Positions 1 through 64,000 of a stretch of DNA of 64,000 nucleotides are shown piece by piece. Origin of the DNA: Haloarcula sp. DT43 (GTDB taxonomy: Archaea; Halobacteriota; Halobacteria; Halobacteriales; Haloarculaceae); NCBI RefSeq assembly GCF_037078405.1, contig NZ_JAYMGZ010000004.1, positions 434,001 to 498,000 on the forward strand, read 5' to 3'. Within the stretch, counting starts at the first letter, position 1, and every line of letters begins with the position of its first letter. Under the pieces are notes generated by a model, which was given only the letters and a program-made list of their open reading frames with translations, searched no databases and had not been told where the DNA came from. Position numbers and translations under genes: made by a program.

Positions 1-549
1 GTCGGGCGTGTACGAGGTTTCGAGGGCTCCGTTGTCGTCAATCGAACCGACCCCCTCCCCGTCGTCTAGCAGTTCGACCGAACTGGCACTGGAGTCGTTG
101 GTGAAGAGGCGAGCCAGTTCGGTTCTGATGCTCCCGTCACTGAATCCGGCCGCGTCCGGGCGCTCGGAGAGTTTGACGGCGAGCAGTTGGGCTTCGTCGC
201 CGGCAACCGCCGAGGTTCCGGCCCCAATCGTCGATTCGAACGTGAGGCCTACAGGCTCGCCCGCCTCGTGAATCGTGTACTGGTCCCTGTTGAGGGGGAC
301 GTCACCGGTCTGTGCGGACTCGACGTTGATGTACGTCTGCGGGGCCGCTATCGTCGTCGGCCCCGTTGAAGTGGTCCGAAGCGGGAGAAGCGACCGCTCC
401 CACACGTCGACGTTCTCCGTCACCGCCGTCGTCTGCCCCTCGTCGACCGGCGTCGCCGTCGCCGACGTTACGGACAGCGGCGCGGCCAACACCAGTAACA
501 CTGCAGTCGCAAAAATTGCAGCGTGTTTTATTTTTGTTGTATTACACAT
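1..549 (-). CDS. Secreted surface-glycoprotein-like protein (C-terminus off the window)
   Basis: At least 183 codons are open from an ATG at 549 to the left edge, so the C-terminus is missing. The protein starts with a short basic segment and a hydrophobic stretch (about residues 10-28) ending in SATA, a Sec-type signal peptide. The mature part aligns by eye over its whole length with the next gene: both share VTENVDVWERS, the TTS-GPTTI stretch, VES-A-TGD and GDEAQLLAVKL. It is therefore a paralogue from a tandem duplication, probably an exported, glycosylated cell-surface protein. The upstream in-frame ATG at 597 is unlikely to be used because it precedes the TATA-like box at 574-583; the ATG at 549 fits a leaderless transcript. 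Its molecular function is unknown. Confidence 0.75.
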   Translation of the reverse strand, partial: MCNTTKIKHAAIFATAVLLVLAAPLSVTSATATPVDEGQTTAVTENVDVWERSLLPLRTTSTGPTTIAAPQTYINVESAQTGDVPLNRDQYTIHEAGEPVGLTFESTIGAGTSAVAGDEAQLLAVKLSERPDAAGFSDGSIRTELARLFTNDSSASSVELLDDGEGVGSIDDNGALETSYTPD

Positions 550-573
550 TACTGAATTTTTTCGAAGGGGTGC

Positions 574-583
574 GGTATAATTC
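574..583 (-). promoter_or_regulatory. TATA-like box of the first secreted protein gene
   Basis: On the minus strand GAATTATACC ends 25 bases before the ATG at 549. The same element with the same spacing lies before the paralogous gene at 2202-2211. This matches the usual distance for leaderless haloarchaeal transcripts. Confidence 0.55.
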
Positions 584-854
584 TTATGCAGTGACATCCA
601 GCGGTCCGAAGCGCCGTGCAAAACCCGCGAAACGGGACTGCTCCGCCAGTGGGCCGTCAGGCCATCAGGCACACGTGTATCGGTCCGTCTGTATCTGTGA
701 GATATATGTAAAATATTGTATGAGAACGGGCGGCAATCGGCACCACCGCGTGTTGTCAGAATGCGAGTATTACACGGGCGTCGCACCGTTCAAAGTCTGC
801 GAGTTCCGGTGCCAGATTCGCGGCCTCCGAGGGACTCGCTGGGCACCGGAGTAG

Positions 855-2177
855 TTACGCTTCTTCGGCTTCGTCGTTCTCAGCGCCGTTCGGTCCGCCG
901 GCGTTGTCCGGGGGACCGCCGTTACCCGGGCTATCGCCGGGAGGCCCTCCGTCGTCGGGGCCGCCGCCCGGACTCAGTGCCACCGTTCCGGTGTCCGAGT
1001 TGATGGTCCCAGACTCGTTGCCGACGGCGACGTGGACGTACTGGTACGCGCCGTTCGGCCAAGAATCGAGCGTCTGGACGGTCACGTTGGTGTCGGGGGC
1101 GTCACTGACGACCGTGGCAGAGGCGTGGACGACGTCACCGCCGGCGTCCGAGTCAGCCTGAGAGACAAGCACGCCGAACAGCCCCTGCAGACCGATTGCG
1201 GGTATCGACTGGTTTGTAGAGAGGTTGATGCCGGCGATTCTGGTGCCGTTCCCGACCGTCGCCACGCCGCTGACGCTGTCGAAGGAGTTTCGGACGGAAA
1301 TCTGGTCCTGGCTGAAGCTCTCGTTCAGTTCGCCCGACACCGTCACCGTACTCGACTGGCGCTGGAGTTCGCCCTGTCGCACCAGCACCACCGCGTGCGT
1401 GGCGTTTTCGTCCTCGATTTCCGTGTCGACGTTCAGCGTGACGTCGTCGCCGGGATTGACCGGGTTCCGGGTCGGCTCGACGGTCGAGGCGTTGTCTTGC
1501 ACGATGGCCTGCTCGACACCGACGACCGTCACCTGCCCGTTGACCGAAACGTTGCCGTCGGAGACCGACAACCCTTCGTCACCCTCGTCGACAGTCACCA
1601 GGACGAAGGCGTACGCACCGCCTGACTCGGGCGTGTAAGAAGCGTTCAGTTCGCCCGTTTCACTAATCCGTCCGACGCCCGCTGCGTCGTCGAGCAGTTC
1701 GGACGACGTGACGTTCGTGTTGTTCGCGAAGACGGCCCCGATCGAAGCCGTGACGTTGCCGGTGTCCAGGCCGTCCGTGGTCGGGACCCGATTGAGCTTG
1801 ACGGCGAGCAGTTGCGCCTCGTCGCCGGCAAGCGCCCTCGTCCCGGCACCGATTCTGGGCTCGAAAGACATGTTTATCGACTCGTTGCGCTCGTGGACCG
1901 TCAGCGTGCGCTTGTTGAGCGGCAGGTCACCGGTCGCGGCCGACTCGACGTTGATGAACGTCCGGGGCCCTACAATCGTCGTCGGACCTTCAGAGGTCGT
2001 CCGGAGCGTGAGCGGCGACCGCTCCCACACGTCGACGTTCTCGGTCACCGAGATGGTTTGACGCTCGGCGACGGGCGTCGCCCCGGCAGTGGACAGCACC
2101 GAGACAGGGCCTGCGAGTAACATCGCGGCTGCCAAGGCGAGGATGGCAGCGCGCCGTAGTATTGGGGATTTTACCAT
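855..2177 (-). CDS. Secreted, sequon-rich surface protein
   Basis: 440 aa. Residues 1-36 form a signal peptide (basic start, long hydrophobic run, then TAGATPVA). The mature chain is very acidic and contains many Asn-X-Ser/Thr sequons, as in haloarchaeal N-glycosylated surface proteins. It has no recognisable catalytic motif. Residues from about 410 on are Gly/Pro/Asp/Asn-rich low complexity ending in EEA, and I see no PGF-CTERM sorting signal or C-terminal membrane helix. The first two thirds match the truncated neighbour to the left. The start at 2177 was preferred to an upstream in-frame codon at 2261 because a TATA-like box at 2202-2211 sits inside that extension and the hydrophobic signal begins right after this Met. 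Probable surface or secreted matrix protein; function not known. Confidence 0.8.
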   Translation of the reverse strand: MVKSPILRRAAILALAAAMLLAGPVSVLSTAGATPVAERQTISVTENVDVWERSPLTLRTTSEGPTTIVGPRTFINVESAATGDLPLNKRTLTVHERNESINMSFEPRIGAGTRALAGDEAQLLAVKLNRVPTTDGLDTGNVTASIGAVFANNTNVTSSELLDDAAGVGRISETGELNASYTPESGGAYAFVLVTVDEGDEGLSVSDGNVSVNGQVTVVGVEQAIVQDNASTVEPTRNPVNPGDDVTLNVDTEIEDENATHAVVLVRQGELQRQSSTVTVSGELNESFSQDQISVRNSFDSVSGVATVGNGTRIAGINLSTNQSIPAIGLQGLFGVLVSQADSDAGGDVVHASATVVSDAPDTNVTVQTLDSWPNGAYQYVHVAVGNESGTINSDTGTVALSPGGGPDDGGPPGDSPGNGGPPDNAGGPNGAENDEAEEA

Positions 2178-2201
2178 TACGAGGAAATTACAGAAGCCTG
2201 T

Positions 2202-2211
2202 GGTATATTTC
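2202..2211 (-). promoter_or_regulatory. TATA-like box of the 440-aa secreted protein
   Basis: GAAATATACC on the minus strand, 25 bases before the ATG at 2177. It is part of a stretch of about 20 bases nearly identical to the promoter of the paralogue at 574-583, so the duplication included the promoter. Confidence 0.55.
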
Positions 2212-2688
2212 TTATGCAGTAGCACTTCTGAGAGTGGTATAAAGCGTCTTTTCAGACACAACTATATTCTCGTGTCCCCAAAAGTGATATATTTCTTGTA
2301 GTTGTGCATCTAGTATATATACTCGAAAATAAGGTGGTAACTACCCAGTTTCAAGACAGATTAGATAGGGTGTTACTGGTGGTAAATCGTATCTAGAGTA
2401 GCCAGCGTCGAGAAGGAATCCGAGTCAATCCGTCCCGAGCGGTAGCCCGGACTCTGCCGCGGTACGTCGGAGAATTGCGAGGGAAGACCGCTCCGTGCGA
2501 GTCTTCCGGCACCGGTCAACCGTCGTCCATCGGGGTCGATGGACGGTGGCCGCTCGCGGTTTGCGAGGGACCGCGTCGGTCCAGCAGTGCGATGGAAGGG
2601 AGCGAACCGCGCGACGGTGGGGCCGCCGCGCACTTTTCGCCCCCTCCGCGTGCATCTTTCGGCGTCGCGCCGTGCGACCCCTACACGA
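2212..2688. other. Intergenic, no gene recognised
   Basis: An AT-rich half (to about 2400) is followed by a GC-rich half. Open frames in the GC-rich half are Arg-rich and look like non-coding shadows. I looked for SRP RNA and RNase P RNA signatures (the helix 8 GGAA context, the GAGGAAAGTC box) and did not find a convincing match, although a structured RNA in 2450-2680 cannot be excluded by eye. Confidence 0.4.
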
Positions 2689-2772
2689 TGCGAGGGAAGG
2701 GATTTGAACCCTTGGACCCCTACGGGAGCGGATCTTGAGTCCGCCGCCGTTTCCTGGCTTGGCTACCCTCGC
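2689..2772 (-). tRNA. tRNA-Leu (anticodon CAA)
   Basis: 84-nt class II tRNA read on the minus strand. The acceptor strands GCGAGGG and CCCTCGC pair perfectly with discriminator A. The anticodon stem GCGGA/TCCGC closes a loop with CAA at positions 34-36. A long variable arm and a canonical T-arm (AAGGG, loop TTCAAAT, CCCTT) follow. No intron is apparent. A TATA-like element lies about 40 bases upstream at 2801-2820. Confidence 0.95.
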
Positions 2773-2800
2773 ACGCGTGTTGCACTCGAAACACACGGCA

Positions 2801-2820
2801 GTACGGTATAAATGTCGTAC
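2801..2820. promoter_or_regulatory. Palindromic TATA-like element between tRNA-Leu and the DUF309 gene
   Basis: GTACG at 2801-2805 and CGTAC at 2816-2820 form a perfect inverted repeat around TATAAAT (2807-2813). Read leftwards it is placed correctly for the tRNA-Leu. Read rightwards it is about 85 bases from the DUF309 start. A shared or symmetric promoter is an inference. Confidence 0.45.
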
Positions 2821-2896
2821 GGAACGGACTCGGAGCGGGCGGCCGCACGGCCCACGGAACCGGTGGTTTGACCCCCTGGGAGACGGTAGCGTACGC

Positions 2897-3379
2897 ATGG
2901 ACGACCACACGCGCGACCCGACCGTCGAGCCCCCGGACGGGAATCCGGCGGGCTGGCGAGCCGACGGACAGTGGGAACACGAGACGCTCAGGCGGGCCGT
3001 CGTCCACGGCGTCCGCCTGTACAACTCCGGGGAGTTCCACGAGTCACACGACTGCTTCGAGGACGAGTGGTACAACTACGGCCGCGGGAACACGGAGAGC
3101 AAATTCCTCCACGGGATGGTGCAGGTCGCCGCCGGCGCGTACAAGCACTTCGACTTCGAGGACGACGACGGCATGCGGTCGCTGTTTCGCACGTCGCTGC
3201 AGTACTTCCGTGGCGTCCCGAACGACTACTACGGCGTCGACCTGCTCGACGTGCGGACGACGGTCACGAACGCGCTGTCGGACCCGTCGGCGCTGGAGGG
3301 CTGGCAGATTCGCCTCGACGGCGAGTATCCGACCGTCCGCCCGGAGGACATCGAGTTCGCCGAGTCGCTCGAACACTGA
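2897..3379 (+). CDS. DUF309 family protein
   Basis: 160 aa. The central part has the family signature of DUF309: a helix with [13 protein letters not shown] (about residues 49-61) followed by [15 protein letters not shown] and a second helical repeat around [13 protein letters not shown]. These conserved His/Glu/Trp positions define the small all-alpha DUF309 family, whose biochemical role is not established. The start at 2897 was chosen because the upstream frame runs back into the tRNA gene and reads as Arg-rich non-coding sequence. It is followed 45 bases later by the deacylase gene in the same direction, so the two may be cotranscribed. Confidence 0.75.
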
Positions 3380-3424
3380 CCGGTTCCGGGCACTTCTAAA
3401 GGCTGGAGGCGTTATTACGGGTAG

Positions 3425-4213
3425 ATGCGAATCGAGCAACTGGGAGACGGGATTCCGGAGGTGGCCGTCGTGGGGAGCATCCACGGCGACGAACCGTGCG
3501 GACGGGACGGTATCGAAGCCGTCCTGGCCGACCCGCCCGAAGTCGAGCGACCGGTCAAGTTCATCATCGCGAACGAGGCGGCCCTCGACGCGGACCAGCG
3601 GTACCTCGACACGGACCTCAACCGTTCGTTCCCCGGCGACGCCGACAGCGAGTCCCACGAGACGCGGCTGGCTGCGGCTCTGGCCGCGGAACTCCAGGAC
3701 TGCACCGTGCTCTCGCTGCACTCCACGCAGTCCTACGAGGGGATGTTTGCCCTCGTCGACGACCTCACGTCGGAGATGGAACGGCTCTGTAGCGCGCTCT
3801 CCGTGGACGCCGTCGTCCAGACGAAGGGGGCAAACGAAGGGCGGCTGTTCGCGACAGTGGACTCCGTCGTCGAAGTCGAGTGTGGCTATCAGGGCTCGGC
3901 GGAGGCCGCCGAGAACGCCGAGCAGGTCATCCGGGAGTTCCTCGCCGCCACCGGCGTCACTGCCGAGCCACCGCTCCAGCGAGACACGGAGCTGCCGGTG
4001 TTCCAGCTCGGCGAGCCCATTCCCAAGTCAGCCGCCGAACAGTACGAGGTGTTCGTCCGGAACTTCGAGCACGTCCCCGAGGGCGACCCCGTGGCCGCGG
4101 CCGACGACGAGACTGTCGTCGCGGAGGAGCCGTTCCACCCGGTCCTGCTCTCGGCCCACGGCTACGAGGACGTGTTCGGCTTTACCGCGGATCGAATTGG
4201 GATGCTAGACTGA
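3425..4213 (+). CDS. Succinylglutamate desuccinylase/aspartoacylase family protein (M14-like)
   Basis: 262 aa zinc-dependent deacylase-type protein. Visible family motifs are HGDE at residues 20-23 (Zn ligands His and Glu), D-DLNRSFPGD around 60-70 (substrate-binding Asn-Arg), and a third His ligand in LSLHST around 98-103. A Glu near 155 in VVEVECGYQ is a plausible general base. Members deacylate N-acyl amino acids, but the substrate cannot be read from the sequence. The chain is shorter than the second M14-type protein in this window (48401-49423) and lacks its C-terminal barrel-like part. The start Met directly begins the conserved strand MRIEQLGDG. A strong hairpin follows the stop. Confidence 0.8.
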   Translation: MRIEQLGDGIPEVAVVGSIHGDEPCGRDGIEAVLADPPEVERPVKFIIANEAALDADQRYLDTDLNRSFPGDADSESHETRLAAALAAELQDCTVLSLHSTQSYEGMFALVDDLTSEMERLCSALSVDAVVQTKGANEGRLFATVDSVVEVECGYQGSAEAAENAEQVIREFLAATGVTAEPPLQRDTELPVFQLGEPIPKSAAEQYEVFVRNFEHVPEGDPVAAADDETVVAEEPFHPVLLSAHGYEDVFGFTADRIGMLD

Positions 4214-4236
4214 GCAATCTATTGTTGACCCGCTGA

Positions 4237-4261
4237 TTTAGACGGCAAGCGCCCGTCTAAA
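4237..4261. terminator. Perfect 9-bp hairpin between convergent genes
   Basis: TTTAGACGG (4237-4245) and CCGTCTAAA (4253-4261) pair perfectly around a 7-nt loop and are followed by more A residues. It lies between the convergent deacylase and aldo/keto reductase genes and is probably a transcription end site for one or both. The inference rests on structure and position only. Confidence 0.45.
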
Positions 4262-4407
4262 AAACCAAAGCACACCTCGCACTGATTATCGGGTGGCAGT
4301 TGTCAAACGCGCTGGCCGAGGTATTCAGTGGAAAATTCTCGTGTTCTCGGCACAAATTATATTTCCGCTCAATTGTCGACCTTCCATTCAATGACTTGGA
4401 AAGAAGC

Positions 4408-5316
4408 TCAGGCAATCCGATTATAGAGACTGTCCGGTACGAAAGTCCCCAGTACATTGCGAGCCTTGTATATCGATCCACCTTCGCGGTTTTCTCGGTA
4501 CCAGAACGGGGGTTTGAGTTCCCTGATCCGCTGCATGTCGCGGTCCGTGAGTTCGAAATCAAAGACGTCCATGTTCGCCTCTACGTGTCTCGGCGTCGTG
4601 GCCTTCGGAATCGTGACAACGTTCTCTTGTTGTATTAGCCACCTGATCGATAGCTGTGCTGCCGATTTACCGTACCGGTCACCAATCGAACGTAGGACAT
4701 CGTCTTCAACAACTCGCCCCTCTGCAAGCGGACTGTACGCGGTAACTGTGATATCGTTATCCTGGCAAAATCTGACGAGTTCCTCGTCACCCCAATAGGG
4801 ATGGTATTCAATCTGATTTGTCGCAATAGGAGCGTCTGAAAGCTGCATCGCCCGCATGAGCTCCTTGATAGAAAAGTTACTCACCCCGATCTGATTGACC
4901 AACCCATCATCGACGAGTGTGTTGAGCGCGTTGAACGTTTCTTCCATATCTGCCAGCGGGTTCCACCAGTGAACCAATAACAGATCTAAATACTCCGTTC
5001 CCAGCCGTTCGAGACATCCCTTAGCTGCCTGAATCAAGCGGTCATACTCGACCATTTCGGGATATCCCTTGATTTTCGTCGTCAAGAAGAGGTCGTCGCG
5101 GTCAACGCTGGAGTGTTCGATTGCGCGACCGACGGCCGCTTCGTTTTCGTAGGCCATCGCAGTGTCAATGTGCGTGTACCCACACTCAAGCGCATTACTA
5201 ACCGCGTTGTAGCACTTATACCCTCCAGTTCGGTAGGTGCCGAACCCGAGAGTAGGGACCGTGGTCGTACCATTCTGCTCGGTTGCCATGTCGGCTGACT
5301 GTTGTGGTCGCTTCAT
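4408..5316 (-). CDS. Aldo/keto reductase
   Basis: 302 aa NAD(P)H-dependent oxidoreductase of the AKR superfamily, single TIM barrel. The catalytic tetrad is visible: Asp51 (THIDTA), Tyr56 (AMAYENE), Lys81 (TTKIKG) and His116 (LLLVHWW). The cofactor region IPKATTPRHVEAN near residue 240 fits the NADP-binding end of the family. It is most like the small archaeal and bacterial 2,5-diketogluconate reductase type, but the substrate is unknown. The Met at 5316 follows a GAGG stretch by five bases; a second Met at 5289 would give a more usual N-terminus, so the start is uncertain. Nucleotide composition is a little less GC-rich than the neighbours. Confidence 0.85.
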   Translation of the reverse strand: MKRPQQSADMATEQNGTTTVPTLGFGTYRTGGYKCYNAVSNALECGYTHIDTAMAYENEAAVGRAIEHSSVDRDDLFLTTKIKGYPEMVEYDRLIQAAKGCLERLGTEYLDLLLVHWWNPLADMEETFNALNTLVDDGLVNQIGVSNFSIKELMRAMQLSDAPIATNQIEYHPYWGDEELVRFCQDNDITVTAYSPLAEGRVVEDDVLRSIGDRYGKSAAQLSIRWLIQQENVVTIPKATTPRHVEANMDVFDFELTDRDMQRIRELKPPFWYRENREGGSIYKARNVLGTFVPDSLYNRIA

Positions 5317-5886
5317 TTTCCTCAGTTTTATCTGATATAATCATGACAGTAGAACCGGGCCTGTATTGGTATGGGCTTTATAATTCAACATATTTAGATA
5401 TGGGGCAAAGAAATAAACTCTGTATGACATAATTGCGTGCCTATAATTTACAGCTCTGTACCACGGTTTCATCGGGACCATGCTAAACAGAGGCTCCGCG
5501 ATTCGAGTGGCTTTACAGGAGAATTTACTTCGTTCCTGTAGTGTGTAGCTGGAAGGGGTTGTAACCCGGCAGAATAGCGGCGATCCAGACGACTCGTTAG
5601 TTCCCGAGGATAATCGAGACGCTGGCCGCTATCCTTGGACGACCTGGTGTGATGTCAGCGGTGCGCGTGAAGAGAACCTTACTCGACGGGTCGTAAGCAA
5701 ACGTTCAGGTACCGAGGCTACTCGGCCGAGAGTTCGAAAAGTCTGCAAACGCGAGACGCTCCAGCGCCTAGTTGTGGGTCAGATGAGCACCGTCAGTGGG
5801 ACTTCGCGGTGGAGTTGAGGAACGTACCGTGGCGGACGTTTGTTTGTGCAGGTCGACACTTGGGGACGATTCGATCCACACGATGA
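5317..5886. other. Long intergenic region, nothing recognised
   Basis: About 570 bases of mixed composition without a plausible gene on either strand: every frame is interrupted and the short frames show no protein-like composition. It may be decayed accessory DNA. Confidence 0.4.
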
Positions 5887-5892
5887 TTTATT
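5887..5892 (+). promoter_or_regulatory. TATA-like box of the amidase gene
   Basis: TTTATT lies 27-32 bases before the ATG at 5919, the distance expected for a leaderless haloarchaeal transcript. Confidence 0.5.
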
Positions 5893-5918
5893 CTCCAATA
5901 GCCCGTGCTTGAGAATGT

Positions 5919-7223
5919 ATGTCAGAGCAAATCCAGCAGGAACTCGACGTCGACAGGTTCACACTGGGACTCGTCGGCCCGGACCAGGAGTGGGCCGGGA
6001 CGGTCGCCGACGGTGGGACCGTTCGCACGCACACGCCGCCCGCGTGCTGGGGACCGATGATAACTCCCGAGTTCCGCGGCGGCCACGAGGTGACACGTCC
6101 CATCCGCGTCGAGAACGCCGAGCCTGGCGATGCCCTCGCCGTCCACATCAAGGACGTTGAGGTGACGAGCGTCGCGACGAGCACGGGCAGCATGGCCGAG
6201 CGCGAGGGCGCGTTCGGGAGCGACCCGTTCGTCGACCACCGGTGTCCGGAGTGTGGGACCGAGTGGCCCGACAGCGTCGTTGAGGGCACCGGCGAGGACG
6301 CGATTCGCTGCGCGGAGTGTGGGGCCAACGCCTCCTCGTTTGGCTTCGAGTTCGGCTACACCGTCGCGTTCGACGATGACCGCTCGGTCGGGCTGACGGT
6401 CGGCCCCGACGGCGCCGCGGACCTCGCGGAACGCGCCGACGAGGCGATGGCACTGCCGGAACACTCCCGGCAACACCCGATTCTGTTGTACAAGCCCGAC
6501 GAGATACCCGGGACGCTCGGCCATCTCCGGCCGTTCATCGGGAACATCGGCACGACGCCGTCGGTGGAGTTCCCCGACTCACACAACGCCGGTGACTTCG
6601 GCCAGTTCCTCATCGGTGCCGACCACGACTGGGGTCTCCCCGACGAAGCGGCGCTGGACGCCCGTACGGACGGTCACCTGGACTCGAACGACGTCCGCCC
6701 CGGCGCGACGCTCATCTGTCCCGTCGAAATCGACGGCGCGGGACTGTACGTCGGTGACCTGCACGCAAACCAGGGCGACGGCGAACTCTCGCTTCACACG
6801 ACCGACGTGAGCGGCCGCACCGAACTCGAAGTCAGCGTCATCAAAGGCCTCGACATCGACGGCCCGCTCCTGCTCCCGAACGAGTCGGACCTGCCGGACA
6901 TCGCCAAACCGTACACGGACGCCGAACGAGCGGCCGGCGACGCCCTCGCCGCCGAACATCAGGTCGACGACGTCGTCGACGCGGCGCCGCTCCAGATTAT
7001 CGGGTCCGGCGCGACCATCAACGACGCCACCGAGAACGCGTTCGCACGCGCCGGCACGCTGTTCGACATGTCGGAGGGCGAGGTCCGAGCGAGATGTACG
7101 TTCACCGGCGGCGTCGAAATCGCGCGGCTGCCCGGCGTCGTGCAGCTCTCGATGCTCGCGCCGATGGACCTGCTCGAAGACCGTGGCCTCGCCGATACCG
7201 TCCGCGAACAGTACGACCTGTAG
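5919..7223 (+). CDS. Acetamidase/formamidase family protein with zinc-ribbon insert
   Basis: 434 aa. The fold-defining segments of the FmdA/AmdA family are present: RTHTPPACWGP near residue 40, PIRVENAEPGDALAVHI near 61-77, GGHEV, GNIGTTPS near 210, HNAGDFG, GATLICPVEIDGAGLYVGDLHANQGDGE near 265-290, and a conserved C-terminal domain. The family hydrolyses small amides such as formamide or acetamide to ammonia and the acid, so a nitrogen-scavenging role is likely. Unusual for the family, residues 109-134 insert a C-X2-C...C-X2-C pair (Cys109, 112, 131, 134) that looks like a zinc ribbon. The gene is monocistronic, with its own TATA-like box. The exact substrate is unknown. Confidence 0.85.
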   Translation: MSEQIQQELDVDRFTLGLVGPDQEWAGTVADGGTVRTHTPPACWGPMITPEFRGGHEVTRPIRVENAEPGDALAVHIKDVEVTSVATSTGSMAEREGAFGSDPFVDHRCPECGTEWPDSVVEGTGEDAIRCAECGANASSFGFEFGYTVAFDDDRSVGLTVGPDGAADLAERADEAMALPEHSRQHPILLYKPDEIPGTLGHLRPFIGNIGTTPSVEFPDSHNAGDFGQFLIGADHDWGLPDEAALDARTDGHLDSNDVRPGATLICPVEIDGAGLYVGDLHANQGDGELSLHTTDVSGRTELEVSVIKGLDIDGPLLLPNESDLPDIAKPYTDAERAAGDALAAEHQVDDVVDAAPLQIIGSGATINDATENAFARAGTLFDMSEGEVRARCTFTGGVEIARLPGVVQLSMLAPMDLLEDRGLADTVREQYDL

Positions 7224-7237
7224 CGACGCACCGACGC

Positions 7238-7498
7238 TCAGCCGCCGCGCATCGCCGGGAAAATCTCGACCGCCGCGCCGGGCGGCACCCGTTCGTCGCG
7301 GTCGGCACTCTCGCCGCCGACCATCACACGCACGCTCGGCCGAAGGTCGCCGTCTTCGTCGACCAGCTGTGATTCCGCACGCGGATACGCGTCGACTAAG
7401 GCCGTTATGACGGTTCCGACCGTGTCACCGTCGGCTCCGACTTCGACCGTCTTCGCCCCCGTCGCCGCCCGAAGCGGGCCGTACACAGTCACTTCCAC
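7238..7498 (-). CDS. MoaD/SAMP-type ubiquitin-like sulfur carrier
   Basis: 86 aa beta-grasp protein from a GTG start at 7498. The frame is open further upstream, but that part has no protein-like conservation and starts inside a divergent gene leader. The chain shows the MoaD pattern: VYGPLRAATG, a middle helix, VLVDAYP-type segment, VRVMVGGE, then PPGAAVEIFPAMRGG. It ends in Gly-Gly, the feature needed for adenylation by an E1-like UbaA and for transfer of sulfur (molybdopterin, thiolated tRNA) or conjugation to lysines as in the small archaeal modifier proteins. Whether it works as MoaD, as a SAMP, or both cannot be decided from sequence. Confidence 0.8.
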   Translation of the reverse strand: MEVTVYGPLRAATGAKTVEVGADGDTVGTVITALVDAYPRAESQLVDEDGDLRPSVRVMVGGESADRDERVPPGAAVEIFPAMRGG

Positions 7499-7670
7499 GT
7501 TGACTAGTCGTGTCGCGGAGTTCAAAAAGACAGGTCTCGCTCGGATTCTCGACCCGATGTCAGTAGCTCGACGAGACGTATCGAGAGCGTGGACATCGGC
7601 GACCGGCATGACAGGACTCACACTCCCAGAAGATGTTTACATTCCCAATCGAAAGGGGAGAGACGCTACG

Positions 7671-8237
7671 ATGCCCTCCAAGCATGCCCTCCGTAGCCTC
7701 GGGAGTCTCCTCGCCGTACTCGGACTCTCCGGGGTCGCAACAGCACAGTCGACGGCACCGGACGGTTTCACAAACCCGGCCTTCGGAGTGGTCCTCCAGT
7801 TCGGTATCGGCTTCGTCGTTCTCGCAGTATTGGGTGCCGCGGCCGCCGCTATCGGCCCGGAATACACCACCAACGCCGTGCGAGAGATTCAGGACGACCC
7901 CGGCGCCGCCATCGGCTGGGGGATTCTTGTCGGCATTCTGCTTCCCATCGGACTGGTGTTGCTCGCACTGACGGTCATCGGCGCGCTGATTTCGATTCCC
8001 GGACTGCTCCTTCTCGGCGTCCTCGGTATCGTCGGCACCGGGATTACCGCCGTCTGGGTCGGCAATTCGGTCATCGGAGACGACGGGACCGTCAGCGTAA
8101 CCGACGGGGTCGCCGGCGCGCTGTTGCTGGCAGTCCCCTTCGCGATTCCGGTCGTCGGCGGTTTCCTCCTCAACCTCATCACGCTCGTCGGCCTGGGCGT
8201 GGTCGGGCGTGACCTGTACGAAAGCTGGTCGGACTGA
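7671..8237 (+). CDS. Multi-pass membrane protein, function unknown
   Basis: 188 aa. An N-terminal hydrophobic segment ending at AQSTAPDG looks like a signal peptide, so the mature N-terminus may face outside. About four further membrane helices follow (roughly 45-65, 82-120 as two adjacent Gly/Leu/Ile-rich segments, and 142-180). A short hydrophilic region with IGPEYTTNAVREIQDDPG sits between the first two. This resembles small haloarchaeal membrane proteins often encoded near polymer-forming cytoskeletal (bactofilin-like) proteins, but no such neighbour is visible here. The ATG at 7671 was chosen because the upstream extension overlaps the divergent MoaD-like gene and lacks hydrophobic character. 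Confidence 0.65.
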   Translation: MPSKHALRSLGSLLAVLGLSGVATAQSTAPDGFTNPAFGVVLQFGIGFVVLAVLGAAAAAIGPEYTTNAVREIQDDPGAAIGWGILVGILLPIGLVLLALTVIGALISIPGLLLLGVLGIVGTGITAVWVGNSVIGDDGTVSVTDGVAGALLLAVPFAIPVVGGFLLNLITLVGLGVVGRDLYESWSD

Positions 8238-8288
8238 GCGAGCTCCCGACGCGCTGGCCCCGCGGCCGAACCTCACCGACGACCGGCG

Positions 8289-9056
8289 TCAGCCGGCCCC
8301 GGGACAGCCGAGCTGGTATGGGTCGTCGTACACGTCCGGCGGAATCGAGACTCGGGTCGGCTCGTCGTACCCCGTGTACTGGACCGTAATCGTCGCAGTC
8401 GCGGTCGCGCCACGCTGCGATATCCGTATCCGTAACTCCGACTGCACCGGCCGGTTCGTCTCCGGGTCGAGCCACAGTCGAGCCGTCGCGTTCTCTAGCG
8501 AGGCACCGTCCAGACCGACGTCACCGGTCCGGCGGCGGTCCATAATCGATTCGAGGGTATCGGCGCTCGGAGAGGCCGTCACGAGGACGGTCCGGTTGCC
8601 GTCGAGCGTCTCGTTCCCGCGCCAGTACACGTTCGAGCGTTCGAACAGCAGGACCTGCCGATGGAGCGGCGTCGCGGTCGCCCACGGCTCGGTCCGGGAG
8701 ACGTTCTCGACGGCGTAGCCGCCCCATGGCTCCTGACACCCCTGGTACGCTCTGTACCCGTCGACGTAGGAGTCGACCGTCTGGTCCTGGGTCTGTGACG
8801 TCGCCCGCATCCGCTTTGCAGAGACGTTGACCGCACCGTCCCCGTCGACCTGTACGGTCCGTGACTGGCCGTCGGCCGACGCGGCCACGTGCATGTCCAT
8901 CTCGAATCGGTACGCGTCGACGGGGGCTATCGAACGGTTCGCCTCCTCGACGGCCGCGACGGCGCGTTCGTCGCTCGGCGGCGGGCTATCACCGATGAAT
9001 GTGCCACACCCCGCGAGGAGGGACACGAGGCATACGGCGAGGACCAGTCGTCGCAT
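8289..9056 (-). CDS. LolA-like haloarchaeal lipoprotein
   Basis: 255 aa. The N-terminus MRRLVLAVCLVSLLAGC is a signal sequence with a lipobox (LLAGC), so the protein is probably lipid-anchored on the outer face of the membrane. The mature part alternates polar and hydrophobic residues in beta-strand style (YRFEMDMHVAA, SYVDGYRAYQ, NRTVLVTASP, TARLWLDPETNRPVQSELRI). This is the pattern of outer-membrane-lipoprotein-sorting-like (LolA-type) folds common in haloarchaeal lipoproteins. Several Asn-X-Ser/Thr sequons fit an extracytoplasmic location. Ligand and partner are unknown. It converges with the membrane-protein gene 51 bases away. Confidence 0.75.
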   Translation of the reverse strand: MRRLVLAVCLVSLLAGCGTFIGDSPPPSDERAVAAVEEANRSIAPVDAYRFEMDMHVAASADGQSRTVQVDGDGAVNVSAKRMRATSQTQDQTVDSYVDGYRAYQGCQEPWGGYAVENVSRTEPWATATPLHRQVLLFERSNVYWRGNETLDGNRTVLVTASPSADTLESIMDRRRTGDVGLDGASLENATARLWLDPETNRPVQSELRIRISQRGATATATITVQYTGYDEPTRVSIPPDVYDDPYQLGCPGAG

Positions 9057-9114
9057 ACGCTACCCTCGTATGCCTGGCTTCTAAAAACGTCGCGGAGTTG
9101 ACCCGTGGCGGAGT

Positions 9115-9248
9115 GATGGCTGATAACCATCGGGCCTCAACCCTGGGAAAGCACTCCGGTAGAATGGAACAAGAACGGTATCGGTCCTCCATAACCACCC
9201 ATCTACAGGCGGAACAGGCCGAGTGCCTCGGGGCTTGACCCCAAGGCA
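9115..9248 (+). mobile_element. Relic right end of an IS1341/IS605-type element
   Basis: A short reading frame from about 9115 to a TGA at 9236-9238 ends in QAEQAECLGA, resembling the degenerate C-terminal tails of haloarchaeal TnpB proteins. The stop codon lies inside an imperfect hairpin, TGCCTCGGGG (9224-9233) with CCCCAAGGCA (9239-9248), nine of ten pairs. A subterminal stem-loop overlapping the end of tnpB is the hallmark of the right end of IS200/IS605-family elements, the region that also gives rise to the TnpB guide RNA. No transposase domain remains. The assignment rests on pattern memory rather than alignment. Confidence 0.4.
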
Positions 9249-9308
9249 GTTCGTTCCGTGTTGTATGTGCTCGGTAGCTATTTGTATGTGTACATGTATG
9301 TTTACACT

Positions 9309-9542
9309 GTGGCGACGAAAACAATCACTGTGACAGAAGAAGCGTACGAGCGGTTACGCGAGATGAAGCGGGAGGATGAGAGCTTTACAGACACCCTGCT
9401 CCGGATAACCGGCGGCGAACAGGACCTGATGAAGGGGTTCGGTGCGTGGAAAGACAGCGGACTGCGGGACGAGGTTGTGGAGGGGCGTGAGGAACTTGCC
9501 GAGGACTTCGAGGAGCGTCAGGATGAATTGTTTGGACACTAA
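9309..9542 (+). CDS. vapB: VapB-type antitoxin
   Basis: 77 aa from a GTG at 9309. VATKTITVTEEAYERLREMK is the typical ribbon-helix-helix start of archaeal VapB-like antitoxins, followed by a polar tail (ESFTDTLLRI, then DEVVEGREELAEDFEERQDEL) that would wrap around the toxin. Upstream ATG codons at 9258 and 9294 lie in a TATA-like AT-rich stretch and would add an odd Tyr/Val-rich peptide, so the GTG is preferred. The 3' end overlaps vapC by 20 bases, so the two are translationally linked. The complex would be expected to repress its own promoter. Composition is less GC-rich than the core genome, as usual for mobile toxin-antitoxin modules. Confidence 0.8.
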   Translation: MATKTITVTEEAYERLREMKREDESFTDTLLRITGGEQDLMKGFGAWKDSGLRDEVVEGREELAEDFEERQDELFGH

Positions 9543-9906
9543 CGCGCTCATTGATTATCTGCATGGCGAGGAGGCGATAGCCCAATTTCTCCAGGAAAAT
9601 AGGCAGTTGCCGATTTTTGCACCCACCGTCTCACTCCACGAGGTATTTGTCGGTGCTGCTCGGTTGCGGGGACGAGACGGCATCAAAGACGCCAAGGAAG
9701 ACCTGGAGTGGGTAGAGCCGCTTGAACTCACCGTTGACGGTGCAGCGGAAGCCGCAGTAATCAAGACAGAGCTCCGCGAGAAGGGGGCAAAGATCGGAGC
9801 GATGGACACCCTCATCGCTGGGATGGTTCGAGACTCGTCTGGGTCACTTGTCACTCGTGATGATCACTTCGACCGCGTGGACGGACTCGACACGGAAACG
9901 TACTGA
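9523..9906 (+). CDS. vapC: VapC-type PIN-domain ribonuclease toxin
   Basis: 127 aa single PIN domain. All four acidic active-site positions are visible: Asp5 (CLDTNALIDYL), Glu40 (LHEVFVG), Asp95 (GAMDTLIAG) and Asp113/114 (TRDDHF). They bind Mg/Mn for cleavage of RNA, often tRNA or rRNA, when the antitoxin is degraded. The module appears intact. The ATG at 9523 starts 20 bases inside vapB and gives the canonical PIN start; the longer upstream frame is the shadow of the antitoxin. It sits next to a relic IS right end, consistent with arrival by transfer. Confidence 0.9.
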   Translation: MNCLDTNALIDYLHGEEAIAQFLQENRQLPIFAPTVSLHEVFVGAARLRGRDGIKDAKEDLEWVEPLELTVDGAAEAAVIKTELREKGAKIGAMDTLIAGMVRDSSGSLVTRDDHFDRVDGLDTETY

Positions 9907-9974
9907 TTCTTCGCTATTCGAGCCACAGTCACCGACATGTCTAGCTCAGGCGAGTCCCAGTCGGCTGACAGCAG

Positions 9975-10487
9975 TTACAGGTCGAGATGCGTTTGCAGGT
10001 CACCGACCAAGACGTACGCCGCCAGCGCGAGGACGACCACCGAGAACCCGGTCCAGAGGTGAAGGTTCACTGCGCCCTCGCCGACCCACTGCGGGACCGA
10101 CGAGCGTGCGACTGGCGGCCGGAGCGGCCAGAGCAGGTCCGGCGATACGTAGAAGTCCGGTGGCAGGATACGTTGGTTGTCTGCTACCAGGTGTGAGAGA
10201 TGCGCGAACGCAAACGCCGCCCCAAGTCTGGGACGGTCTGTTCGGACGGCGTATGCGATGACGACAATCGAGAGCGGAATCGCGAACGGCAGCGAGTGCA
10301 TGAACACCCGCCCGGAGGGAATCAGATAGAGTTCGTACGCCAGTGGCTTGTCGACGAGGTCCGGGAACTGGCTCCCGAAGAACGTGACCGCGGCTAGCCG
10401 GAGCGACGGGAGCCGTCTGTCCCGGAGGAGTGCGTATCCTGCGACTGGAAGGAGGGCGATGATGAAGTGCTCAATCGGGAGGACCAT
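9975..10487 (-). CDS. DUF457/YdjM-like membrane-bound metal-dependent hydrolase family protein
   Basis: 170 aa with about four membrane helices. The family signature is present: an early His (IEHFIIALLPVAGYAL), the GSQFPDLVDKP motif around residues 38-48, HSLPFAIPL near 64, and AFAHLSHLVAD near 95. The spaced His and Asp residues are the proposed metal ligands of the DUF457/YdjM family, related to membrane phosphatase-like hydrolases. Substrate unknown. The Met at 10487 gives a complete first helix. It converges with vapC; beyond its start lies the accessory repeat region. Confidence 0.75.
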   Translation of the reverse strand: MVLPIEHFIIALLPVAGYALLRDRRLPSLRLAAVTFFGSQFPDLVDKPLAYELYLIPSGRVFMHSLPFAIPLSIVVIAYAVRTDRPRLGAAFAFAHLSHLVADNQRILPPDFYVSPDLLWPLRPPVARSSVPQWVGEGAVNLHLWTGFSVVVLALAAYVLVGDLQTHLDL

Positions 10488-10842
10488 GCTCTGATTGGTA
10501 GTGATGAAGCCGTCTGCGAGGAAATGCCTTGTGTGGGATGGGGCTTTCGTGTGCTATTGCTTCAGATACGCAGTTCACATTGATCGCGTCACAGAGGGCG
10601 CTGTGAGTGCCCTCTTGGGTTGTTGAGTGTAGACGCGCTGCCATTGCTGGGACACACCTCACCGTGTTCAGTGTCTTTGATAACAGTTGGTCCGTGTGCG
10701 GATTGGCACCTCTATTTCGACGATAATTGCCAGAGCGGCTCCACGGCTGCCGATGTGGGTAGTGTTCTGGAATGGGTGACGCGGGGATAGAGTCGAGACA
10801 GGGTGTGATTGTCGCTACCTGATTGACGAGAAGTCTGTCCCA
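10488..10842. other. Non-coding accessory region with one diverged repeat copy
   Basis: No gene is visible on either strand; the frames here are broken or Arg/Ser-rich shadows. A diverged copy of the downstream repeat occurs at about 10652-10675 (ACACACCTCACCGTGTTC). Confidence 0.4.
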
Positions 10843-11092
10843 GGCACACCTCACACCGAGTGTACTGGCTGTTGGTGTCTGAACGACAACGGCCCTTCTC
10901 AGACACACCCCACACCGAGTGTAAGCTCGGGTTCTCCACGAGCCCCGATGAACGCCAGATAGCGGGGTTTGAACTGGCAAAAGCCGCGAAGTCGCAAGCC
11001 GAATCGAGTATTCGACCCGACTGCCATCTTACTGTATTCCGCGAGTGACTCCCACAGGCACACACCACGTACCGAGTGTACTGGCCATTGAT
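10843..11092. repeat. Iteron-like direct repeats
   Basis: Three copies share a core ACACCGAGTGT (10853-10863, 10912-10922) or GTACCGAGTGT (11069-11079), each preceded by a CACACC-type block, and the first and third followed by ACTGGC. A fourth diverged copy lies at about 10652. The core is itself a short dyad, ACAC and GTGT around CGA. Spacing is 59 and 157 bases, so this is not a CRISPR. The position just before remnants of replication-type genes suggests plasmid-type iterons or protein-binding sites of an integrated replicon. Confidence 0.5.
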
Positions 11093-11189
11093 CGGTGCCG
11101 ACAGAGACACATCATGATCTGAGCAACAGTCGTGGACCCCCGAGCAGTCGTTCAGAGTTTACTGTTGGTAGACGGCATGCCACTAGTGA

Positions 11190-12563
11190 GAGGAGAAGTG
11201 GCCCGGCGTCGATGTCCAGGCGGAGTGGGAGAAGTACCAGGACTTCAAGGCCCAGCGCGGCTGGCACGACTTCTGGGAACTCCTCGAAGCAGCGCTGGAC
11301 GGCTCGTCGCTCCCGCCGACGCGGGTCATGGTCGTCGATGAGTACCACGACGCGACGCCCTTGATGGCAGCTGTCGCCGAAAAGTGGTTCGAGCACGCGG
11401 ATACCGCCATTGCCGGCGGTGACCCGCTGCAGGTGGTCAATCAGTACGCCGGCTCCCATCCGCGATTCTTCACGGAGCGGCTGGACCACCTGCCGGAGAT
11501 CCTGCTGGACAGGACCTACCGCGTCGGTGAGGAGCACTGGCAGTCGGCCACGCGGATGCTCCAGAAAGAATTCACGCCGCCACCGGTCGAGCGCACCGGT
11601 CGGTCGGAGATCTTGACGTACAACGCGCCGCCGATCAAACCGCCAGAAGGCCGGACCAGTGACTGGACGACGCCGAGTGAATCCACGCCCGGGTCGCCAG
11701 CGTGGCTGTACAACGAGTTCATCGCCGACACGGAGCGGTCGATCCTGTACCTCGCCCGAACCCGACGATGGGCGCGGGGCGTGTCGGTGGCGCTGGATCG
11801 CGCCGGCATCATCCACGACGGCCAGCGCGGTCCCGGCGGCTGGGGATGGGACGGCCATCGCCTCGACGTCTTCAACGCGCTGAAGAAACTGGAGCGGGTA
11901 CCGGCGACGTACGGCGACGCACACCACGGCCGCGGACTCGACGAGTACGCCACCGACGCCGCCGACGCGATCAGCCTCCGGTTCACAGCCGACGAGTTCG
12001 CTGAACTTCTCGATCACGCCAACGCGCGGACGCTCACCCTGTCCCGTGACGACGCTGAGGACTTGGCTGCGGAACATCGCCGCGAGGAACGCGTGGTGAC
12101 CATCCGTGACGTCGAGGAGATAGCGACGTCGGAGTTCTGGCAGGAGTACACCACTGGTGCTGCGAGCGTGAAGCGGCTCACGAAGGGCGACCTGACCGAT
12201 CACGACCTGAAGGCACTCCGTCGAGCACTCCCGCGGTACGATGATGTCGTCGAAGACACGCATCACGTTCGCGTCCTCACCATCCACGCGAGCAAGGGAG
12301 CCGAGGCCACGGACGTCTGCTGCTTCGATGGAATCACAGGGAAGATCGCCCGCGAGATGGATCGGTCGGAGGAGACGCGCCAGAACGAAGCCCGGACGTG
12401 GTACGTCGGCCTGAGCAGAGCGTCAGAGCGACTGCACCTGATGTACGACGCCTTCCCTGGAGCCATCGATCATCTGCCGGGGAATCTCGCGCCGCAGGCG
12501 GCGGCGTCCGCTCGGCGACAGGCGAGCGAAGCGATGACGGACGGGGGTGCTGACGACCGATGA
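11190..12563 (+). pseudogene. UvrD/Rep-like SF1 helicase, 5'-truncated
   Basis: The open frame begins directly after a stop at 11187-11189 and reads as helicase sequence from WPGVDVQAEW onward without a credible start codon; the first ATG is at 11328 inside motif II. Visible SF1 motifs are VVDEYHDATPLM (II), GDPLQVVNQYAG (III), DRTYRV (IV), VLTIHASKGAEATDV (V) and WYVGLSRASERLHL (VI). The N-terminal quarter with the Walker A loop is missing, so ATPase activity should be lost. The junction at about 11190 with the repeat region marks a deletion or insertion. Its stop overlaps the start of the next frame (ATGA), an old operon with the primase-like gene. Confidence 0.75.
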
Positions 12564-12814
12564 CAACGGAGAAGAGTGCGTCGACACGGCCTCCAGACGC
12601 GTCAGCGGTTACGGGGAGTCCGGTACGCGTTGACGAGGTGACTGATGAGCACGTCCTGTTGGAGCTCCCTGACTCGGTACACGACGCCGACCGTGTGATT
12701 CCACAGGACCTGATCGAATTCGGGCAAACGGTCCGGAACTGGTTCTGCTGGGATCTGGAACAGAAGCAACCGCGTGCCCCGTTCAACGACGGCTACGCAG
12801 GGACGGTGAAGTGA
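12560..12814 (+). CDS. N-terminal fragment frame of the broken primase-like gene
   Basis: 84-codon ORF overlapping the helicase stop by four bases (ATGA). By itself it would be an unknown small acidic protein with a Trp-rich end (NWFCWDLEQKQPRAPFNDGY). I read it as the first part of the broken gene because the frame continues protein-like after the TGA. If annotated separately it should be called hypothetical. Confidence 0.45.
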   Translation: MTTEKSASTRPPDASAVTGSPVRVDEVTDEHVLLELPDSVHDADRVIPQDLIEFGQTVRNWFCWDLEQKQPRAPFNDGYAGTVK

Positions 12815-13038
12815 GGTCGAGACTCGGTATCGTGGGACCACCGAGTCGGTGGACGGTTCGGCGACGTGATGAAGGCGCTGAATGGAACTGTGGACGGTCA
12901 CGTCGATCCGACGTGGTACTGGGGAACGACAGACGACGGCGAGGCCGTAGAGCCGCGTCCGTTGTATCCGATGGTGATCGTGCCCCACGCGGACTTCCAG
13001 CCAGACGACGGACCACTCATGCTCGTCGTCTGGACGAC

Positions 13039-13926
13039 GTGACCGACGTTCGAGACGACGGGACGGGTGTGATGACGCGAGAGGCGTGGGACATCATCCA
13101 GTCACTCGGTGGATACGCGGAGGTGTCACGGTCGATGACCGGTGCGCACGTCTTCGTGAAGGGACGGATTCCCGGCGACGTCGATGGGCGGGAGATTATG
13201 GAGGAGTTGAATGAGTGCGGGCACATCGAGATCTACGGCTACCCGGCCAACGGTCGGGTGGTCGGGACGACGTGGCTGCACATCGAGAATACACAGCGGC
13301 ACACTGTCCCTGAGGCACAGAACGTGATTGACGAGTTGGTCGAGGAGTACGTCGATGAGGAGGATCAGCTGAGCGACCAAGAGCAGGCCAATGCCGTGAT
13401 CGAACGGTACCAGTCCCAGATTCGGGGCGACCAGAGTGGGGGTAGTCGGTCAAAGTACTACGACCTCGATCCGGTTCCGATAGCGAACACCGGACCGTTC
13501 CGGACGTACGGAAGGAACGGACAGGGTCCGCATCCCGTCCATGGGGCGACGACGTCCCACGACAATCCCGGGCCGGACGACAAGGACAGCACGAACTTCG
13601 GTGTGGATAGCCAGAACGGGTGGAAGTGCTGGGCCCACGACGACGGTGGAGGTGCGCTCCAGCTGATTGCGGTCATCGAAGGCATCAGGGACTGCGGGAA
13701 TGCAGCGGACGTCATGCAGGATCCGGAGGATGCGCTTCGGGTCTGTTTGGCAGCGCGTGACGAGTACAGTTCTGACCTGGATGACGAAGATCCGCCTACG
13801 GTGGCGCTGAAAGGCGTGTGTGGGGTGCAGAATCTGGATTATCCAGAGGATGGGGCGCTCGATAGTGGGACATACGAAATTGCTCGGGGGCTGTACGATG
13901 CGATGTCCTATACGAGTGAAAGCTAA
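13039..13926 (+). CDS. C-terminal fragment frame of the broken primase-like gene
   Basis: 295 codons from a GTG that overlaps the preceding TGA (GTGA); an internal ATG at 13072 would give 284 residues. It contains YAEVSRSMTGAHVFVKG, GHIEIYGY and, after an acidic linker, a second part with TNFGVDSQNGWKCWAHDDGG, reminiscent of the zinc/CHC2-like or primase C-terminal segments that use a GW-CW core. Without the preceding acidic catalytic residues it is unlikely to polymerise. A hairpin terminator follows at 13931. Confidence 0.5.
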   Translation: MTDVRDDGTGVMTREAWDIIQSLGGYAEVSRSMTGAHVFVKGRIPGDVDGREIMEELNECGHIEIYGYPANGRVVGTTWLHIENTQRHTVPEAQNVIDELVEEYVDEEDQLSDQEQANAVIERYQSQIRGDQSGGSRSKYYDLDPVPIANTGPFRTYGRNGQGPHPVHGATTSHDNPGPDDKDSTNFGVDSQNGWKCWAHDDGGGALQLIAVIEGIRDCGNAADVMQDPEDALRVCLAARDEYSSDLDDEDPPTVALKGVCGVQNLDYPEDGALDSGTYEIARGLYDAMSYTSES

Positions 13927-13930
13927 TAGC

Positions 13931-13945
13931 GGCCTCTCGAAGGCC
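13931..13945 (+). terminator. Hairpin after the primase-like gene
   Basis: GGCCT and AGGCC pair around CTCGA five bases after the stop codon, followed by GATTTAGTTT. Compact GC stem plus T-rich tract; a plausible terminator of the old replication operon. Confidence 0.45.
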
Positions 13946-13958
13946 GATTTAGTTTGAC

Positions 13959-14137
13959 CTATCTCAGTTCTCGATCATCCTGCGTCTTCGTCCGGTCATC
14001 TTTCACAACTTGTCGGGCACCACCCATATTCTTCTCCATCTCGGTACCCCACGCATTACTGCGTCCAGCCCTACCCAGAGAGTTACTCCGATTCCCCCTA
14101 TAACTAGCACTAGCGATAGGAGCTTCTTGATCGACAT
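13959..14137 (-). pseudogene. Possible small frameshifted membrane protein
   Basis: From ATG 14137 the minus strand encodes MSIKKLLSLVLVIGGIGVTLW, a membrane-helix start, and stops at 14003 after 44 codons. A second frame overlaps it and reads protein-like, NAWGTEMEKNMGGARQVVKD and on, to a stop at 13959-13961. One frameshift would join them into a protein of about 59 residues. No family was recognised. Reported because the rest of this 330-base gap holds only the hairpin and the promoter below. Confidence 0.25.
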
Positions 14138-14231
14138 TCTAGTGCTTTCTTCAGAGGTGGAGTTAATCAACTCTTTGTCCCGTTGTAGCTCATCAGGGAT
14201 CGAGGCTGAGACAGAAGATAAAAAGGATGCA

Positions 14232-14238
14232 TTTTACC
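14232..14238 (+). promoter_or_regulatory. TATA-like box at the head of the glycan island
   Basis: TTTTACC ends 22 bases before the ATG at 14261, compatible with a leaderless transcript of the first glycosyltransferase. Confidence 0.4.
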
Positions 14239-14260
14239 TAATACGGGTGTTCCCCAACAT

Positions 14261-15373
14261 ATGAAAATCGTCATCTTCACGCACTATTTTTACCCTCATG
14301 TAGGGGGTATTGAGAGTGTGGTTGAGAACCACGCCAAACGTCTTGCAGAGAGAGGCCACGATATCACTATTGTCACGTCGGATATCGACTCTGATTCACG
14401 AAAGGATTCACGAGACGGTTATACCGTCGTCCGCTATTCAGCGATGAATCTACTTGAGGATCTTGGAATTCCCTACCCGATCCCGAATCCAGTTGATTGT
14501 ATACGAGTAACTCGCACCGTTGTAGACGATGACACAGATGTTCTCCATGTCCACGGGTTGAATTACCTTACCTCACTGCTTCCCCTTCTAGCATTACGCC
14601 ATCGGAAAATACCCACCCTACTCCATCAGCACACCCCCTTTGTCGATTATTCTCCGATAGTGAATTCTGTAGAACGCCTGAATGATGCGATAGTGGGTCG
14701 TTTGGTTCTCAACCAAGCCGATCATTGCATAGCCGTAAGCCAGAATATCGCAGATTACCTTGAAGAACTCGGGGCAGATCGTACTGATGTACTCTATAAC
14801 GGTGTAGATGTTGATAGGTTCAGCCCGAATATTGCTGAGACTCTAGATGAGGTACTCTACGTTGGAAGGTTAACTCAAAAGAAGGGAATTGAGAGGCTCC
14901 TTCAGACGGTCAAAGTTCTGGAGAATTACGGGCATGACAGCTCAGTTCGCGTGGTAGGAAAAGGTGATTTAACTAAGGAGGTACGTGAGATGGCCGATTC
15001 AAGTGAAATACTGGAATTCGAGGGGTTTGTTGAGTCTGAAAGGCTCTCTCAACTCTATAGTCAAGCTAGCGCGTTGATCGTACCAGATCAAACGGGGGAT
15101 GCACTTCCAACGCTTACGATTTTGGAAAGCCTGGCATCAGGCACTCCTCCAATTCTAGTTGAGGATAATCAGCTTCCTGAGGTATTTACTAAAAACGAAA
15201 ACTATCTCAAAGCACAGCCAGAGCCGGAGTCCATAGCTAATGCCATACAGAGATTATCCCGAAGTCCCGAACTGCGGGAAGCCACTGCCCAGTATTCAAG
15301 GAAAACAGCCGAGGAATCGTTTAACTGGGAGTCGAAAATTGACCAGTTGGAGTCTCTGTATCAAATTGTCTGA
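14261..15373 (+). CDS. Glycosyltransferase family 4
   Basis: 370 aa GT-B fold. The N-terminal Rossmann half starts with HYFYPHVGGIESVVENHA (glycine-rich acceptor loop) and contains VLHVHGLNY and the HQHTPF segment. The C-terminal half has LYNGVDVDRF, LYVGRLTQKKGIERLL, and the nucleotide-sugar site GDALPTLTILESLASGTPP with the Glu of the family E-X7-E motif. It would transfer a sugar from a nucleotide donor onto a lipid- or glycan-linked acceptor at the inner membrane face, in cell-surface glycan or N-glycan assembly. It is the first gene of the AT-richer island. Donor and acceptor cannot be predicted. Confidence 0.85.
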   Translation: MKIVIFTHYFYPHVGGIESVVENHAKRLAERGHDITIVTSDIDSDSRKDSRDGYTVVRYSAMNLLEDLGIPYPIPNPVDCIRVTRTVVDDDTDVLHVHGLNYLTSLLPLLALRHRKIPTLLHQHTPFVDYSPIVNSVERLNDAIVGRLVLNQADHCIAVSQNIADYLEELGADRTDVLYNGVDVDRFSPNIAETLDEVLYVGRLTQKKGIERLLQTVKVLENYGHDSSVRVVGKGDLTKEVREMADSSEILEFEGFVESERLSQLYSQASALIVPDQTGDALPTLTILESLASGTPPILVEDNQLPEVFTKNENYLKAQPEPESIANAIQRLSRSPELREATAQYSRKTAEESFNWESKIDQLESLYQIV

Positions 15374-15447
15374 ATATATGGTACAAAAGCGGTCTATGGG
15401 GCGGTGATTTAATTGTGTATAGACCTGCCGTCACGGGATACACTACG

Positions 15448-15454
15448 TTTATTA
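15448..15454 (+). promoter_or_regulatory. TATA-like box before the 28-codon ORF and sulfatase-like gene
   Basis: TTTATTA lies 24-30 bases before an ATG at 15478 rather than before the sulfatase-like start at 15561, suggesting that transcription begins at the small ORF. Confidence 0.45.
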
Positions 15455-15477
15455 GGATTCAAAGAAACGTTTCCCGT

Positions 15478-15564
15478 ATGACTATAGTTCGCCGCCTTAC
15501 AGATATATTTATGCGGAACGAGGAAACATCGAATCTCACACCAAAATTTGCCAGATTATCATGA
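15478..15564 (+). CDS. 28-aa ORF coupled to the sulfatase-like gene
   Basis: ATG at 15478 begins a 28-codon frame (MTIVRRLTDIFMRNEE, then a short polar end) whose TGA overlaps the ATG of the downstream gene at 15561 (ATGA). Its start sits exactly at the distance from the TATA-like box expected for a leaderless mRNA. The downstream gene would then have an 83-base leader filled by this ORF and could depend on it by translational coupling. It could be a small protein, a regulatory uORF, or chance. Confidence 0.35.
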   Translation: MTIVRRLTDIFMRNEETSNLTPKFARLS

Positions 15565-16823
15565 AGAACGTCATTCTCCTTTCCGTAGACGCACTTCGAG
15601 CAGATCATCTCTCATGTTACGGGTATCAAAGAGAGACGTCCCCGTTTTTAGATGAATTTGCTGACTCGAACGTCTTCTTTGAGTACCCGTATAGCGCGAG
15701 TTCGAACACGAGAGAGGCCGTCCCTGCCCTGATTACTGGTCAATACCCTGATACCGCTATCGGGTCTGATTACAAATTAGATACACAAACAATCGCATCC
15801 ACCCTCTCCAAAGAAGGATATTCCACCGCTGCGTTTCACTCTAACCCGTATGCATCTCGGGCATTCGGGACTGACGACGGGTTTGATACGTATGACGATG
15901 ATCTCCACTTTGGAAAGAACAAGCTGATCGCACTTGCTCAGCGGGCTCTTGACAAAATCCGTAACAAGCACTATGTGAGGGCTGACGGTATAAATGAGCG
16001 GTCACTCAAATGGATTGATAACCGAGAGGAGGATGACCCCTTCTTCCTTTGGAATCACTATATGGATGTCCACGGTCCGTACGAGCCCCCTTCCGAGTTC
16101 AGAGAGCTCTTTGAAAACAGGTCAATCAGTGATAGAAAAGCCCAGAGACTCTATTTGAGAGCTGTTAGGGATCCGCAATCCGTCACGGATTCAGAACAAG
16201 AGTTTCTGATTAACCTCTACGATGGGGAAATACGGTATACAGATTCGCATATTGAGAGTTTTCTAGCGAATCTGGAAGAAAGAGATCTCTTAGAGGAGTC
16301 ACTCATTATCATCACGTCAGATCACGGGGACGCATTCGGAGAACACGGCTACTACGAACATCCTCGTCATCTCCACGATGAACTCACATACGTCCCACTA
16401 CTACTCAAATCACCAGAAGTAGACGCGGATAGATATAGCGAGACTCCAGTCTCGATGCTGGATATCGCCCCTACCATCTTCGATTACGCGGGGATTAGTG
16501 TGGACTGCCCGGGAGAATCGCTATTTTCTCTGCTTAGTGACCCGCCAAAGGAACGAGTCGTATTTTCCCAAGCACGTGGCGAAAAATCTGAGAGTCATAT
16601 GCGCCGATTCTCCGCGCGAAGTATAGATAGCAAAGCGTTAGGTGAATGGAATTCAAATACTGAGCAGACAGAGATCACGGAAACAGGGTCCCGTGAGGTT
16701 ACAGAAAAGTTACGTGAACACATTTCCCACCGAACTAGTGAAACTGACGTTGTCAATGATTTAGACGAAGTTGACGACGATGAAATCGAACGTAGACTTT
16801 CTGCTCTCGGATACAAGGAATGA
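15561..16823 (+). CDS. Sulfatase/phosphoglycerol-transferase superfamily enzyme
   Basis: 420 aa alkaline-phosphatase superfamily protein. Metal-binding elements are visible: LLSVDALRADHLSCYGY near the start, SNTREAVPALITGQYPDT (nucleophile region) near residue 52, WNHYMDVHGPYEPP near 160, and SDHGDAFGEHGYYEHPRHLH near 255. The position that is Cys/Ser (formylglycine) in true sulfatases is in a run SSNTR, so a Ser or Thr nucleophile, as in phosphotransferases, is more likely. No signal peptide, so probably cytoplasmic. The C-terminus RLSALGYKE matches the LGY[KR] tails of the two other superfamily members here. Its stop overlaps the next glycosyltransferase by four bases. A role in modifying glycans is inferred from context. 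Confidence 0.75.
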   Translation: MKNVILLSVDALRADHLSCYGYQRETSPFLDEFADSNVFFEYPYSASSNTREAVPALITGQYPDTAIGSDYKLDTQTIASTLSKEGYSTAAFHSNPYASRAFGTDDGFDTYDDDLHFGKNKLIALAQRALDKIRNKHYVRADGINERSLKWIDNREEDDPFFLWNHYMDVHGPYEPPSEFRELFENRSISDRKAQRLYLRAVRDPQSVTDSEQEFLINLYDGEIRYTDSHIESFLANLEERDLLEESLIIITSDHGDAFGEHGYYEHPRHLHDELTYVPLLLKSPEVDADRYSETPVSMLDIAPTIFDYAGISVDCPGESLFSLLSDPPKERVVFSQARGEKSESHMRRFSARSIDSKALGEWNSNTEQTEITETGSREVTEKLREHISHRTSETDVVNDLDEVDDDEIERRLSALGYKE

Positions 16824-17992
16824 AAATCTGCATCTTATCAAAAATGTTCCCGCCCGGCATAGGAGGAGCTGAAACCTATGCATATGAGTTAGCCGATGGA
16901 CTCGGCCAACGTGGTCACGAAGTTGATGTCTATACGCAGTGGGTAGACGATCCTAACGAAGAGATTGATATCCACGAGAACGTTACCGTACACCGGATTA
17001 CGAAAGCCCGGAAAAAGCTAGTAACTTTCGAAACTCTCTATTTCAGTTTCAAGGCGCGTCGAACAATTGATTTCAGCCAATACGATATCGTTCATGGAAC
17101 TTTGACGCCAGCATCGACGATTTTAGTCACCCCATTTAACGATATCGAACCACCGGTTGTTCTAACGGGCCATGGCACCTCTATCGGGGAAACAAAATCC
17201 GTCGCACTCGAAACTCCGGCAGATTACCTCTTGAAATTCTTCTTCTATCCGATGAACGTGGTAATGGATTACTTAGCCGGACGATATGCAGATGGAATCA
17301 TCTCTATAAGTGACCATGCTCAAGAGGAACTCATTCGCCGATATGGTTTTAGTGAAAAGAAAGTTCAGATGATTCCACACGGTGTCAACACAGACAAGTT
17401 TCAACCCCAAGAGGAAACGCATCCTGCTGTAAGTCCTGAGAAAACAACGTTACTCTACGTCGGCCGGATAGGTCCGCGGAAAGGTATAGACTTAGCATTA
17501 AAATCGCTAAGCGAGATCAAGGACGCAGAAATAGAATTTTTAATTGCAGGAACAGGAAGACATAAAGACCACCTTGAAGAGACAGCAGAGTCTCTTGATG
17601 TAGCAGAACAGACCCGGTTTTTGGGTTATGTATCGGAAGACGAACTCCCAGAACTATATTCATCAGCAGACGTGTTTGTACTGCCCTCCTTGTACGAAGG
17701 ATTCGGGCTGGTCTTGCTTGAAGCAATGGCTTCTGGTACACCCGTTATTGGCACTGATGTGGGCGGAATCCCGACCGCCGTTGATGACGGAACTACAGGA
17801 CTCCTCGTCAATCGTAATGTCCCCTCACTTACAACAGCGATTAATAGAATCGTCCAAAATGAAGACTATCGTAAAGAGTTGAGTCAAAATGCGATTGAAA
17901 AAGCAGAAGATACTTCTTGGGATTCAATTGTGAACTCTGTAGAACAGATGTATAATTCCGTGGGGACCGCTAAGAGGCAATACAATGAATAG
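16820..17992 (+). CDS. Glycosyltransferase family 4
   Basis: 390 aa GT-B glycosyltransferase. MKICILSKMFPPGIGGAET is the classic N-terminal glycine loop. GHGTSIGETKS, HGVNTDKFQP, LLYVGRIGPRKGIDLAL and the donor-site motif PSLYEGFGLVLLEAMASGTP (Glu-X7-Glu) follow. It is better conserved than the first GT4 and is probably a capsule/N-glycan type mannosyl- or glucosyltransferase, though the sugar is not predictable. The start codon overlaps the preceding stop (ATGA) and the end overlaps the next gene by eight bases, so four genes from 15561 to 21064 form one tightly coupled operon. Confidence 0.88.
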   Translation: MKICILSKMFPPGIGGAETYAYELADGLGQRGHEVDVYTQWVDDPNEEIDIHENVTVHRITKARKKLVTFETLYFSFKARRTIDFSQYDIVHGTLTPASTILVTPFNDIEPPVVLTGHGTSIGETKSVALETPADYLLKFFFYPMNVVMDYLAGRYADGIISISDHAQEELIRRYGFSEKKVQMIPHGVNTDKFQPQEETHPAVSPEKTTLLYVGRIGPRKGIDLALKSLSEIKDAEIEFLIAGTGRHKDHLEETAESLDVAEQTRFLGYVSEDELPELYSSADVFVLPSLYEGFGLVLLEAMASGTPVIGTDVGGIPTAVDDGTTGLLVNRNVPSLTTAINRIVQNEDYRKELSQNAIEKAEDTSWDSIVNSVEQMYNSVGTAKRQYNE

Positions 17993-19217
17993 AGACGTTG
18001 TACTTCTCACAGTAGATTCGTGGCGTGCGGATACTACACACCTACTGACGAATCTACCAGAACGGCTTCCTAACAGGTCTGAAGTAATCTGTGCGGGTGC
18101 TGCAACAAATTGGGTGTTCCCAGCGATACTAAGCAGTTCATATTATCCGCATGCTTATGATAAAGCAGGCGATCTCCGTTCAGATATCTCCTCTCTTCCT
18201 CGTCTCCTATCAGATGTAGGATTTAACACAGCTGGATTCGTTGCCTGTAACCCCTACGTTTCCAAGTGGGACAATCACTTTGATACGTTTTGGAATGGGG
18301 GAATTGCTTCGGATTCGGAGCAATGGTATTCAAATGCAATAGAACGATGGCTAAGTCGGGGGTATCGGACAGCATTCCTGAAAAAACGCGTCTCCGCTGA
18401 GAAAGTTGCTCAGCGGGCATCAGCGTGGTATGCCCAGCAGGACGGTCCGAAGTTCCTCTGGATGCACCTAATGGAGCCCCATCTGCCGTACTACCCAGGT
18501 ATTCGAAAAGCAAGCGACATTGGATTATTAGACTCGTATCGATCCATACTCAATTATCAACGTTACGGCGACGAGACGCCAGCGGATGATATGGCAGTGC
18601 AGAGGGAACTGTACAACAAGACTATTGAGCGATTCGATGAGTATATCCCGAATTTACTGGAATTTGTTGACGAAGATGCGATTACAGTCGCGGTTGCAGA
18701 TCACGGAGAAGAATTTGATCATGGTCATTATGATCATGAACGGTTGTACGACGAATGTGTCCGAGTTCCGCTTTTCTGGAAAAATGTGCCAGATCTCGCA
18801 TCAACCGATACCGTTCGTCAGATTGACCTTGCCCCGGCAATCATTAGTGGATTAAATATTGATGTTCCGGATGACTGGGATGGGCAACGCCCAAAATCAC
18901 TTGATACCCAGCCTGCAATGATGGTGACTCCACAACCCAATGCTGGCCTTTTACACACTGGAATCCGGACGGAAGATCGAAAGCTTATCAAATCGTTTGA
19001 TCGAGAAAGTGGTCAACTTGTTCAATCTGAGTTCTATGATCTTGAGTCAGACCCCGACGAGAAGAATAACATCTATGATCAGGACATCAATGAACAAATG
19101 GAAGATCAACTTGATGAGTTTGTCTCTGAACACGAATCAGCTCTATCGATTGATGCTGCAACAGGACTTGAATCAAATGTCGTAGAGTCCCGCTTACAAG
19201 ACCTTGGATATAAATGA
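17985..19217 (+). CDS. Sulfatase-like alkaline-phosphatase superfamily protein
   Basis: 410 aa. VLLTVDSWRADTTHLL gives the first metal site, AGAATNWVFPAILSSSYYPH (residues about 38-58) the nucleophile loop with Thr in place of formylglycine Cys, FLWMHLMEPHLPYYPG the middle His, and VADHGEEFDHGHYDHERLYDE the second metal cluster. These features place it in the sulfatase/phosphopentomutase-like superfamily, probably a hydrolase or phospho/sulfo-transfer enzyme on glycans. It ends in VESRLQDLGYK, the same tail type as the other two members. The gene overlaps its neighbours on both sides by 8 and 4 bases. Confidence 0.75.
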   Translation: MNRDVVLLTVDSWRADTTHLLTNLPERLPNRSEVICAGAATNWVFPAILSSSYYPHAYDKAGDLRSDISSLPRLLSDVGFNTAGFVACNPYVSKWDNHFDTFWNGGIASDSEQWYSNAIERWLSRGYRTAFLKKRVSAEKVAQRASAWYAQQDGPKFLWMHLMEPHLPYYPGIRKASDIGLLDSYRSILNYQRYGDETPADDMAVQRELYNKTIERFDEYIPNLLEFVDEDAITVAVADHGEEFDHGHYDHERLYDECVRVPLFWKNVPDLASTDTVRQIDLAPAIISGLNIDVPDDWDGQRPKSLDTQPAMMVTPQPNAGLLHTGIRTEDRKLIKSFDRESGQLVQSEFYDLESDPDEKNNIYDQDINEQMEDQLDEFVSEHESALSIDAATGLESNVVESRLQDLGYK

Positions 19218-21064
19218 ATCTGCGTGAAATTGAGCTACTTGTTCGGAGATATGGGTCAATTCCGGTCGCAGTCCTCTGTTTGGCGGCCCTCTATGTGTTC
19301 ATCTCGATTGGATATAGGTCGGTTCTTGGGCCTATACTGGGAGCTACACTAGGAGGGATAGCTGCTGTTATTGTTTTACACATAATTCAGCCAGAAAAAG
19401 AAAGATCATCGTTTACCCCCGTTGACTATCGGATTTCAATAATCGTCACCAGCCTATATGTAGTTGCCATTTTAGTAATATACCGGTTGACTATATACGA
19501 GCGTCCAATAAGTCATTACATAGTATTTGGCGGATTTGCTGGATATATTGCGTATGAAATCGCAACTGGTGCGCGGAAAATTCGAGTAGTTCCTCAACTT
19601 CTTATTCTCACGTTCTTCACATACTGGAGTACTCAATTAGCTTTTCCAGCTGGCATGTATCAGGTTGACACGCGAGAAAAGTATCTACCCCTGATTCAAG
19701 ACGCCTTGACATATGGGAGAATTGAAGGTCAAATCCCCTATCTCGGACATCTTGCGTTTGTCACAGAGAATACTATAATAACAGGTCTCTCCCCGAGGAT
19801 AGGTTATTTTATACTAGCTACCCTAATCCTAACTGGAACGTTACTGATTATTTCGATTCTTGATCAAGTTTTTTCTGCGATATCCTCACGAGTCGCTCTC
19901 TATGGGGCATTATTTTTCGGAGCCATGGGGTGGACGTTAGGCCGTGGACTTCATCCTGGTAAGCTTAGCTTCTTTTACGCACTCACCCTCTTATTGGGAA
20001 TTGTAGTCATAAAACAATACGTATCGCCGAAGAAGTCGCAAATTCGGTGGACAGTCCTCGGACTAATTGTCGGCCCAGCATTAATATTTGGCCACCGGTA
20101 CAGTTCAGGTGCTGCATTAATATTCATCGTCGCAATTGCGGCCTTTATCCTATGTTATCGAATTATCCCTAGTAGTAATCACCAGAAATACCGTCACATA
20201 CCAGCTCTTTCATTCGTTGCAGCATACGGAATAACAATTGTAGGAACTATCCACTCAGGGCCTCTCTTGAATCGCCTTACCGGATTATTAACGTCGGTAC
20301 TTTTTCCAACAGCGACAGGCAGCGGTGGTGGTCCTGGCCGATACTCAGAGTTGTCCATTGAACTTCTTCTAGCTTCGACTGCTGGTGAAGCAATTTTGTT
20401 CGGGTTAGGGATATTGGGTGCAGCAATTGCACTCCGTCAGATAAGCTGGGAATATGATCTAATAACTTTCTGGATGGGGTGTCTTTCCGTATTCTTGCTT
20501 ATAAGTCTCGTGTTCAACGCAGCAGATACGCAACCACAGCGATTTTACTCACTTTTAGGACTCTTCGGTTTAAATGTTTTTGCAGGAGTGACACTTGTCT
20601 ATCTTGTCCGTTCAGATATTTCACTAGTGAATCCAAAAACCGTGGGTATGCTCGTATTCGCTTTTGCAGTTCTAAGTTTGGCTTCTCCAATCGCAGGTCT
20701 CCATCTTTCCATTATCGGAGATGAGGTCCCGCATAGTCGTTATTACAATACGAGCCAGTTGACGTCAGGGGATGAGTGGGTGAATACCTATACTGGTAAT
20801 AGTAAATCTACGCTCCAAACGATTCCGCCAACTACTGAACTCCCATATCAACTGGCATCAGACACCAAAGCTGTCGTTGACACAATACAAATTCGACACG
20901 GTGATAAATATGTATACACGAACACAGCAGCAACTACTGGAGTCATAAATAGTGGTGGACGGGGCTTAGGTGATCGACAATTCGTATTCCTTCATCATAA
21001 CCAAAACCACCACGATAATAAGATATATTCAAATAATGAGACAGAGATATTTGTAAAACAGTAG
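19214..21064 (+). CDS. Large multi-pass membrane protein, GT-C or polymerase type
   Basis: 616 aa with about 12 predicted membrane helices spread over residues 15-500, then a hydrophilic tail of roughly 115 residues. After helix 4-5 an external loop contains MYQVDTREKYLPLIQDA, an acidic motif placed like the catalytic Asp loop of GT-C lipid-sugar-dependent glycosyltransferases; GHRYSSGAAL and GGGPGRYSEL are other conserved-looking loops. It may be a glycosyltransferase using polyprenyl-phosphate sugars, an O-antigen-polymerase-like enzyme, or an oligosaccharide-modifying protein. I did not recognise a named family. The start overlaps the previous stop (ATGA), so it belongs to the operon. Confidence 0.6.
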   Translation: MNLREIELLVRRYGSIPVAVLCLAALYVFISIGYRSVLGPILGATLGGIAAVIVLHIIQPEKERSSFTPVDYRISIIVTSLYVVAILVIYRLTIYERPISHYIVFGGFAGYIAYEIATGARKIRVVPQLLILTFFTYWSTQLAFPAGMYQVDTREKYLPLIQDALTYGRIEGQIPYLGHLAFVTENTIITGLSPRIGYFILATLILTGTLLIISILDQVFSAISSRVALYGALFFGAMGWTLGRGLHPGKLSFFYALTLLLGIVVIKQYVSPKKSQIRWTVLGLIVGPALIFGHRYSSGAALIFIVAIAAFILCYRIIPSSNHQKYRHIPALSFVAAYGITIVGTIHSGPLLNRLTGLLTSVLFPTATGSGGGPGRYSELSIELLLASTAGEAILFGLGILGAAIALRQISWEYDLITFWMGCLSVFLLISLVFNAADTQPQRFYSLLGLFGLNVFAGVTLVYLVRSDISLVNPKTVGMLVFAFAVLSLASPIAGLHLSIIGDEVPHSRYYNTSQLTSGDEWVNTYTGNSKSTLQTIPPTTELPYQLASDTKAVVDTIQIRHGDKYVYTNTAATTGVINSGGRGLGDRQFVFLHHNQNHHDNKIYSNNETEIFVKQ

Positions 21065-21066
21065 TT

Positions 21067-21981
21067 CTAACGATAGCCGAGATGTCGAAGCTGGTCAACT
21101 ACTTCTCTCTCATCAAACTCCAGTTCTGAATTTACCGGTGCCTCTGGCGTGATCTCCTTACGCTCACCTTCTTGAATCAGCCAAGGGACCTTGGTGAGTT
21201 CCTCCATATAGACGCCAGCAGGATGGCCCCATTCCCGAACCGGAATTGGACGTGCTCGTTCTCCAAATGCATTGCCATGGTCAGCACTTATTACAGTTTT
21301 TCCTTCGAGTCCATCTGCTAGTTCCCTCACATGCGGTAGTGTTACTCGAAGTGTTTTGATATAGGCATCCCACAACTCATCTTTGGAAAGGTCAATTTCT
21401 CCAGTTAGAACACGCATCCAGAAAATCTGATCTATATTATCATCTAAGATGGTTTGTTTATCTGGTTGGGTGTCCGCTCCAATAAAAGGTATATGCGGTT
21501 GCACATAGTGTACAATAACCCGTTTATTGGGGAATTTACTCGCTTCCTCAAGCGCTCGTTCAGTAACCCGTTCGGGAGGCACAACCCCCATTGAATCATC
21601 CCATTCTTCGGAAAAAAGTGGTATCACAGAGTGAAACTCAGCTGTAATCGTATCACTAAGGGCCGCTATTTTCCCATTTGCTGTAATATATACTGTATCA
21701 TGGAGTTCTTTTGATCCAAAATTGGTTTCCAGAAATTCAGGTGTCGCGCACCCCTTTGAATGTCGATATTCCAACTCCCCGGGGATATTGTTCTCGTCTG
21801 CAAAAGCATCAAAGCGACAAGCATCTAAAAGTACAAGATTATCCCAATCTTCCTCCATAAAGTCTACGCCTTGGTGTTGATTATTCCATTTTGGAATTAG
21901 ATCTCCGAGTATTCGATTAATATATCTCCCAAATAACTGAGGATTCTTGACTCCGGTGATAATATCCGACGTTGAGGGCAT
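21067..21981 (-). CDS. Sulfatase-like alkaline-phosphatase superfamily protein, reverse oriented
   Basis: 304 aa. LVLLDACRFDAFADENN gives the first metal site, TPEFLETNFGS the nucleophile region, VHYVQPHIPFIG the middle His, and VISADHGNAFGERARP the second metal cluster; WGHPAGVYMEELTKVPWL follows the usual HP pattern. It differs from the other two in starting with a 50-residue N-terminal extension without a signal peptide. The C-terminus VVDQLRHLGYR again has the LGY[KR] tail. It is the only intact gene of the island on the minus strand and converges with the membrane protein with only two bases between stops. Related haloarchaeal proteins are annotated as sulfatases, but activity is untested here. 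Confidence 0.72.
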   Translation of the reverse strand: MPSTSDIITGVKNPQLFGRYINRILGDLIPKWNNQHQGVDFMEEDWDNLVLLDACRFDAFADENNIPGELEYRHSKGCATPEFLETNFGSKELHDTVYITANGKIAALSDTITAEFHSVIPLFSEEWDDSMGVVPPERVTERALEEASKFPNKRVIVHYVQPHIPFIGADTQPDKQTILDDNIDQIFWMRVLTGEIDLSKDELWDAYIKTLRVTLPHVRELADGLEGKTVISADHGNAFGERARPIPVREWGHPAGVYMEELTKVPWLIQEGERKEITPEAPVNSELEFDEREVVDQLRHLGYR

Positions 21982-22028
21982 ATCTAGTTCTACTCTACCA
22001 TAGTCAAATAGCTTCCGCTAGGAGGCAG

Positions 22029-22229
22029 GCGGATTATGAATCTCTGTTATCCGATATCTCGATTATCCTTACCGAGGTCCATTTTACTCCTATCTATGAC
22101 GGCCAACCAACACATTGTGATGTTGCAACCTTTTTCGAGGATCGTGGATTTAAACTGTTCAACCTCTATAACAATATAACCCGTAGTGACGGACAATTAA
22201 TTGCGGCAGATGCGCTCTTCGTTCGCTGA
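22029..22229 (+). pseudogene. 3' remnant of an FkbM-family methyltransferase
   Basis: About 66 codons read as the end of an FkbM methyltransferase: ADYESLLSDISIILTEVHFT, then PIYDGQPTHCDVATFFEDRG, FKLFNLYNN and DGQLIAADALFV. Intact members carry SAM-binding motifs some 150 residues earlier; none are present, and the frame upstream is cut by stops. FkbM enzymes methylate sugars or polyketides, so a glycan methylation step seems to have been lost from the island. Confidence 0.65.
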
Positions 22230-22877
22230 TAAGAACTATGGACGTACGCCTTAGTTTGGTGTAGAAAATCGGGGAGCAAACATCCTCTACTTTCGTTGTC
22301 TTTCTCTGGTCCTTTTCCGCTAGACCAAAGGAGTGCGATTGTTGAACAATAAGTTGCGTCACAAAACGGCCTTTGGTTTTGCTTTTGGACTCTCGATAGA
22401 GAAGCTACAGTTCATTACTTTTTTGATCGCTCATTAGAGTAGGTCGTCGAGGAACAGCTGATAGTGTCTGGATCAGCGTGGTTCACCAGACGAAACTGGA
22501 GTAGCGCCTCCAATCTCTCCACTGTATAGCGTACCCACTAGTTCTTACACCGGTTGGTAACCTCGCCCATCAACGGTTCGGCGAGGTAGGAAACCCCACG
22601 GCACCTCGGATCCTTGATGTCTGCCCCCGCAAATATCCTATTCGACGGTAACCACAGGCGTAGATACCCCATAGTCTCCTCAGATCCGTATTAGTCTATT
22701 TCCCAGGCTGTCTTCTTGATGAACACACCTGTTTGTGGCGATCTCCGCTTGCGAATCCCCGCGAACTTTCCATATAGACGGTGCTTGGTGACGGAGATCT
22801 TCACGTGGAACACTTGGTTGACCCCTATCCTAGGATATGGGAAAACTAATCAGCAATCACGGTCTGATACTGAATTG
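22230..22877. other. Long intergenic region of the island, decayed DNA
   Basis: About 650 bases with no intact gene. Frames are short and interrupted on both strands; one frame opens at 22716 into the next gene but its first 54 residues do not look like a glycosyltransferase N-terminus. The mix of AT-rich and moderately GC-rich pieces suggests stacked remnants. No inverted repeats of a known IS were found by eye. Confidence 0.4.
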
Positions 22878-24098
22878 ATGGAAATTGTATGGGTCACTCG
22901 TGGATTTCCATATCCCCCTGATGCAGGAGATCGAATTGTAATTTATAATTGGATTAGTCGTCTCTCAAACCGTGGTCACGATATTCATTTACTAGCTTCT
23001 GTACCGGAACCTCCCAATGATGAAGAAATCGAGGAATTATCCCGTCACCTGTCATCTGTCGAGTGTTATCAAAATTCGTTAGGGGTTATAGGATATCTCA
23101 AGAGTTTATCTCAACCTCTAACTCCATTTATAATCCAACTTAGTAAAGTTCCACAATTGCAGCAGAAAATCAATAAGCTTGTAGATAGTCGGGGAATTAA
23201 TGCAGTATTCATTGACCATACCCACGTATCCGGTTACTCAGTTCCAGAAGGGGTGAAAACACTTCTTGGAGTCCATAATCTAGAATATAAGTGGTATTGG
23301 AATACAATAAAACTAGCCTTCCCCAAATTTGAAAGTATAGGATATGCTATTGAAACGGCTCGTATGGCCATGTATGAAAAAAACCTTTTCAAGAAAAATG
23401 CATATACTGCATATGAATTTGTTTCGAATGCTGAACTACGATGGGTGGAGGATCGATATCCCGATCTTTCAGATCAACTCGAATGGGCTCCGATTGGGGT
23501 AGATATTGCACGGTTTGATAAGGCAGAGCCAGCAGAGCTGACCCAAACTCAGCCTTCAATTGTTTTTACTGGTACAATGACCTCTCACTTAAATACTGAT
23601 GCAGTAAAATGGTTTTCTGAAGAGATATTCCCACAAATAAAGAACGAAGTTCCTAACTCCCAGTTTATAATTGTAGGTAAAGACCCAACCGAGGAAGTAA
23701 AACAACTCTCTGAAATCGAAGATGTAATTGTGACTGGCGGTGTAAGCCAAGTGGAACCCTATTTAGTTGGTGCTGATCTTGTCGTAGTTCCCCTGCGCGG
23801 CGGTGCAGGTGTGAAGGTAAAACTATTAGAAGGTCTTGCTACTGGTAATCTAGTACTGACGACGGACTATGGTATTCAAGGAACTACTGTTACTCCAGGT
23901 GAAGAACTCCTTCTTGCAAATGAGTCCCAAGAATTCGCTAATTTAGCGATTGAGTGTCTAAAAGAGCCGGAGAAGTTCAAAAGTGTGCGACAAAAAGGGA
24001 AAAGGTATGTCCAAAAGAATCATGCATGGGAGTCGGTTATTGACCGTTTAGAAAACCGGCTCAAGGACACGAATACAGAGGGTCTATCAGAGAGATAA
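22878..24098 (+). CDS. Glycosyltransferase family 4
   Basis: 406 aa from ATG 22878, which begins MEIVWVTRGFPYPPDAGDR, the usual start of this GT4 subgroup; the longer frame from 22716 adds unrelated sequence. The N-terminal domain contains AGDRIVIYNWISRLSNRGHD and LLGVHNLEYKWY; the C-terminal domain has WAPIGVDIARFD, VFTGTMTSHLNTDAVKWF, and PLRGGAGVKVKLLEGLATGN, where the donor-binding Lys and Glu are recognisable. This pattern resembles the glycosyltransferases of exopolysaccharide clusters that act on lipid-linked oligosaccharides. It is followed after 15 bases by the flippase gene. Confidence 0.82.
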   Translation: MEIVWVTRGFPYPPDAGDRIVIYNWISRLSNRGHDIHLLASVPEPPNDEEIEELSRHLSSVECYQNSLGVIGYLKSLSQPLTPFIIQLSKVPQLQQKINKLVDSRGINAVFIDHTHVSGYSVPEGVKTLLGVHNLEYKWYWNTIKLAFPKFESIGYAIETARMAMYEKNLFKKNAYTAYEFVSNAELRWVEDRYPDLSDQLEWAPIGVDIARFDKAEPAELTQTQPSIVFTGTMTSHLNTDAVKWFSEEIFPQIKNEVPNSQFIIVGKDPTEEVKQLSEIEDVIVTGGVSQVEPYLVGADLVVVPLRGGAGVKVKLLEGLATGNLVLTTDYGIQGTTVTPGEELLLANESQEFANLAIECLKEPEKFKSVRQKGKRYVQKNHAWESVIDRLENRLKDTNTEGLSER

Positions 24099-24113
24099 CT
24101 CTACTATACCTAT

Positions 24114-25547
24114 ATGGATTTATTTAGATCGGGCTTACAAATCTTCGTCGCACGATTATGTAAATCAGCTATATCATTTCTTGCTGTGGTTGTTTTCTCA
24201 CGAGAGCTTGGTGCAAATTCGATGGGTGTTTATTACCCTTTCATCGCTCTCCTTACTTTGCTTGCTATTCCATCTGATTTCGATATATCTGGGGCTACAG
24301 AGAAGAGAATTAGCGAAGATAATGAGAAAAGTTCGTATCTCGGAACTGCGCTTGTACTTAAAGCCTCGCTCTTAGCTATCACAAGCTTATTTTTATTTTC
24401 TGGTAGAGAATATATAAATCAATATCTGGGAATAAATCTAGCAATTGCTCTGATTCTCACCCTTTACGCTAGTCAAGCCGCTACATTCTCATTACATATT
24501 CTTCGTGGCGAACTCCGAGTAGGGGAAACCGCTGTTATTGAAGTTCTCCGACCCTTAAGTTGGTTGACTATGGGTTATATTTTCTATACCCAAGGATACG
24601 GAGTTAAGTCCCTTGTTTATGGCTATCTGATCGGGTCAATCATTATGAGTATTATAGGTTGGTGGAAAGTTTCAGTTCCAATTGGTCGTCCAACGATAAC
24701 TCATGCACGATCAATTTTTGATTACGGGAGATATAGTGTAATTTCATCTGTTGGAAGTCGTTTCTATAGTTCAATGGATGTGGCCATTCTATCCGTATTC
24801 GTTGCTGTTGATATCGCTGTGACCAGAGGTGAGATCGGAGCTTACGAAAATGCCTGGAGACTATCCTTAATTGTCGTGTTGTTTAGCCAATCTATTGCTA
24901 CTACTCTTTTTCCACAGTTTAGTCGTTGGAACGCCGAAAATGCAACTAATCGAATTGAAGCACTTATTCCAAAAGCACTACTACCATCGTTATTAATTGT
25001 TATTCCTGCCTTTGTTGGCACAGTCATTCTCGCAAAAGATCTGCTAAGTATTCTATTTGGCCCAGAATTTACGGTGGCATGGATTGCGTTAATAATTCTA
25101 ACAGGTGAGAAGATATTCCAATCAATTCACGCCATTCTTGGTCAAGCTCTTCAAGCAGTAAACCGTCCTGATTTATCAGCTTATGCGACAATTGTGGCAA
25201 TATTAATCAATTTTATACTTAACATAGTTTTGATTTGGGAGTTTGGTATTGTCGGAGCTGCTTTGGCAACATCCATCTCTTTTGCTGTAAATACCGGTAT
25301 TCAAGCATATTATCTCAGTACTATTATTGATATAGGATTTCCAGTTTCAGCAACTGCCTGGAGTCTCATCTCGTCATCACTAATGGGTCTGACTATATAC
25401 GTATTCAAAAATAATCGGGAAATCAGCTCAATTTTTGAACTTGTCATGGTGATAGTTGTAGGTATTATAACTTACAGTATCTTCGTACTTCTGTATCAAC
25501 CTATTCGATCAGAAGTGAGAAATATACTACATTCGAACATCTTATGA
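24114..25547 (+). CDS. Polysaccharide flippase (Wzx/MATE-MVF type)
   Basis: 477 aa with about 12-14 membrane helices and short loops. The first helix pair (SGLQIFVARLCKSAISFLAV, then FSRELGANSMGVYYPFIAL) is the standard signature of oligosaccharide flippases of the MOP superfamily, and the paired internal symmetry is visible (GRYSVISSVGSRFYSSMD in the second half). It would move a lipid-linked glycan across the cytoplasmic membrane for surface assembly or N-glycosylation. With the glycosyltransferases upstream it completes a plausible glycan export pathway. The translation start is the first ATG after a short spacer from the GT4 gene. Confidence 0.88.
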   Translation: MDLFRSGLQIFVARLCKSAISFLAVVVFSRELGANSMGVYYPFIALLTLLAIPSDFDISGATEKRISEDNEKSSYLGTALVLKASLLAITSLFLFSGREYINQYLGINLAIALILTLYASQAATFSLHILRGELRVGETAVIEVLRPLSWLTMGYIFYTQGYGVKSLVYGYLIGSIIMSIIGWWKVSVPIGRPTITHARSIFDYGRYSVISSVGSRFYSSMDVAILSVFVAVDIAVTRGEIGAYENAWRLSLIVVLFSQSIATTLFPQFSRWNAENATNRIEALIPKALLPSLLIVIPAFVGTVILAKDLLSILFGPEFTVAWIALIILTGEKIFQSIHAILGQALQAVNRPDLSAYATIVAILINFILNIVLIWEFGIVGAALATSISFAVNTGIQAYYLSTIIDIGFPVSATAWSLISSSLMGLTIYVFKNNREISSIFELVMVIVVGIITYSIFVLLYQPIRSEVRNILHSNIL

Positions 25548-25719
25548 TCTATCAAGGGGTCGCTTGCGAACTACCTACCTAATCTGACCTCAGTCCGTCG
25601 AGACGTACTTCATCGTTGAATCCAACTTCCGATAGAGAACCTTGGCAATATATGAACGACGATCCCGTCTCCGTTAGGATCGGAAGGATACATCCCGTTC
25701 GCTAAGTTGGACGTCATCG

Positions 25720-26190
25720 AATGGAATGCGTGTGAGCAGTCAAAATCCATCTCGTGTTTCCGTTCGCGTCTTAGGTGATCGGCTCGTTGACGCCTGCCTC
25801 TTTGGCCTGCTCTTTTACGGTCCGACCAATGAAACTCGGCCGAACCTTCGGCTTCTACTGGGTGAGAAAGAGGTAATCAGAGTCGCCGGCTGGTACGTAG
25901 GACTGGCGCTACTTTTCAATCCACCCACACATCAGGTAGTCCAAATTTTCGTGGTAGTAGTCGTATCGGATGTAGTTCCCGCTGCCCGCATTTGCCTTCG
26001 CCGGCGTGATTCCCATCTCGTGTTTCCGAAGTCGATGTCCGCAAGCTGGATGTTGGCCATTTCGACTGATCGAACTCCGGTCTGGTACAGCAATAGTATC
26101 ACCAGTTCGTTGTGGCTCACCGGCGAGCGGGGATGCTCGAATATCTTCTGAACATCCACAGGAGGGCTGGCTATGACGGCGTCGTCCGTA
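25720..26190 (-). pseudogene. Tyrosine recombinase (integrase) relic
   Basis: Reading the minus strand from about 26190, the sequence gives KIFEHPRSPVSHNELVILLL, YQTGVRSVEMANIQLADIDF (with the first catalytic Arg in GVRS), then after a frame change RYDYYHENLDYLMCGWIEK, a stop (25909-25911), RQSYVPAGDSDYLFLTQ, a stop (25855-25857), KPKVRPSFIGRTVKEQAKEA, GVNEPIT, a stop (25771-25773) and DANGNTRWILTAHTHS, where HxLRHS would be expected. At least three in-frame stops and one frameshift make it dead. It was probably the integrase of an element that brought in, or used, this island; no tRNA attachment site is seen beside it. Confidence 0.7.
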
Positions 26191-26411
26191 TTACCGGGCT
26201 GTTGGAGCGATACCAAGGAAACCCGAACAAAGCAGCGCCGAAAGTCTCTACTCCAAAATGGACTACCCGGTGGGTACCCCGTAGTTCTGATGTCGCGCCA
26301 GATGTTTGGCTGAGTTATGGAACAGGTATAGATTGGAACCGGCCGCCAATCTTGTTCTCTCGGGCCGATTCCTTTCTGCCAGCGCTCTTGGGTAAGCGAT
26401 TGTTGGTGGCG

Positions 26412-26819
26412 TCATAGCGCTGTTTCGAGGATGGTTTTGAGTGCTTCGTCGCCGGGTTTTCGGCGGACGCGTTTTCGAAGCTGTAACGCTCTGAGATAGG
26501 GTGTGAGTTTGTCTTTGGAGACACCTCGATGAGGCGAGAGCCACCGTCGCGCCAGCGACGCGTGGCTCTCGCAGGTGTTGACGTGCACGTCTCCATCAGC
26601 GTATTCACCCTCGCCGTGGACGACGTACTGGCGGTCGAATATGTTGTCCTCGTCGAGTTGTTCATACGCCCGAAAGCCTCGGTGTAGACAGTCAGCGACT
26701 CCTCTTTGCGGTCGTCAAGCAGGAGTCGAATCGTTGACTCATCGGCGGCTTTCGCCGGATGAACGTACGTTTCTCCCGTGCCGGAGTCAGCGAGGAGGAA
26801 CACGGGCGGCTTGTCTTCG
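26412..26819 (-). pseudogene. IS1595-type (ISXO2-like) transposase, truncated and frameshifted
   Basis: The minus strand reads EDKPPVFLLADSGTGETYV, PAKAADESTIRLLLDDRKEE and SLTVYTEAF; after a one-base deletion it continues in the next frame as FRAYEQLDEDNIFDRQYVV, GEYADGDVHVNTCESHASL, RRWLSPHRGVSKDKLTPYLR, to a TGA at 26412-26414. This is the C-terminal two thirds of an IS1595-family transposase, with the DDE-region HVNTCESHAS motif intact. The N-terminal zinc-ribbon and first Asp are missing, cut at about 26820 where IS5-type sequence begins. Confidence 0.75.
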
Positions 26820-26831
26820 TGAATACTCGGG

Positions 26832-27455
26832 GAGATCGGCCTCGACGCGCCCGATCTCCCCGACCACTCGACACTGGTCAAGTGGTTTGACAGAATCAAG
26901 ACAGCACTCTGGCGAGTGCTGCTGCGCCTATCGGCGCAGCTGCACGACCCAAGCGGCCATGCCGCTATCGACGCGACGTTTTTCGATCGAGAAAACGCTA
27001 GCAAGCACTACTGTCGCCGGACGAATTACCGTGTTCAAACGCTCAAAACAACTGCTCTCGTCGACACAGAAAGCCGGGCTATTCTGGATGTTCACTGTAC
27101 GACCGAGAAACGCCACGACACACAGCTCAGCTGGCAGGTCGCCCGCCGCAACGCGGGCGACCTCGCCAGCCTCGCTGCGGACAAAGGCTACGACTGGATG
27201 GAATTACGCGAAAAACTCCGCGAAGAAGGTGTGAGACCGCTAATCAAACATCGTGAGTTCCGGCCCATCAATCACGCGCACAACGCGCGGATTGATGGAT
27301 CTCGCTACCGCCAACGAGCAGTGTGTGAGACCGTCTTCTCAACGAATAAGCGCGCGCTCGGCGACGCCGTGCGTGCGCGAACTTGGTACGGTGAATTCCG
27401 TGAACTCGTCCTGATGTGTACCGTTCACAACATCAAGCAGGCGGTGAAACAGTGA
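26832..27455 (+). pseudogene. IS5-family transposase, N-terminally truncated
   Basis: The frame opens after a stop and reads EIGLDAPDLPDHSTLVKWFD, then AIDATFFDRENASKHYCRR (first catalytic Asp), LVDTESRAILDVHCTTEKRH, ASLAADKGYDWMEL (second Asp), and CETVFSTNKRALGDAVRART to a TGA at 27455. That is about 207 codons, versus roughly 270-290 in full-length haloarchaeal IS5 transposases, so the first 60-70 codons are gone. The truncation point abuts the broken IS1595 relic, so one element was probably inserted into or recombined with the other. The catalytic core is uninterrupted, but no start is available. Confidence 0.78.
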
Positions 27456-27497
27456 AATCAAACTCCGTCTGGCGATTCACCACGGCCAATTGCTTCA

Positions 27498-27762
27498 GAG
27501 CTTAGACTGGCCGATAAATTGGGACCATCAACAATATTCACTAGTGCCAGTGAACACGGATTCATTGATTTTCCACCAGCGGTCTGTGCTGTTAGCGCTG
27601 TACTTCAACACATCGAATCACTGTCTGATATGTGGGAGCAGCAGGCCAGAATACACAGGTTTGAACGAGCAACAGATTTACTACACCGTAGTAATTTTAG
27701 CAACTTGATCACTACTGATCACTACCAGTCTGAAGACTACCGTTTAGGTCCGGACGTTACCG
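27498..27762 (+). pseudogene. Unidentified coding-like 3' remnant
   Basis: A frame from about 27498 reads LADKLGPSTIFTSASEHGFI, DFPPAVCAVSAVLQHIESLS and RIHRFERATDLLHRSNF, which looks like real globular protein sequence, then drifts into low-quality sequence overlapping the end of the convergent UPF0179 gene. No family was recognised. It begins right after the presumed right end of the IS5-type element, so it may be a gene tail cut by insertion. Confidence 0.3.
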
Positions 27763-27780
27763 GTCGGCATAAAGACGATT

Positions 27781-28233
27781 TCAGCGATCCTCAGCCGCTC
27801 CCAACTCCACTAACGTCAGATTTCGGTCTAGCATACAGTAGTCGTGGGGCGGGTCACCAACAATCTCAGATATCCGATATTCCTCATCGAACTCAGCCCC
27901 AGCAGGCTCACAGTAGGGATGACTAGGACATTCAGTGTGCGGACAGGGACCCATCAGCGACGCCTTGCTGCCGGCGTACGCACCCTTCGACGGAACATTG
28001 GCCCGAATCGGCGCGGGCTCGACCTCGACGGCCCGAACGCCGTTGTCGTGCATAGCACAGTCTAGCGTTTGGCCGCTCTGTCGAACGTTGGTAATCCGGT
28101 AGCGGGTCCCGGTCGTCAGATTGAGACATTGGTCGCGGTAGGGACAGCCCGCACAGCCGCTGGCTTCGCCGCGGTAGACGAACTCCGTGCCAGCCTCGGC
28201 AAGGCGCGTTCCGACGAGCGTGACAGTAGTCAT
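27781..28233 (-). CDS. UPF0179 family protein
   Basis: 150 aa archaeal protein of the UPF0179 family. It starts MTTVTLVGTRLAEAGTEFVY and contains two cysteine clusters: CAGCPYRDQC near residues 27-36, and CPHTECPSHPYC near 97-108, with more Cys at the end (HDYCMLD). The spacing suggests metal binding, perhaps an iron-sulfur or zinc site, but no function is established for the family. It is a widespread single-copy archaeal gene, so this marks the return to the core chromosome after the island. The DUF5820 gene lies 32 bases upstream on the same strand and may be cotranscribed. Confidence 0.85.
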   Translation of the reverse strand: MTTVTLVGTRLAEAGTEFVYRGEASGCAGCPYRDQCLNLTTGTRYRITNVRQSGQTLDCAMHDNGVRAVEVEPAPIRANVPSKGAYAGSKASLMGPCPHTECPSHPYCEPAGAEFDEEYRISEIVGDPPHDYCMLDRNLTLVELGAAEDR

Positions 28234-28265
28234 ACCGAGCTATAGAACGCCGCCACGGTAAAGCA

Positions 28266-28643
28266 TCATGACCGCCCGGTCAGGTCGTCCAGTTTGTCCA
28301 GATAGGCTTCGCGGGGCACTTGGTACAGCGACCGGTAGTCCAGGTCACCGTCGGCGAACCGAGTCGCCAGCTCCACGGCACCCTCGACGGCGGCGTCGCG
28401 GCGCTCGTAGGAGTCGGCGTCGCGCTCGACATCGGGTTCCAAGTAGAAGGTGACGTACCAACTCTCCCCGGTCCGGTCAGCGCCGGGGCGGCGGGTCCGT
28501 TTACCGCGCGTGAGATAGATGGTCGGGAGACAGGGGGCCGGGAACTGCTCGGAGTCGAAGACGTCCGGGCGATACGCGAGAATGAGCTTGTCGTCGGTCT
28601 CGTTCCACACCGTCCAGTCGTCGGGAAGGGCCGACAGGTCCAT
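28266..28643 (-). CDS. DUF5820-type haloarchaeal protein
   Basis: 125 aa from ATG 28643. The longer frame begins with a TTG at 28709 and adds 22 residues without conservation, so the ATG was preferred. The body reads MDLSALPDDWTVWNE, LAYRPDVFDSEQFPAPCLPT, WYVTFYLEPDVE and DYRSLYQVPREAYLDKLD, a pattern I associate with the haloarchaea-specific DUF5820 family. The function is unknown. No membrane segments or cofactor motifs. Likely one transcription unit with UPF0179. Confidence 0.65.
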   Translation of the reverse strand: MDLSALPDDWTVWNETDDKLILAYRPDVFDSEQFPAPCLPTIYLTRGKRTRRPGADRTGESWYVTFYLEPDVERDADSYERRDAAVEGAVELATRFADGDLDYRSLYQVPREAYLDKLDDLTGRS

Positions 28644-28953
28644 ACCACCCGGTTCGCGCGGACCGGCAAGAATCCGCTGGTCCGCGGGGGCTAGTTCGTA
28701 CGACGGCAACTACGAGTGGCCGGGCCACATATCATGTCATCCGTTGCCAGATGCCAATCAGTCCAGCAACAGATTCACATCAATCCAGCGCTAAACACTG
28801 GCCGACCCACCAGAGAGAACAGTTGACAAGCGACATGGTATATAAGCAAACGAAAAATGAATGAAGTACGGTAACACACCTGTGGCCCGCCGTCCCCGTA
28901 TTCGACCGATGATCGCGCCGGGATTTGCCGGCGGTATACCCACAGAGAAGCAA
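28644..28953. other. Intergenic between divergent units, TATA-like element at 28838
   Basis: No gene is seen. A good TATA-like stretch GTATATAAGC at about 28838-28847 could be an upstream promoter for the rightward kinase operon, which would then have a leader of several hundred bases. Confidence 0.35.
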
Positions 28954-28974
28954 AGTTCTTATAGAAGCAGAACT
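28954..28974 (+). promoter_or_regulatory. Inverted repeat around a TATA-like core upstream of prkA
   Basis: AGTTCT (28954-28959) and AGAACT (28969-28974) are perfect inverted halves around TATAGAAGC. Such a dyad spanning a TATA-like core could be an operator for a dimeric regulator of the kinase operon. Confidence 0.4.
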
Positions 28975-28991
28975 CGTATAATAAATAGTAT

Positions 28992-29017
28992 CGGAAACAG
29001 TTCTCGACTGTTGTCCG
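28992..29017 (+). promoter_or_regulatory. Hairpin in the long leader of the prkA operon
   Basis: CGGAAACAGT pairs with ACTGTTGTCCG around TCTCG, with a one-base bulge. It lies about 200 bases before the ATG at 29214, in a stretch without an ORF. Possible leader structure or weak terminator. Confidence 0.35.
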
Positions 29018-29213
29018 TTACCACACCTGGTCGGAACAGTCCCCGCGTTCCGCCGGGCAGGTCAGCCATGGAAAGGCACACCCGTCATCCCGCGGCGAAG
29101 GGTGATTCGGCGGCTGTACGTGGTCACACACCGAGCGGGTGGTACCGACGACATGGACACACAGCGGCGGGGCCGTCCCGCGGCGGTCGACCACGGCGAA
29201 CTACTGAGATAGC

Positions 29214-31286
29214 ATGAGCAAGAACAAAGAGACACTCGAAGCGCTGAGCAAGGAGTACCGTGACACGATACCGGCGGACCTCCGGAAGACGAACACGTTC
29301 GACTGGTATCTGGAACAGCTGTACGACGAACCGAAAATCGCCCGCAACGCCCACCAGCGCGTGGCGGACATGTTCGACTACTACGGCAAGACCTACGACG
29401 AGGAGGCCGGCGTGGTCGAGTACGAACTGGCGAGCGAGGACCCGCTCAACGACGGCGAGAACACCTTCTACGGGCGCGTCATCCACGAGGCTATCCACGA
29501 GTTCGTGAACAAGGTCAAATCCGGTGCCCGCGGGCTCGGCCCAGAGAAACGCATCAAACTGCTGCTGGGCCCGGTCGGGTCGGGCAAGTCCGACTTCGAC
29601 CGACAGGTCCGGCGCTACTTCGAGGACTACACGAGCCGGGACGAGGGCCGGATGTACACGTTCCGGTGGACGAACCTCTGTGACGTCGTCCACGACCAGG
29701 ACCCCGCCGACGACGTGGTCCGGTCGCCGATGAACCAGGACCCGCTCGTGCTCCTGCCACAGGCGCAACGCGACAGGGTCATCGAGGACATCAACGCGGC
29801 GCTCGACGCCCCATACACCATCCGGAACGAGCAGTCGCTGGACCCCGCCTCGGAGTTCTACATGGACCGCCTGCTGGCCGAGTACGACGACGACCTCCAG
29901 GCCGTCCTGGAGAACCACGTCGAAATCGTCCGCTTCGTCGCCGACGAGAACCAGCGACGCGGTATCGAGACCTTCGAACCGAAGGACAAGAAAAACCAGG
30001 ACGAGACGGAGCTGACCGGCGACGTCAACTACTCGAAAATCGCCATCTACGGCGAGAGCGACCCGCGAGCGTTCGACTACTCCGGGGCGTTCTGTAACGC
30101 CAACCGCGGCATCTTCTCGGGCGAGGAGCTACTGAAACTCCAGCGGGAGTTCCTCTATGACTTCCTGCACGCGAGTCAGGAGCAGACTATCAAGCCCAAG
30201 AACAACCCCCGCATCGACATCGACCAGGTCATCGTCGGCCGGACGAACATGCCCGAGTACCGGGACAAGAAGGGCGACGAGAAGATGGAGGCGTTCAACG
30301 ACCGGACCAAGCGCATCGACTTCCCCTACGTCCTCCAGTACGAGGCCGAGGCCCAGATTTACCAGAAGATGCTGCGCAACGCCGACCTGCCGGACATCCA
30401 GGTCGAGCCCCACACCCTGGAGATGGCGGGGCTGTTCGGCGTCCTCACCCGAATCGAGGAGCCCGACAACGAATCGATAGACCTCATCCAGAAGGCCAAG
30501 GCCTACAACGGCGAAATCGACGAGGCCGACGACGTGGACGTCAAGAAGCTCCGCGAGGAGGCCGAGAAGATGGCCGACATCGGCGAGGGGATGGACGGCG
30601 TCTCCCCGCGGTTCATCGGCGACGAAATCGCCGAGGCCATCATGGACTCGATGCACCGGAGCCGCGACTTCCTCTCGCCGCTGACGACGTTCAACCACCT
30701 CGAAGGCAACCTCGAAAACCACGGCTCCATCGACGAGGAGTCGTTCAGCAAGTACTACCGCTTCCTCGAACTCGTCCGCGAGGAGTACAAGGAGCGGGCC
30801 ATCGAGGACGTGCGCCACGCGCTGGCGTACGACATGGACGAGATTCAGCGCCAGGGCGAGAAGTACATGGACCACGTGATGGCCTACATCGACGACGCGA
30901 CCGTCGAGGACGAACTCACCGGCCGCGAGCAGGAGCCCGACGAGCAGTTCCTCCGGTCCGTCGAGGAGAAGCTCAATCTCCCCGAGGACCGCAAGGACGA
31001 CTTCCGACAGGAAGTGTCCAACTGGGTGTCCCGACGCGCACGCGAGGGTGACACGTTCAATCCGCAGGACAACGACCGCCTGCGACGCGCGCTCGAACGC
31101 AAGCTCTGGGAGGACAAGAAACACAACATCAACTTCTCGGCGCTGGTCTCCAGTTCGGAGATGGACGACGAGGAGCGCAACCAGTGGATAGACGCCCTCA
31201 TCGAGCAGGGCTACTCCGAGGAGGGGGCCAAGGAAGTGCTCGAGTTCGCCGGTGCGGAGGTCGCCAAAAGCGAGATGGAAGAGTAA
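29214..31286 (+). CDS. prkA: PrkA-type serine protein kinase, first copy
   Basis: 690 aa, usual length for PrkA/YeaG. An AAA+-like core has Walker A GPVGSGKS at residues 119-126, a Walker B-like region around FDYSGAFCNANRGIFSGEE, and VIVGRTNMPEYRDKK as sensor. The C-terminal third is the PrkA kinase-associated helical domain (DGVSPRFIGDEIAEAIM). The family is linked to stationary-phase and nutrient-stress signalling in bacteria (yeaG-yeaH-ycgB) and to sporulation in Bacillus. In haloarchaea the same gene set occurs without sporulation. First gene of a four-gene operon; the stop TAA overlaps the next ATG by one base. Confidence 0.9.
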   Translation: MSKNKETLEALSKEYRDTIPADLRKTNTFDWYLEQLYDEPKIARNAHQRVADMFDYYGKTYDEEAGVVEYELASEDPLNDGENTFYGRVIHEAIHEFVNKVKSGARGLGPEKRIKLLLGPVGSGKSDFDRQVRRYFEDYTSRDEGRMYTFRWTNLCDVVHDQDPADDVVRSPMNQDPLVLLPQAQRDRVIEDINAALDAPYTIRNEQSLDPASEFYMDRLLAEYDDDLQAVLENHVEIVRFVADENQRRGIETFEPKDKKNQDETELTGDVNYSKIAIYGESDPRAFDYSGAFCNANRGIFSGEELLKLQREFLYDFLHASQEQTIKPKNNPRIDIDQVIVGRTNMPEYRDKKGDEKMEAFNDRTKRIDFPYVLQYEAEAQIYQKMLRNADLPDIQVEPHTLEMAGLFGVLTRIEEPDNESIDLIQKAKAYNGEIDEADDVDVKKLREEAEKMADIGEGMDGVSPRFIGDEIAEAIMDSMHRSRDFLSPLTTFNHLEGNLENHGSIDEESFSKYYRFLELVREEYKERAIEDVRHALAYDMDEIQRQGEKYMDHVMAYIDDATVEDELTGREQEPDEQFLRSVEEKLNLPEDRKDDFRQEVSNWVSRRAREGDTFNPQDNDRLRRALERKLWEDKKHNINFSALVSSSEMDDEERNQWIDALIEQGYSEEGAKEVLEFAGAEVAKSEMEE

Positions 31287-33568
31287 TGACAGGCGAGGAG
31301 TACATCGACCGCGCGGACGCGTCGCTCGACGCCGCCTACGAGGCCCCGATGAGCCTCGCGGAGTACGTCGACACCGTCCTCGAAACGCCCCAGGTCGCGG
31401 CCCACGCCTCGAAGTACCTGCTCGACGCAATCGAGGCGGCGGGCACCCGAACCGTCATCGAGGAGGGCGAGGAGAAGGAGCGCTACCGCTTCTTCGACGA
31501 CCCGCACAACGACGGCGAGCACGCCATCCTGGGCAACACCGAAGTGCTGAACGCCTTCGTCGACGACCTGCGCTCCATCGCGGCGGGCCGCGGGAAAGAC
31601 GAGAAGATAATCTGGCTCGAAGGCCCGACGGCGACGGGCAAGTCCGAGCTGAAGCGCTGTCTCATCAACGGCCTGCGGGAGTACTCGAAGACGCCAGCGG
31701 GGCGGCGCTACACCGTCGAGTGGAACGTCGCCGGGGCCGGCGGCAGCGCCACGAGCATGACCTACGGGAACGCTGTCGTCGAGGACGAGGACGACTGGTA
31801 CGAGAGCCCCGTCCAGGCCCACCCGCTGACGGTGTTCCCCGACGACGTGCGGGCGGACCTGCTCGCCGAGGTCAACGAGCGGCTGGACGACCACATCCCC
31901 ATCCGCGTCGACGGCCAACTCGACCCGTTCTCGCGGGAGGCCTACGACTTCCTCGAAGAGCAGTACCGCCGGCAGGGCGAGACGGACCTGTTCTCCGCCG
32001 TGACACAGCCCGCCCACCTCCGGGTGAAGAACTTCGTCGTGGACGTGGGCCGGGGCATCGGCATCCTCCACTCCGAGGACGAGGGAACGCCCAAGGAGCG
32101 GCTCGTCGGCTCGTGGATGCACGGCATGCTCCGTGAACTCGATTCGCGGGGCCGGAAGAACCCCCAGGCGTTCAGCTACGACGGCGTCCTCTCGCAGGGC
32201 AACGGCCTGCTGACCGTCGTCGAGGACGCGGCCCAGCACGCCGACCTGCTCCAGAAGCTGCTGAACGTCCCCGACGAGTCCCACGTCAAACTCGACAAGG
32301 GCATCGGGATGGACGTCGACACACAGCTAGTCATCATCTCGAACCCCGACCTCGAAGCCCAGCTCAACAAACACGCCGACCGCGAGGGCCAGGACCCGCT
32401 GAAGGCGCTGAAACGCCGGCTGGACAAACACGAGTTCACGTACTTGACGAACCTCTCGCTTGAGGCCCAGCTCCTGCGGCGGGAGCTGACCAACGAGACT
32501 GCGGTCTGGGACCCCGAGTCCTGGGACGAACTGGAGACGTGGATTCAGGAGCCCCTGACCATCTCGGTCCGGGACGAGGTGGCCACGGCCACCGAGAAGG
32601 AACTGGCCCCCCACACCGTCGAGTCCGCGGCGCTGTACGCCGTCGTCTCGCGGCTCGACAGCGCCGAGATACCGACCGGGCTGGACCTCGTGGACAAGGC
32701 CCTGCTGTTCGACCGGGGCTACCTGATGGAGGGCGACGAGCGGGTCGACATCGAGGACTACGACCTGGAGACCACCGCCGGAGACGGCGACCACGGCATC
32801 CCGGTCACCTACGTCCGTGACATCATCGCCGACCTGCTGCACGAGCCACAGGACCGCCACCACCCCGACCTCCCGGTCGAGCACGTGCTGATGCCGCGGG
32901 ACGTGCTCAACGCAGTCGCCGAGGGGCTGGAGGACGCCCCCGTGTTCTCGACCGGCGAGGCCACGGAGTACGAGGAGCGCGTCGTGACTGTCAAGAACTA
33001 CATCTTCGGCCAGCAGGAACAGGACGTGCTCGACGCGATGATGCGGGACAAGCGCGTCGACGAGGCGACCGTCGAGGAGTACATCGAGCACGTCTACGCC
33101 TGGGAGTCCGACGACCAGATAGAGAACGAGCGGGGCGAACTCGTCGACCCGGACCCGCTGAAGATGAAGGTGTTCGAAATCGAGCACCTGGGCCGGTTCG
33201 ACGAGAAGAACTACGACGGCAACGACCCCGACCACGCCGTCGAGCAGTTCCGCACCGACAAGATAATCACGGCGCTGAACCGCCACGCGTGGCAGCGCCG
33301 CGACGAGGAGTTCCGCGTCGGCGACGTCAACCCCAAGGAGATTCCGGTCATCAACACCGTCCTCGGCAGCTACGACTGGGACGACATCCAGCGGACCTAT
33401 GCGGACTTCGAGCCCGGGCAGTGGGACAACCCCCCGTCCGGGACCGAGACGGCCCGCCTCAAAGCCAAGACGCTCGACAACATGGTCGAGATGTTCGACT
33501 ACACCGAGGCGTCGGCCGAACTGACGAGCAGGCACGTCATGAGCCAGGTGAGTTACAGATGGGACTGA
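31286..33568 (+). CDS. PrkA-type kinase, diverged second copy
   Basis: 760 aa from the ATG at 31286 that shares one base with the preceding stop. Walker A GPTATGKS is at residues 113-120, and an equivalent region [20 protein letters not shown] followed by [17 protein letters not shown] aligns with the PrkA core, but it is longer and clearly diverged from the first copy. Haloarchaea commonly carry two adjacent PrkA-like proteins; they may form a heteromeric complex or act on one another. It ends by overlapping the DUF444 gene by ten bases, so translation is coupled through the operon. Confidence 0.82.
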
Positions 33569-34875
33569 AAGACGACCTCGAACGGTACCGCGACGTGGGC
33601 GAGGAGCGCCGCCAGGACCTCTCAGAGTTCATCCAGTACGGCGACCTCGGCCAGTCCCGGGGCGACTCCGTCCGCATCCCGATCAAGATTATCGACCTCC
33701 CCGAGTTCGAGTACGACCAGCGCGACCAGGGCGGCGTCGGCCAGGGCGAGGGGGCCGAGGAGGGCGACCCGGTCGGCCAGCCACAGCCCCAGCCCGGCGA
33801 CGGCGACGACGGCGAGGACGGCGACCCCGGCGAAGAGGGCGGCGAACACGAGTACTACGAGATGGACCCCGAGGAGTTCGCCGAGGAGCTCGACGAACGG
33901 CTCGGGCTCGACCTCGAACCGAAGGGCAAGAAGGTCATCGAGGAGAAGGAGGGCGACTTCACGGACATCACGCGGACCGGCCCCTCCTCGACGCTCGACT
34001 TCGAGCGGCTGTTCAAGAAGGGCCTCAAGCGCAAGCTCGCGATGGACTTCGACGAGGACTACGTCCGCGAGGCGCTGAAAGTCGACGGCTGGGGGCCGGC
34101 CACCGTCTACGAGTGGACCCGCGAGCAGAACATGCCCGTCTCGAAGGCGTGGATAGACGACGCCTACGAGGAACTGCCCGCCGACGAGCGGGCCGTCTGG
34201 GACTCCATCGAGGAGATGGAGGACAACGTCGAGCGCGTCGAAACGTCCCAGCGCATCCGCCGGGAGGGCGTCGACCAGATTCCGTTCCGCCGCGAGGACG
34301 AGCGCTACCGCTACCCCGAAATCGTCGAGGAACGGGAGAAGAACGTCGTCGTGGTCAACATCCGGGACGTGTCGGGGTCGATGCGCCAGAAGAAGCGCGA
34401 ACTCGTCGAGCGGACGTTCACGCCGCTTGACTGGTATCTGCAGGGCAAGTACGACAACGCCGAGTTCGTCTACATCGCCCACGACGCGGACGCCTGGGAG
34501 GTCGAACGCGAGGAGTTCTTCGGCATCCGCTCGGGCGGCGGGACGCGCATCTCCAGCGCCTACGAACTCGCGGCCGCCATCCTCGAAGAGGAGTACCCCT
34601 GGAGCGAGTGGAACCGCTACGTGTTCGCGGCGGGCGACAGCGAGAACTCCTCGAACGACACCGAGGAGAAGGTGGTCCCGCTGATGAAGCAGATCCCGGC
34701 GAACCTCCACGCCTACGTGGAGACCCAGCCGAGCGGCAACGCCATCAACGCCACCCACGCCGAGGAGGTCGAACGCTCCTTCCGGGACGCCGACAACGTC
34801 GCGGTCGCGTACGTCTCCTCGCCGGAGGACGTGGTGGACGCTATCTACGAGATACTCAGCACGGAGGACCAATGA
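33559..34875 (+). CDS. DUF444/YeaH-type protein with vWA domain
   Basis: 438 aa. The N-terminal part (1-130) is acidic with a Gly/Asp/Gln/Pro-rich linker at about 58-95. A helical DUF444 middle follows, then a von Willebrand A-like domain beginning at [14 protein letters not shown]: Asp270-X-Ser272-X-Ser274 is the MIDAS metal site. Arg-rich segments ([20 protein letters not shown]) precede it, and [12 protein letters not shown] supplies the second MIDAS-type Thr. YeaH-like proteins are partners of PrkA/YeaG kinases. The ATG at 33559 overlaps the kinase stop; the stop overlaps SpoVR (ATGA). Confidence 0.9.
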
Positions 34876-36911
34876 ACGACGACAGATTCGCGAAACAGCG
34901 CGTGGCCGACGACCTCGACGAGCCCGTCGAGGAGGCCGGCAACCTCGCCCGGAAGCTCGGGCTGAAGCCATATCCGGTGAACTACTGGATAGTCGACTAC
35001 GACGAGATGAACGAACTCATCGCCTACGGCGGGTTCCAGCAGCGATACCCGCACTGGCGCTGGGGGATGCAGTACGACCGCCAGCAAAAGCAGGGCCAGT
35101 TCCTCGGCGGGAAGGCCTTCGAAATCGTCAACAACGACGACCCCGCCCACGCATTCCTCCAGGAGTCCAACACGCTGGCCGACCAGAAAGCGGTCATCAC
35201 CCACGTCGAGGCCCACGCGGACTTCTTCGCCAACAACGAGTGGTTTCGCATGTTCACCGACGGCTCCTCGCGGACCGCGACCGACGACGCAGGCGGGGAG
35301 CGCCGCCGCGGCCCCGACGCCGCCGGAATGTTAGCCCGCCACGGCGACACCATCCAGGAGTACATGCAGGACCCCGACATCGAGCGGGCCGCGGTCGAGC
35401 GGTTCATCGACCACGTCCTCTGCCTGGAGGACAACATCGACCAGCACGTCCCCTACAGCCCCGTCGAGACGGTCCCCGAGGAGTTCGAGGACATCGAAGG
35501 GGCCGACGTGACCGACCAGCTGGAGGACCTCGACCTCTCCGAGGAGGTCAAACGGCAGGTGTTCGACGACGAGTGGCTGGACGCCCAGCGCGACGACGAC
35601 GAGAACGTCACGTTCCCCGCCGAACCCGAGAAGGACGTCCTGGGCTTCCTGCGCAAGCACGGGATGCGGTACGACGCGGACGCCGAGCGGGCGATGGAGA
35701 TGGAGGACTGGCAGAAGGAACTGCTGGAACTGCTCCGCCGCGAGGCGTACTACTTCGCCCCGCAGAAGATGACGAAGGTGATGAACGAGGGGTGGGCGAG
35801 CTACTGGGAGTCCCTGATGATGACCGGCGAGGGGTTCGCCGGCGACGACGAGTTCATCCTCTACTCCGACCACATGTCGAAGGTGCTGGGGTCGGGCGGG
35901 CTGAACCCCTACAGCCTCGGGCTGGAAATCTGGGAGTACGTCGAGAACACGGAGAACCGCCGGGAGGTCGTCGAGCGCCTGCTCCGCGTCGAGGGCATCA
36001 CCTGGCGGAACTTCGACGACAGCGTCGACTACGAACGGGTCCAGGAACTCCTCGAACCGCCGGCGTGGCTCACCGACGTACCGGGCCACCTGGACGACCT
36101 CGACCCGGAAGACCCCCGCGTGGACAGCGAGGGACTGGCAGCGGCCCGCGCCGGCGAGGTCGACGTCGAGCAGTACCCCTGGAAGGTCCTGACCTACGAG
36201 GGACTGGCCCAGCGACACTACTCGCTCGTCAAGCCCCAGTACCGCGGCTTCGTCTCCCGGGTCGGCCAGGAGGAGCTGGAGCGGACCGCCCGCTACATGT
36301 TCGACGATTCGCGCTACGACAGCGTCGAAGACGCCCTGGCCGACGTGGACTACACCCGCGGCTGGGAGCGCATGCGGGAAATCCGGGAGAGCCACAACGA
36401 CGTGACCTTCCTCGACGAGTTCCTCACCCAGGAGTTCGTCGACGACAACGACTACTTCACCTACGAGTACACCCACGCCTCGGGCGACTACCGCGTGACC
36501 TCGACGGACCACGAGGACGTCAAGAAGAAGCTGATGCTGCAGTTCACCAACTTCGGTAAGCCGACCATCGTCGTCGAGGACGGCAACTACCAGAACCGCA
36601 ACGAACTGCTGCTGGCCCACCAGTACAACGGCGTGATGCTCGACATCGGGCAGGCGAAGGAGGTGCTCAAGCGGACCTTCGAGCTGTGGGGCCGCCCGGT
36701 GAACCTCCTGACCATCGTCAAGGAGTTCGACGACCACGACGTGGAGGTGGCGAAGCGCCGCGACCGCGAGCCCGAACCGGAGGAGGTCGGCAAGCGCATC
36801 CGCTACGACGGGGAGAGCGTGACCGTCACCGACGTCGACTGGAGCGAGGTCGAACACCTCACCGCGACCGACATCGACTACAACACCAAGCCCGACGAGT
36901 GGCTGGCGTGA
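34872..36911 (+). CDS. SpoVR family protein
   Basis: 679 aa, longer than the roughly 500-residue bacterial SpoVR/YcgB because of acidic insertions. It starts with the typical helical segment [20 protein letters not shown], then [28 protein letters not shown], a central [19 protein letters not shown], and a C-terminal domain ending near [15 protein letters not shown]. SpoVR is a conserved partner of PrkA and YeaH in bacteria, needed for Bacillus spore cortex formation but widespread in non-sporulators, where its biochemical role is unknown. Last gene of the PrkA-PrkA-YeaH-SpoVR operon. Confidence 0.92.
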
Positions 36912-36989
36912 GGTCGAACGCTGGGCCGTTCGACCGCCAGTATCGGGCGTAACGGTACGTTTGAGTCCCGCCCGCTCGTGGGCGCAGGT

Positions 36990-37382
36990 ATGTCCACGAA
37001 TCGATTCACCGTCACGACCGACGACCGGCTCTCGGTCGTCGACATCACCGAGCGGGTCCGGGACGCGATTCCGGACGCCGCCGAGGGGACCTGTACGGTG
37101 TTCGTCAGACACACCACCGCTGGTATCACTGTCAACGAGGCCGAGCCGCGACTGCTCGGGGACCTCGGCGACGCGCTCGGGGCCCTCGTCCCGGACAGCG
37201 GCTGGGACCACGACGAGCTGGACGGCAACGCGGACTCGCACGTCCGGGCGATGCTCGTCGGGTCAAGCGAGACGATTCCCGTCCGCGACGGGGACCTAGA
37301 CGTCGGGACCTGGCAGTCCGTGCTGCTGGTCGACTGTGACGGGCCCCGCGAGCGGGCCGTCGACGTCGTGGTCACTGACTGA
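36990..37382 (+). CDS. yjbQ: YjbQ family protein (UPF0047)
   Basis: 130 aa single-domain protein from ATG 36990; a GTG at 36978 would add four residues. Family motifs are present: TCTVFVRHTTAGITVNE (about 34-50), DGNADSHVRAML near 86-97 with the conserved His, and GTWQSVLLVDCDGPRER at the end. YjbQ proteins have been assigned a thiamine-phosphate synthase side activity in bacteria; the true role is uncertain. It stands alone after the SpoVR operon, in the same direction, with 78 bases between. Confidence 0.88.
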   Translation: MSTNRFTVTTDDRLSVVDITERVRDAIPDAAEGTCTVFVRHTTAGITVNEAEPRLLGDLGDALGALVPDSGWDHDELDGNADSHVRAMLVGSSETIPVRDGDLDVGTWQSVLLVDCDGPRERAVDVVVTD

Positions 37383-37388
37383 GCGGGG

Positions 37389-39368
37389 TCAGGCGGCCTC
37401 GGCGTGGTCGCCGTATATCTCGGCGAGTTTCTCGCGGTGTGCGCTGCGGATGTTGCGGCGCTTCTTCTTCATCGACGGGGTGAGCAGGTCGTTCTCGGCG
37501 GTCCACTCCCGGGAGACGAGCGCGAACGCCTTGATTCGCTCGACGCGTTCCAGGTCCGCGTTGACCGCGTCGACCGCCGTCTGTACCCACGCCCGGACGC
37601 GTTCGTCCTCGCACAGGGCTTCGGGGTCCTCGGGGAGGGCGACGCCCTCGCTGTCGGCCCACCGGCGGAGCGCCTCGAAGTCCGGGACGATTATCGCGCC
37701 GACGAACTTCCGGTCGTCGCCGACGACCATGACCTGGTCGACCCGGTCGCTCGTCGCGAACCGGTCCTCGATGGGCTGGGGCGCGACGTTCTTCCCGGTC
37801 GAGAGGACGAGCAGTTCCTTCAGCCGGTCGTGGTAGACGAGGAAGTCGTCGGCGGTCCGCTCGACGATGTCGCCGGTGCGGAACCACCGGGTCCCGTCGA
37901 TCTCCGTGAAGGCCCGCTCCGTCGCGTCGGGGTCGTTCCAGTACCCCGCCGTGACGTTCGGGCCGTCGACGAGCAGTTCGCCGACCTCGCCGGTGACGTC
38001 GTCGAACTCGCTGGCGTCGACGACGCCGGTATCGAGGCGGATGTCGACGTCCGGGACCGGCGGTCCCAGGGTTCCGGGCCGGATATCCTCGGCCGGATTC
38101 ACGGTCAGGACCGGCGCGGTCTCCGTGAGTCCGTACCCCTCCAGTATCGGCAGTCCCATGCCCAAAAACGTCTCAGAGAGCCGTTTCGAGAGGCTGCCGC
38201 CGCCGCTGACCATGAACTCGATGTTCCCGCCGAGTCGCTCCTCGACGGTGCTGTAGACGAGGCGGTCCGCGAGCGCGTGCTTGGCGGCGAGTATCGGCCC
38301 CGGGTCGTCGGCGCGGGCGTAGTCGCGGGCCACGTCGAGCGACCAGTCGAAAATCCGTTTTTTCACCGGGGAGCCGCCGGCCTCCGTGCGCATCGTGTCG
38401 AAAATCCGCTCGTAGACCCGCGGGACGCTCGCGCCGGTGGTGGGCCGGACCGTCCGGAGGTCCTCGGCCAGCGTGTCCGGGCTCTCGGCATAGCTCACGG
38501 CCGCGCCGGAGGCGTACATCAGGAAGTGCCCCGCGAGGCGCTCGAACACGTGAGCCAGCGGCAGGAAGGCTATCGAGCGCGTGGCCGCGGAAATCGTCGG
38601 CAGGTCCGGGGGCTTGTCCGGCCGCGGTCCCATCCGCTTGCGCGTCTGGTTGACGTTCGCCCGGAAGTTGCGGTGGGTGAGCCGGACCCCCTTCGGCTGG
38701 CCCGTCGTCCCGGAGGTGTAGATGAGACTGGCCAAATCGTCGGGGTCGCGCTCGTCCAGCCAGGACCGGTAGGCCGTCTCGCTGAACGCCTCCTCACCGC
38801 GCCGATACACCGTTCCGAGCGTGTAGACGTCCTCGCGGTCCACGTCGGTGTCGTCCATGACGACGATGAACGACAGCGAGAGGTCCGCCTCGACGGCCAG
38901 GACCCGGTCCAGCATCTCGCCGTTCTCGACGACGACTGCGTCGGCTTCCGGGTCCGACAGCAGGTACTGGACCTGCTTCGGCGAGGAGTCCGTGTAGACG
39001 GTCGTCACCACGCCACCGGCGGACAGCAGGGCGAAGTCGGTCAACGCCCACTCCATCCGCGTGTCGGCCAGGATGCCGACGCGGGTGTCCGGGGCGACGC
39101 CGAGACTCCGGAACCCCGCGGTCAGATTCTTGACCAGGTGATGCATCCGCTCGTAGCTGAGGGCGGCGAAGTCGCCGTCGGGTGCCTCGGGCACCACGTC
39201 GTCGGTCAGCGACCGGTCGTAGACCCCGCCCTTGTACAGCTGGGCCGTCGTGTCGGCGTTCCGCGCCGCGCTCGCGGCGAACATCTCGCCCAGCGTGTCG
39301 TCGGCGACGACCTCGTCAGTGTGTTCCGCCTCGGCCGAACGCCAGGCCGGATGGGTGCCCGCGGTCAT
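37389..39368 (-). CDS. Long-chain fatty-acid-CoA ligase (AMP-forming)
   Basis: 659 aa ANL-superfamily enzyme that activates fatty acids with ATP and CoA. The P-loop-like motif YTSGTTGQPKGV is around residue 205, the A5-type GYGLTETAP near 400, the hinge motif RLKELLVLSTGKNVAP with catalytic Lys near 530, and the C-terminal lysine-rich end TPSMKKKRRNIRSAH. The size with an extended C-domain fits the FadD15/FACL-type ligases. The ATG at 39368 lies about 30 bases from a TATA-like box near 39398-39404; the long upstream frame is spurious. It lies 5-7 kb from the fused beta-oxidation enzyme and the acyl-CoA dehydrogenase and could feed them. Confidence 0.9.
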   Translation of the reverse strand: MTAGTHPAWRSAEAEHTDEVVADDTLGEMFAASAARNADTTAQLYKGGVYDRSLTDDVVPEAPDGDFAALSYERMHHLVKNLTAGFRSLGVAPDTRVGILADTRMEWALTDFALLSAGGVVTTVYTDSSPKQVQYLLSDPEADAVVVENGEMLDRVLAVEADLSLSFIVVMDDTDVDREDVYTLGTVYRRGEEAFSETAYRSWLDERDPDDLASLIYTSGTTGQPKGVRLTHRNFRANVNQTRKRMGPRPDKPPDLPTISAATRSIAFLPLAHVFERLAGHFLMYASGAAVSYAESPDTLAEDLRTVRPTTGASVPRVYERIFDTMRTEAGGSPVKKRIFDWSLDVARDYARADDPGPILAAKHALADRLVYSTVEERLGGNIEFMVSGGGSLSKRLSETFLGMGLPILEGYGLTETAPVLTVNPAEDIRPGTLGPPVPDVDIRLDTGVVDASEFDDVTGEVGELLVDGPNVTAGYWNDPDATERAFTEIDGTRWFRTGDIVERTADDFLVYHDRLKELLVLSTGKNVAPQPIEDRFATSDRVDQVMVVGDDRKFVGAIIVPDFEALRRWADSEGVALPEDPEALCEDERVRAWVQTAVDAVNADLERVERIKAFALVSREWTAENDLLTPSMKKKRRNIRSAHREKLAEIYGDHAEAA

Positions 39369-39522
39369 GTCGTGCCATGGTGTTCGCCGGGTGGACTCAA
39401 ATACATGCAGGATGTTAACACGCAGTCGGTTTGTCGGAGTTGATTCACACGAGGGAAAGGGCCGACGACTGGAGGCCGGAGGTGCCCCCAGGGTTTTATC
39501 GAAGCGACCGTTCAGTTGGCCC

Positions 39523-39732
39523 ATGGTCATCTCGACGGAGCCCGCCTGGGGTGACGCCGTAGAGCAGTTCGTGAAAGAGTACGAGGACGCCGTCGTGTAC
39601 GCCGACATGGACCAGGAGACGGTCCTGCACGAGGGCCGGGCTCGGGTGCTCGGGAACGGCTGGGTCGAACTCCCGACGGGGCGGCTCCTCTCGCCGGACG
39701 CGGTCCACCACATCGATACGCGGACGGGCTGA
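39523..39732 (+). CDS. Small haloarchaeal protein, function unknown
   Basis: 69 aa acidic protein starting MVISTEPAWGDAVEQFVKEY and ending in PTGRLLSPDAVHHIDTRTG. A TATA-like TTTTAT at 39494-39499 stands 24-29 bases before the ATG, typical for a leaderless transcript, which supports expression. No metal-binding or nucleic-acid motif is evident. The longer upstream frame overlaps the acyl-CoA ligase promoter region and reads as non-coding. Divergent from the ligase gene. Confidence 0.65.
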   Translation: MVISTEPAWGDAVEQFVKEYEDAVVYADMDQETVLHEGRARVLGNGWVELPTGRLLSPDAVHHIDTRTG

Positions 39733-39808
39733 GAATCCGGGTTCGTGCGGTCGGCGACGCGAGCGGAAATCGGTGGGCGGTCGCCCCAGAGCTGTCAGAG
39801 CGGACGCG

Positions 39809-39988
39809 TTACTGCCACTCTCGCCGGCAGTCCTCGTCGCAGAAGTGGGCCGTTTCGACGCTGTTGTCCTCTATCCACGTGATGACGCGGTGTGTCACTT
39901 CGTTGGCGATAGGGGCACCGCAGGTCGCGCACTCCGGCGCCTCGTCCTCGTCGATGTCTTCGTGGTGATCCGATGTCGGGTCGACCAT
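39809..39988 (-). CDS. Small zinc-finger protein
   Basis: 59 aa. It has an acidic His-rich start (MVDPTSDHHEDIDEDE), then CATCGAPI, a strand containing VTHRVITWIEDN, and HFCDEDCRREWQ at the end. The C-X2-C...H-X-C-X3-C arrangement is a treble-clef-like zinc finger of the DUF7576/TRASH-like type common in haloarchaea. Too short for usual ORF cut-offs but clearly protein-like. Possible regulator or adaptor; target unknown. Confidence 0.7.
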   Translation of the reverse strand: MVDPTSDHHEDIDEDEAPECATCGAPIANEVTHRVITWIEDNSVETAHFCDEDCRREWQ

Positions 39989-40078
39989 CTTACTTGAGCG
40001 TGACTTTCACGGCACTTAATCCCACATATTTGCGGCGTACGTCACGGTCCTACACGAGGTCGCTCGCTCGACGTCCCG

Positions 40079-41260
40079 TCATCGGTCCCGCGTCACGGAC
40101 TCGCCGGGTGTGGTGGTCGCCCCCGAAGACAGGACGACGCCGGCGTTCAGGCTCGTGTTGATGGCCGTTTTCGCGCCGTCGCCCGCGACGACGCCGAACT
40201 TCCGCCGCCCAGTCGACACGCGGTCGCCTTTCACTGTCATCCGGACCGGGTCGCCGTCGTGGCGCAGGTTCGCCACCTGCGTGCCAGCGCCGAAGTTGAC
40301 GTCGCGTCCGACGACGCTGTCGCCCACGTAGGAGACGTGAGGGACGTTCGAATCGGCCATCAGCACCGTGTTCTTCACCTCGACGCCGTGGCCGACGTGG
40401 GTGTCCTCGCCCAGGAGAGTCGCGCCGCGGACGTAGGCGTTCGGTCCGACGTGTGCGCCCGAGCGGACCAGCGCCGGCCCCTCGATGACGACGCCGGGTT
40501 CGACGACCGCCCCCTCCTCGACGACGACGTCACCGCGCAGGTCGGCGTCGCCCCGAACCTCGCCGTCGAGGCGGCCCTCCAGTTCGCCGAGCTTCCACTC
40601 GTTGGCCGCGAGCAGTTCCCAGGGCCGGCCCACGTCGAGCCAGCGGTCCACCTCGACGGCGGTGACCGTCGACTCCGCGATGACTCGCGCGAGCACGTCC
40701 GTGATTTCCCGCTCGCCGCGGTCGCTGAGGGGGACATCCAGCCAGTTTCGGGCCTCGGCCGGGAAGACGTACGCCCCGGCGTTCGCCAGGTCGGTCGGCG
40801 GGTCGGCCGGCTTCTCGACGATGTCGGTGACGGCGTCGCCCTCGGTGGACAACACGCCGTAGTTCCTCGGGTCGTCGACGCGGTAAGCGGCGACCGACGG
40901 CGCGGCGTCGAAGAGGGCACCGAGACTCTCGGCGTCGTAGAGGTTGTCGCCGTTGAGCACCGCGAAGGGGCCGTCGAGGTGCGCTTTCGCGGCGGCGACG
41001 GCATCAGCGGTCCCCCGTTGCTCCTCCTGGACGGCGAAGTTGACCGGGACGCCGCCGTACTCGTCGCCGAAGTACGACCGGACCGCGTCGGCCTCGTAGC
41101 CGACGACGAAGACGAGCTCGTCGGCCCCCGCCTCGATGGCCGTGTCGGCGGTGTGTGCCACCAGCGGCCGGTCCGCGACCGGGAGCATCGGTTTCGGCGT
41201 GTTGTCAGTCAACGGCCGCATGCGCGTCCCCTGCCCCGCCGCGAGTACGACTGCTTGCAT
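40079..41260 (-). CDS. Bifunctional sugar-1-phosphate nucleotidylyltransferase/acetyltransferase-like protein
   Basis: 393 aa. Residues 1-230 are a nucleotidyltransferase domain: MQAVVLAAGQGTRMRPLT (nucleotide-binding loop), NTPKPMLPVADRPL with the catalytic Lys, VLNGDNLYD (metal Asp) and EKPADPPTDLANAGAYVF. From about 240 to 370 a left-handed beta-helix follows (hexapeptide repeats such as GDVVVEEGAVVEPGVVIEG), then GAGTQVANLRHDG and KFGVVAGDGAKTAINTSLNA, the GlmU-like acyltransferase end. Archaeal enzymes of this type make UDP-GlcNAc or dTDP/UDP-glucose for surface glycans. It could supply donors for the island glycosyltransferases, though it is encoded elsewhere. Confidence 0.85.
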   Translation of the reverse strand: MQAVVLAAGQGTRMRPLTDNTPKPMLPVADRPLVAHTADTAIEAGADELVFVVGYEADAVRSYFGDEYGGVPVNFAVQEEQRGTADAVAAAKAHLDGPFAVLNGDNLYDAESLGALFDAAPSVAAYRVDDPRNYGVLSTEGDAVTDIVEKPADPPTDLANAGAYVFPAEARNWLDVPLSDRGEREITDVLARVIAESTVTAVEVDRWLDVGRPWELLAANEWKLGELEGRLDGEVRGDADLRGDVVVEEGAVVEPGVVIEGPALVRSGAHVGPNAYVRGATLLGEDTHVGHGVEVKNTVLMADSNVPHVSYVGDSVVGRDVNFGAGTQVANLRHDGDPVRMTVKGDRVSTGRRKFGVVAGDGAKTAINTSLNAGVVLSSGATTTPGESVTRDR

Positions 41261-41363
41261 GGTCGCCCCGACGCCCGGCCCCGAAAAATACCTACCGCTG
41301 TTGACTCGTTAGAGCGCACAGCGACCGACGGCGTCGCTCACGGGTTTGTCTTCGACAGCAATG

Positions 41364-41438
<75 letters not shown>

Positions 41439-41576
41439 GTACTCTGGCGTTTCGGGTGCTCCAATTTAATCCCATCGAAATAGCCGCTACCTGTGGATGC
41501 GTACCACTCACAGAGTGGTTCCCCTGCACTGACAGGTGTCAACACACTTTATCCCGCTGACCAACTGTCCCCCGAT

Positions 41577-42239
41577 ATGTCCGTCAACTCATTCATCAAG
41601 AACAATTTTCTGGCCGGGCTCGTTCTGGTGGGCCCGCTCGTGGCGACTATCGTCATCGTCCGGGTGCTGCTGGGCTGGGTCGGCGGCTTCCTCGACCCAC
41701 TCATCCGCGGGACGCGGCTGGCGGTACTGACCGCGAACAACGTCTTGCTCGCCCAGCTACTGACGCTCTCGGTTCTCGTCGCGCTCGTCACGGTACTGGG
41801 GTACATCGCCCAGTGGAGCGTCGGGCAGCGACTGTTCGGAAAGACGGGGCACCTGGTCACGTTCGTGCCCGTCGTCCGGACCATCTACGGGAGCATCCGG
41901 CAGATGACCACCTCCGTCGTCAACCGGCAGTCTGACTACGAGTCCGTCGTGTACGTTGAGTATCCCCGCGACGGCGTCTACCAGCTGGGACTCAAAACGG
42001 GGACGAGCCCGGCGGACGTCTCCGAAGCGGCCGGCGAGAGCGCGTCGAGCGTGTTCATCCCCGGCAGTCCCAACCCCACCCAGGGCATGCTCGTCATGGT
42101 CCCCGAGAGCCGGACCTACGAGTCCGACCTGAGCGTCCGCGCGGCGATCCGGTTGCTGATGACGACCGGGATGGCACAGTCAGACGACATCATCCGACTC
42201 GACGAAAACGAGGTCGGCGGGGCGACTGACGCCGGATAA
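41577..42239 (+). CDS. DUF502 family membrane protein
   Basis: 220 aa. Two membrane helices near the N-terminus (NFLAGLVLVGPLVATIVIV at 9-28; LLTLSVLVALVTVLGYIAQW at about 60-80) are followed by GQRLFGKTGHLVTFVPVVRT and YGSIRQMTTSVV, the core signature of DUF502. The soluble part ends with VFIPGSPNPTQGMLVMVP, another family hallmark. Plant homologues (COV/LCV) affect trafficking; the archaeal role is unknown. A TATA-like CTTTATC at 41547-41553 supports a leaderless start at the chosen ATG. Confidence 0.88.
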   Translation: MSVNSFIKNNFLAGLVLVGPLVATIVIVRVLLGWVGGFLDPLIRGTRLAVLTANNVLLAQLLTLSVLVALVTVLGYIAQWSVGQRLFGKTGHLVTFVPVVRTIYGSIRQMTTSVVNRQSDYESVVYVEYPRDGVYQLGLKTGTSPADVSEAAGESASSVFIPGSPNPTQGMLVMVPESRTYESDLSVRAAIRLLMTTGMAQSDDIIRLDENEVGGATDAG

Positions 42240-42256
42240 AGCAGGGGTCTGGGTGC

Positions 42257-44221
42257 CTACTTCCCCTCGAAGTCCGGCTCCTCGTCCCCCATGAACGCGT
42301 TGATACCCTCCATCACGTCGTCGGTGCCGATGAGGTGGCCGAAGGCCTGGGACTCGACTTCGAGCCCGGCGTCGATGTCGTCGCGGCCGGCGAGCATCGC
42401 GCGCTTGGTGAGCTTCTGGGCGACCGGCGGGCCGGCGGCCATGTCCGTGGTCAGTTCGAGCGCCCGCTCGTAGAGGGCGTCGTTGTCGACGACTTCGTTG
42501 ATGAAGCCGTACTCGGCCAGTTCGGCGGCGTCGTAGCGCTCGGCGGTGAAGATGATTTCCTTGGCGCGGCCCTCGCCGACGATGCGGGCGAGTCGCTGTG
42601 TGCCGCCCCAGCCCGGCAGGAGACCGAGGTTGTGCTCGGGCTGGCCCAGTTCCGACCGCTCCGAGGCCACGCGGAGGTCGGCACAGGTCGCCAGTTCCAT
42701 CCCGCCGCCCAGCGCGTAACCGTCGATGCCGGCGACGACCGGCATCGAGCATTCTTCGAGCTTGCCGAAGGTCTCCTGGCCCTTCCGGGAGAGGTCGATG
42801 GCGTCGAGCGGCGTCGCGTTCGAGGCCATCGACTGCACGTCGGCCCCGGCGGAGAAGGCCTTGTCGCCGGCCCCAGTCAGCAGGATGGCACGCACTTCGT
42901 CGTCGGCTTCGAGGAGGTCGATGGCGTCCGCGAGGTCGTCCATCAGCTCCGGGCTGACGGTGTTCATCCGGTGTGGGCGGTCGAGTTCAATGTGACCGAC
43001 CATGTCGCCGGGGTACTCGACGTTGACGTTGTCGAACTCCGCGGGCGCCTCGTCCTCGCTGGCGTAGAAGCCGCCGTCCTCGGCGGCCGCCCGGAGCCCG
43101 TCGGCGACGGCGTAGCGCGCCGCACCGGTCGCCTCGTGAGCCTCCGCAAGCGTCTCGACGAGCGTCTCCAGGCCAGTCTTGTCGGCCATCTTCGCGGGCC
43201 CGTCCGGGAAGCCGCCGCCGAGCTTCACGGCCTGGTCGATGTCCGCGACCGGGGCCACGTCGTTCTCGACGAGCTTGCCGACCTCGTTTGCCATCACGGC
43301 GACGAGGCGGTGCTCGACGTCCTCTCGGCCGGCGTCGGTCGGGATGTCGACGCCGCCGTTCTCGTAGTCGTAGAACCCCTTGCCGGTCTTCTTGCCCAGT
43401 TCCTCGTTCTCGACTTTCTCCTCGAGGAGGGGACACGGCGCGTACGGTTCGCCCAGCACCTCGTGCATATATTCGAGGACGTGGAGGCCCACGTCGTTGC
43501 CGACCTGGTCGGAGAGTTCGAACGAGCCCATCGGCAGGCCCATGTCGAACTTCGTCGTCGAGTCGACCTCGGCGACGGTCGCCACGTCGTCGTGGACGAG
43601 CCAGGCGGCCTCGTTCATCAGCGGAACGAGGATGCGGTTGACGATGAACCCCGGCGAGTCCTTCCGGACGCGGACCGGCGTCTTCTCGAAGTCCTCGGCG
43701 AGGGCCTCGATGGCTTCCAGCGTTTCGTCGCTGGAGTGGGCGCCGGAGATGACCTCGACCAGTTGCATCCGCACCGGCGGATTGAAGAAGTGCATCCCGC
43801 AGAACTGCTCGGGCCGTTCGGTCACTTCCGACAGCTCCGTGATGGAGAGGCTGGAGGTGTTCGTGGCGAAGATGGCCTCCGCGGGCGCGTACTCCTCGAC
43901 CTCCGTGTACACGTCCTTCTTTATCTCCATCTTCTCGGGGACAGCCTCGATGACCACGTCGGCGTCGCCGACGGCCTCCTCGACGTCCACCAATGGCGTC
44001 ACGCGGTTCAGCGCCGCGTCGGCCTCGTCCTGCGTGAGCTGGTCTTTCTCGGCCAGCTTGTTCAGCGACCACTCGATGTTGTCGTATCCGTTCTCGACGA
44101 ACTCGTCTTTGATGTCCCGCATCCGCACGTCGTAGCCCGCGAGCGCGGCCACTTCGGTGATTCCATGGCCCATGTTCCCGGCACCGAGCACGGCGATAGT
44201 GTCAATATCCTCGAAATCCAT
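42257..44221 (-). CDS. Fused 3-hydroxyacyl-CoA dehydrogenase/enoyl-CoA hydratase
   Basis: 654 aa. Residues 1-280 are the NAD-binding dehydrogenase (Rossmann GAGNMG at 13-18; active-site His in GMHFFNPPVRM near 145; GFIVNRILVPLMNEA), followed by its C-terminal dimerisation domain repeat. From about 400 a crotonase-fold hydratase/isomerase follows (FSAGADVQSM oxyanion region, GYALGGGMELATCADLRV, LGLLPGWGGTQRLARIVG with catalytic Glu positions). It catalyses two steps of beta-oxidation. Domain order (dehydrogenase first) is the archaeal/actinobacterial type rather than FadB. It is divergent from the acyl-CoA dehydrogenase gene, which supports a joint fatty-acid degradation role. The ATG at 44221 starts MDFEDIDTIAVLGAG. 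Confidence 0.92.
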   Translation of the reverse strand: MDFEDIDTIAVLGAGNMGHGITEVAALAGYDVRMRDIKDEFVENGYDNIEWSLNKLAEKDQLTQDEADAALNRVTPLVDVEEAVGDADVVIEAVPEKMEIKKDVYTEVEEYAPAEAIFATNTSSLSITELSEVTERPEQFCGMHFFNPPVRMQLVEVISGAHSSDETLEAIEALAEDFEKTPVRVRKDSPGFIVNRILVPLMNEAAWLVHDDVATVAEVDSTTKFDMGLPMGSFELSDQVGNDVGLHVLEYMHEVLGEPYAPCPLLEEKVENEELGKKTGKGFYDYENGGVDIPTDAGREDVEHRLVAVMANEVGKLVENDVAPVADIDQAVKLGGGFPDGPAKMADKTGLETLVETLAEAHEATGAARYAVADGLRAAAEDGGFYASEDEAPAEFDNVNVEYPGDMVGHIELDRPHRMNTVSPELMDDLADAIDLLEADDEVRAILLTGAGDKAFSAGADVQSMASNATPLDAIDLSRKGQETFGKLEECSMPVVAGIDGYALGGGMELATCADLRVASERSELGQPEHNLGLLPGWGGTQRLARIVGEGRAKEIIFTAERYDAAELAEYGFINEVVDNDALYERALELTTDMAAGPPVAQKLTKRAMLAGRDDIDAGLEVESQAFGHLIGTDDVMEGINAFMGDEEPDFEGK

Positions 44222-44334
44222 GACGTATCGTTCCACTGCCGGCCGGGGCTTCAACGTTTCTCTCGGTAGCAAACCACTTCTGAGTTTATTTCGGATTACG
44301 AACCATTATTGCCCTGCACGTCAACACACCGCAC

Positions 44335-45492
44335 ATGGATTTCGAACTGACCGCCGAGCAGCGACAGATACGGGACGAGGTCGCGCGGTTCGCCGAAAAC
44401 GAAATCGAACCGGTCGCGACGGAGTACGACACCGCGGAGAAGTTCCCCCACGAAATCGTCGAGCAGGCCGCGGAGATGGGGCTGACAGGGGCGAACATCC
44501 CGCTGGAGTACGGCGGCGGGGGCTACGACACGCTGACGAGCGCCATCATCGCCGAGGAACTGTTCGCGGCCGACCCCGGTATCGGCCTGAGCATCCAGTC
44601 GGCGTCCTTCGGAGCCGACGCAATCGTCGGGTTCGGGACGGAAACCCAGAAAGAGGAGTACCTGGAACCGGTAGCGACCGGCGACGCCATCATGGGCGCG
44701 GCCATCTCGGAGCCGGACACGGGCTCGGACGTGTCTTCGGTGTCGACGCAGGCGCGCAAGGACGGCGACGAGTGGGTCGTCAACGGCACCAAGATGTGGA
44801 TTACCAACGGGTCGGTCGGCGACTACTTCGTCGTGCTCTGTGAGACCGACCCCGACGCGGAGGGGCGGTACAACGGCTTCTCCCAGATTCTCGTCGAGTC
44901 CGACCGCGACGGGTTCGCGGCCGAAAAGATTACGGGGAAACTGGGCATCCGCGCGTCGGACACGGCGGAACTCGTCCTCGACGACGTGCGCGTCCCCGAG
45001 GCGAACCTCGTCGGCACGCGCGGGGCCGGTTTCCTCCAGCTCATGCAGTTCTTCGACGAGACCCGGACCGGCGTCGCCGCACAGGGCGTCGGCATCGCCC
45101 GCGGGGCCGCCGAGCACGCCCTTGCCTACGCACAGGACCGCGAGCAGTTCGGCCAGTCCATCTCGGAGTTCCAGGCCATCCAGCACAAGCTCGCCGAGCT
45201 GTTCACCGAAATCGAGGCCGCGCGCCAGCTCACGTACAAATCCGCCTGGAGCGTCGACAACGCCGACGACCAGCTCACCCAGCTTGCGTCGATGGCCAAG
45301 GAGAAGGCCTCCCGGGTCGCCGTCGAGACGGCCGACGAGGCCGTCCAGATTCACGGCGGGGCCGGCTACGTCAACGACTTCGACGTCGAGCGGTTCTACC
45401 GCGACGCCAAGATAACTCAGATATACGAGGGGACGACCGAGATACAGAAGAACATCATCGCCCGGGAACTGCTCGGGAAAGGCATGACCTGA
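44335..45492 (+). CDS. Acyl-CoA dehydrogenase
   Basis: 385 aa FAD enzyme for the first step of beta-oxidation. N-terminal helical domain [20 protein letters not shown]; middle beta domain with [17 protein letters not shown] and [15 protein letters not shown]-terminal helical domain with [20 protein letters not shown] and the end [20 protein letters not shown], where the Glu of YEGTTEI is the catalytic base position. Full length for the family. It is divergent from the fused dehydrogenase/hydratase, with a 113-base shared control region that contains TTTATT at about 44287. Confidence 0.93.
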
Positions 45493-45555
45493 GCCGTCCC
45501 GCGGTTCCCCCCGCGGGGCGCGCCTGCCGGTCTCCGGGGCGAATCGGACCGCTGC

Positions 45556-45563
45556 TTTTTACC
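45556..45563 (+). promoter_or_regulatory. TATA-like box of the cysE transcript
   Basis: TTTTTACC lies 28-35 bases before an ATG at 45591 and about 190 before the cysE start, so the cysE mRNA probably has a leader of about 160 bases that begins at or just before the small ORF. Confidence 0.45.
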
Positions 45564-45590
45564 TCACAGGGCGGTCTAGTCGAACCAACC

Positions 45591-45680
45591 ATGGGCGACC
45601 GAACCCCGCGCCGCGTTGCTCGCCCGCTTCGAACCGCACCCGGTTGCCGCTCCCCCCGTCGCTGTTGTTGTCCCCGGTGA
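45591..45680 (+). CDS. Cysteine-rich 29-codon leader ORF upstream of cysE
   Basis: [15 protein letters not shown], then a short Arg/Pro-rich end with Cys19 and three consecutive Cys codons (TGT TGT TGT, residues 25-27) two codons before the TGA. The ORF starts where a leaderless transcript from the TATA-like box at 45556 would begin. A GC hairpin follows at 45686-45701, and the serine acetyltransferase gene starts 70 bases after the stop. Cys codons are rare in haloarchaeal proteins, so a triplet next to a cysteine-biosynthesis gene is striking. Interpreted as a possible cysteine-sensing leader peptide; chance in GC-rich DNA is the alternative. Confidence 0.4.
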
Positions 45681-45685
45681 CTCCC

Positions 45686-45701
45686 GTCCGGTGACTCGGA
45701 C
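45686..45701 (+). promoter_or_regulatory. Hairpin between the Cys-rich ORF and cysE
   Basis: GTCCG and CGGAC pair perfectly around GTGACT, five bases after the leader ORF stop. The loop lies in the second copy of a direct repeat CCGGTGACTC; the first copy (45674-45683) spans the leader stop codon, so alternative pairings are possible. This is the geometry expected for a ribosome-controlled attenuator, but no T-run follows. Confidence 0.35.
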
Positions 45702-45750
45702 CGCGACCGACTGTCTCGTGCGCAGACGACACCACCCACACTACACACTA

Positions 45751-46308
45751 ATGTTCGACCGACTGAAAGCGGATATCCGTACAGCACTCGCAAAGGACCC
45801 CGCGGCGACCAGCGCCCTGGAGGTCGCGCTCACCTACCCCGGCCTCCACGCCGTCTGGGCCCATCGCGTCGCCCACTGGCTCTGGACGGGCGACCGGACG
45901 CTGCTGGCCAGACTCCTCTCGCATCTCGCCCGGTTCCTGACCGGGGTCGAGATACACCCCGCGGCGGCGGTCGGCGAACGCGTGTTCATCGACCACGGGA
46001 TGGGCGTCGTCGTCGGCGAGACCGCCGAAATCGGCGACGACGTGCTCCTGTATCACGGCGTGACGCTCGGCGGCACGTCGATGCGACGGGAGAAACGCCA
46101 CCCGACGGTCGAGGACGGCGCGACGCTGGGGGCCGACGCCTCGATAATGGGGCCGATAACCGTCGGCGAGAACGCCTCCGTCGGTGCCGGCGCCGTCGTG
46201 GTCGACGACGTGCCGCCGGAGACGACGGTCGTCGGCAACCCGGCGAAGCCGGTCGGCGCGGCCGGCACCGCCTCACCCGGCCCCGACCCCGCCATCGCCG
46301 ACGGCTGA
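45751..46308 (+). CDS. cysE: Serine O-acetyltransferase
   Basis: 185 aa left-handed beta-helix enzyme transferring acetyl from acetyl-CoA to L-serine, the first step of cysteine synthesis. A short N-terminal helical domain ([18 protein letters not shown]) precedes the hexapeptide repeats: [40 protein letters not shown] with the catalytic His, [20 protein letters not shown] and IGAD-type repeats, then NPAKPVG. It lacks the longer N-terminal domain of the E. coli enzyme, as is common in this short type. Upstream lies the putative cysteine leader. Nothing else of the pathway is adjacent. Confidence 0.92.
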
Positions 46309-46347
46309 CGGACACGTTCTTCTCGGTCGAGTCACTACCTCGGAGCG

Positions 46348-46959
46348 ATGACCGACTCACCATACGAGACGCTGCGGGCGGACCCCGACATCGGCCCGCT
46401 CGTCGAGCGCCACGGCGAACTCACGCTCGACCCCGCGTCGGACCTCTTCGAGCGGCTGGTGGTCTCGATCCTCCGCCAGCAGGTGTCGATGGCCTCGGCC
46501 GCCGCGACGCGGGAACGGCTGTTCGACGCCGTCACCGTGACGCCAGCGGGCATCGCCGACGCCGACGACGAGGTGCTGCGGGACGCCGGACTGTCCCGAC
46601 AGAAGACTCGCTACGTCAACGAAGTCGCCGAGACGTTTCTGGCGGAGGAGTACTCGCTTGCGACGTTCGAGGACGCCACCGACGAGGACATCCGCGAGGC
46701 GCTGACCGCCATCACGGGCGTCGGCGACTGGACCGCGAACATGCAACTCCTGTTCGCCTTCGGCCGCGAGGACGTGTTCCCGGTCGGCGACCTCGGCATC
46801 CGCAAGGGGTTCGAGGCCGTCGTCGGCGAGGGGTACAGCCGCGCGGAGATGCGCGAGTACGCCGAGCGGTGGTCGCCGTACCGCAGTTACGCGAGCCTCT
46901 ACCTGTGGCGGGCCGACGAGGACATCGCCGAGAGCGTCGCGGAAGTGCGCGAGGACTGA
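46348..46959 (+). CDS. DNA-3-methyladenine glycosylase II, AlkA-type HhH-GPD
   Basis: 203 aa base-excision-repair glycosylase removing alkylated purines. The helix-hairpin-helix is at ALTAITGVGDWTANMQLLF (about 125-145) and the catalytic Asp in FPVGDLGIRKGFEA near 150. The N-terminal part SILRQQVSMASAAATRERLF is the usual conserved start of the HhH-GPD domain. It lacks the N-terminal beta domain of E. coli AlkA, like other short archaeal members. The gene sits 39 bases after cysE but has no functional link to it. Confidence 0.88.
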   Translation: MTDSPYETLRADPDIGPLVERHGELTLDPASDLFERLVVSILRQQVSMASAAATRERLFDAVTVTPAGIADADDEVLRDAGLSRQKTRYVNEVAETFLAEEYSLATFEDATDEDIREALTAITGVGDWTANMQLLFAFGREDVFPVGDLGIRKGFEAVVGEGYSRAEMREYAERWSPYRSYASLYLWRADEDIAESVAEVRED

Positions 46960-48312
46960 CTACTCCTCGCTCTGCTCCTCTTCCTCGGTCTCGACCTCCG
47001 CCTCGTCGTCGGCGCGGCGGGTCACGTCGACCTGATAGTGCTTGAGGATGTCCCGCCCCAGCAGGAGCGGGTAGTCCATGTGCGAGCGGTCCTCGACGCT
47101 GGCCGTGACGGTGTGTTGGGTCCCGCCGACGCCGACGACGAGGTCGACGACCGGGCGCGAGCGGCCGGACTTGACGCTCCCGGACTTGACCGTGACGATG
47201 TCGAGAATCGGCCCCGTCCCGATGTCCGCCGCGAGCCTCGCGTCGATGCTGCTCCTGGTCGCGCCGGTGTCTGACTTGGCGAGAACGGACTTGGTCCCCT
47301 GGGTGCCGGTGACGACGACCTCCTCGATGTAGCCGACGACCACGTTCTCCTGTGCCTTCCGCTGGGGCTTTTTCGGCGTGCACGCCGGCCGTGAGTCGTC
47401 GAGCCGGTCGGAAAGCCGCTCGACGGTCGCATCGTCGACGCTGCCGCCCGCCTGCTCGATGGCGAGCTGGGCGATGTAGGGGGCGGGGCTGACGCCGCTC
47501 GCCTTGAACAGGCCGCGGAACCCGGCGGTGGGGTTGACCTCAAGCACGTAGTAGCCGTCCTCGCTCTGGACGATGTCGACGCCGGCGTAGTCCAGCCCGA
47601 TTGCCTCGACCGAGTCGAGCGCTATCTCCCTGACGCGCTCGGGGAGCTTCCCGGTCATGTCCTCGACGTCGCCGCCCAGCGCGACGTTCGTCCGCCACTC
47701 CCCCTCGGGCGCGTAGCGGTTCATCGCGCCGACGATGCGGTCGCCGACGACGTACACGCGGAGGTCGTGGTGGCGCTTCTCGTCGTGTTCCATGTACTCC
47801 TGGAGGAACGCGTAGCGGCCCCCGACCTGGGCGTTGACCTGGTTCTCCAGGTCGACCATCCACGTCCCGCCGCCGTGGGTGCCGATGGCCGTCTTGTACA
47901 CCGCGCGGTCGCCGAAGCGGTCCCGCTCGTCGTTGAGCCGGTCGTTCGACAGCGCGAGCAAGGCGTCGGGGACCGGCACGCCAGCGTCGGCCAGGGCGGC
48001 GGCGCTCGCGAACTTGTGCAGGGCCGTCGTCGCCGCCATCGGTTCGTTCAGCGTCGGCGCGAGGCGGCTGACGGTCATCCCCAGCCCGATGCCCTCCGCG
48101 GGGTGTTCGTTGCTGGAGAGCAGCATCCGGTTCGCAATCACGTCGACGCTGGGTTCCAGCGTCATCTCGCCGTCGGTGACGCTTATCGTGGTGTTCTCGT
48201 TGCGGAGCCACTCCGTGTCGTACCCCATCTCGTCGACGGCGTTCAGGATGGCCTTCGACTCCTTGCTGGAGTGGAGGCTGAGGACGCCGACTGTGATGTC
48301 CTGGTCGCTCAT
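46960..48312 (-). CDS. rimK: RimK-type glutamate ligase fused to a RimB-like retropepsin domain
   Basis: 450 aa. Residues 1-290 are an ATP-grasp amino-acid ligase of the RimK family: GMTVSRLAPTLNEPMAATTA, VYKTAIGTHGGGTWMVD (glycine-rich loop), DLRVYVVGDRIVGAMNRYA, and the Mg site VDIVQSEDGYYVLEVNPTAG. From about 330 a second domain begins, VVVTGTQGTKSVLAKSDTGA and TRSSIDARLA, then YPLLLGRDILKHYQVDV: an aspartyl-protease fold with a DTGA active-site motif, as in RimB. In Pseudomonas RimK adds glutamates to ribosomal protein S6 and RimB is encoded separately; here ligase and protease-like parts share one chain. Divergent from a deacylase gene. ATG 48312 starts MSDQDITVGVLSLHSS. Confidence 0.85.
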   Translation of the reverse strand: MSDQDITVGVLSLHSSKESKAILNAVDEMGYDTEWLRNENTTISVTDGEMTLEPSVDVIANRMLLSSNEHPAEGIGLGMTVSRLAPTLNEPMAATTALHKFASAAALADAGVPVPDALLALSNDRLNDERDRFGDRAVYKTAIGTHGGGTWMVDLENQVNAQVGGRYAFLQEYMEHDEKRHHDLRVYVVGDRIVGAMNRYAPEGEWRTNVALGGDVEDMTGKLPERVREIALDSVEAIGLDYAGVDIVQSEDGYYVLEVNPTAGFRGLFKASGVSPAPYIAQLAIEQAGGSVDDATVERLSDRLDDSRPACTPKKPQRKAQENVVVGYIEEVVVTGTQGTKSVLAKSDTGATRSSIDARLAADIGTGPILDIVTVKSGSVKSGRSRPVVDLVVGVGGTQHTVTASVEDRSHMDYPLLLGRDILKHYQVDVTRRADDEAEVETEEEEQSEE

Positions 48313-48400
48313 GCCGGCGACTTCTGTCGGCCACAGTATAGAAGTACGGATACTCGGTCGTCTCGGAGGGGTTTTAGCCGCCGCATCTCGTTGTGATGGC

Positions 48401-49423
48401 ATGGAGGAACCCAGGGCGTTCACCTTCGACGGCGGCCGTGTCGAACCGGGTGAGACCCGTAACGTCCGATACACCGTCAGCGAGACCTATCTGGGTGACG
48501 CCGTCCGGGTGCCGGTGACCATCGTCAACGGGGAGCGCCCCGGACCGACGGTGTTTCTCACCGCGGCGGCCCACGGCGACGAACTCAACGGCATCGAGGT
48601 CGTCCGGGAGGTTGCCCACGAGTGGGACCACGAGGGGCTGGCGGGGACGCTGGTCTGCCTGCCGGTGTTGAACGTTCCGGCCTTCCTCGCCCAGGAGCGA
48701 TACCTGCCCATCTACGACCGCGACCTGAACCGCTCGTTCCCCGGGGACCCCGACTCGACGAGCGCGAAGCGGATGGCCCACGAGATTTTCCGGAACTTCC
48801 TGGCCCCCTGTGACGTGGGCCTGGACTTCCACACGTCCACCCGCGGGCGAACGAACATGCTCCACGTCCGGGCGGACATGGACGACCCGGCGGTCGCGCG
48901 GGTCGCCAACGCCTTCGCGTCGAACGTCATCATCTCCTCGGAAGGGCCCTCGGGGTCGCTCCGGCGCGAGCTGAGCGACGCGGGCGTCCCGACGATAACG
49001 ATAGAGATGGGCGAGGCCCACCGGTTCCAGCGGCCGCTCATCGACTCTGCTCTGGAGAGCGTTCGGTCGGTGCTGGCGGAGTTCGGCCTCCGGGGCTCCG
49101 ACACCGTCCAGTGGCCGGGCTGGCGGACGGTCATCGACGACACCGGCGAGAAGACCTGGATACGGGCGGACTCGGGCGGCCTGGTCGATATGCATTACGA
49201 GCGCGGCGACCTGGTGTACGAGGACGACGTCATCTGTACGATTACGAACCCGTTCAAGACCGAGAACACGCTGATGCGTGCGCCGTTTACCGGCCTGCTG
49301 GTCGGCGTCCTCGAGAACCCGCTGGTGTACCCCGGGAACCCCCTCTGTCACCTGGTCCGGCTCGACGACCGGACCCAGCGAGCCATCGAGTGGAACCGCC
49401 GGGTGGACGACGACGATTGGTAA
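48401..49423 (+). CDS. Succinylglutamate desuccinylase/aspartoacylase family protein, long type
   Basis: 340 aa M14-type zinc deacylase. FLTAAAHGDELNGIEVV (Zn His-X2-Glu), PIYDRDLNRSFPGDPDSTSA (substrate Arg), GLDFHTSTRGRTNM (third Zn ligand His) and PTITIEMGEAHRFQ (catalytic Glu) are all present. The C-terminal 90 residues (RADSGGLVDMHYERGDLVYE, ending FTGLLVGVLENPLVYPGNPL) form a barrel-sandwich-like domain typical of the long subfamily. It is divergently paired with the RimK-RimB-like fusion, and such deacylases often accompany rimK in bacteria; it might act on the same modified amino acids. Substrate untested. Confidence 0.85.
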   Translation: MEEPRAFTFDGGRVEPGETRNVRYTVSETYLGDAVRVPVTIVNGERPGPTVFLTAAAHGDELNGIEVVREVAHEWDHEGLAGTLVCLPVLNVPAFLAQERYLPIYDRDLNRSFPGDPDSTSAKRMAHEIFRNFLAPCDVGLDFHTSTRGRTNMLHVRADMDDPAVARVANAFASNVIISSEGPSGSLRRELSDAGVPTITIEMGEAHRFQRPLIDSALESVRSVLAEFGLRGSDTVQWPGWRTVIDDTGEKTWIRADSGGLVDMHYERGDLVYEDDVICTITNPFKTENTLMRAPFTGLLVGVLENPLVYPGNPLCHLVRLDDRTQRAIEWNRRVDDDDW

Positions 49424-49521
49424 CGGCGGAGTAGTCAATTGACGAACGTCTTCGGGCGGGTTTTCGGCGATACGGGTCCGTGTAGAAACTACTATCTGTC
49501 CCCGGACTAACCCCCCTGTGT

Positions 49522-49941
49522 ATGAGTCAGTCTTACAATCGCGGCACCGTCGAGGACTTCGGACGGTGGCGGGAGTTCTCGGCCGGGATGTGGGCCTGGA
49601 TATTCCACAAGTTCACCGGCTGGGTGCTCGTGGGCTACCTGTTCACCCACATCGCGGTGCTGAGCACCTCGGTCGGTGTCGACCCGGCGAGCGCGCAGGC
49701 AGGCAGCGACCTCTACACCAGTACGCTCAGCGGCCTCGAATCGCTGCTGATAGTCCGGTTCCTCGAAGTCGGGCTGCTGGCCGTCGCCGTCTTCCACATC
49801 CTCAACGGCATCCGGCTGTTGATGGTCGACCTCGGCGTGGGCCTCGAATCGCAGGACAAGAGCTTCTACGCGTCGCTGCTGCTGACCGGCGCAATCGTCG
49901 TCGCCAGCGTGCCGACGTTCCTCGGGGGGGCACTCGTCTAA
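49522..49941 (+). CDS. sdhC: Succinate dehydrogenase, cytochrome b subunit
   Basis: 139 aa with three membrane helices (about 22-45, 70-95, 110-135). [20 protein letters not shown] carries the Ser/His-type quinone/haem region of SdhC, with His at 29 in IFHKFTG and HIAV after it; [14 protein letters not shown] is the second His-containing helix. It anchors complex II and passes electrons to menaquinone. First gene of sdhCDB: the stop TAA shares one base with the sdhD start. Confidence 0.88.
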
Positions 49942-50306
49942 TGGCACAGCACTACTCTTCGTTCGACCGCGGCGGGCGTCGCTGGCTGTTCCAGCGGCTG
50001 ACGGCGGTGTTCCTCATCGGCGTGCTCGCTTTCCACTTCATGCTGTTGCACTTCGTGAACCACGCCTCGGACATCACGTTCCTGGGGACGCAGGCCCGGA
50101 TGAGCCAGGTCAGCTACTTCGCGACGATGTGGCTGTTCCTCGTGACCGCGACGTTCCACGGCGTCAACGGCGTGTACAACGCCCTGGTCAACCAGGGACT
50201 CACCGGCTCCCGGAAGAACGCAGTCAAGTACCTGCTCGGCGTCGCCGGCCTCCTGCTCGTCGTGCAGGGGACCCGCGTCTCGCTGGCCATGACGACCCTC
50301 ATCTGA
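49941..50306 (+). CDS. sdhD: Succinate dehydrogenase, membrane anchor subunit
   Basis: 121 aa, three membrane helices. RWLFQRLTAVFLIGVLAFHF begins the first, with the conserved Arg and His; ATFHGVNGVYNALVNQ contains the second His; the last helix is VKYLLGVAGLLLVVQGTRVS. It pairs with SdhC to hold haem and the quinone site. Overlaps sdhC by one base and is followed by sdhB after three bases. Confidence 0.88.
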   Translation: MAQHYSSFDRGGRRWLFQRLTAVFLIGVLAFHFMLLHFVNHASDITFLGTQARMSQVSYFATMWLFLVTATFHGVNGVYNALVNQGLTGSRKNAVKYLLGVAGLLLVVQGTRVSLAMTTLI

Positions 50307-50309
50307 ACT

Positions 50310-51194
50310 ATGAGTACGCAAATCGAACAACAGGAAACCGAGACGGAAGCCGACGAGGAGACGGAGCCCGAGGTCCAGTCCCCGGGCGAGCGTCGGCGCG
50401 CACAGAAACGCGAACGACAGGCACAGGAGTCCCAGCGTGAAGTCGAGGAGGAGACCCTCGACGACGAGGACACGATTACGCTGAAAGTGTTCCGCTACGA
50501 CCCCGAGGTCCAGGGGAAACAGGAGCCACGCTTCGACGACTTCCGCGTCCCCTTCCACAAGGGGATGACCATCCTCGACGCGCTCATCTACGCGCGGGAC
50601 CACTACGACTCCTCGCTTACCTTCCGGCACTCCTGCCGGCAGGCCGTCTGTGGCTCGGACGCCCTGTTCGTCAACGGCAAGCAGCGACTTGGCTGCAAGA
50701 CCCAGATTTCCGACCTGGAAGACCCCGTCCGCATCGAGCCGCTGCCACACCAGGAAGTGGTGAAGGACCTCGTCGTCGACATGGAGCACTTCTACGACCA
50801 GATGGAGGCCGTCGAGCCGTACTTCGACGCCGACGAGCTCCCCGAGGACGAACTCGAAGAGCAGCGCCAGACCCGGGAGAACCGTGAGAAGGTCAAGATG
50901 TCCACGCGGTGTATCTGGTGTGGCGCGTGTATGTCATCGTGTAACATCGCCGCCGGCGACAACGAGTACCTCGGCCCCGCCGCCATCAACAAGGCCTACC
51001 GCTTCGCGATGGACGAGCGCGAGGGCGAGAACCGCAAGCAGGAGCGGCTCCGTATCATCGAACAGGAACACGGCGTCTGGCGCTGTCAGACCCAGTTCTC
51101 CTGTACCGAGGTGTGTCCGAAAGACATCCCGCTGACCGAGCACATCCAGGAGCTCAAGCGGGAAGCGGTCAAGAACAACCTCAAGTTCTGGTGA
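50310..51194 (+). CDS. sdhB: Succinate dehydrogenase, iron-sulfur subunit
   Basis: 294 aa. A highly charged N-terminal extension of about 55 residues, usual in haloarchaea, precedes the 2Fe-2S ferredoxin domain (LTFRHSCRQAVCGSDALFVN, then LGCKTQI) and the C-terminal helical domain with the 4Fe-4S and 3Fe-4S cysteines (CIWCGACMSSCNIA; CQTQFSCTEVCPKDIP). It transfers electrons from SdhA to the membrane subunits. In most haloarchaea I know sdhA follows directly; here it lies 3.65 kb downstream with four opposite-strand genes in between. Confidence 0.95.
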   Translation: MSTQIEQQETETEADEETEPEVQSPGERRRAQKRERQAQESQREVEEETLDDEDTITLKVFRYDPEVQGKQEPRFDDFRVPFHKGMTILDALIYARDHYDSSLTFRHSCRQAVCGSDALFVNGKQRLGCKTQISDLEDPVRIEPLPHQEVVKDLVVDMEHFYDQMEAVEPYFDADELPEDELEEQRQTRENREKVKMSTRCIWCGACMSSCNIAAGDNEYLGPAAINKAYRFAMDEREGENRKQERLRIIEQEHGVWRCQTQFSCTEVCPKDIPLTEHIQELKREAVKNNLKFW

Positions 51195-51318
51195 CGACAC
51201 CGGAGCGTACCCGATAGCCGCGTTTCTGCCGTATTCGGCTCGTCGACGGGCGTAGTTACCACTCCGGGACGGGAGCGAGCACCGGGTTACAGCGCACAAA
51301 AAGGGTGAACCGCCGGCG

Positions 51319-51606
51319 TTACTCGACCTGCCCGGCACGGATATCCCGCTGGGTGGTACCGGGAATGTGGCCGCCGGTAGCCACCATGTAGATGGCGTAG
51401 ACGCCCCAGACGAGGAACCCCGCGAGGATGATATACGACCGGAGTTCGAGCGGGACGAGAGCGTCGTGGACGATTTGGCCCTCGCCGGAGACGGGGTGTG
51501 GGCTCCCCAAGAGCATCTCTAAGAAGCCGATACCGACCGTGCCGAGGACGACGAGGCCGCCGCCGACGTACATCGCTATCCTGTCCGCTGTGGTGTGGTT
51601 ACTCAT
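51319..51606 (-). CDS. Small membrane protein paired with DoxX
   Basis: 95 aa with two membrane helices (MYVGGGLVVLGTVGIGFLEM at about 12-31; YIILAGFLVWGVYAIYMVAT at about 58-77). The loop VSGEGQIVHDALVPLELRSY is polar and probably faces the outside. It follows the DoxX-like gene by 15 bases on the same strand, so the two are likely cotranscribed. No family was recognised; an electron-transfer or quinone-related accessory role is only suggested by DoxX. Confidence 0.65.
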   Translation of the reverse strand: MSNHTTADRIAMYVGGGLVVLGTVGIGFLEMLLGSPHPVSGEGQIVHDALVPLELRSYIILAGFLVWGVYAIYMVATGGHIPGTTQRDIRAGQVE

Positions 51607-51621
51607 ATTCTGACGCCTCCG

Positions 51622-52167
51622 TTAGCCGATGAGGTACCGAAGCCGCGGGTGGTTCTCCACGAACTCGGTGTTCTGCAGGTACGAGTCGACGCCGAGGACG
51701 CGGCCGGCTCCGAGGGTAGCAATCATCCCGAAGATGAGGATGCCCAGCAGTTCGCCCGTGACGACGCCGTGAGCCCAGCCGCCGGTCTCGCCGTTGACGA
51801 AGTAGAAGAACACCATCATGAGCGCGCCGAAGAACGCCGCCGTGCGGGTGAGCGCCCCGAACACCAGTCCCAGGCCTATCAGTACCTGCCCGATGGGGAC
51901 CGCGACGTTGGTAAACGCCAGGCCGGCACCGCTACTGAACAGCGCGAGGACGGGGCCGAGACTCGTTCCCTGGGCGGCACCGCCGACGAACCAGGCCGCG
52001 TCGAACGGCCAGTTGACGATTTTGTCGAGTCCGGCGTGTAACAGCCACCAGCCGCCGACGAGTCGCATGACGACCAGCCAGTAGGCCAGCCACGGTTGTG
52101 ACACGCTGAACGCGACGTCCTGTCCGAGCATCCGGGCCCGAACGTTGGTAATGTCACTTGTTGCCAT
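51622..52167 (-). CDS. DoxX family membrane protein
   Basis: 181 aa with four membrane helices. YWLVVMRLVGGWWLLHAGLDKI is the family N-terminal signature; GQVLIGLGLVFGALTRTAAF and FFGALMMVFFYFVNGETGGW follow in the DoxX order. DoxX/DoxD-type proteins include a thiosulfate:quinone oxidoreductase subunit and various respiratory or redox-stress membrane proteins; the specific activity cannot be inferred. ATG 52167 (MATSDITNVR) was chosen over an in-frame Met at 52182. It lies in the block that separates sdhB from sdhA. Confidence 0.82.
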   Translation of the reverse strand: MATSDITNVRARMLGQDVAFSVSQPWLAYWLVVMRLVGGWWLLHAGLDKIVNWPFDAAWFVGGAAQGTSLGPVLALFSSGAGLAFTNVAVPIGQVLIGLGLVFGALTRTAAFFGALMMVFFYFVNGETGGWAHGVVTGELLGILIFGMIATLGAGRVLGVDSYLQNTEFVENHPRLRYLIG

Positions 52168-52261
52168 GTGGTAGCACCACACGTGATATCACGGCAGGGT
52201 GTATTCAATTTTTGCCTGTTAGCTGAGGTTTAGAATGGGGCAGACTCGGCGAGTCGCCCGG

Positions 52262-53182
52262 TCAGTCGCCCCCGGCGGCCCAGGGCGACAGAATCGCGGT
52301 CACGGCCTCGTTCATCGGGACGTCGACGCCGGCCGCGTCGGCGTGGCGGACGACCGAGCCGTTGAGCGCGTCGAGTTCCATCGGCTTGTCGTGGGTCAGG
52401 TCGTAGTGCAGCGAGGAGTACATCCCCGGGTCGAGGTCGGCGGCGAAGTCGAGCCACTCCGAAACCGTCTCGTCGGGCAGGGCGACCCCCTCCGCGCGGG
52501 CGACGGCGCACACCTCCTCGATGAGCCGGCGGTACATCTCCCAGGACGCTTCGTGTTCCCGGATGTCGCCGACCGGCCGCCGGGTCGTCGCCGTCATCCC
52601 GGCCTGGGCGCAGATGAAGGCGAACTTCCGCCACAGTTCGACGCGGACGTCGTCGGCGAGCACCGCGTCGACGCCCCCGCTCGCCGAGAGCGCGTCGTCG
52701 AGCGCCTCGATGCGCTCCGTCCGTCGGCCGTCGAGTTCGCCGTAGACGAACCGGGCCGGCCCGCCGGTGTGTTCGACGACCCCGGGCTCCTTGATGGTCG
52801 AGAAGATGTAGGCCACGCCCCCCACGACGTGGGACTCGCCGATGGTCTCGGCCAGCCACGCCTCGTTGTCGACGCCGTTCTGGAAGGAGACGACGGCCGT
52901 CCCGTCGGCGAGCAGCGGGGCCATCTCCGCGGCGGCCGCTCGCGTGTCGTTGGATTTCACACAGAGCAACACGGCGTCGCAGGCCCCGACCTCGGCCGGG
53001 TCGTCGGTCGCAGGGAGGTCGACCGCCGTGTTCCCGTGGATGCTCTCGACCTGGAGCCCGTCGGCCCGTAGCGCGTCCAGGTGCGCTCCCCGGGCGACGA
53101 GGTGGACGTCGTGGCCCGCGTCGGCGAGCCGCGCGCCGAGATAGCCGCCGATACCGCCGGCACCGAAGATACAGAGTTTCAT
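52262..53182 (-). CDS. panE: 2-dehydropantoate 2-reductase (ApbA/PanE family)
   Basis: 306 aa NADP-dependent ketopantoate reductase. The N-terminal Rossmann motif is FGAGGIGGYLGARLA at 5-19, followed by LLCVKSNDTRAAA and SFQNGVDNE with the Asn-Gly near 99. The C-terminal helical domain has RVELWRKFAFICAQAGMTA (catalytic Lys) and PGMYSSLHYDLTHDKPMELD (conserved Ser-Ser and Asp/Glu). It reduces ketopantoate to pantoate on the way to coenzyme A, although some family members act on other ketoacids. It lies with three other minus-strand genes between sdhB and sdhA. Confidence 0.88.
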   Translation of the reverse strand: MKLCIFGAGGIGGYLGARLADAGHDVHLVARGAHLDALRADGLQVESIHGNTAVDLPATDDPAEVGACDAVLLCVKSNDTRAAAAEMAPLLADGTAVVSFQNGVDNEAWLAETIGESHVVGGVAYIFSTIKEPGVVEHTGGPARFVYGELDGRRTERIEALDDALSASGGVDAVLADDVRVELWRKFAFICAQAGMTATTRRPVGDIREHEASWEMYRRLIEEVCAVARAEGVALPDETVSEWLDFAADLDPGMYSSLHYDLTHDKPMELDALNGSVVRHADAAGVDVPMNEAVTAILSPWAAGGD

Positions 53183-53254
53183 GGGCGGTAGCTACAGCGA
53201 ACCGGGTGAAATGGATTCCGGAGGCGGCGACGGCCACGAACGGGGACCTGGGGG

Positions 53255-54604
53255 TCAGCTATCGCGACAGACGAACTCGAACCGCGCGCCGCCGCCGTCC
53301 CGGTCGGTCGCGATGACATCCCAGTCGTGTGAATCGACGATTTGCTCGACGATACAGAGGCCGAACCCCGTCCCCTCCGCCGCCGTCGAGTAGCCGGGTT
53401 CGAACAGGTCCGCGGTGCCGTCGACGAAGCCGGCCCCGTCGTCCTCGACGTAGAACCCCCACGGCTCGGTCCCGACCGTGACGGTCACGTCCTCGCCGCC
53501 GTGCCCGATGGCATTCCGGAAGAGGTTCTCCAGCAGTTCGAGCATCGCGCCCTCGTCGGCCCTGACGGTGTCCTCGACGTCGGTTTCCAGCGTCGCGTCC
53601 CGCGTGTCGACCATCGACCAGGCCCGCCGTGACAGGCTATCGAGGTCGACCGCCTCGACCGCCGCCGGGTCGACGCCCTGTTTGGCGAGCACGAGCAGGT
53701 CGTCGATGAGCGTGTACATCCGGTCGATGCTCCGCTCGGCGCGTTCGAAGTGCTCCTCCGCCCCGGTCTCGCGTGCGAGTTCGAGCGAGCCGTCCAGCAC
53801 GTCGAGGGGGTTCCGGAGGTCGTGGCTGATGGCGTCCGAGAACCGTTCGAGGCGCTGGTTCTGTCGCCTGAGCTCCTCCTCGCGGCGTTTCCGCTCCGAG
53901 ATGTCGCGGGTCGTCACGACGACGTGGTCCTCCAGCGGGCCGCTCGCGACCTGCTGGCCGCGGGATTCGGCCCATATCCAGTCGCCGTCGGCGTGACGGT
54001 ACCGGTGTTCGATGACGGCGACGTAGTCCGGTTCCGCCACCATCCGGCCGAACTCCGAGAGCGCGTTCGAGAGGTCGTCCGGGTGGACGTACTCGAAGAG
54101 GTCGGCGTCCTGCATCGCCTCCTGGTCGTAGCCGAGTACGCGTTCGATAGAGGGGCTGACGTAGTCGACGTTGCCCTGCTCGTCAAAGACCGTGAGGACG
54201 TCGGAGGCATGGGTGACGAACTGGTGAAAGCGGGCCTCGAAGCGCGCCCGGTCGCCGACGTCGTGGGAGGTGAACACCCGGTAGTCGCGGTCGGTCTCGG
54301 CGTCCGTGGAGACGATGGTTTCGAGCCGGACCCAGTCGCCGTCGGCGTGGCGAAACCGGTACTCGGTCCCGCTTTCCTCTCGGTCGCCGGCGAGCGTGGC
54401 GCGGACGCGGTCCGCGTCCTCGGAGTGGACGAGGTCCAGCCAGTTCGTGCCGACGAGCGAGTCCATGTCGTAGCCCAGGATGCGTTCGACGGCCGGGCTG
54501 ACGAACCGAACTGTCAGGTCGTTGTCGGTGACCGTCAGCACGGAGGGCGAATCGGCTAACACCGCCTCGAAGTCGTCTGTCGACGTGAGATACTGGTCTG
54601 GCAT
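53255..54604 (-). CDS. PAS-PAS sensor histidine kinase
   Basis: 449 aa soluble kinase without membrane segments. PAS1 covers about 12-115 (VRFVSPAVERILGYDMDSLV), PAS2 about 128-245 (VDYVSPSIERVLGYDQEAMQ, with the PAC tail VVTTRDISERKRREEELRRQ). The HisKA box DAISHDLRNPLDVLDG carries the phospho-His, and the HATPase domain has LFRNAIGHGG (N box), VEDDGAGF (G1) and GFGLCIVEQIVDSHDWD (G2). Such kinases sense redox, light or small ligands, but the cue is not readable here and no response regulator is adjacent. ATG 54604 starts MPDQYLTSTDDFEAVL. It is divergent from sdhA. Confidence 0.9.
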   Translation of the reverse strand: MPDQYLTSTDDFEAVLADSPSVLTVTDNDLTVRFVSPAVERILGYDMDSLVGTNWLDLVHSEDADRVRATLAGDREESGTEYRFRHADGDWVRLETIVSTDAETDRDYRVFTSHDVGDRARFEARFHQFVTHASDVLTVFDEQGNVDYVSPSIERVLGYDQEAMQDADLFEYVHPDDLSNALSEFGRMVAEPDYVAVIEHRYRHADGDWIWAESRGQQVASGPLEDHVVVTTRDISERKRREEELRRQNQRLERFSDAISHDLRNPLDVLDGSLELARETGAEEHFERAERSIDRMYTLIDDLLVLAKQGVDPAAVEAVDLDSLSRRAWSMVDTRDATLETDVEDTVRADEGAMLELLENLFRNAIGHGGEDVTVTVGTEPWGFYVEDDGAGFVDGTADLFEPGYSTAAEGTGFGLCIVEQIVDSHDWDVIATDRDGGGARFEFVCRDS

Positions 54605-54789
54605 CGGAGGTGAAGGGATCGGCTCCCGTAGGAATACCAACTGTAGTGTTTGGTATCAGTAGTTAGTTCCTAACTAGTCATACCACGCGATATAACTCCA
54701 TCGGATAGGTCAAACCTCTACGTTGAATGACAGTACGATGCGGGGAGTGAAAGCGGGAGACCAGGTAGCTCGCAGTAACGCAACAGGGA

Positions 54790-54815
54790 GGCTTAAGTTT
54801 GGCTAATCCTAAGCC
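54790..54815 (+). promoter_or_regulatory. sdhA promoter region with dyad
   Basis: GGCTTAAG at 54790-54797 contains a CTTAAG-type TATA box 46 bases before the sdhA ATG. Together with CTAAGCC at 54809-54815 it forms an inverted repeat, so it may also bind a regulator. It shows that sdhA has its own promoter, separate from sdhCDB. Confidence 0.45.
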
Positions 54816-54842
54816 GAAACCACGCCAAGAGACTCTCTCACA

Positions 54843-56669
54843 ATGTACGAACACGATGTCATCGTGGTCGGCGCGGGTGGCGCTGGCCTCAGAGCGGCGA
54901 TTGCAGCGGACGAAGAGGGTGCAGACGTGGCCCTCGTGACCAAGCTCCATCCGGTCCGGAGCCACACAGGTGCCGCGGAGGGGGGAATCAACGCCGCGCT
55001 GCAGGAGGGGGACTCCTGGGACCTCCACGCGTACGACACGATGAAGGGGTCCGACTACCTCGGCGACGCCCCCGCCATCGACACCTTCGCCAAGGACGCC
55101 CCGGAGGAGGTCATCCAGCTCGAACACTGGGGGATGCCCTTCTCGCGTGAGGACGACGGCCGCGTCTCTCAGCGTCCGTTCGGCGGCCTCTCCTATCCGC
55201 GAACGACCTACGCCGGTGCCGAAACCGGCCACCACTTGCTGCACACGATGTACGAGCAGGCGGTCAAGCGCGGCATCGAGGTGTACGACGAGTGGTACGT
55301 GACCCAGCTGGCGGTCACCGACCACGACGACCCCGAGGACCGCGTCTGTCACGGCTGTGTCGCCTACGACATCAAGTCCGGCGAGATCCAGGGCTTCCGG
55401 GCGAACAACGGCGTCATCCTGGCGACCGGCGGCCTGGGGCAGGCCTTCGACCACACCACGAACGCCGTCGCCAACACCGGCGACGGCTGTGCGATGGCCT
55501 ACCGCGCCGGCGTCCCGATGGAGGACATGGAGATGATTCAGTTCCACCCGACCACGCTCCCGTCGACGGGCGTGCTCATCTCCGAAGGGGTCCGCGGCGA
55601 GGGCGGTATCCTCTACAACGACGACGAGGAGCGGTTCATGTTCGAACACGGCTACGCCAACAACGAGGGGGAACTGGCCTCCCGTGACGTGGTCGCTCGG
55701 GCCGAACTGACCGAGGTCAACGAGGGCCGCGGCGTCGAGGACGAGTACGTCGACCTCGACATGCGCCACCTCGGCGAGGAGCGTATCCTCGACCGCCTGG
55801 AGAACATCCTCCACCTCGCGGAGGACTTCGAGGGCGTCGACGGCCTCGACGAGCCGATGCCGGTCAAGCCAGGCCAGCACTACGCCATGGGCGGCGTCGA
55901 GACCGACGAGAACGGCGAGACGTGTATCGACGGCCTCTACGCGGCCGGCGAGACCGCCTGCGTGTCGCTACACGGCGCGAACCGGCTCGGGGGCAACGCC
56001 CTGCCGGAGCTGCTCGTGTTCGGCGCTCGCGCCGGCCACCACGCCGCCGGGAAGGACATGAAGACCGCCGAGATACAGACCGGCCCCTCCGCAAAGAGCG
56101 AGCCCGGCGACGTCGAGCCGCCGGTCGAGCCCGGCGCAATCGACGCCACCAGCGACGACGTCGCCGCCGACGGGGCGGCCGTCGAGCCGAAGGCGGTGCT
56201 CGAAACCACCGTCGAGCGGGAGCGCCAGCGCGTGGAGGAACTCATCGAGTCCGACGGCATCAACCACGCCGAGGTCCGGGCCGACGTCCAGGAGACGATG
56301 ACCGAGAACGTCAACGTGTTCCGGAAAGAGGACGGTCTGGAGAAGGCCCTGCGGGACCTCCGGGCGGCCCGCAAGGAGTACGAGAACGTCGCCGTCGAGG
56401 ACCCCTCGCGGACCTACAACACGGACCTCATCCACACCATCGAGACGCGCAACATCCTCGACGTGGCCGAGGCCATCACGCTGGGCGCGCTCGCCCGCGA
56501 GGAGTTCCGGGGCGCACACTGGCGCGCCGAGCACCAGGAGCGCAAGGACGACGAGTGGATAAAGCACACGATGCTGGCCTGGAACGAGGGCACCCCCGAA
56601 CTCTACTACAAGCCGGTCATCCTCGAGGGCGACGAGCAGACCTACGAGCCGAAGGTCCGGTCGTACTGA
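54843..56669 (+). CDS. sdhA: Succinate dehydrogenase, flavoprotein subunit
   Basis: 608 aa FAD-binding catalytic subunit of complex II, oxidising succinate to fumarate. FAD motif VVGAGGAGLRAAIAADEEGA at 8-27; the covalent-flavin His in SHTGAAEGGINAAL near 42; active-site FHPTTLPSTGVLISEGVRGE; catalytic Arg region ASRDVVARAELTEVNEGRG; and C-terminal HYAMGGVETDENGETCIDGL, CVSLHGANRLGGNALPELLV. The last third has a haloarchaeal acidic insertion. The gene stands alone with its own promoter rather than behind sdhB. Confidence 0.95.
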   Translation: MYEHDVIVVGAGGAGLRAAIAADEEGADVALVTKLHPVRSHTGAAEGGINAALQEGDSWDLHAYDTMKGSDYLGDAPAIDTFAKDAPEEVIQLEHWGMPFSREDDGRVSQRPFGGLSYPRTTYAGAETGHHLLHTMYEQAVKRGIEVYDEWYVTQLAVTDHDDPEDRVCHGCVAYDIKSGEIQGFRANNGVILATGGLGQAFDHTTNAVANTGDGCAMAYRAGVPMEDMEMIQFHPTTLPSTGVLISEGVRGEGGILYNDDEERFMFEHGYANNEGELASRDVVARAELTEVNEGRGVEDEYVDLDMRHLGEERILDRLENILHLAEDFEGVDGLDEPMPVKPGQHYAMGGVETDENGETCIDGLYAAGETACVSLHGANRLGGNALPELLVFGARAGHHAAGKDMKTAEIQTGPSAKSEPGDVEPPVEPGAIDATSDDVAADGAAVEPKAVLETTVERERQRVEELIESDGINHAEVRADVQETMTENVNVFRKEDGLEKALRDLRAARKEYENVAVEDPSRTYNTDLIHTIETRNILDVAEAITLGALAREEFRGAHWRAEHQERKDDEWIKHTMLAWNEGTPELYYKPVILEGDEQTYEPKVRSY

Positions 56670-56702
56670 CGCCGGACCGTTCGGACGGGTCCGCTGACGG
56701 CT

Positions 56703-56936
56703 TCAGGGTGCGCCAGCGAGCACGAACGTGCTCTCGGTGTCGCCGTTTTTGATCGTCCGTTCTGCTTCGGGCGGGATTCTGATTGCGTCACCCGCAGTCA
56801 TGGCCACGTCCTCGCCGTCCACTTCGACGGTCGCGGCCCCCTCGACGAGGACGTACACTTCTTCGTGACCGTCGTCGGCGTGGTCGTGCGGTTTGCCCGT
56901 CCAGCCGGCCTCGCAGTCGAGGACGGTGACGCCCAT
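56703..56936 (-). CDS. Small cupin-domain protein
   Basis: 77 aa. Cupin motif 1 is HDHADDGHEEVYVLVEGAATVE (three His and a Glu, in a G-X5-H-X-H-like arrangement) and motif 2 is GDAIRIPPEAERTIKNG, lacking the usual second-motif His. In-frame sequence upstream (about 14 residues, RRATTLGCEQ) has no start codon before a stop, and a TATA-like TTATTTT near 56967 fits transcription starting just before ATG 56936. Metal binding and ligand are unknown; such small cupins often act on sugars or as sensors. Confidence 0.72.
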   Translation of the reverse strand: MGVTVLDCEAGWTGKPHDHADDGHEEVYVLVEGAATVEVDGEDVAMTAGDAIRIPPEAERTIKNGDTESTFVLAGAP

Positions 56937-57149
56937 CTGCTCACACCCCAGTGTCGTCGCCCGGCGGAAAATAAGTTATTGTGATTCCGAAAAGAGACGG
57001 TCCCGAGATGAGCCACCGTCCCGCCGTAGCTGTTGAGACCCGTGGGGCTACCGGCCGACGGGACCGGCTCGCGATATCGGGAGCAGTACGTGCGGAACCA
57101 CCCGGAATCATCACTTACTTGGTTGTCAGGAACGTATCGAAGGTAGCTC

Positions 57150-57251
57150 GGAAGGGTGGCTCAGTGGTAGAGCGCTACCGGCCAACATGCCAGAATCGGT
57201 CGGTGGTTACCCCGCAAAGGGCTCCGCGTGGTTCGACTCCCGCCCCTTCCA
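57150..57251 (+). tRNA. Unusual tRNA-like element (possible pseudo-tRNA)
   Basis: 102 nt with a perfect acceptor stem (GGAAGGG/CCCTTCC, discriminator A), a canonical D-arm (GCTC, loop AGTGGTA, GAGC) and a T-arm that pairs GCGGG/CCCGC around TTCGACT only if T57229 is bulged. In place of a normal anticodon arm, CTACCGGCC pairs with GGTCGGTGG over 9 bp around a 14-nt loop containing TGCCA (GCC, Gly-like). A second hairpin, CCC/GGG, follows like a long variable arm. It matches no standard haloarchaeal tRNA I know and I could not fit a regular archaeal intron. It could be a decayed tRNA-Gly, a transferred tRNA, or a tRNA-like RNA. Confidence 0.4.
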
Positions 57252-57570
57252 CTCCCGCGTGTCGCTGACAGCGGCTGCTGTCCGTTTCTACGCTGGCACA
57301 CCGTTCAGTCGTCCCTGCCGCGACCGGGGAGCCAAGGCTACTTCACGATAGGCGCGACTGTTGACCGGCGTCGTCGAAGCGTCGGGGTGGGAACCGACGC
57401 CTCTCAGGAAGTGGAAAGGTAAGGAATGTGGGGGGTGGGGGTGGTGCGGCACCAGTACGGTGCCTACCCGATACAAGCGGGGTGGCGTACAAAAAACCTC
57501 CGCTGAGATTATCAAAGTCGATATTTGGAGGGGGCCCTGGATATTACGGGTAAGCGTCGGAGACGGGCGG
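57252..57570. other. Intergenic between the tRNA-like element and the TnpB relic
   Basis: No intact gene. A long plus-strand frame crosses the region but its composition is not protein-like until about 57571. G-rich tracts occur at 57430-57450. Confidence 0.35.
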
Positions 57571-57822
57571 AGAAACAGCGGCGGCCGCTATCGGTTTCGT
57601 TACGACTGTGGACTGGACGACAACGGCGACAAGAACGGCGCGTCGAACATCGGCAAACGAGCCGTCGGTAAGGACATTCAGAGCCCGCTATCGACGGTGG
57701 GGGCTGTTGTGGCTCAGCCCGAAACGCAGGTCGTACTCGAGGGAACCAACGGTGAGATGGAACCTGCGAACTCCCCAGACAATGTGGGCCTAACCCTCAG
57801 TGAGGGAAGCCCACGACTTTAG
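57571..57822 (+). pseudogene. TnpB (IS1341/IS605-type) C-terminal relic
   Basis: The frame reads RYRFRYDCGLDDNGDKNGAS, NIGKRAVGKDIQSPLSTVGA, VVAQPETQVVLEGTNGEMEP and SPDNVGLTLSEGSPRL to a TAG at 57820-57822. DKNGASNIGKR matches the last RuvC acidic motif of TnpB (D-X-N-A-X-X-N-I), and the preceding C-G is the second half of its zinc finger. The first half of the finger and all upstream RuvC and helical parts are missing, so only about 80 of roughly 400 residues remain. The stop lies in the terminal hairpin, as in intact elements. Confidence 0.7.
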
Positions 57823-57829
57823 TCGTGGG
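57810..57829 (+). repeat. IS605-type right-end hairpin
   Basis: CCCACGAC and GTCGTGGG form a perfect 8-bp stem with loop TTTA. This is the familiar subterminal structure at the right end of haloarchaeal IS200/IS605 elements, where the guide (omega/reRNA) scaffold ends. It lies only 6 bases from the stop codon of the convergent cysteine-motif gene, marking the insertion point. Confidence 0.65.
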
Positions 57830-57834
57830 AGAAG

Positions 57835-58059
57835 TCACTTGTGGGTGAAGAGTACGACGCTCCCGTCGTCGGTGGTCGTACAGAGGTCCATCTCGAAATC
57901 GAGATTGAGGGAGGTGAACTCCTGCTTGCAGACGACCATGTCGTCGAACGGCTCCTCACAGGCGGGACAGGCCACGGCCGTCGTGTTCTGGTAGGAAGCG
58001 ATTGCCTCGTTGTCCTCGCGTGGCGTCAGCGACGAGAGGAGCTCGTCGAAATCGTCCAT
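57835..58059 (-). CDS. Small zinc-motif protein (DUF7385-like)
   Basis: 74 aa from ATG 58059 ([17 protein letters not shown]), which gives a better start than the upstream Met at 58086. The centre has [14 protein letters not shown], three Cys suggesting a zinc site, followed by two strands ([20 protein letters not shown]). I associate this with the small haloarchaeal DUF7385 family; function unknown. Its stop codon is 6 bases from the right-end hairpin of the TnpB relic, so its original C-terminus or terminator may have been altered by the insertion. Confidence 0.65.
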
Positions 58060-58144
58060 GTCCTGGCAACCGGGGGCGGGCGGCATAAATCATGCGCCGC
58101 CCCGCACCGGGGTATTAAAGTCGACTTGTGGTAATACAAGCACA

Positions 58145-59185
58145 ATGACTTCACCCGGTGGCGGAACGCGATTCGCACTCGTCGCAGGAACCACGGAGAC
58201 GGCCAGTCGACCGGGCATCAGCGCCGCCGGAGCCGACCCCGACCTGATGGCGGTGACCCCCGCGGCCGACGCGGAACTGGTGACCTACGGCAGTCCGGTC
58301 CGGACGGGCGTGACGCCGGTCAGCCCGAGCGGCTGTCCGACGCCGGCGCTGGTGACCCGCGCCGTCGGGGAACTGCTGGACCTCGACGTGACGGTCGTCG
58401 ACGGCGGCCTGGCCGAGAAGACCGGCGCGCCGACGGTCGCTGTCGGCGCACGCCCGGGGAAAGACATCGCGGAGCAGGACCCGGTGCCGACGGCCCACGG
58501 GGCGTTCACGGCCGCCCGGCAGTTCGGCCGCGCGCTGCCCGACGACGAACTGTACCTCGCCGAGACGATTCCCGGCGGGACGACGACGGCACTGGGCGTC
58601 CTGCGGGCGCTGGGCGAGGCGGGGATGGTCTCCTCGTCGCTGCCCGAAAACCCCACGGAACAGAAGGAAGCTCTGGTCGCCGAGGGACTACAGGCCAGTT
58701 CGCTGGACCCGGGCGACGCCGCGGGCGAGCCGAAGCGGGCGGTCCGCCGGATGGGCGACCCCGTCCTGGCGACGCTCGCCGGCCTGACCGCGGGAGCAGT
58801 CGAGGGCGACACTGCGGTGACGCTGGCCGGGGGCAGCCAGTGTGTCGCCGTCGCCGCGCTGGTCCGCCACGGCGGCTACGAGGGGCCGCTCGGACTCGCC
58901 ACGACGAGCTACGTGGCCGACGACGAGAGCGCCGACGTGCGCGCGTCGGCCGACCGGCTCGACCTTGACCTGACCGTGACCGACCCCGGCTTCGACCGGA
59001 GCGACCACGTCGCCATGGAGCGGTTCGTCGCCGGCGAGGCCAAAGAGGGGGTCGGGATGGGCGGCGCGCTGGCGCTGGCCGACCGCGCCGGCGTCCCGAT
59101 GGCCGAGGTCCGGGAGCGGTTCGCGGCGGTGTACGACGGGCTCATCGGCGACGCGCCGACGGCGACGCCTGAGGAGGGGCCGTGA
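58145..59185 (+). CDS. CobT-like nicotinate-nucleotide phosphoribosyltransferase (UPF0284)
   Basis: 346 aa. [20 protein letters not shown] and [20 protein letters not shown] are typical of the archaeal CobT-related family (UPF0284). [20 protein letters not shown] gives the substrate loop, [14 protein letters not shown] a conserved core, and [16 protein letters not shown] the C-terminal motif with the catalytic Glu position. It is expected to activate the lower-ligand base for cobamide assembly. Its stop overlaps the GTG start of cbiA (GTGA), so the two are translationally coupled cobalamin genes. Confidence 0.85.
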
Positions 59186-60492
59186 GGGGGGTCGTCCTCG
59201 CCGGCACGAGTTCCGGGGTCGGCAAGACCGTGGCGACGCTGGCGACCCTGACCACGCTCGAAGACGCCGGGTACCAGCCCCAGCCGGCCAAGGCGGGCCC
59301 GGACTTCATCGACCCGAGCCACCACGAGGCGCTCGTCGACGCGCCCTCTCGGACGCTCGACCCCTGGCTCTCGGGCGCGGACGGCATGCGGCGCACCTAC
59401 TGGCGCGGCGAGGGCGACATCTGTGTCGTCGAGGGCGTGATGGGCCTGTACGACGGGAGCAAGGCCTCGACGGCGGCGGTCGCCGAGGGGCTGGACCTCC
59501 CGGTCGTCCTTGTCGTCGACGCGAAAGCCGGCATGGAGAGCGTCGCCGCGACGGCGCTGGGGTTCGCGCGATACGCCGACCGCGTCGGCGTCGACATCGA
59601 CGTGGCCGGCATCCTCGCCCAGCGCGCCCACGGCGGCCGACACGCCGAGGGCATCAGGGACGCACTCCCCGACGAACTCGCCTACTTCGGCCGGGTTCCG
59701 CCGACGCCGGACCTGGAAATCCCCGACCGGCACCTCGGGCTACAGATGGGGTCGGAGGCCGGTCTCGACCGCGGCGCGCTCGAAACGGCGGCGGAGACAA
59801 TCGACGTCGAGCGGCTGGTCGAGGCGGCGCGAGAGCCGCCGGCAGTCGCGGCCGACGAGACGGTAAGCGACACGGCGGCCGACCGCCGGGTCGCGGTCGC
59901 ACGGGACAGCGCGTTCTGTTTCACCTACCCCTCGGTGCTCGACCGCCTCCGGTCCGGGGCGGCCGTCGAGCCGTTCTCGCCGGTCGCCGGCGACCCGGTC
60001 CCCGACGCCGACGCGATATATCTGCCCGGCGGCTATCCAGAACTCCACGGCGAGTCGCTGTCGGCGGGCGGGACGCTCGACGAGATAGCCGACCGCGCCG
60101 CCGACGGCGTCCCCGTCTACGGCGAGTGCGGCGGCCTGATGGCGCTGTCGGAGTCGCTGACGACGACCGACGGCGACACCTACGAGATGGCCGGCGTCCT
60201 CCCGGCGGCCGTCGAGATGCAGGACCGGTATCAGGCGCTGGACCACGTGGAACTCAGCGCGCGGACGGACACCGTCACGGCCGCGTCCGGGACCCACCTC
60301 CGCGGGCACGAGTTCCACTACTCGGCCGCCGACGTCGCCGCCGACGCGTCCTTCGCCTTCGACGTGGTCCGGGGCGACGGCATCGACGGCGACCACGACG
60401 GTCTCACGGAGTACAACACCGTGGGGACGTACTGTCACTGCCACGGGGAGAGCGGTGCCTTCGACCGCCTGCTGGAAGTGCCGTCGAAGTGA
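59182..60492 (+). CDS. cbiA: Cobyrinate a,c-diamide synthase
   Basis: 436 aa, GTG start. An N-terminal ATP-binding dethiobiotin-synthetase-like domain ([46 protein letters not shown]) is followed by a class I glutamine amidotransferase domain with the Cys nucleophile in [15 protein letters not shown] near 316 and His near the end ([17 protein letters not shown]). It amidates the a and c carboxylates of cobyrinic acid or hydrogenobyrinic acid with Gln. Coupled to the CobT-like gene upstream; other cob/cbi genes are not in the window. Confidence 0.92.
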
Positions 60493-60568
60493 AGCCCACG
60501 GAGCGGCCGTCTGACGCGTGGCTGACTGGCCCGCAACCTTTTTTCCGCCTGGCAGCATCGTTCTGATA

Positions 60569-61378
60569 ATGAACGAGTTGCGCGACCTGCTCGGAGACCT
60601 GGTCGCAGACGTCGACTCCGTGTTCCTGTTTTCGCCGAACGCGTCGTTCTTCGAGGAGTTCGCCGAGGTCGACGAGGACATCGTCGTCGTCGGCCCGGAG
60701 AACGCCCTCGACGCGGAGCCGTTCGTCGAACTGCCGATAGATTTCACCGACCTTGAGGGCCGCCTCCGCTTCGGCGTCGAGGGCGCGCTGGAACAGGGCA
60801 TCGTCGACGAGGGCGACGAAGTGCTCTGCGTGACCGAGGTGCTCGACGGGGCCGAGAACACGCTCGTTCGGGTCCAGACCAACAACTTCTCGCCCTCCGG
60901 CGTGTACGACATGTTCGTCAACTCCAGGGCGGACGCGAGCGTCGTCCGCGACGTGTTCGAGGTCGCCATCGAACTGGGCAAGAAGGGCCAGAAGGGCAAG
61001 CCCGTCGGCGCGCTGTTCGTCGTCGGCGACGCCGGCAAGGTGATGAACAAGTCCCGGCCGCTGTCGTACAACCCCTTCGAGAAGTCCCACGTCCACGTCG
61101 GCGACCCCATCGTCAACGTGATGCTCAAGGAGTTCTCGCGCCTCGACGGCGCGTTCGTCATCTCCGACGCCGGCAAAATCGTCTCCGCGTACCGGTACCT
61201 CGAACCTTCCGCCGAAGGGGTCGACATCCCGAAGGGGCTGGGGGCACGGCACATGGCGGCCGGCGCTATCACCCGTGACACCACCGCGACAGCCATCGTC
61301 CTCTCGGAGAGCGACGGGCTGGTACGGGCGTTCAAGGGCGGGGAGCTGGTCCTCGAAATCGACCCCGAGGAGTACTGA
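60569..61378 (+). CDS. dacZ: Archaeal diadenylate cyclase (c-di-AMP synthase)
   Basis: 269 aa. The C-terminal DAC (DisA_N-like) domain holds the two signature motifs: SRLDGAFVISDAGKIVSA with DGA near residue 193, and GARHMAAGAITRDTTATAIV with RHxxA near 229. The N-terminal 110 residues form the archaeal pyruvate-kinase-like sensory domain (DLVADVDSVFLFSPNASFFE). It converts two ATP to c-di-AMP, which in Haloferax controls osmotic balance and must be kept in range. The gene is followed after two bases by an MscS-type channel, an arrangement that fits osmotic control. Confidence 0.9.
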   Translation: MNELRDLLGDLVADVDSVFLFSPNASFFEEFAEVDEDIVVVGPENALDAEPFVELPIDFTDLEGRLRFGVEGALEQGIVDEGDEVLCVTEVLDGAENTLVRVQTNNFSPSGVYDMFVNSRADASVVRDVFEVAIELGKKGQKGKPVGALFVVGDAGKVMNKSRPLSYNPFEKSHVHVGDPIVNVMLKEFSRLDGAFVISDAGKIVSAYRYLEPSAEGVDIPKGLGARHMAAGAITRDTTATAIVLSESDGLVRAFKGGELVLEIDPEEY

Positions 61379-61380
61379 GG

Positions 61381-62175
61381 ATGCAGTTCGGCTTCGACTG
61401 GGCGACGTTCATCCGGCGAGTGTTCTCGCCACAGGGGACGTTCATCTTCTCGCTGGTGGTCCTGGCCGTGGGCATCGTGCTCGGCTACCTCGTCTGGCGC
61501 TCGTCCCGACGGTTCATGCGCGAACTCGGCGTCCCGGAAACGGTCGAGGGCACGCCCTTCGAGCGAACGGCGCGGGGCCTGGGCACGTCGACGGTCGGCA
61601 TCGTCTCGAACCTGGCCGCGCTGTTCATCTACATCACGACGATTACCGCCGTCCTCAACATCGCACAGCTGACCGACCCGGAGCTGTACTGGGCCCGCTT
61701 TACCTCGTTCCTGCCCGACCTGTTCATCGCGCTGTTCGCCGTCATCATCGGCCTCATCGCGGGTGACAAGGCCAAGCTCGTCGTCTCCGAGCGGCTGCGC
61801 AGCGTCAAGATGCCCGAGGCGACGGTGCTGCCCGAACTCGTCAAGTACAGCATCTTCTATCTCGCCGTGCTCATCGCGCTCGGCCAGCTGGGCGTCGAGA
61901 CCCTCGCCCTGCTCATTCTCCTCGGCGCCTACGCCTTCGGGCTGGTGTTCGTCTGCGGGCTGGCGCTGCGGGACATCTTGCAGGCCGGCGCGGCCGGCCT
62001 CTACCTCCTCCTGACGGAGCCGTACAGCATCGGCGACGAGGTCGTCATCGGCGACCAGCGCGGCATCGTCCAGGAGGTGGACATCCTCGTGACGCGCATC
62101 GAGAGCGACGGCGAGGAGTACATCATCCCGAACAAGCGCGTGTTCAACGCGGGTATCGTCCGCATCCGCGGCTGA
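61381..62175 (+). CDS. MscS-like mechanosensitive channel
   Basis: 264 aa. Four membrane helices (20-38, 66-90, 105-122, 150-200 in two parts) are followed by the MscS beta domain: LLTEPYSIGDEVVIGDQRGI and VQEVDILVTRIESDGEEYII, then IPNKRVFNAGIVRIRG. The pore helix GVETLALLILLGAYAFGLVF, GLALRDILQAGAAGLYLL is the TM3-like Gly/Ala-rich segment. It ends shortly after the beta domain and lacks the C-terminal cage of E. coli MscS. Two bases after dacZ, so probably one operon and possibly responsive to c-di-AMP or osmotic downshift. Confidence 0.88.
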   Translation: MQFGFDWATFIRRVFSPQGTFIFSLVVLAVGIVLGYLVWRSSRRFMRELGVPETVEGTPFERTARGLGTSTVGIVSNLAALFIYITTITAVLNIAQLTDPELYWARFTSFLPDLFIALFAVIIGLIAGDKAKLVVSERLRSVKMPEATVLPELVKYSIFYLAVLIALGQLGVETLALLILLGAYAFGLVFVCGLALRDILQAGAAGLYLLLTEPYSIGDEVVIGDQRGIVQEVDILVTRIESDGEEYIIPNKRVFNAGIVRIRG

Positions 62176-62176
62176 G

Positions 62177-62695
62177 TCACGCCCGGTCGGTCGCCGTCCC
62201 GTCCCCGTCAAGCGGTTCGGCCGGGACGCCGGCGACGGTCGTCTCCGGCGGCACGTCGGCTGCCACCAGCGAGTTCGCCGCGACCTGTGCGCCCGCGCCG
62301 ATTTCGACGCCGGGGAGTACGACCGCGCCCGCGCCGACCATCGCCCGCTCGCCGACGACGACCGCCCCGGTCCGGTACTCTTCCTGGAGGAACTCGTGGC
62401 ACAGCAGCGTCGCGTCGTAGCCGATGATGGCGTGGTCCTCGACGGTGATGAGTTCCGGCCAGAACACGTCCGGCGTCGACTCCAGGCCCCAGGCGACGCC
62501 GTCGCCGACGGTGACACCGAGCCGGGAGAGCAGCCAGTTCTTCAGCCGGAGACTCGGCGAGACCCGACAGACGAGGATGACGGCGTAGTTGACCATCACC
62601 CGGAGCGGGTGTTTGGCGTCCGGCCACGGGAACAGGGAGTTGTGCGGACCGGGCGTCGGCGTCCGGGTCAGTCGGTCGTGTCGTGAACCACTCAC
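62177..62695 (-). CDS. Hexapeptide-repeat acyltransferase-like protein
   Basis: 172 aa from GTG 62695; a TTG upstream at 62725 is also possible. After an N-terminal segment RLTRTPTPGPHNSLFPWPDA and an amphipathic stretch, left-handed beta-helix repeats run from about 75 to the end (VWPELITVEDHAIIGYDATL, HEFLQEEYRTGAVVVGERAM, VLPGVEIGAGAQVAANSLVA). This is the usual fold of acetyl- and acyl-transferases of the LbH superfamily, with HEF as the likely catalytic His. Substrate unknown. It converges with the MscS-type gene, one base apart. Confidence 0.78.
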   Translation of the reverse strand: MSGSRHDRLTRTPTPGPHNSLFPWPDAKHPLRVMVNYAVILVCRVSPSLRLKNWLLSRLGVTVGDGVAWGLESTPDVFWPELITVEDHAIIGYDATLLCHEFLQEEYRTGAVVVGERAMVGAGAVVLPGVEIGAGAQVAANSLVAADVPPETTVAGVPAEPLDGDGTATDRA

Positions 62696-62741
62696 GTCCG
62701 TCGTGTACGGGGCCGCGGTAATCAAACCCGTCGGCTCGCGG

Positions 62742-64000
62742 TCACCGCCGCCAGAACGTCGGCGTCAGCAACACCAGCACGGGCACGATTTCGATGCGGC
62801 CGACCCACATCAGCAGTATCATCAGCACCTTGCTCGACCGGGCAAAGCCCTCGTAGGTCCCGTAGGGGCCGGCCTGACCGAACGCCGGCCCGATGTTGAA
62901 GAACATCGACGCGGCGGCGCTTAACCCCTCGAACTCGGTAATCGGGACGCCCGCCCGCTCGCCGTCGGCGACGAGCAGGACGGTCCCGACGATGAAAAAC
63001 ACCAGCGCGATGAGCGTGTAGGCGTACACGTCCCGGACGGTGCTCTCGCTGATGGCCTCGTTGCTGAGCCGGACCGGGCGGACGCTGTTGGGGTGCGCGG
63101 AGACGTTCAGGTCCCGCCAGAAGGACTTGGTGACGACGAGCCAGCGGAGCGTCTTGATGGAGCAGGTGGTGCTCCCGGCCATCCCGCCGATGAACATCAT
63201 GACGAACAGGACGTTCTTCGCCCCGGCCGACCAGGTGTTGAAGTCCGTCGAGGCGTAGCCGGTCGTCGTGACGATGGCGGCGACCTGGAAGACGGCGTGG
63301 CGCACCGTCTCGCCCGCGCCACCGGTGTACCCCGGGTCGACCACGAGCAGACCGGTGACCAGCAGTGAGCCGACGCCGAGAATCGACAGATAGAAGCGGA
63401 ACTCCTCGCTGTTTCGCAGCCGCCCGGTGTCGCCCCGGACGAGCGCGTACAGCAACACGAAGTTCGTCGCGCCGACTATCATGAACAGCGTGACCGCCCA
63501 CTGGACGGCCGGCGAGAACGCGCCGATGCTCTCGGCCCGCGGGGAGAACCCGGCGGTGGCGATGGCGGTGAACGCGTGTGCCACCGCGTCGAAAAGCGTC
63601 ATCTCCGGGGCGAGGCCGCTGGCCCCCAGACCGACGAGAATCAGCGCCGCCGCCACGGTCAGCCCCAGGTACAGCAGTCCGAGAATACGCGCCGTCTGCT
63701 CGATGCCGGGGGTGAGCTTCGTGACGTTTTCCGTCCGTGCCTCGGTCTCCATGAGCTGGGCCCCGGCGACGGAGAGCCGCGAGAGCACGGCCGTCGCAAG
63801 CAACAGGACCCCGAGCCCGCCGAGCCACTGGAGGACCTGCCGCCACATGAGCAGCGCCTGCGAGTGGGCGTCGAAGTCCCTGATGACCGTCGCGCCGGTG
63901 GTCGTGATGCCGCTCATCCCCTCGAACAGGGCGTTGACCGGGCTGTCGAACACGCCCGTCCCCTCGATGTACAGCGGTATCGCGCCGACGACGGCGATAG
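62742..64000 (-). CDS. trkH: TrkH-type potassium uptake channel (5' end off the window)
   Basis: Partial, at least 419 codons; the frame continues past 64000. Four pore-loop repeats of the KtrB/TrkH type are recognisable: MSGITTTGATVIRDF (filter TTGAT), THAFTAIATAGFSPRA-like region, VAAIVTTTGYASTDF, and FFNIGPAFGQAGPYG, each followed by a helix. MFIGGMAGSTTCSIKTLRWL is the conserved middle segment. It imports K+ driven by membrane potential and needs a TrkA-type NAD/ATP-binding partner, often encoded next door (outside the window). High K+ demand is typical of salt-in haloarchaea. Confidence 0.92.
   Translation of the reverse strand, partial: IAVVGAIPLYIEGTGVFDSPVNALFEGMSGITTTGATVIRDFDAHSQALLMWRQVLQWLGGLGVLLLATAVLSRLSVAGAQLMETEARTENVTKLTPGIEQTARILGLLYLGLTVAAALILVGLGASGLAPEMTLFDAVAHAFTAIATAGFSPRAESIGAFSPAVQWAVTLFMIVGATNFVLLYALVRGDTGRLRNSEEFRFYLSILGVGSLLVTGLLVVDPGYTGGAGETVRHAVFQVAAIVTTTGYASTDFNTWSAGAKNVLFVMMFIGGMAGSTTCSIKTLRWLVVTKSFWRDLNVSAHPNSVRPVRLSNEAISESTVRDVYAYTLIALVFFIVGTVLLVADGERAGVPITEFEGLSAAASMFFNIGPAFGQAGPYGTYEGFARSSKVLMILLMWVGRIEIVPVLVLLTPTFWRR

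Follow-up and report, generated by a model that had tools for sequence, protein, structure and literature searches.

An independent gene for a tRNA-like RNA with a replaced anticodon arm in the class Halobacteria

The tRNA-like gene and its locus

The gene was located in Haloarcula sp. DT43, in the window (the whole stretch of DNA analyzed, 64,000 nucleotides). The Rfam tRNA model (RF00005) matches it with 39.4 bits, above the gathering score of 29 (E = 8.2e-5 over the whole window). ARAGORN made no call at this position. The original prediction had described a tRNA-like gene with a canonical acceptor and D-arm and one bulged base in the T-arm. A 9-bp stem carrying a 14-nt loop was said to take the place of the anticodon arm, and a second small hairpin that of a long variable arm. 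Reading of the sequence, folding, and the Rfam match bore out both the coordinates and this anatomy (Table 1). The stem of the replacement hairpin has 10 bp if the terminal G-U is counted, and its loop reads AACATGCCAGAATC.

Table 1. Features of the tRNA-like gene and its surroundings in the window
Feature	Position	Strand	Evidence or remark
sdhA (succinate dehydrogenase flavoprotein), upstream neighbor outside the RNA	54843-56669	+	Pfam FAD_binding_2 and Succ_DH_flav_C
Predicted promoter box ATCACTTACTTGG	57110-57122	+	centered ~33 nt upstream of the RNA 5' end; A+T peak across the family
tRNA-like RNA, 102 nt	57150-57251	+	Rfam tRNA match; 82 bits with model R1; conserved in genus and class
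Acceptor 5' strand GGAAGGG	57150-57156	+	7/7 pairs
D-arm GCTC-AGTGGTA-GAGC	57159-57173	+	4 pairs, nearly invariant in the family
D-stem, 4/4 bp	57159-57162 with 57170-57173	+	
Hairpin replacing the anticodon arm	57175-57206	+	9-bp stem (57175-57183 with 57198-57206), 14-nt loop; hairpin in all 87 members, covariation in short members
GCCAGA in the loop of the replacement hairpin	57189-57194	+	conserved in Haloarculaceae only
Small variable-arm hairpin CCC-CGCAA-GGG	57211-57221	+	folding (57211-57213 with 57219-57221); arm of 4-5 bp in Halorussus, Haladaptatus, and Natrialbaceae members
T-arm GCG-U-GG / TTCGACT / CCCGC	57226-57243	+	bulged U at 57229
Acceptor 3' strand CCCTTCC	57244-57250	+	pairs with 57150-57156
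Discriminator A73	57251	+	CCA not encoded

Six ORFs near the gene were compared with Pfam. They matched a cupin, DUF7385, a cobyrinate synthase, and a ketopantoate reductase, and two had no match. The TnpB fragment that the original prediction placed beside the gene was not recovered among these six, and no integrase was found among the ORFs tested. An Rfam search gave 40 ordinary tRNA genes in DT43, none with the acceptor of the tRNA-like gene. This list misses some tRNAs that are expected, e.g., tRNA-Trp, and the case against decoding therefore rests on the family and not on the tRNA set of DT43.

A candidate separate small RNA lies at 57420-57512 on the minus strand. It contains a TTTTTTGTAC-like box, a GGCACC/GGTGCC hairpin (57448-57464), and a C-rich tail, CCACCCCCACCCCCCAC. 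It is conserved downstream of sdhA in Haloarcula and is also present in two genomes without the tRNA-like gene (G014 and G032).

Distribution and conserved structure of the family

Members were retrieved with R1, a covariance model of the acceptor, D-arm, and bulged T-arm. The original prediction had proposed a search for the same 102 nt in other haloarchaea. Among 391 genomes and 86 genera of the class Halobacteria, R1 recovered the family at E <= 1e-9 from 192 and 46, respectively. Both counts are lower bounds because some divergent members from Halomarina and relatives, whose D-arm is damaged, miss the threshold. The copy number was nearly always one per genome. Members at this threshold score ~57-93 bits. 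The ordinary tRNAs that were identified within the class stay well apart from the family, with at most ~48 bits, and the matches of 39-48 bits in family-less genomes were mostly ordinary tRNAs. A pattern search with the 3' end retrieved homologues from 20 named haloarchaeal genera. Outside the class, the only matches were of 51-54 bits in one family, and all three examined were tRNA-Ser.

A single intact copy is present in 29 of 31 Haloarcula genus mates (78-98% identity). Together with the spread over genera, this is conservation far beyond chance, and it agrees with the argument of the original prediction against long neutral decay. The RNA is also present in 13 of 15 Haloferax genomes. Nine genomes in which R1 finds no member (two Haloarcula, two Haloferax, and five others) contain no remnant in the 1.5 kb downstream of sdhA. 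Degraded copies in relatives, which had been named as evidence against the prediction, were thus not found at the sdhA locus of these nine. About half of the genomes do not have the RNA, so its function is either dispensable or bound to certain lineages.

In Halomarina and relatives (L075, L094, L114, and L236), the D-stem is lost. The D-loop GUGGUA, the acceptor, and the bulged T-arm are retained.

We parsed 90 distinct aligned rows, comprising 87 family members and three ordinary tRNAs; one divergent row (L167) was left unparsed. The acceptor stem, D-arm, and T-loop are almost invariant across the family. The acceptor is GGAAGGG/CCCUUCC in 102 of 104 members. In the two others, which are divergent, both strands change together to GGUAGGG/CCCUACC. 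The RNA has the 7-bp acceptor, D-arm, and T-loop of the tRNA fold. It does not have the regular 5-bp T-stem of a decoding tRNA in any of the 87 members parsed. All 87 instead have 6 nt on the 5' side and 5 nt on the 3' side, with a 1-nt bulge. The T-stem is GCG-U-GG/CCCGC in 75 members, GUG-U-GG/CCCAC in 3, and GUGG-C-G/CCCAC in 9 from Natrialbaceae. The bulge is therefore retained while the flanking pairs change.

The replacement hairpin is far more variable. It has 5-19 predicted pairs and terminal loops of 3-15 nt, mostly 3-6 nt, in the 87 members. A 5-bp stem with a 7-nt loop and U33 is not formed in the DT43 sequence or in 86 of the 87 members. L090 alone can form one, and this looks like chance. 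The 87 members have no anticodon in common. The middle region is more stable than shuffled sequence (mean z of -2.8 in the 87 members). In 20 short members, six pairs are changed on both sides, compared with 1.6 in shuffles; none of 500 shuffles reached this number. When the partner strand was slid out of register, the pairing was destroyed. Four of the two-sided changes are in the replaced anticodon arm, one is in the variable arm, and one is in the T-stem. Comparison of the members shows selection on the predicted cloverleaf.

Members of 79-86 nt have only a hairpin capped by a small loop in place of the anticodon arm. We consider it highly improbable that the gene is a relic of an integrated element (a pseudogene or an attachment site) or a decoding tRNA interrupted by one or two introns. 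Introns are frequent in archaeal tRNAs. However, the short members close the hairpin with a small loop and have no room for a 17-nt anticodon arm plus an intron, so an intron cannot explain the replaced arm. A known intron-containing archaeal tRNA, which the original prediction had named as the counterexample to look for, is for this reason not what the family represents. The fixed T-stem bulge, the covarying arms, and the lack of a remnant at the sdhA locus of the nine gene-less genomes also argue against these readings. The gene is neither a product of decay nor an intron-bearing tRNA.

The loop of the hairpin is conserved in one part of the family. CCAG is kept in the loop of 27 distinct sequences from Haloarcula, Halorientalis, Halomicrobium, and a related MAG, nearly always as GCCAGA, and the rest of the hairpin is variable. 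An unpaired motif kept in this way would be expected of a trans-acting antisense small RNA. Its loop would pair with target mRNAs, and the tRNA fold would serve only for stability and 3'-end processing. However, the loops outside Haloarculaceae are short (3-6 nt) and unrelated, and the invariant parts are the acceptor, D-arm, and T-arm. An antisense RNA is thus a decidedly unlikely reading of the family.

The discriminator is G in 49 rows and A in 39, and both occur within Haloferax. A variable arm of 4-5 bp is present in Halorussus, Haladaptatus, and Natrialbaceae members. No variable-arm stem was predicted in Haloferax and Halobellus members. These features bear on the most interesting rival, a charged, non-ribosomal carrier of an amino acid. 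Such a carrier would be charged by an anticodon-blind synthetase (of the SerRS/LeuRS type or a special paralogue), and its amino acid would pass to a transferase, e.g., for surface glycans or lipids. SerRS reads G73 and the variable arm in tRNA-Ser and tRNA-Sec, as reviewed in PMC7609411, and many members have both G73 and a variable arm of 4-5 bp. The full acceptor stem and elbow are conserved, and the extra copy in one genome adjoins a PF13480 acetyltransferase-like gene. However, a single fixed amino acid fits poorly with the variable discriminator and with the lack of a variable-arm stem in Haloferax and Halobellus. The main copy has no linked synthetase or transferase. We regard the carrier as unlikely, if somewhat less so than the antisense RNA.

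A second tRNA-like type was observed in some Haloferax and two other genera. Its acceptor is GAAAGGG/CCCUUUC, its T-stem has no bulge, and a variable arm is present; a short capped stem occupies the anticodon position. It is found at L233 (5730-5817), L234 (around 6001-6088), L235, and L237. Two of these are labeled tRNA-Arg by ARAGORN.

Promoter, 3' end, and genomic setting

The A+T content of 104 distinct members peaks at -36 to -25, with 0.57-0.64 compared with ~0.36 elsewhere. Clade-specific boxes occupy this position: ACCAACGGCTATTTG in Haloferacaceae, TCACATATTTG in part of Haloarcula, and ATCACTTACTTGG in the DT43 window. Comparison across the family shows that the gene has a predicted TATA-type promoter box of its own, ~30 nt upstream. 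The 40 nt downstream contain TTTT in 25 of 103 members; in an equally long upstream control, the count is 2 of 104.

At 28 loci from 12 genus-level groups, sdhA precedes the RNA on the same strand, at a distance of 50-1010 nt. In Halorussus and Haladaptatus it is near a glmS-like gene, and in Natrialbaceae it adjoins a Rad3-like helicase gene. A polysaccharide-deacetylase-like gene is another clade-specific neighbor. The identities of these three genes were judged from sequence. No protein gene accompanies the RNA everywhere among the loci compared; the neighbors vary by clade.

The same-strand position downstream of sdhA in 12 groups would suit a cis-acting t-element of the sdh operon, in which cleavage by RNase P or tRNase Z would set the 3' end of the sdhA mRNA. 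A precedent exists in a haloarchaeon. Haloferax volcanii has a t-element upstream of 5S rRNA, a tRNA-like structure that is recognized by RNase P and tRNase Z (PMC4326828). The modeled fold of the DT43 RNA would be compatible with such cleavage. The H. volcanii element is a signal inside an rRNA precursor, and the RNA described here is an independent gene elsewhere, a distinction drawn from the descriptions. The RNA has its own promoter box. A reverse-strand cupin gene intervenes between sdhA and the RNA in the window, and Halorussus, Haladaptatus, and Natrialbaceae retain the RNA at loci apart from sdhA. These points make a t-element of the sdh operon very unlikely.

Extra copies of the family were observed outside the sdhA locus in Halorientalis (L228 and L125), Halegenticoccus (L090 and L123), and Natrialbaceae (L220). 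Their settings include the neighborhood of an orc1/cdc6-like gene (on a plasmid in L228), glycosyltransferase-like clusters, and a PF13480 acetyltransferase-like gene.

Arrays of ~100-150-nt units were observed downstream of tRNA-like or ordinary tRNA genes. Each unit ends with the last ~20 nt of the gene (TTCGAATCCC and the acceptor 3' strand). Arrays are found at L096, L136, L144, L086, L070, L118, L109, L166, and L168, and after tRNA-Arg(CCU) at L149-L157. They are reminiscent of Escherichia coli rtT repeats or stacked attachment sites. A link between the GCGUGG motif of the T-arm and the array units was dropped, since the units had been selected by a pattern containing this motif.

The original prediction had offered an integration relic, a viral or bacterial origin, and a regulatory tRNA-like RNA, and only the last of these survives. 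The 3' end is repeated downstream in arrays in several relatives, as at integration sites, and it does seem to serve as a duplication or integration site there. For the gene itself, a relic finds no support: full-length, intact copies with promoter boxes of their own are present in dozens of genera. A viral or bacterial origin finds no support either: the chromosomal locus is conserved across many genera, and searches gave no phage match and one partial plasmid match. Two viral contigs have only the T-loop/acceptor 3' end in common with the RNA.

The IMG/VR viral contigs L147 and L148 contain TGGTTCGAATCCCGCCCCTTCCGCCA, and the 5' half of the family is absent from them. In these contigs TGGTTCGAATCCCGCCCCTTCCGCCA is possibly a bacterial attachment site in a tRNA gene.

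The existence and structure of the tRNA-like RNA are well supported. We read the locus as an independent gene that is old within the class Halobacteria.

Known tRNA-like RNAs and the proposed role

The tRNA-like domain of tmRNA, the bacterial Y RNA YrlA, and mammalian mascRNA all keep the top half of a tRNA and have either lost the anticodon arm or exchanged it for something else. The haloarchaeal RNA differs from tmRNA in having no tag reading frame, a length of 102 nt in all, and A3-U70 rather than G3-U70; ARAGORN reported no tmRNA in the window. Unlike mascRNA, it is not cut from a long noncoding RNA. A role as a Y RNA is unlikely because Ro60 (TROVE, PF05731) is absent from the DT43 genome and present in 8 of 87 haloarchaeal genomes.

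The T-stem bulge recalls bacterial selC* tRNA-Cys, which has a bulge at 51a, and the allo-tRNAs are unusual class II tRNAs (PMC7609411). Those RNAs have 8/4 or 9/3 acceptor/T-stems and an anticodon, whereas the haloarchaeal RNA is 7/5 with a bulge and has no anticodon. Another tRNA-shaped RNA is tRNA-Other of Bacillus cereus, a non-translational pseudo-tRNA whose deletion affects gene expression (PMC3399842). Its non-translational role is known; for the haloarchaeal RNA such a role is proposed. tRNA-Other has a Trp (CCA) anticodon, occurs only in the B. cereus group, and forms one segment of a larger transcript (PMC3399842). The haloarchaeal RNA, by contrast, has no anticodon, spans an archaeal class, and has a promoter box ~30 nt upstream. 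In none of the systems compared does the absence of an anticodon coincide with an independent gene that is retained throughout a class. No prior description of the family was found in open-access papers; one article behind a subscription, on tRNA-like elements of Haloferax (Hoelzle et al. 2012, Biochimie), was outside this scope and may mention it.

The reading that we prefer, and to which we give roughly even chances, is that of a stable, non-decoding tRNA mimic. It would be processed like a tRNA, stay off the ribosome, and bind a protein that reads the acceptor and elbow. The transcript would be trimmed by RNase P and tRNase Z, and CCA would be added as for a tRNA. The RNA would not decode. 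The T-stem bulge lies at or close to the expected contact of elongation factor 1A on tRNA, and it may help to exclude the RNA from translation. As a mimic of the tRNA top half, the RNA could titrate, regulate, or scaffold the protein that it binds. This suggestion follows from the conserved parts: they are the ones that RNase P, tRNase Z, the CCA enzyme, the elongation factor, and other proteins that bind the elbow recognize, and the portion that the ribosome reads has been lost. The pattern of a conserved top half and a variable bottom hairpin supports it. We infer the specific mechanism, protein titration or scaffolding, from which parts of the RNA are conserved. No partner protein linked by position was found, and the neighbors differ between clades. 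The replacement hairpin may be a mere cap in most lineages. In Haloarculaceae, the conserved unpaired GCCAGA loop may add a site for antisense pairing or for protein binding.

A bolder and doubtful proposal is that an anticodon-less tRNA was kept across the class for non-ribosomal work only. Such a tRNA would either be charged and pass its amino acid to a transferase reserved for it, or form the RNA core of a new RNP assembled on the tRNA elbow.

Annotation is likely to miss or misname the family. ARAGORN is silent for many members and mislabels others as tRNA-Gly, -Glu, -Gln, -Arg, or -Val. Across an archaeal class the acceptor, D-arm, and T-loop are almost unchanged, and the gene often occupies the same site in the chromosome and has a promoter box of its own; this implies a partner of the tRNA top half. 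If it is expressed, the RNA would be a single small gene that could be deleted in the tractable Haloferax or Haloarcula, and it would offer a route to a non-translational function of tRNA in archaea.
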